A stretch of DNA of 12,204 nucleotides from Planctomycetota bacterium. Lineage in GTDB: Bacteria; Planctomycetota; UBA1135. The notes beneath the pieces are model-generated. The model made no database searches. It worked only from the letters and a program-made list of their open reading frames with translations, and had not been told where the DNA came from. A program made the position numbers and the translations under genes. Below are positions 1-12,204 of the stretch, one piece after another (position 1 is the first letter of the stretch; each line of letters opens with the position of its first letter). The stretch lies in NCBI GenBank assembly GCA_029243845.1, contig JAQWRF010000100.1, positions 1 through 12,204 on the forward strand, given 5' to 3'.

Positions 1-1713
1 CTTACTATCCCGGGTGGCATCGATTTTTCATCGAACGACTACTTAGGTTTATCACAACATCCGAGTGTCGCGAAGGCGGCGATTGCAGCCATTGAAGAAT
101 TCGGAGCAGGCGCGCCGTCCGCGAGATTGTTGCGCGGCAACTACCCCATTCATCGCCAGGCTGAGCTCACTGCTGCACAATTCTTTGGCACGGAAGATGC
201 GCTTATTTTCCCTAGTGGATGGCAAGCAAACATTGCTATTCTGTCGTCGCTATCAACGCAAGACGATGTGTTGATTTGCGATGAATTAATCCACGCCTCT
301 TTAATTGATGGCGCGCGTTTGAGCAAGGCGCGGGTAAAGATTTTCAAGCACAACGACTTGCAAGAGCTAGAAGATCGACTCGAGGGTAGTGCTGGCATGC
401 ATCGGCGTTTTGTTGTCGTAGAAGACGTCTACTCAATGGACGGCGATCGTACCCCGCTGTCCGAAATTATGGAACTGTGTGAGCAATATGATGCTTATGT
501 AATTTTAGATTTAGCACACTCTGCTGGTCTGTATCCAACGCGGCATTATCAATCGAAACGCGTTATAACGCGTATGGTGACTGGGGGGAAAGCGCTTGGC
601 GTCGGAGGCGGCATTGTTTGCGCAAGCAGCATTGTTATTAATCATTTAATAAATCATTCCCGCGGATTTGTTTACACAACCGCTGTTTCTCCGGCAACTT
701 GCGCAGCGTTGCAACGCTCAATGCAGCTATTGCGTGAACAGCCCGAACTGTGTGATGCCGCTCATAATAACGCACAATTACTGCGTGAGCTGCTACGCAT
801 CAAAGGTTACGCATGCCCCGGCGAGTCACCGATTCTGCCGTTGATTATCGGCGACACCCTGCAAACAATTAATGTCGCCGGACAATTGCAACAGCGCGGA
901 TTTGACGTGCGCGCGATTCGACCGCCAACCGTTGCCGAAGGCAGCAGCCGCTTGCGCATTGTAGTGCGTGCTACCCATACTCCAGAGCAGCTAAGTGATT
1001 TAGCTGATGCAATTAGTGAATGCGCTATCGTGCCTGAAGCTGTAAAAATGACATCGCGGCGCTTTAATGATTTGCTTGTGATTGGCACCGACACCGATGT
1101 TGGCAAAACAGTTATTTCATCTTTGCTGATGCGCGCTGCTTCACGTTACGGCGTTGATGCAAAATATTTGAAACCCGTGCAAACTGGAAAGGATAGTGAC
1201 AGCCACTCCGTTCAACAATTAGCCGCACTTGATAGCACTGCAATCTGTAAACCACTTGTGGAGTTGGGCCTGCCCGCATCAGTAGACCAGGCAGCCGACG
1301 CTGAAGGAGTTACCGTGACCATCAGTGATGCTTTGCCGAAGGCCAAAAAGATTATGGCGGAAAACAAATCAACGGTCATCGAAACTGCGGGCGGTTTGTT
1401 AGTGCCCTGGAATAACCGTGAAGACCAAGGCGACTTCGCGCAACGCCTGTCGGTCGATGCCGTTTTGGTGGCGCGAACTACCTTAGGCACACTAAATCAC
1501 ACGCTACTTACCATCGAGGCGCTGAATAGGCGCGGCATTAAGTTGCGCGCATTATTTTTGGTTGGCGATCCGCATAGCGAAAATAAAAACAGCCTCCAGG
1601 CACAAATCCGCGACGTCCCTATTTTTGAATTCCCTTTGTTTAAGAAATTGAGCACCGCAAATTTAGATTTATGGCTCGACACTGAAGACTTAGAATTTTT
1701 ATTTAAAAACTAA
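1..1713 (+). CDS. bioFD: Bifunctional 8-amino-7-oxononanoate synthase / dethiobiotin synthetase (BioF-BioD fusion), 5' partial
   Basis: The frame is open from base 1, so the true start lies upstream; about 30-40 N-terminal residues of BioF appear missing. BioF domain (bases 1 to about 1030): SSNDYLGLSQHP at the N-terminal side, GNYPIH with the substrate/PLP-stacking His, DLAHSAG with the PLP Asp and His, GGKALGVGG with the PLP lysine at 589-591, and IRPPTV near the end. It condenses a pimeloyl thioester with alanine to give KAPA. BioD domain (about 1060-1710): P-loop GTDTDVGKT at 1084-1110, KPVQTG, and ETAGG; it closes the ureido ring of DAPA using ATP and CO2. The two domains are joined without a stop. 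An in-frame ATG at 1048 sits just where a free-standing BioD would start, so internal initiation is conceivable. ETAGG replaces E. coli EGAGG, but I recall ETAGG from plant BioD domains. The gene overlaps bioA by one base (TAATG). Domain identities are secure; the fused state rests on this assembly being correct. Confidence 0.95.
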   Translation, partial: LTIPGGIDFSSNDYLGLSQHPSVAKAAIAAIEEFGAGAPSARLLRGNYPIHRQAELTAAQFFGTEDALIFPSGWQANIAILSSLSTQDDVLICDELIHASLIDGARLSKARVKIFKHNDLQELEDRLEGSAGMHRRFVVVEDVYSMDGDRTPLSEIMELCEQYDAYVILDLAHSAGLYPTRHYQSKRVITRMVTGGKALGVGGGIVCASSIVINHLINHSRGFVYTTAVSPATCAALQRSMQLLREQPELCDAAHNNAQLLRELLRIKGYACPGESPILPLIIGDTLQTINVAGQLQQRGFDVRAIRPPTVAEGSSRLRIVVRATHTPEQLSDLADAISECAIVPEAVKMTSRRFNDLLVIGTDTDVGKTVISSLLMRAASRYGVDAKYLKPVQTGKDSDSHSVQQLAALDSTAICKPLVELGLPASVDQAADAEGVTVTISDALPKAKKIMAENKSTVIETAGGLLVPWNNREDQGDFAQRLSVDAVLVARTTLGTLNHTLLTIEALNRRGIKLRALFLVGDPHSENKNSLQAQIRDVPIFEFPLFKKLSTANLDLWLDTEDLEFLFKN

Positions 1714-2978
1714 TGGCTTCTAACTTACAACAGCGTGATGCCAAGGTTTGCTGGCACCCTTTTACGCAACATCAAATTGACCCGTTGCCGCTACCTATCG
1801 TTTCGGCGAAAGATGCGACCTTGGTTCTAGAAGATGGCAGCACCCGCATCGATGCTATTTCAAGTTGGTGGTCGGTGCTGCATGGGCACTGCCGTCCTGA
1901 ATTAGCTGAGGTTTTGTTTAAGCAGGCCTCTACTTTGGATCACGTTTTATTTGCTGGGTGCACGCATCAACCCGCTGTTGAGTTGGCGGAATTATTGATA
2001 GAGGTTGCCCCTGATTCTTTATCACGCGTTTTTTACTCTGATAATGGTTCGACTGCCGTCGAAATCGGTCTAAAGGCGGCGTATCAATCTTGGGTACGGC
2101 GCGGGCAAGCGCAGCGCACTACTTTCATTTCTTTAGAGCATAGTTATCACGGCGACACATTTGGCGCGATGGCTTTGGGAGACCCCGTCCCGTTCTTTAG
2201 CGAGTTCGAACCCTTTCTGTTTGATGTAAGGCGAGTCGACCCGACCGCCGAAAGTTTGCGCACTGCACTTGAAGAGCTAGGTGATCAAGCATGTGCCTTC
2301 ATCGTTGAGCCATTGGTTCAAGGGGCGGCTGGAATGAAAATGCACTCCATTGAATTCTTGCGAGCGGCGCGTGAATTATGCACGGAGTTCGGCATTTTCT
2401 TTATTGCTGACGAAGTTATGACAGGGTTCGGGCGCACCGGTAGTTTATTCTCTTGTCAGACCGCGGGGATCGAGCCAGACATCATGGCCATCGCTAAAGG
2501 CTTAAGCGGCGGCATACTTCCGCTGTCCGCTACTCTTGTAAGTGAAGAGATATACCAAGATTTTCTCGACGACGAACGAGCGAAAGCCTTTTTCCACGGG
2601 CACACTTTCACTGGCAATCCCTTGGGCTGTGCTGTCGCTTTACGCTCATTACAGCTGTGTATCGAAGAGCAAACTCCACAGCGCCTGCAAGAAATAGGAA
2701 ATTTGGTAGAATGCGCGCTTGCGTCTCTGAGTGACCACCCGCGAATTGAAATGAGAAGGTGCGGCGGAATAGTTGCCATTGAGATAATTACCGACCATGG
2801 TGGTTATCTAGCCTGCGCTGGCGACATCCTGCGAAACGCTTGTAGAGAACTAGACGACGTACTTCTTCGCCCTCTGGGCAATGTGCTGTATGCAATGCCA
2901 CCGGCTTGCACCACTGAAGAAGAGTGTCAAATTATTGCTGATGCAATGATTAAGGTTGTCATGCAAGCTGTGCAATAA
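1713..2978 (+). CDS. bioA: Adenosylmethionine--8-amino-7-oxononanoate aminotransferase (BioA)
   Basis: A class III PLP aminotransferase that converts KAPA to 7,8-diaminopelargonic acid, normally with S-adenosylmethionine as amino donor. At 421 residues it has the usual family length. Visible landmarks: WHPFTQ (14-19), SWWSVLHGH (51-59, the aromatic pair in the substrate pocket), SDNGSTAVE (109-117, PLP phosphate binding), SYHGDTFGAM (144-153, PLP-stacking Tyr), ADEVMTGFGRTG (232-243, Asp233 to the pyridine nitrogen), AKGLSGG with the Schiff-base Lys262, and HGHTFTGNPLGC (295-306). These are BioA rather than other class III enzymes. The start ATG shares its A with the stop of the BioF-BioD gene, so translational coupling is likely; there is no Shine-Dalgarno sequence. 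The KAPA made by BioF is its substrate, and its product feeds the BioD half of the neighbour. Confidence 0.96.
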   Translation: MASNLQQRDAKVCWHPFTQHQIDPLPLPIVSAKDATLVLEDGSTRIDAISSWWSVLHGHCRPELAEVLFKQASTLDHVLFAGCTHQPAVELAELLIEVAPDSLSRVFYSDNGSTAVEIGLKAAYQSWVRRGQAQRTTFISLEHSYHGDTFGAMALGDPVPFFSEFEPFLFDVRRVDPTAESLRTALEELGDQACAFIVEPLVQGAAGMKMHSIEFLRAARELCTEFGIFFIADEVMTGFGRTGSLFSCQTAGIEPDIMAIAKGLSGGILPLSATLVSEEIYQDFLDDERAKAFFHGHTFTGNPLGCAVALRSLQLCIEEQTPQRLQEIGNLVECALASLSDHPRIEMRRCGGIVAIEIITDHGGYLACAGDILRNACRELDDVLLRPLGNVLYAMPPACTTEEECQIIADAMIKVVMQAVQ

Positions 2979-2992
2979 CACCAAATAAAATC

Positions 2993-4675
2993 ATGACATC
3001 ACTTAAGTTCACTGAGCTGGGGCTTCCAGCTGCAATGGTCGATTCTTTAGAAAGCTTTGGCTACGAAAGCCCATCGCCTATTCAAGCTGAAGCAATTCCG
3101 TATTTACTCGAGAAGCGCGACATTATTGGTCAGGCGCAAACCGGCACGGGTAAAACCGCTGCGTTTGCTTTGCCTATTTTGACGAATATAGATTTAGCCA
3201 ATCGCGTGCCGCAAGTCTTGGTGCTGGCGCCAACTCGCGAATTAGCTATTCAGGTAGCGGAGTCCTTTCAGAAGTATGCGCGCTCGCTGCCGGGATTCCA
3301 TGTATTGCCAATTTATGGTGGCCAAGCTTACCAGCACCAGTTGCGTCCACTAAAGAAGGGAGTCCACGTTGTCGTGGGTACTCCAGGTCGTGTGCTTGAT
3401 CACATTAAACGCGGCACTCTTAAGCTCGACCAGCTAACTACTTTGGTTCTTGACGAGGCCGACGAAATGCTGCGCATGGGCTTCATCGATGATGTTAATT
3501 TCGTTCTTGAAAACTGTCCTGACAAACGCCAGATTGCTTTGTTCTCAGCTACTATGCCGCGAGAGATTAAGAAGATAGCTGATAAGTATCTCAATTCTCC
3601 AGCTGAAGTAAAAATTAGGGTAAGGCAAGCGACCGCTGACACTATTAACCAGCGTTACCAGATTGTGACCGGGCGCAAAAAAATTGACGCGCTTGCTCGT
3701 CTGTTAGAGTTCGAAGAAGTTGATGCAATGATTGTGTTCGTGCGCACTAAAAATGCCACCACCATCACCGCAGAACAACTCGAAGCGCGTGGATATTCTG
3801 CAGCTGCCCTAAATGGTGATATTCCGCAGGGACAACGCGAGCAAATCATTAAGCGCCTCAAAGGCGGAGGGATCGATATTATTGTCGCTACCGATGTAGC
3901 GGCTCGTGGCCTTGACGTAACTCGCGTTAGCCACGTTATCAATTACGATGCGCCAACTGACCCAGAATCTTATGTCCATCGCATCGGGCGTACTGGTCGC
4001 GCTGGTGCTGCTGGTGAAGCAATCTTGTTTGTTACACCACGCGAGAAACGTTTGCTACGCATGCTCGAGAAGGTGACTGGGGCAGACATCAAGCCCATGA
4101 AAATGCCTACTACTGATGAAATCAACGAGCAACGTATCGAGCGTTTTAAGGATGAAATTTCTGCGGCCATCGAAGACGACAAGCTCGAATTCAACTTGCG
4201 CCTGATTGATAGCTACTTGACTGACCATCCTGAAACTGAAGCTGTTAATGTTGCTGCGGCGTTGGCATTCATCGCACAAGGCAAAAAGCCGCTGCTAATC
4301 TCCAGGAATGAGATGGTTCGCGACGAAGACTTCTCTGCTGACCGCAACCAACGCGAACCACGCGACAGCCGCGGGCGCGGGCGCGAGGATCGCGGCCCTC
4401 GCCGTGACAAGCGTAGTGGCAAAGTTGAAAAGTCAACCGAGGCTGGCATGGAACGTTTCCGAATTGAAATCGGGCATCGTGACCAAGTGCGGCCTGGCTC
4501 TATTGTCGCGGTTATTGCCAAAACTTCTGGCCTGCAGGGCAAGCATATCGGCCGTATTGAAATTTATGACAATTTCGCAACAGTTGATTTGCCTATTGGC
4601 ATGCCGGGTGATGTCTTAGACGACCTGTCGCATGTTAAAATAAATAACAGGTCTTTAAAGATGTCTCGCCTCTAA
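2993..4675 (+). CDS. deaD: ATP-dependent DEAD-box RNA helicase, DeaD/CsdA type
   Basis: A 560-residue RNA helicase of the type that unwinds structured RNA during cold adaptation, ribosome assembly and mRNA decay. All core motifs are intact: Q motif (FGYESPSPIQ, 22-31), motif I AQTGTGKT (48-55), Ia PTRELA (80-85), Ib TPGR (130-133), II DEAD (154-157), III SAT (185-187), IV IVFVRTKNA, V ATDVAARGLD (299-308), VI HRIGRTGR (329-336). An Arg/Asp-rich linker (about 449-477, with RGRGRED) leads to a DbpA-type RNA-binding domain (about 487-557, with QGKHIGRIEIYDNFATVDLP). It is shorter than E. coli DeaD (629 residues) because it stops right after that domain and lacks the long RG-rich tail. It begins only 14 bases after bioA and has no Shine-Dalgarno sequence, so it is probably in the biotin transcript or driven from inside bioA. 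Confidence 0.95.
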   Translation: MTSLKFTELGLPAAMVDSLESFGYESPSPIQAEAIPYLLEKRDIIGQAQTGTGKTAAFALPILTNIDLANRVPQVLVLAPTRELAIQVAESFQKYARSLPGFHVLPIYGGQAYQHQLRPLKKGVHVVVGTPGRVLDHIKRGTLKLDQLTTLVLDEADEMLRMGFIDDVNFVLENCPDKRQIALFSATMPREIKKIADKYLNSPAEVKIRVRQATADTINQRYQIVTGRKKIDALARLLEFEEVDAMIVFVRTKNATTITAEQLEARGYSAAALNGDIPQGQREQIIKRLKGGGIDIIVATDVAARGLDVTRVSHVINYDAPTDPESYVHRIGRTGRAGAAGEAILFVTPREKRLLRMLEKVTGADIKPMKMPTTDEINEQRIERFKDEISAAIEDDKLEFNLRLIDSYLTDHPETEAVNVAAALAFIAQGKKPLLISRNEMVRDEDFSADRNQREPRDSRGRGREDRGPRRDKRSGKVEKSTEAGMERFRIEIGHRDQVRPGSIVAVIAKTSGLQGKHIGRIEIYDNFATVDLPIGMPGDVLDDLSHVKINNRSLKMSRL

Positions 4676-4679
4676 TCCA

Positions 4680-5357
4680 ATGCAAAACTATATAGATAAA
4701 GCTGCCTCGCAAGATTGCATGAAAACCTTGCATGAGATTCTACCGCAAATCGTCGCTGAACCGTTATTACATTCTCGCATGGTTAACACTTTGTCGCGCA
4801 TGGAATATGTGGGCACGCGCAAAATGCTAAAGGCGCGTAATTCCGCACGAATGGACAACGATGGCTTGATGCACATCATTGAAGAGGCTTCGCATGCGCT
4901 ACGATTAAAGCGCGCGGCGATTAAGCTGAACGGGGGCACCGAAGAAGGCATTGCTACCTATTCTGACGCGCACACCTTGGCTGGCGATGCCGCTGAAAAT
5001 TACTTGCAGCAAGTCGACCGTGCTTGCGAAACGATTGTGGCTGACTGCGGTCTGTCTTTTGACGACCAAAGCGAGGCCAACTATATTTTAAGTAGTGTGG
5101 CTATCGAAGTTCGCGCCGATTGTTTTTACCCAATTTACGAGAAGTGCCTTGTTGAAGCGGGCGCACCGTTTTCAGTTTCTTCAATTCTTAAAGATGAAGA
5201 GCAGCATCTTAAAGAGATGAGCGAAAAGGCCGCGGTGCTGTTTGGCGACAACTGGCGAGATGTTTTTGATAAAGCTTTTGCTGCCGAATCAACGTTCTTC
5301 ATCGATTGGTCTAATAACATCAAAGATGCGGCATGCCTGAGCGCGACACTACGGTAG
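4680..5357 (+). CDS. Ferritin-like di-iron carboxylate protein of unknown function
   Basis: I do not recognise a named family. The 225-residue protein is predicted to be almost wholly helical, soluble and without signal peptide. It carries the full ligand set of a carboxylate-bridged di-iron four-helix bundle: Glu42 (SRMEYVGTRK), Glu69-x-x-His72 (EEASHALRLK), Glu143 (AIEVRADCFYP), and Glu173-x-x-His176 (KDEEQHLKEM). The spacings of 27 residues (E42 to E69) and 30 residues (E143 to E173) fit paired helices as in MiaE, Coq7 or ribonucleotide reductase R2. Such proteins activate O2 for hydroxylation, desaturation or oxidation, or store iron; which applies here cannot be told from the sequence. 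It starts 4 bases after the helicase stop and its last 25 bases overlap the flavoprotein gene, which suggests tight co-expression with a possible electron donor. No Shine-Dalgarno sequence is present. The fold call is fairly firm; the function is open. Confidence 0.8.
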   Translation: MQNYIDKAASQDCMKTLHEILPQIVAEPLLHSRMVNTLSRMEYVGTRKMLKARNSARMDNDGLMHIIEEASHALRLKRAAIKLNGGTEEGIATYSDAHTLAGDAAENYLQQVDRACETIVADCGLSFDDQSEANYILSSVAIEVRADCFYPIYEKCLVEAGAPFSVSSILKDEEQHLKEMSEKAAVLFGDNWRDVFDKAFAAESTFFIDWSNNIKDAACLSATLR

Positions 5358-6538
5358 TCATTGGCGCTGGTGCTGCTGGATTAATGGCAGCCATTTGGGC
5401 GGCACGTTCCGGCCAAAAAACCGTGGTGCTTGAAACCAAAGCGCAAGCAGCTAAAAAAATATTAATTAGTGGTGGTGGGCGCTGCAACTTATTGCCGTCT
5501 GTTGTTAGCGAAAGCGATTTCTTTTCTAACTCTTCCGACAATGTGCTCAAAAGATTGTTTCGCACTTGGACACTCGAACAAATGCAGATGTTTTTCGAGT
5601 ACGAGATTGATGTGCCGCTTGAGCTCGAAAGTGAAACCGGCAAACTATTCCCTGCTGCGCAAAAAGCCATTGTGGTGCGCGATGCTCTTCAGCGAGAGCT
5701 GGTTAACCTTGGCGGTGAAATAAAGTTCGACCACCAAGTAACGGACGTGAAAAAGATGAACGGCGAGTTCGTCATTGCTTGCAGTCATGAAGTGGTCACT
5801 GCCACAAAACTTATTTTGGCGACAGGCGGGAAGTCCGTTCCCAAGACAGGCTCCGATGGCTTCGGCTATGAAATTGCGCGGCGCCTCGGGCACAGCAGCC
5901 TTGCTAACTACCCCGCCCTCGCACCGCTGACGACCAACGAAACTTTGCTTACAGACCTGAGTGGGGTTAGCTTGAGTGTTGAATGGAGCACGTATAAAAG
6001 TAATAGGCTTTTAGAAAAAGGCATAAACGATTTGCTCTTCACCCACCACGGATTTAGTGGCCCGGCCATTCTTGATGCTAGCCATTGGGTAATCCGCGAC
6101 AAAGCTGAATTAATAATCAACTTCACCAAGAAAAGTGCTGAGCAATGGCGCGACTTCATCATTGAGCATCCATCAACCACTACACTGAGCCTAATAAGCG
6201 ATATCGTTCCCCTGCGTTTGGCGAAGGCCATAATCGAAAAAACCGGGGTTGAGTCAAGTGAGCGCGTGGGCAATCTAACTAAAGATCGGCGCAAGGCTTT
6301 GATTGAGGCGATGTGCCATTACAAACTTGATATTACTGGCAACCGCGGCTTAGCTGTCGCCGAAGTTACTGGCGGTGGAGTTCCTCTTGATGAAGTTAAT
6401 CTCTCAACCTTCGAAAGTCGCAAAACCGAAGGGCTTTATCTCTGCGGTGAAATACTCGATGTGATTGGGCGTATTGGCGGTTATAACTTTTACTGGGCTT
6501 TCGTTAGCGCGCGCCTTGCCGGAGAATCTACAAAATAA
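5333..6538 (+). CDS. yhiN: NAD(P)/FAD-dependent oxidoreductase, HI0933/YhiN (BaiN-like) family
   Basis: A 401-residue flavoprotein, full length for the family. The N-terminus has the FAD dinucleotide-binding motif GAGAAG (11-16) followed by the acidic end of the second strand (VVLET). The family signature KKILISGGGRCN (41-52) follows. LATGGKSVPKTGSDGFGYEIA is the second conserved block, LLFTHHGFSGPAIL the third, and the C-terminal FAD contact region has TGGGVPLDEV, LYLCGEILDVIG and GGYNFYW (382-388). Members are flavin-dependent oxidoreductases; BaiN in clostridia is linked to bile-acid dehydroxylation, but most members, including this one, have no assigned substrate. The ATG at 5333 places the dinucleotide fold at the usual distance from the start, and lies inside the end of the di-iron gene (25-base overlap, different frame). 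The 3' end overlaps the convergent esterase gene by 11 bases. Confidence 0.92.
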   Translation: MPERDTTVVIGAGAAGLMAAIWAARSGQKTVVLETKAQAAKKILISGGGRCNLLPSVVSESDFFSNSSDNVLKRLFRTWTLEQMQMFFEYEIDVPLELESETGKLFPAAQKAIVVRDALQRELVNLGGEIKFDHQVTDVKKMNGEFVIACSHEVVTATKLILATGGKSVPKTGSDGFGYEIARRLGHSSLANYPALAPLTTNETLLTDLSGVSLSVEWSTYKSNRLLEKGINDLLFTHHGFSGPAILDASHWVIRDKAELIINFTKKSAEQWRDFIIEHPSTTTLSLISDIVPLRLAKAIIEKTGVESSERVGNLTKDRRKALIEAMCHYKLDITGNRGLAVAEVTGGGVPLDEVNLSTFESRKTEGLYLCGEILDVIGRIGGYNFYWAFVSARLAGESTK

Positions 6539-7538
6539 CTTTTAGGCTTTGTTGCCAGCGGTCATCCATCGCGAAGTGACCGCCTTTGAAGTATTCGACA
6601 TGTGCATCGATATTCTGCGCTTTTAATTTTTCATGGAAGCGGCGTAGTCCCCACTGCAGAGCGAACTCATCTGTTTCGCCGGCGTCTAAAAACAGATGGT
6701 CGAGTTGCCGCAAAGCGTCGGCATTATTTTCTTCATCGAGCATGCGCAGCGGATCGTAACTAAGCCATTTGTCAAAAATGTCATGGCGAATTTCTCCGGT
6801 CTCCGGAACAACCGGCAAATCAAAACCAAGTTCGGATTCAGCATTCGGCGAGTAACAAGTGGCCATGGCAATGGCTTCGATGCCGGCGTGTTCAGTAAAA
6901 CCGAACTTTGATAAACCGGGTAACTGTTGGATGAAACACTCAATTCCTCCGTACTTCGACCAGCAAGTTAACGCGTCGGCGAAGCCGCGAAAGTGCGACA
7001 TGTCAAAGCCCATGTCTCCAGCATGTGAGGCAGTAGCGCGGAAAAATCCAGGGTTGCGCATGGTCAATGACAAGGCACCGAATCCCCCGCTAGATTTACC
7101 AACGACAACGCGATTGTCCTCGCCGCCACAGTTGTAATGTTTTTCAACAGCCGGAATTACTTCATTAATAACATAATCTTGATAGTTGCCCGTACCGCTT
7201 GAATTCACGTACTGCGAACCGCCAAGCTTAGTTTCGCAAGCCGGCCACACAAAAACGGCAGGCTTAATTTCTCCGGATTGCATCGCCAGCGCTAAGCGTT
7301 CTGGTACAGACGGCTGCCACATCGATGATTTGTTCACTACCTTGTGATTAAATCCGGTATATCCAGACAGCATGACCACTAACGGCAAAGAGGAAAAATC
7401 TTCGCCCTGCGGCAGCAACATCGGCTGCGAACGTAAGGCCGGATCGTCTAACGGATTGCCCTGCAGCACAACAGAGTCAACATCGAAGGTGGTTAGGACG
7501 GCATCCCCAGCTAAAATGCGGTGGTATTGAAATTGCAT
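6528..7538 (-). CDS. Putative esterase (alpha/beta-hydrolase, esterase D / Fes-like family)
   Basis: A 336-residue alpha/beta-hydrolase without signal peptide, hence probably cytoplasmic. The nucleophile elbow is VVVGKSSGGFGAL, with Ser149 in the G-x-S-x-G pentad (147-151). The likely acid is Asp290 in LDAGETDEF, and the likely base His321 in FKGGHF. An oxyanion-region segment, LPLVVMLSGYTG (51-62), and the YVNSSGTGNYQDYVINEVIPAVEKHY-like block (110-135) match the putative esterase family that includes S-formylglutathione hydrolase and enterochelin esterase. The substrate cannot be inferred. The start ATG has no Shine-Dalgarno sequence, but lies exactly at the predicted +1 of a weak promoter (see the promoter entry). 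It is divergent from mltA across 47 bases and converges on yhiN with an 11-base overlap and no terminator between them. Confidence 0.85.
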   Translation of the reverse strand: MQFQYHRILAGDAVLTTFDVDSVVLQGNPLDDPALRSQPMLLPQGEDFSSLPLVVMLSGYTGFNHKVVNKSSMWQPSVPERLALAMQSGEIKPAVFVWPACETKLGGSQYVNSSGTGNYQDYVINEVIPAVEKHYNCGGEDNRVVVGKSSGGFGALSLTMRNPGFFRATASHAGDMGFDMSHFRGFADALTCWSKYGGIECFIQQLPGLSKFGFTEHAGIEAIAMATCYSPNAESELGFDLPVVPETGEIRHDIFDKWLSYDPLRMLDEENNADALRQLDHLFLDAGETDEFALQWGLRRFHEKLKAQNIDAHVEYFKGGHFAMDDRWQQSLKVIL

Positions 7539-7544
7539 ATACGT

Positions 7545-7573
7545 ATTTCATTGAAGCGGCGCCCCTTATTCAA
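7545..7573 (-). promoter_or_regulatory. Candidate leaderless promoter for the esterase gene
   Basis: On the minus strand, TTGAAT (7573-7568, four of six to TTGACA) and TGAAAT (7550-7545, four of six to TATAAT) are separated by exactly 17 bases. The predicted transcription start, seven bases past the hexamer, is 7538, the A of the esterase ATG. The hexamers are imperfect, so this is a prediction. Its -35 lies inside the promoter of the divergent mltA gene. Confidence 0.4.
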
Positions 7574-7579
7574 TAGGCT
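7551..7579 (+). promoter_or_regulatory. Candidate leaderless promoter for mltA
   Basis: TTGAAG (7551-7556, four of six to TTGACA) and TAGGCT (7574-7579, three of six to TATAAT, keeping the key T, A and final T) are separated by exactly 17 bases. The predicted +1 is 7586, the A of the mltA ATG, and that start codon is independently fixed by the lipoprotein signal. TTGAA (7551-7555) and TTCAA (7569-7573) form an inverted repeat around 7562, so the two divergent -35 elements are its two arms; the GGCGCC palindrome lies between them at 7558-7563. Confidence 0.4.
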
Positions 7580-7585
7580 ATAGAC

Positions 7586-8785
7586 ATGAAAGCTGTTCGC
7601 TGCGCCTTTGTCGTGATTTGTGGTCTTACCGCGAGTTGCCAATCTCCTCAGCCCCAAGAGGCCGAGGGCTTGAATCCCTATGAATACCAACTTGCTGATG
7701 GCGAGTATGGTGTAGAGCGCTTGCCCTATGGCGAGAGCTGGCCCGATTTTGCGATTGGCTGGCAGCGACGTGAAGAACTGATTGAGGCCACGCAACGCTC
7801 GATGAATTACTTGACGAAGCCAAGCTCTAAGACTTTCTTCCCGGTCGGGCCAAGCGAGGTGATTACCCACGATTTAATGTCGCGGTCAGTAGCACGTTTC
7901 AATGAGGTGCTGCATGAAGCTAAATCATCTGAAGATTTCTTGTCACTGCTGCAAAAAGATTTCAACGTTTGGGTAGCACGCGGGCAGTCTTCAACAGGCG
8001 ACGTTTTCTTCACCGGCTACGGAACGCCGATTCTTGATGGCGCAAAAGAGCGCGGTGGCGAATATCAATTCCCGTTGTATGCCGCGCCCGAGGATTTAGT
8101 GAAGGCTGACGACGGCCTAATTCTAGGGCGCAAAACCGCAAGCGGGCAAACGGTGCCTTACTACACTTCCGCCGAGCTTCGCGATAACGGCCATCTTAAA
8201 GGCCTAGAAATTGTGTGGTTAAAAAATCCATACGACGCCTACATGGCACACGTTCAAGGCAGTGCGGTGATTCGCTACGCCAATGGCGATTTATTCGAAG
8301 TCGGTTACGCTGGCAACAACGGTCACGAATACAACAGTGTTGGTTTGGCGCTCGTAGCAGAAGGTAAATTCAAAATCGGTGACTTGTATTTACAAAAACT
8401 TCGTGACTACTTTGCAACAAACGAAGGCGAAGCCGCGCGTGTACTACCAAAAAATCCGCGCTTTGTGTTTTTCCAGGGAGCATCTGGGGGTCCTTACGGA
8501 TGTCTCGGCCAGCCCGTAACCGCAATGCACTCTGTCGCAACCGATAAAGACATCTTCCCACGCGCTGCCGTGGTTTATGTTGAAGCGCGCTTGCCGGAGA
8601 TGGACGAAGATAACAAGCTCGTCCAGCGCCCCGTTCGCTTCTTTGCTCTAGACCAAGATCGCGGCGGCGCAATTCGCTCGGCCGGCCGTTGTGATATTTA
8701 CATGGGCCTCGGCGATGATGCCATGGCACGCGCGGGCCACGTTCAAGCGCGCGGACGTATGTATTACTTATTTCTTAAAAATTAA
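7586..8785 (+). CDS. mltA: Membrane-bound lytic murein transglycosylase A (MltA), lipoprotein
   Basis: A 399-residue envelope enzyme that cleaves the MurNAc-GlcNAc bond of peptidoglycan with formation of 1,6-anhydro-MurNAc. The N-terminus is a short lipoprotein signal, MKAVRCAFVVICGLTASC, with Cys18 as the lipidated residue; the lipobox LTAS-C is slightly off-consensus. Gln at +2 favours the outer membrane. MltA landmarks follow: FFTGYGTP (141-148) and FPLYAAP (162-168), the core block IVWLKNPYDAYMAHVQGSA (209-227), GYAGNNGHEYNSVG (240-253), and the C-terminal 3D-type segment with LDQDRGGAI (355-363) and GRCDIYMGLGDDA (367-379). Asp358 and Asp370 are the conserved acidic residues of the 3D barrel, one of which should be the catalytic acid. 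It is a little longer than E. coli MltA (365 residues). No Shine-Dalgarno sequence precedes the start; the ATG abuts a candidate promoter. No terminator follows it. Confidence 0.9.
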   Translation: MKAVRCAFVVICGLTASCQSPQPQEAEGLNPYEYQLADGEYGVERLPYGESWPDFAIGWQRREELIEATQRSMNYLTKPSSKTFFPVGPSEVITHDLMSRSVARFNEVLHEAKSSEDFLSLLQKDFNVWVARGQSSTGDVFFTGYGTPILDGAKERGGEYQFPLYAAPEDLVKADDGLILGRKTASGQTVPYYTSAELRDNGHLKGLEIVWLKNPYDAYMAHVQGSAVIRYANGDLFEVGYAGNNGHEYNSVGLALVAEGKFKIGDLYLQKLRDYFATNEGEAARVLPKNPRFVFFQGASGGPYGCLGQPVTAMHSVATDKDIFPRAAVVYVEARLPEMDEDNKLVQRPVRFFALDQDRGGAIRSAGRCDIYMGLGDDAMARAGHVQARGRMYYLFLKN

Positions 8786-8817
8786 GTTACTTTACGGCAG
8801 CTCTGAGTGAATACAGT

Positions 8818-8867
8818 AGCGATACCAGCTAGGCAAAGATCTAACAATCTTCTGCAGGGCCATCGCT
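8818..8867. repeat. Nested inverted repeat in the mltA / DUF1028-gene spacer
   Basis: Outer arms AGCGAT (8818-8823) and ATCGCT (8862-8867) enclose an inner hairpin: GCAAAGAT (8833-8840), loop CTAACA (8841-8846), ATCTT-C-TGC (8847-8855), eight pairs with one bulged C. It ends seven bases before the candidate -10 hexamer of the downstream gene. No T-run follows, so it does not look like an intrinsic terminator. It could be an operator or a processing site, or chance. The rest of this 101-base spacer shows nothing else besides the -10 hexamer. Confidence 0.35.
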
Positions 8868-8874
8868 TCTAGAC

Positions 8875-8880
8875 TATACT
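8875..8880 (+). promoter_or_regulatory. Candidate -10 hexamer giving a leaderless DUF1028 mRNA
   Basis: TATACT matches the sigma-70 -10 consensus at five of six positions, and the predicted +1, seven bases beyond its end, is 8887, the A of the ATG. That ATG is fixed by the signal peptide it begins. The -35 position (8852-8857, CTGCAG) is poor, so an activator or another sigma factor may be needed. Confidence 0.45.
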
Positions 8881-8886
8881 TTTAAG

Positions 8887-11181
8887 ATGTTCGCCTTCCC
8901 CTCCAAACTGCGTAGATTAGCCCTTTCCGCTGTAGCCACCCTATTTCTCGCGACGCAGAGCTTTGCGACTTGGTCGATTATTGTGGTAAATACCAAGACC
9001 CAAGAAATAATCGTCGCCTCTGCTACCTGCGTAGAAGCCATTAATCTACGCGCCGTATTAACCATGTTAGAGGCACAGGCCGGCGGTGGGTGCGCGCAAT
9101 CCATAGGCGCCACCATTATTATGCGTCAAGACGCAACCGAAATGTTTGCCATGGGTGTACCGCCGGAAGAAATACTGCTAGCCCTATCGGCTTACGACAA
9201 CTTGCATGAACTGCGTCAATATGGCTTCGTCGATATGGCTGGCCGCGCCGCCACCTTTACCGGAGCGCAATGTGGCGATTGGGCTGGCGGCCTCACGGGC
9301 ACCAGTGGCGATTTGGTTTACGCGATTCAAGGAAACGTATTAACAGGTCAGCCCGTTATAGATGCAGCAGAGCAAGCATTGATAAGCACGCCTGGCGACA
9401 TGGCTCAGCGCGTCATGGCTGCCATGGAAGCTGCACGCGACATGGGTGGCGACGGGCGCTGTTCATGCAATAACACTTTCCCAACATCGTGCGGATCTCC
9501 TCCAGCAACATTTACTAAAAGCGCGCACGTTGGCTTCCTTATTTCAGCGCGACCCGGAGACCATCCTTACTGCGATAACTTTGCTTGCGCTAAAGGTGAT
9601 TTATATTTTGCGATAAACAAGGCTAGCCTAACTGCCGCCGACCCAGACCCTGTCGACGAGATGCGTATTAAGTTTGATTCGCTACGCCTAGCTTTAATAG
9701 GACGTCCCGACGCTTACCTTTCATCGGTTCATTCCTATACTAATAATGTTAGTGCCGGCTCAATTTCTCCAGTTTCATTTGTCTTAGACTTATCAGATGT
9801 TGATGGGAACATGCTGACGGCCGGTGGCGCCACTATCACCCTAGACCACGCTGCCCGTTCTGCCGGACTCGGCACATTGCATCAAGTCACCGATCACAAT
9901 GACGGCACATACACCGTCGAAGTAATGCCCGGTGCAGTAACAGGCGTTGACGAATTACTGTTCACCATTGATGACGGGATACGCCCGGTAACTTTATGGC
10001 CGCCAACGACATTGGCTCATGAACAACCGCTAGCTCCACTTCGAGGACAGCAATCACTTCCTGGACTACAAAACATCAATGTTACTTTTGCTCGATTGAG
10101 CGAAGACGGACTCACTGCTTACGTAGTTGGCGATGGCGGCACTGGCCTCAAGTTTATTCAACTAGCGCGACCGGATTGGCAAAGCGGCTTCACTGTTTCC
10201 GCAACTCCAGCAATCAGCAATTTCCCTTTGGCTAACCTCAAATCATTTTGGATTAGCCCGGACGGATTAAGAATGACACTCTCCGCGCAACGACCGAACG
10301 GGGTTGACGTTGATTTATTTTCAACATCACGTCTCACTACCAATGATGATTTTATTCAGCCTATTGTCGACCTCGACCTCAACTCCAATGATGCAGCAGG
10401 CGGGCCATTTTTAAGCGCTAATGAATTAGAAATTTGGTTTCATAGCACTCGAGGCAGCGGCTCGTCTTTGTGGCATGCTACTCGACTATCTACAGAATCG
10501 CGTTGGTACCCGCCAAAAAGATATTCCCCACTAAATAGCTCAGACGACACGGCGTATCCTATGTTTGCTAACCATGGCAGTGAATTCATCTTTTCGCAAC
10601 GCTTGCCTTCAGCATCAGGGGTTAGCCTCCGCCATGCCGGAATTGGGGATGATGGGCGCGTGGGCAACCACCAATTGTTGGCGGGGGTTTATGCCAACAG
10701 AAATGCGCCGCGCATCCCAATTAACGTGATTGTTGATCCCGCTACGGGAGCTAGAGCTTTATGCATTTTAAGTAATAGCCAGCTGTCGCAATCGGTGCTA
10801 GAAGACAACGCGCTCGCCGTATCGACAAATGAGATTTCTCTCGCTGCTGGCGGAACGTTTAGTTTTCAGATTTCGGCCGGCTCTAGTTTTTCTGCCGCGG
10901 CTTACAACCTATTCCCTGGAGATTCCCGGTCTAGTAGCGCCGACTTAGGCGTGTTACCGATTAGCTTCAACCGGCACTACTCTAACTCTATGCGCTCGCA
11001 ATTGACCAACGCAAGTGGAGCGCTTTCTGCCACTGGGCAAGCAACATGCTCATGGGTGGTTTCTCCTGGAGCGAGCCTGCCGCCGCAATTAGTAAATTAC
11101 GAAATCGGATTTTGCGCAGTTGCCAAGAACAGCGCCAGCAGTTTTATAAGTAATGCCGTACGCGTTAAGATTTTACCTTAA
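8887..11181 (+). CDS. Secreted multidomain protein with N-terminal DUF1028 (Ntn-hydrolase-like) domain
   Basis: A 764-residue exported protein. Signal peptide 1-27 (basic SKLRR, hydrophobic LALSAVATLFLA, cleavage SFA|T). Residues 28 to about 270 resemble DUF1028: ATWSIIVVN at the start, VPPEEILLALSAYD, QYGFVDMAGRAATFTG, DWAGGLTG, YAIQGNVLTG, and a MAAMEAARDMGGDGR block. Predicted cleavage leaves Thr28 as the new N-terminus, the position of the candidate Ntn nucleophile. Eight cysteines lie in this part (48, 69, 129, 192, 194, 202, 229, 234), compatible with disulfides outside the cytoplasm. About 283-370 is an Ig-like beta region with HNDGTYTVEV. About 385-590 has repeats such as SPDGLRMTLSAQRPNGVD and SANELEIWFHSTRGSG, like TolB/PD40 propeller blades. 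The last 120 residues (SLAAGGTFSFQISAG to SNAVRVKILP) resemble a C-terminal module I associate with planctomycete secreted proteins. The enzymatic role is unknown. It converges on the GST gene with a 17-base overlap. Confidence 0.8.
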   Translation: MFAFPSKLRRLALSAVATLFLATQSFATWSIIVVNTKTQEIIVASATCVEAINLRAVLTMLEAQAGGGCAQSIGATIIMRQDATEMFAMGVPPEEILLALSAYDNLHELRQYGFVDMAGRAATFTGAQCGDWAGGLTGTSGDLVYAIQGNVLTGQPVIDAAEQALISTPGDMAQRVMAAMEAARDMGGDGRCSCNNTFPTSCGSPPATFTKSAHVGFLISARPGDHPYCDNFACAKGDLYFAINKASLTAADPDPVDEMRIKFDSLRLALIGRPDAYLSSVHSYTNNVSAGSISPVSFVLDLSDVDGNMLTAGGATITLDHAARSAGLGTLHQVTDHNDGTYTVEVMPGAVTGVDELLFTIDDGIRPVTLWPPTTLAHEQPLAPLRGQQSLPGLQNINVTFARLSEDGLTAYVVGDGGTGLKFIQLARPDWQSGFTVSATPAISNFPLANLKSFWISPDGLRMTLSAQRPNGVDVDLFSTSRLTTNDDFIQPIVDLDLNSNDAAGGPFLSANELEIWFHSTRGSGSSLWHATRLSTESRWYPPKRYSPLNSSDDTAYPMFANHGSEFIFSQRLPSASGVSLRHAGIGDDGRVGNHQLLAGVYANRNAPRIPINVIVDPATGARALCILSNSQLSQSVLEDNALAVSTNEISLAAGGTFSFQISAGSSFSAAAYNLFPGDSRSSSADLGVLPISFNRHYSNSMRSQLTNASGALSATGQATCSWVVSPGASLPPQLVNYEIGFCAVAKNSASSFISNAVRVKILP

Positions 11182-11731
11182 CCATTATTGCAACGAAAGC
11201 CTCGCTGGCTAAAAAACGCTGCAGCCAATCATGTAGCCCTGGCCATGGCTGTTGATCAAACCAGTCGATGTCGGCGATGCGAAACTGCCTTACAAATGGT
11301 GCGAGGCATAACTCGGCGACCCCCGACTTACCGTCGAAGAGGTATGCCTTGTTTTCAAGCAAGGTGTTTAAGCGCAATAAAAACACGCTGCCTTGCGAGC
11401 GGTGCTCGAGTTCATTAGCGCCGGGATAACGCGTGGCGTATTTATAACGATCGAGGTGATGTTTAAAATCACCATCGCAATCTGCTATTAAACTTTGCTC
11501 TTCATCGCTAATGGGCAAGCACCATTTAACAATATCGAAACTTTCATCAATCACCGTGCCGTCGTCAAGAACTAATACCGGAACAGTCGCCTTTGGCGAT
11601 ACGGCGTAAAGTTCCGGAGGGCGATTGCGCAACTCAATTTCTTGCACAGAAACTTCTATGCCAGCAAAGCGCAACGCCAACCTGGCGCGCATCGCATAAG
11701 GTCAGCGGCGAAAAGAGAATAGTTTATGCAT
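11165..11731 (-). CDS. Glutathione S-transferase family protein, probable selenoprotein (in-frame TGA at the catalytic Cys position)
   Basis: Read from the ATG at 11731 with one TGA decoded, this gives 188 residues: thioredoxin-like domain first (MHKLFSFRR-Sec10-PYAMRARLALRFAGI, then SPKATVPVLVLDDG with the cis-Pro, then IDESFDIVKW with the Glu-Ser that binds the gamma-glutamyl group), then an all-helical C-terminal domain (FKHHLDRYKYATRYPGA, FLLRLNTLLE). Relatives in gammaproteobacteria read FRRCPYAMRARLAL, so the TGA replaces the active-site Cys. Starting instead at the internal ATG (11692) would delete the first beta strand and the active site, which is unlikely for a frame conserved to its end. 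GGTGA, two bases before ATG 11731, is the only Shine-Dalgarno-like site in the window; ATG 11740 is an alternative start. The transporter gene ends 25 bases upstream, so the two are probably cotranscribed. Alternatives are a nonsense mutation or a base-call error. Confidence 0.78.
11671..11690 (-). promoter_or_regulatory. Candidate bacterial SECIS hairpin in the GST mRNA
   Basis: On the mRNA sense, bases 12-31 after the TGA fold as a stem-loop: inner GCCA pairs with UGGC around a GGU apical loop (11682-11680), extended by C-G and a G-U pair, then, past a bulged U, by two more G-C pairs. An alternative outer stem is GCGC/GCGC with a GUU bulge. The apical loop begins with G, 20 bases after the UGA. 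This agrees with what I recall of the bacterial SECIS pattern (short apical loop, G in its first two positions, about 16-37 bases from UGA). The CAGGU around the loop also resembles that of the E. coli fdhF SECIS. Confidence 0.6.
11702..11704 (-). other. In-frame TGA, probable selenocysteine codon
   Basis: This TGA is flanked on both sides by codons for a conserved GST active-site segment (FRR before, PYAMRARLAL after) with no frameshift. The expected amino acid here is Cys, whose codons TGC and TGT differ from TGA by one base. The transporter just upstream ends at TGA (11759-11757), so TGA is not generally read as sense. Confidence 0.7.
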
Positions 11732-11756
11732 CTTCACCATAGTCTATATTAACATC

Positions 11757-12204
11757 TCATCCTTTAGAAGCGCTTACCGACTGCGCTCCTAGATAAATAC
11801 CTAGAAAGATAAGGATAGAACCAATCACCTCTGCGTAGCCAGGAGCTCCGTCTTCAGTGAAAATACCAAAGAACATCGCGAAAACCACCCCGATAAAACC
11901 TATTTGAGTCGCACGAGTTGCAGTGTGATGCCTTAAGCCATGAGTCAAGCACACCTGCCCACCTTGCGTGCCAACGCCTAGCGCTAGCAGCCACCACCAC
12001 TCTATGCCATGCGGTAAACGAAAGTCGGCATAGCCTAAAGCTATGGACAAAGGAATGGAGACTAAAGGAAAGGCTAAAACAATAATCAGTGGGCTTTCGC
12101 TTTTATTTAATATCCGCACTAGTGAATAGGCAATCGATGAGAAGAAAGCCGTGAGCAAACCAAAGATGATGCCGTCTGTAGGGGCGTCCACCGCAAAACC
12201 TTTG
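11757..12204 (-). CDS. EamA/DMT-family permease, C-terminal half (5' partial)
   Basis: The frame is open to the window edge (upstream codons give KGFAVDAPTDG), so only the second EamA repeat is present, about 149 residues. Five hydrophobic segments are visible: IIFGLLTAFFSSIAYSLV, LIIVLAFPLVSIPLSIALGY, WWWLLALGVGTQGGQVCL, TQIGFIGVVFAMFFGIF and YAEVIGSILIFLGIYLG. The pattern, with an acidic turn (TEDGAPGY) before the last helix and a short polar tail (AQSVSASKG), is typical of drug/metabolite-transporter exporters of the inner membrane. The substrate cannot be inferred. The stop is TGA. Transcription runs into the GST gene with a 25-base gap to its preferred ATG, so an operon is likely. Confidence 0.85.
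   Translation of the reverse strand, partial: KGFAVDAPTDGIIFGLLTAFFSSIAYSLVRILNKSESPLIIVLAFPLVSIPLSIALGYADFRLPHGIEWWWLLALGVGTQGGQVCLTHGLRHHTATRATQIGFIGVVFAMFFGIFTEDGAPGYAEVIGSILIFLGIYLGAQSVSASKG

Follow-up and report, generated by a model that had tools for sequence, protein, structure and literature searches.

The window, that is the whole stretch of 12,204 nucleotides analysed here, carries on its minus strand a gene that in all probability (roughly 0.95) encodes a glutathione-dependent oxidoreductase of the glutathione S-transferase (GST) fold, in which selenocysteine (Sec), inserted by SelB under the guidance of a hairpin, would replace the catalytic cysteine, as judged from sequence comparisons and genome content. 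The reading frame, MVKMHKLFSFRR-TGA-PYAMRARLAL, can be followed from either ATG 11740 or ATG 11731 to a TAA at 11167-11165 and contains an in-frame TGA at 11704-11702, corresponding to codon 13 when counting from ATG 11740. The initial annotation had placed the TGA, both ATG codons and the junction FRR-TGA-PYAMRARLAL exactly where they were found here. The open reading frame identified automatically begins 3' of the TGA, at ATG 11692 (4 codons behind it), and comprises 175 aa. The following features were assigned to the locus:

11165-11731, minus strand: Sec-GST coding sequence with the TGA inside, likely start ATG 11731, stop TAA 11167-11165
11732-11740, minus strand: extension given by a possible upstream start, ATG 11740, without match in the two sister genes
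11702-11704, minus strand: in-frame TGA, putative Sec codon, at the Cys site of relatives and, in the structural model, where helix 1 begins
11165-11692, minus strand: 175-aa open reading frame from ordinary gene calling, without strand 1 and the active site
11664-11695, minus strand: bacterial SECIS-like hairpin of putative function, apical loop GGU at 11680-11682

The window belongs to genome G000, and both other genomes of the same genus that were examined, G110 and G111, harbour the gene as well. ATG 11731 is likely the GST start, since the resulting N-terminus, MHKLFSFRR, is also found in the G110 and G111 genes and in a relative with Cys at the site (P0005). When read through the TGA the protein consists of 191 aa and scores above the Pfam cut-offs of GST_N_2, GST_N_3, GST_N, GST_C and GST_C_2, showing the thioredoxin-like N-domain and helical C-domain of the GST superfamily (COG0625 type).

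A gene for an EamA-type transporter is located upstream of the GST gene in the window and, judged by eye, also in the two sister genomes G110 and G111, and on the other side a DUF1028-like gene is present also in G111, while the contig of G110 ends there. In the window the DUF1028 gene is convergent with the GST gene and the two share 17 bases at their 3' ends (11165-11181). Elsewhere in the window, positions 1-1713 of the plus strand contain BioF-like and BioD-like sequences in one open reading frame (by eye), and a bioA-like gene comes next (1713-2978).

An AlphaFold2 model, calculated with Cys replacing Sec, shows a GST fold with high confidence (pLDDT 94.2), in which residue 13 is situated immediately before the helix spanning residues 14-25, where Cys-type GSTs carry their catalytic residue. 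Among solved structures, GSTs of various classes and SspA come closest, the 50 structures listed being 13-24% identical to the protein. During translation, SelB-GTP carrying Sec-tRNA(Sec) and guided by the hairpin behind the UGA would put Sec at residue 13 instead of allowing termination, and the Sec would thereby come to lie where helix 1 of the thioredoxin-like domain begins. The site reads U-P-Y-A and holds no second Cys, and from this lone Sec without a CxxC motif a monothiol-style mechanism is proposed, in which Sec may attack a disulfide, a peroxide or an electrophile and glutathione may resolve the selenenyl intermediate. For the predicted chemistry, a glutathione-resolved selenol most naturally suggests that the enzyme would either transfer thiols or reduce a peroxide or dehydroascorbate.

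To place the TGA among relatives, 100 loci were aligned, comprising the best 80 of 549 from the genome contigs, 17 found in a scan of 154 genomes belonging to the order, and a further 3 obtained from 392 genomes sampled across the phylum; some represent the same locus twice, leaving 95 distinct 60-mers. At the site 97 loci have a Cys codon (TGC in 71, TGT in 26) and three have TGA, these being the genes of the three genus members, where it occupies the identical codon. Seen by genome set, the order gave 17 GST matches with TGA in the three genus members and in none of the other 14, and the phylum gave 9 matches with TGA only in the window's own. The TGA is thus more than a chance event, as it recurs in both other genomes of the genus at a site where related loci have Cys, and the earlier proposal that it sits at the active-site Cys position holds. 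The three proteins are 60-66% identical and their frames are open apart from the TGA; the random disruptions in close relatives that would have spoken against the proposal were not found within the genus.

Among the 120 protein matches listed, out of 7999, Cys is found at the site in 113, while the remaining seven sequences begin behind it. Five of these (P0002, P0004, P0007, P0008 and P0009) begin at the ATG behind the site, just as TGA genes do when called automatically, confirming the suspicion that ordinary gene calling truncates the enzyme, and P0003 begins six residues past that ATG. The cluster of P0002 represents 104 member sequences in the public protein set. The seventh sequence, the GST P0106, which is 55% identical and belongs to another clade, likewise begins at the ATG behind the site, with MRARLAL, and is possibly a second Sec-GST lineage.

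Genome G000 (1.80 Mb in 391 contigs, 84.8% complete) was found to contain SelB (293.6 bits, cut-off 242.25), SelD (194 bits, cut-off 125, the gene being cut by a contig end) and a tRNA-Sec (74.7 bits, cut-off 47) with the anticodon TCA according to ARAGORN. A search for selA gave no match in this 84.8% complete assembly, so that of the four genes selA, selB, selC and selD which the initial annotation had proposed to look for in the same genome all except selA were recovered. In both sister species selA scores above the cut-off, split over two contigs in either case, and among the 26 genomes of the family the corresponding numbers are 22 for selA and 23 for SelB; its absence from G000 is best explained by assembly incompleteness. 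The tRNA-Sec is present in G110, and no match was obtained in G111 (about 83% complete) at an E-value of 1e-9. In another genome a selA frame with one in-frame TAG was observed (G095:C24:2485-3792). The Cys homologues, the conserved TGA, the SelB, SelD and tRNA-Sec genes and the selA of the sister species together support the original interpretation of the TGA as a probable Sec codon.

Searching the three genus genomes for AhpC/TSA proteins resulted in 23 matches, five of them with TGA. In-frame TGA codons were found in an AhpC-like peroxiredoxin with the motif FVUPSEL (L148, G000:C314:11979-12377, and L147, G110:C46), in a BCP-like peroxiredoxin with ATPGUTKES (L153, G000:C266:3373-3735) and in a TlpA/thioredoxin-like protein with FWUGPC (L152, G111:C134, and L154, G110:C168), the last without a TGA-containing match in G000, perhaps due to incompleteness. 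The TGAs in FVUPSEL, PGUTKES and FWUGPC presumably occupy the usual Cys sites of these proteins (in FVUPSEL the peroxidatic Cys), and the protein names are likewise assigned from the motifs. Together with the GST gene, the two peroxiredoxin genes give G000 at least three candidate selenoprotein genes. None of three carboxymuconolactone decarboxylase matches contained a TGA. Among the ten genes of the window, one, the neighbouring EamA gene, stops at TGA and nine stop at TAA or TAG, and since TGA terminates the gene next door the recoding would be site-specific.

When analysing the region behind the TGA a putative hairpin appeared, formed by the run CGC GCC AGG TTG GCG, with a GGU loop that begins 20 bases behind the UGA. 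The GGU loop and a 6-bp core stem are found in all three Sec genes, while among 92 distinct Cys-type regions a GGU-loop hairpin with a stem of at least 3 bp was seen in one. Of 50,000 synonymous recodings 800 (1.6%) contained a structure of this type, defined as a stem of at least 6 bp and a loop of 3-6 bases with GG at the same distance, a definition framed after seeing the sequence. The hairpin makes use of AGG, a rare Arg codon (11 of 225 in the window's genes). Over the 12 codons starting from the TGA 33 of 36 bases are identical in the three genes, which is the maximum for the gene, tied with the 12 codons beginning one codon earlier. Synonymous identity is seen in 7 of 10 codons behind the TGA compared with 22 of 78 in the rest (p = 0.013 in a third-position test, for a codon range picked after looking at the sequence) and with 3 of 8 before it. 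Folding a stretch of 58 bases around the TGA gave an unremarkable energy (z 0.19), and the energies of the Sec genes fall inside the range of the Cys genes; for this reason the argument for the hairpin draws on its position, its loop and the conserved codons. An Rfam search of the window at gathering thresholds gave no matches. The one Cys-type region with such a GGU-loop hairpin, behind its Cys codon, belongs to an Acaryochloris MAG (L045, GST match 4001-4585), where the hairpin might be either a remnant SECIS or a chance structure.

Four other explanations of the TGA were tested and all were rejected. A nonsense mutation in a decaying pseudogene would agree with the missing selA in G000, but it is hard to reconcile with the same TGA in three species whose proteins are 60-66% identical and whose frames are otherwise open. 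In addition, the eight codons 5' of the TGA differ in 4, 4 and 5 codons between the three genus pairs, every difference being synonymous, a constancy of residues not expected of a frame that stops at the TGA. The NG86 estimates among the three genes (dN 0.26-0.32, and dS 1.53 in the sole pair given a value) likewise argue against decay, and we regard the pseudogene as extremely improbable. Equally improbable is that an assembly or sequencing error made the TGA from TGC or TGT; G000 is a fragmented assembly, but the TGA occurs in three separate genomes, and the start at the downstream ATG is shared by the five public proteins named above, including the one whose cluster has 104 members.

Reassignment of TGA throughout the genome to an ordinary residue, e.g. 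Trp or Gly, would also account for a TGA that is read through, but the EamA gene next door stops at this codon, the TGAs coincide with the Cys position in the GST and, judging by motifs, presumably also in two peroxiredoxins, and SelB and tRNA-Sec are present in G000, so that this explanation too can be given next to no weight. Slightly less remote, though still very unlikely, is that the 175-aa protein starting at ATG 11692 is the real product. This is where the automatic frame and the five public proteins begin, and the ATG lies a mere four codons behind the TGA; against this, such a product would, according to the model, be without strand 1 and the catalytic residue, the residues before the TGA are kept, and the upstream start is common to the sister genes.

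In a phylogenetic tree the Sec forms and the truncated forms fall in a clade of 11 sequences (support 100/100) that includes two Cys forms. One of these, P0006, is sister to the G111 gene and P0008 (support 100/97) and shares 74% identity with the Sec form of G111, and the other, P0005, groups with the G110 gene and P0009 (support 100/99) and shares 89% identity with the G110 Sec form. The clade's deeper forks have lower support (80/60 to 90/85). The tree requires three state changes, with six truncated sequences scored as Sec from their start position alone, and likewise when counting only the Sec genes verified in DNA; two truncated sequences, P0002 and P0008, each share 97% identity with a verified Sec gene. 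Constraining all Sec and truncated sequences to one clade was rejected (AU test, p 5e-46, for a group named after the first tree). Cys relatives placed among Sec forms suggest repeated switching between Sec and Cys. One gain followed by two losses and three separate gains have equal parsimony cost, at three changes each, and a single gain is favoured by the hairpin that the Sec genes have in common. For one early gain of Sec with two or more subsequent reversions to Cys (P0005 and P0006), in a lineage still decoding Sec, we consider the odds to be even. If true, repeated switching would offer a natural set of enzymes in which to test the benefit that Sec brings to a GST.

In the public proteins searched, this enzyme is present in truncated form with the active site missing and would hence go unrecognised as a redox enzyme. 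The family, listed in reviews from sequence alone, now has a well-supported Sec-GST with a genomic setting consisting of Sec machinery, sister species and close Cys relatives, and the close pairs of Sec and Cys GSTs permit a direct comparison of both residues in one enzyme.

When comparing the protein with known systems, its fold resembles the group of omega-class GST, thiol-dependent reductase, glutaredoxin 2 and SspA, and weak sequence similarity was found to thiol-dependent reductase 1 (1.7e-9) and omega GST (7e-7). Omega GST and glutaredoxin 2 use an N-terminal catalytic Cys. None of the six NCBIfam models matched reaches its curated cut-off, examples being glutaredoxin 2 (42.4 bits, cut-off 133), maleylacetoacetate isomerase (40.1 bits, cut-off 171.05) and SspA (25.2 bits, cut-off 314). 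Closer relatives are the Cys-type GSTs belonging to its own subfamily (e.g. P0005, P0006, P0010; Parvularcula, Maricaulis, Pseudomonas), with 48-66% identity among the 113 listed matches that have Cys. Those aligned share the same site, (F/Y)SFRR-C-PYAMR, but differ in having TGC or TGT and, in most cases, an extended C-terminus plus an insertion around residue 82.

Selenoproteins of the GST type have been described from marine metagenomes, as the initial annotation correctly noted. According to the available excerpts of these reports, GST was a selenoprotein family represented by 4 sequences among those of the Sargasso Sea in 2005 (Zhang et al., PMC1088965), and the GOS survey of 2008 contained 12 Sec-GST sequences from 8 samples against 1,036 Cys homologues (PMC2398784). 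Reviews from 2022 and 2026 list GST selenoproteins, in the excerpts without giving a Sec motif (PMC9312934, PMC13188914), the latter describing the functions of such families as largely uncharacterised. A GST engineered with Sec in E. coli is cited in excerpts of PMC10778597, and selenoprotein genes have been reported in other planctomycetes (PMC4807772), the main text of which does not mention glutathione S-transferase. Judged by titles and the beginnings of abstracts, no paper on a planctomycete Sec-GST was found among those listed on selenoproteins of planctomycetes or of the GST type. While the window gene has a host among the Planctomycetota, the excerpts name no host for the published sequences. 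Like the published GST-like selenoproteins (COG0625), which come from aquatic metagenomes, it combines a GST domain with one Sec and no listed UxxC, a likeness to the family of Zhang et al. seen in family names, domains and counts. Moreover, PF13409, given for Sec-GST in the excerpted 2026 review (PMC13188914), is the best Pfam match of the window protein. Overall, the window gene very probably encodes a genuine Sec-GST, as yet uncharacterised but belonging to a family already in print.
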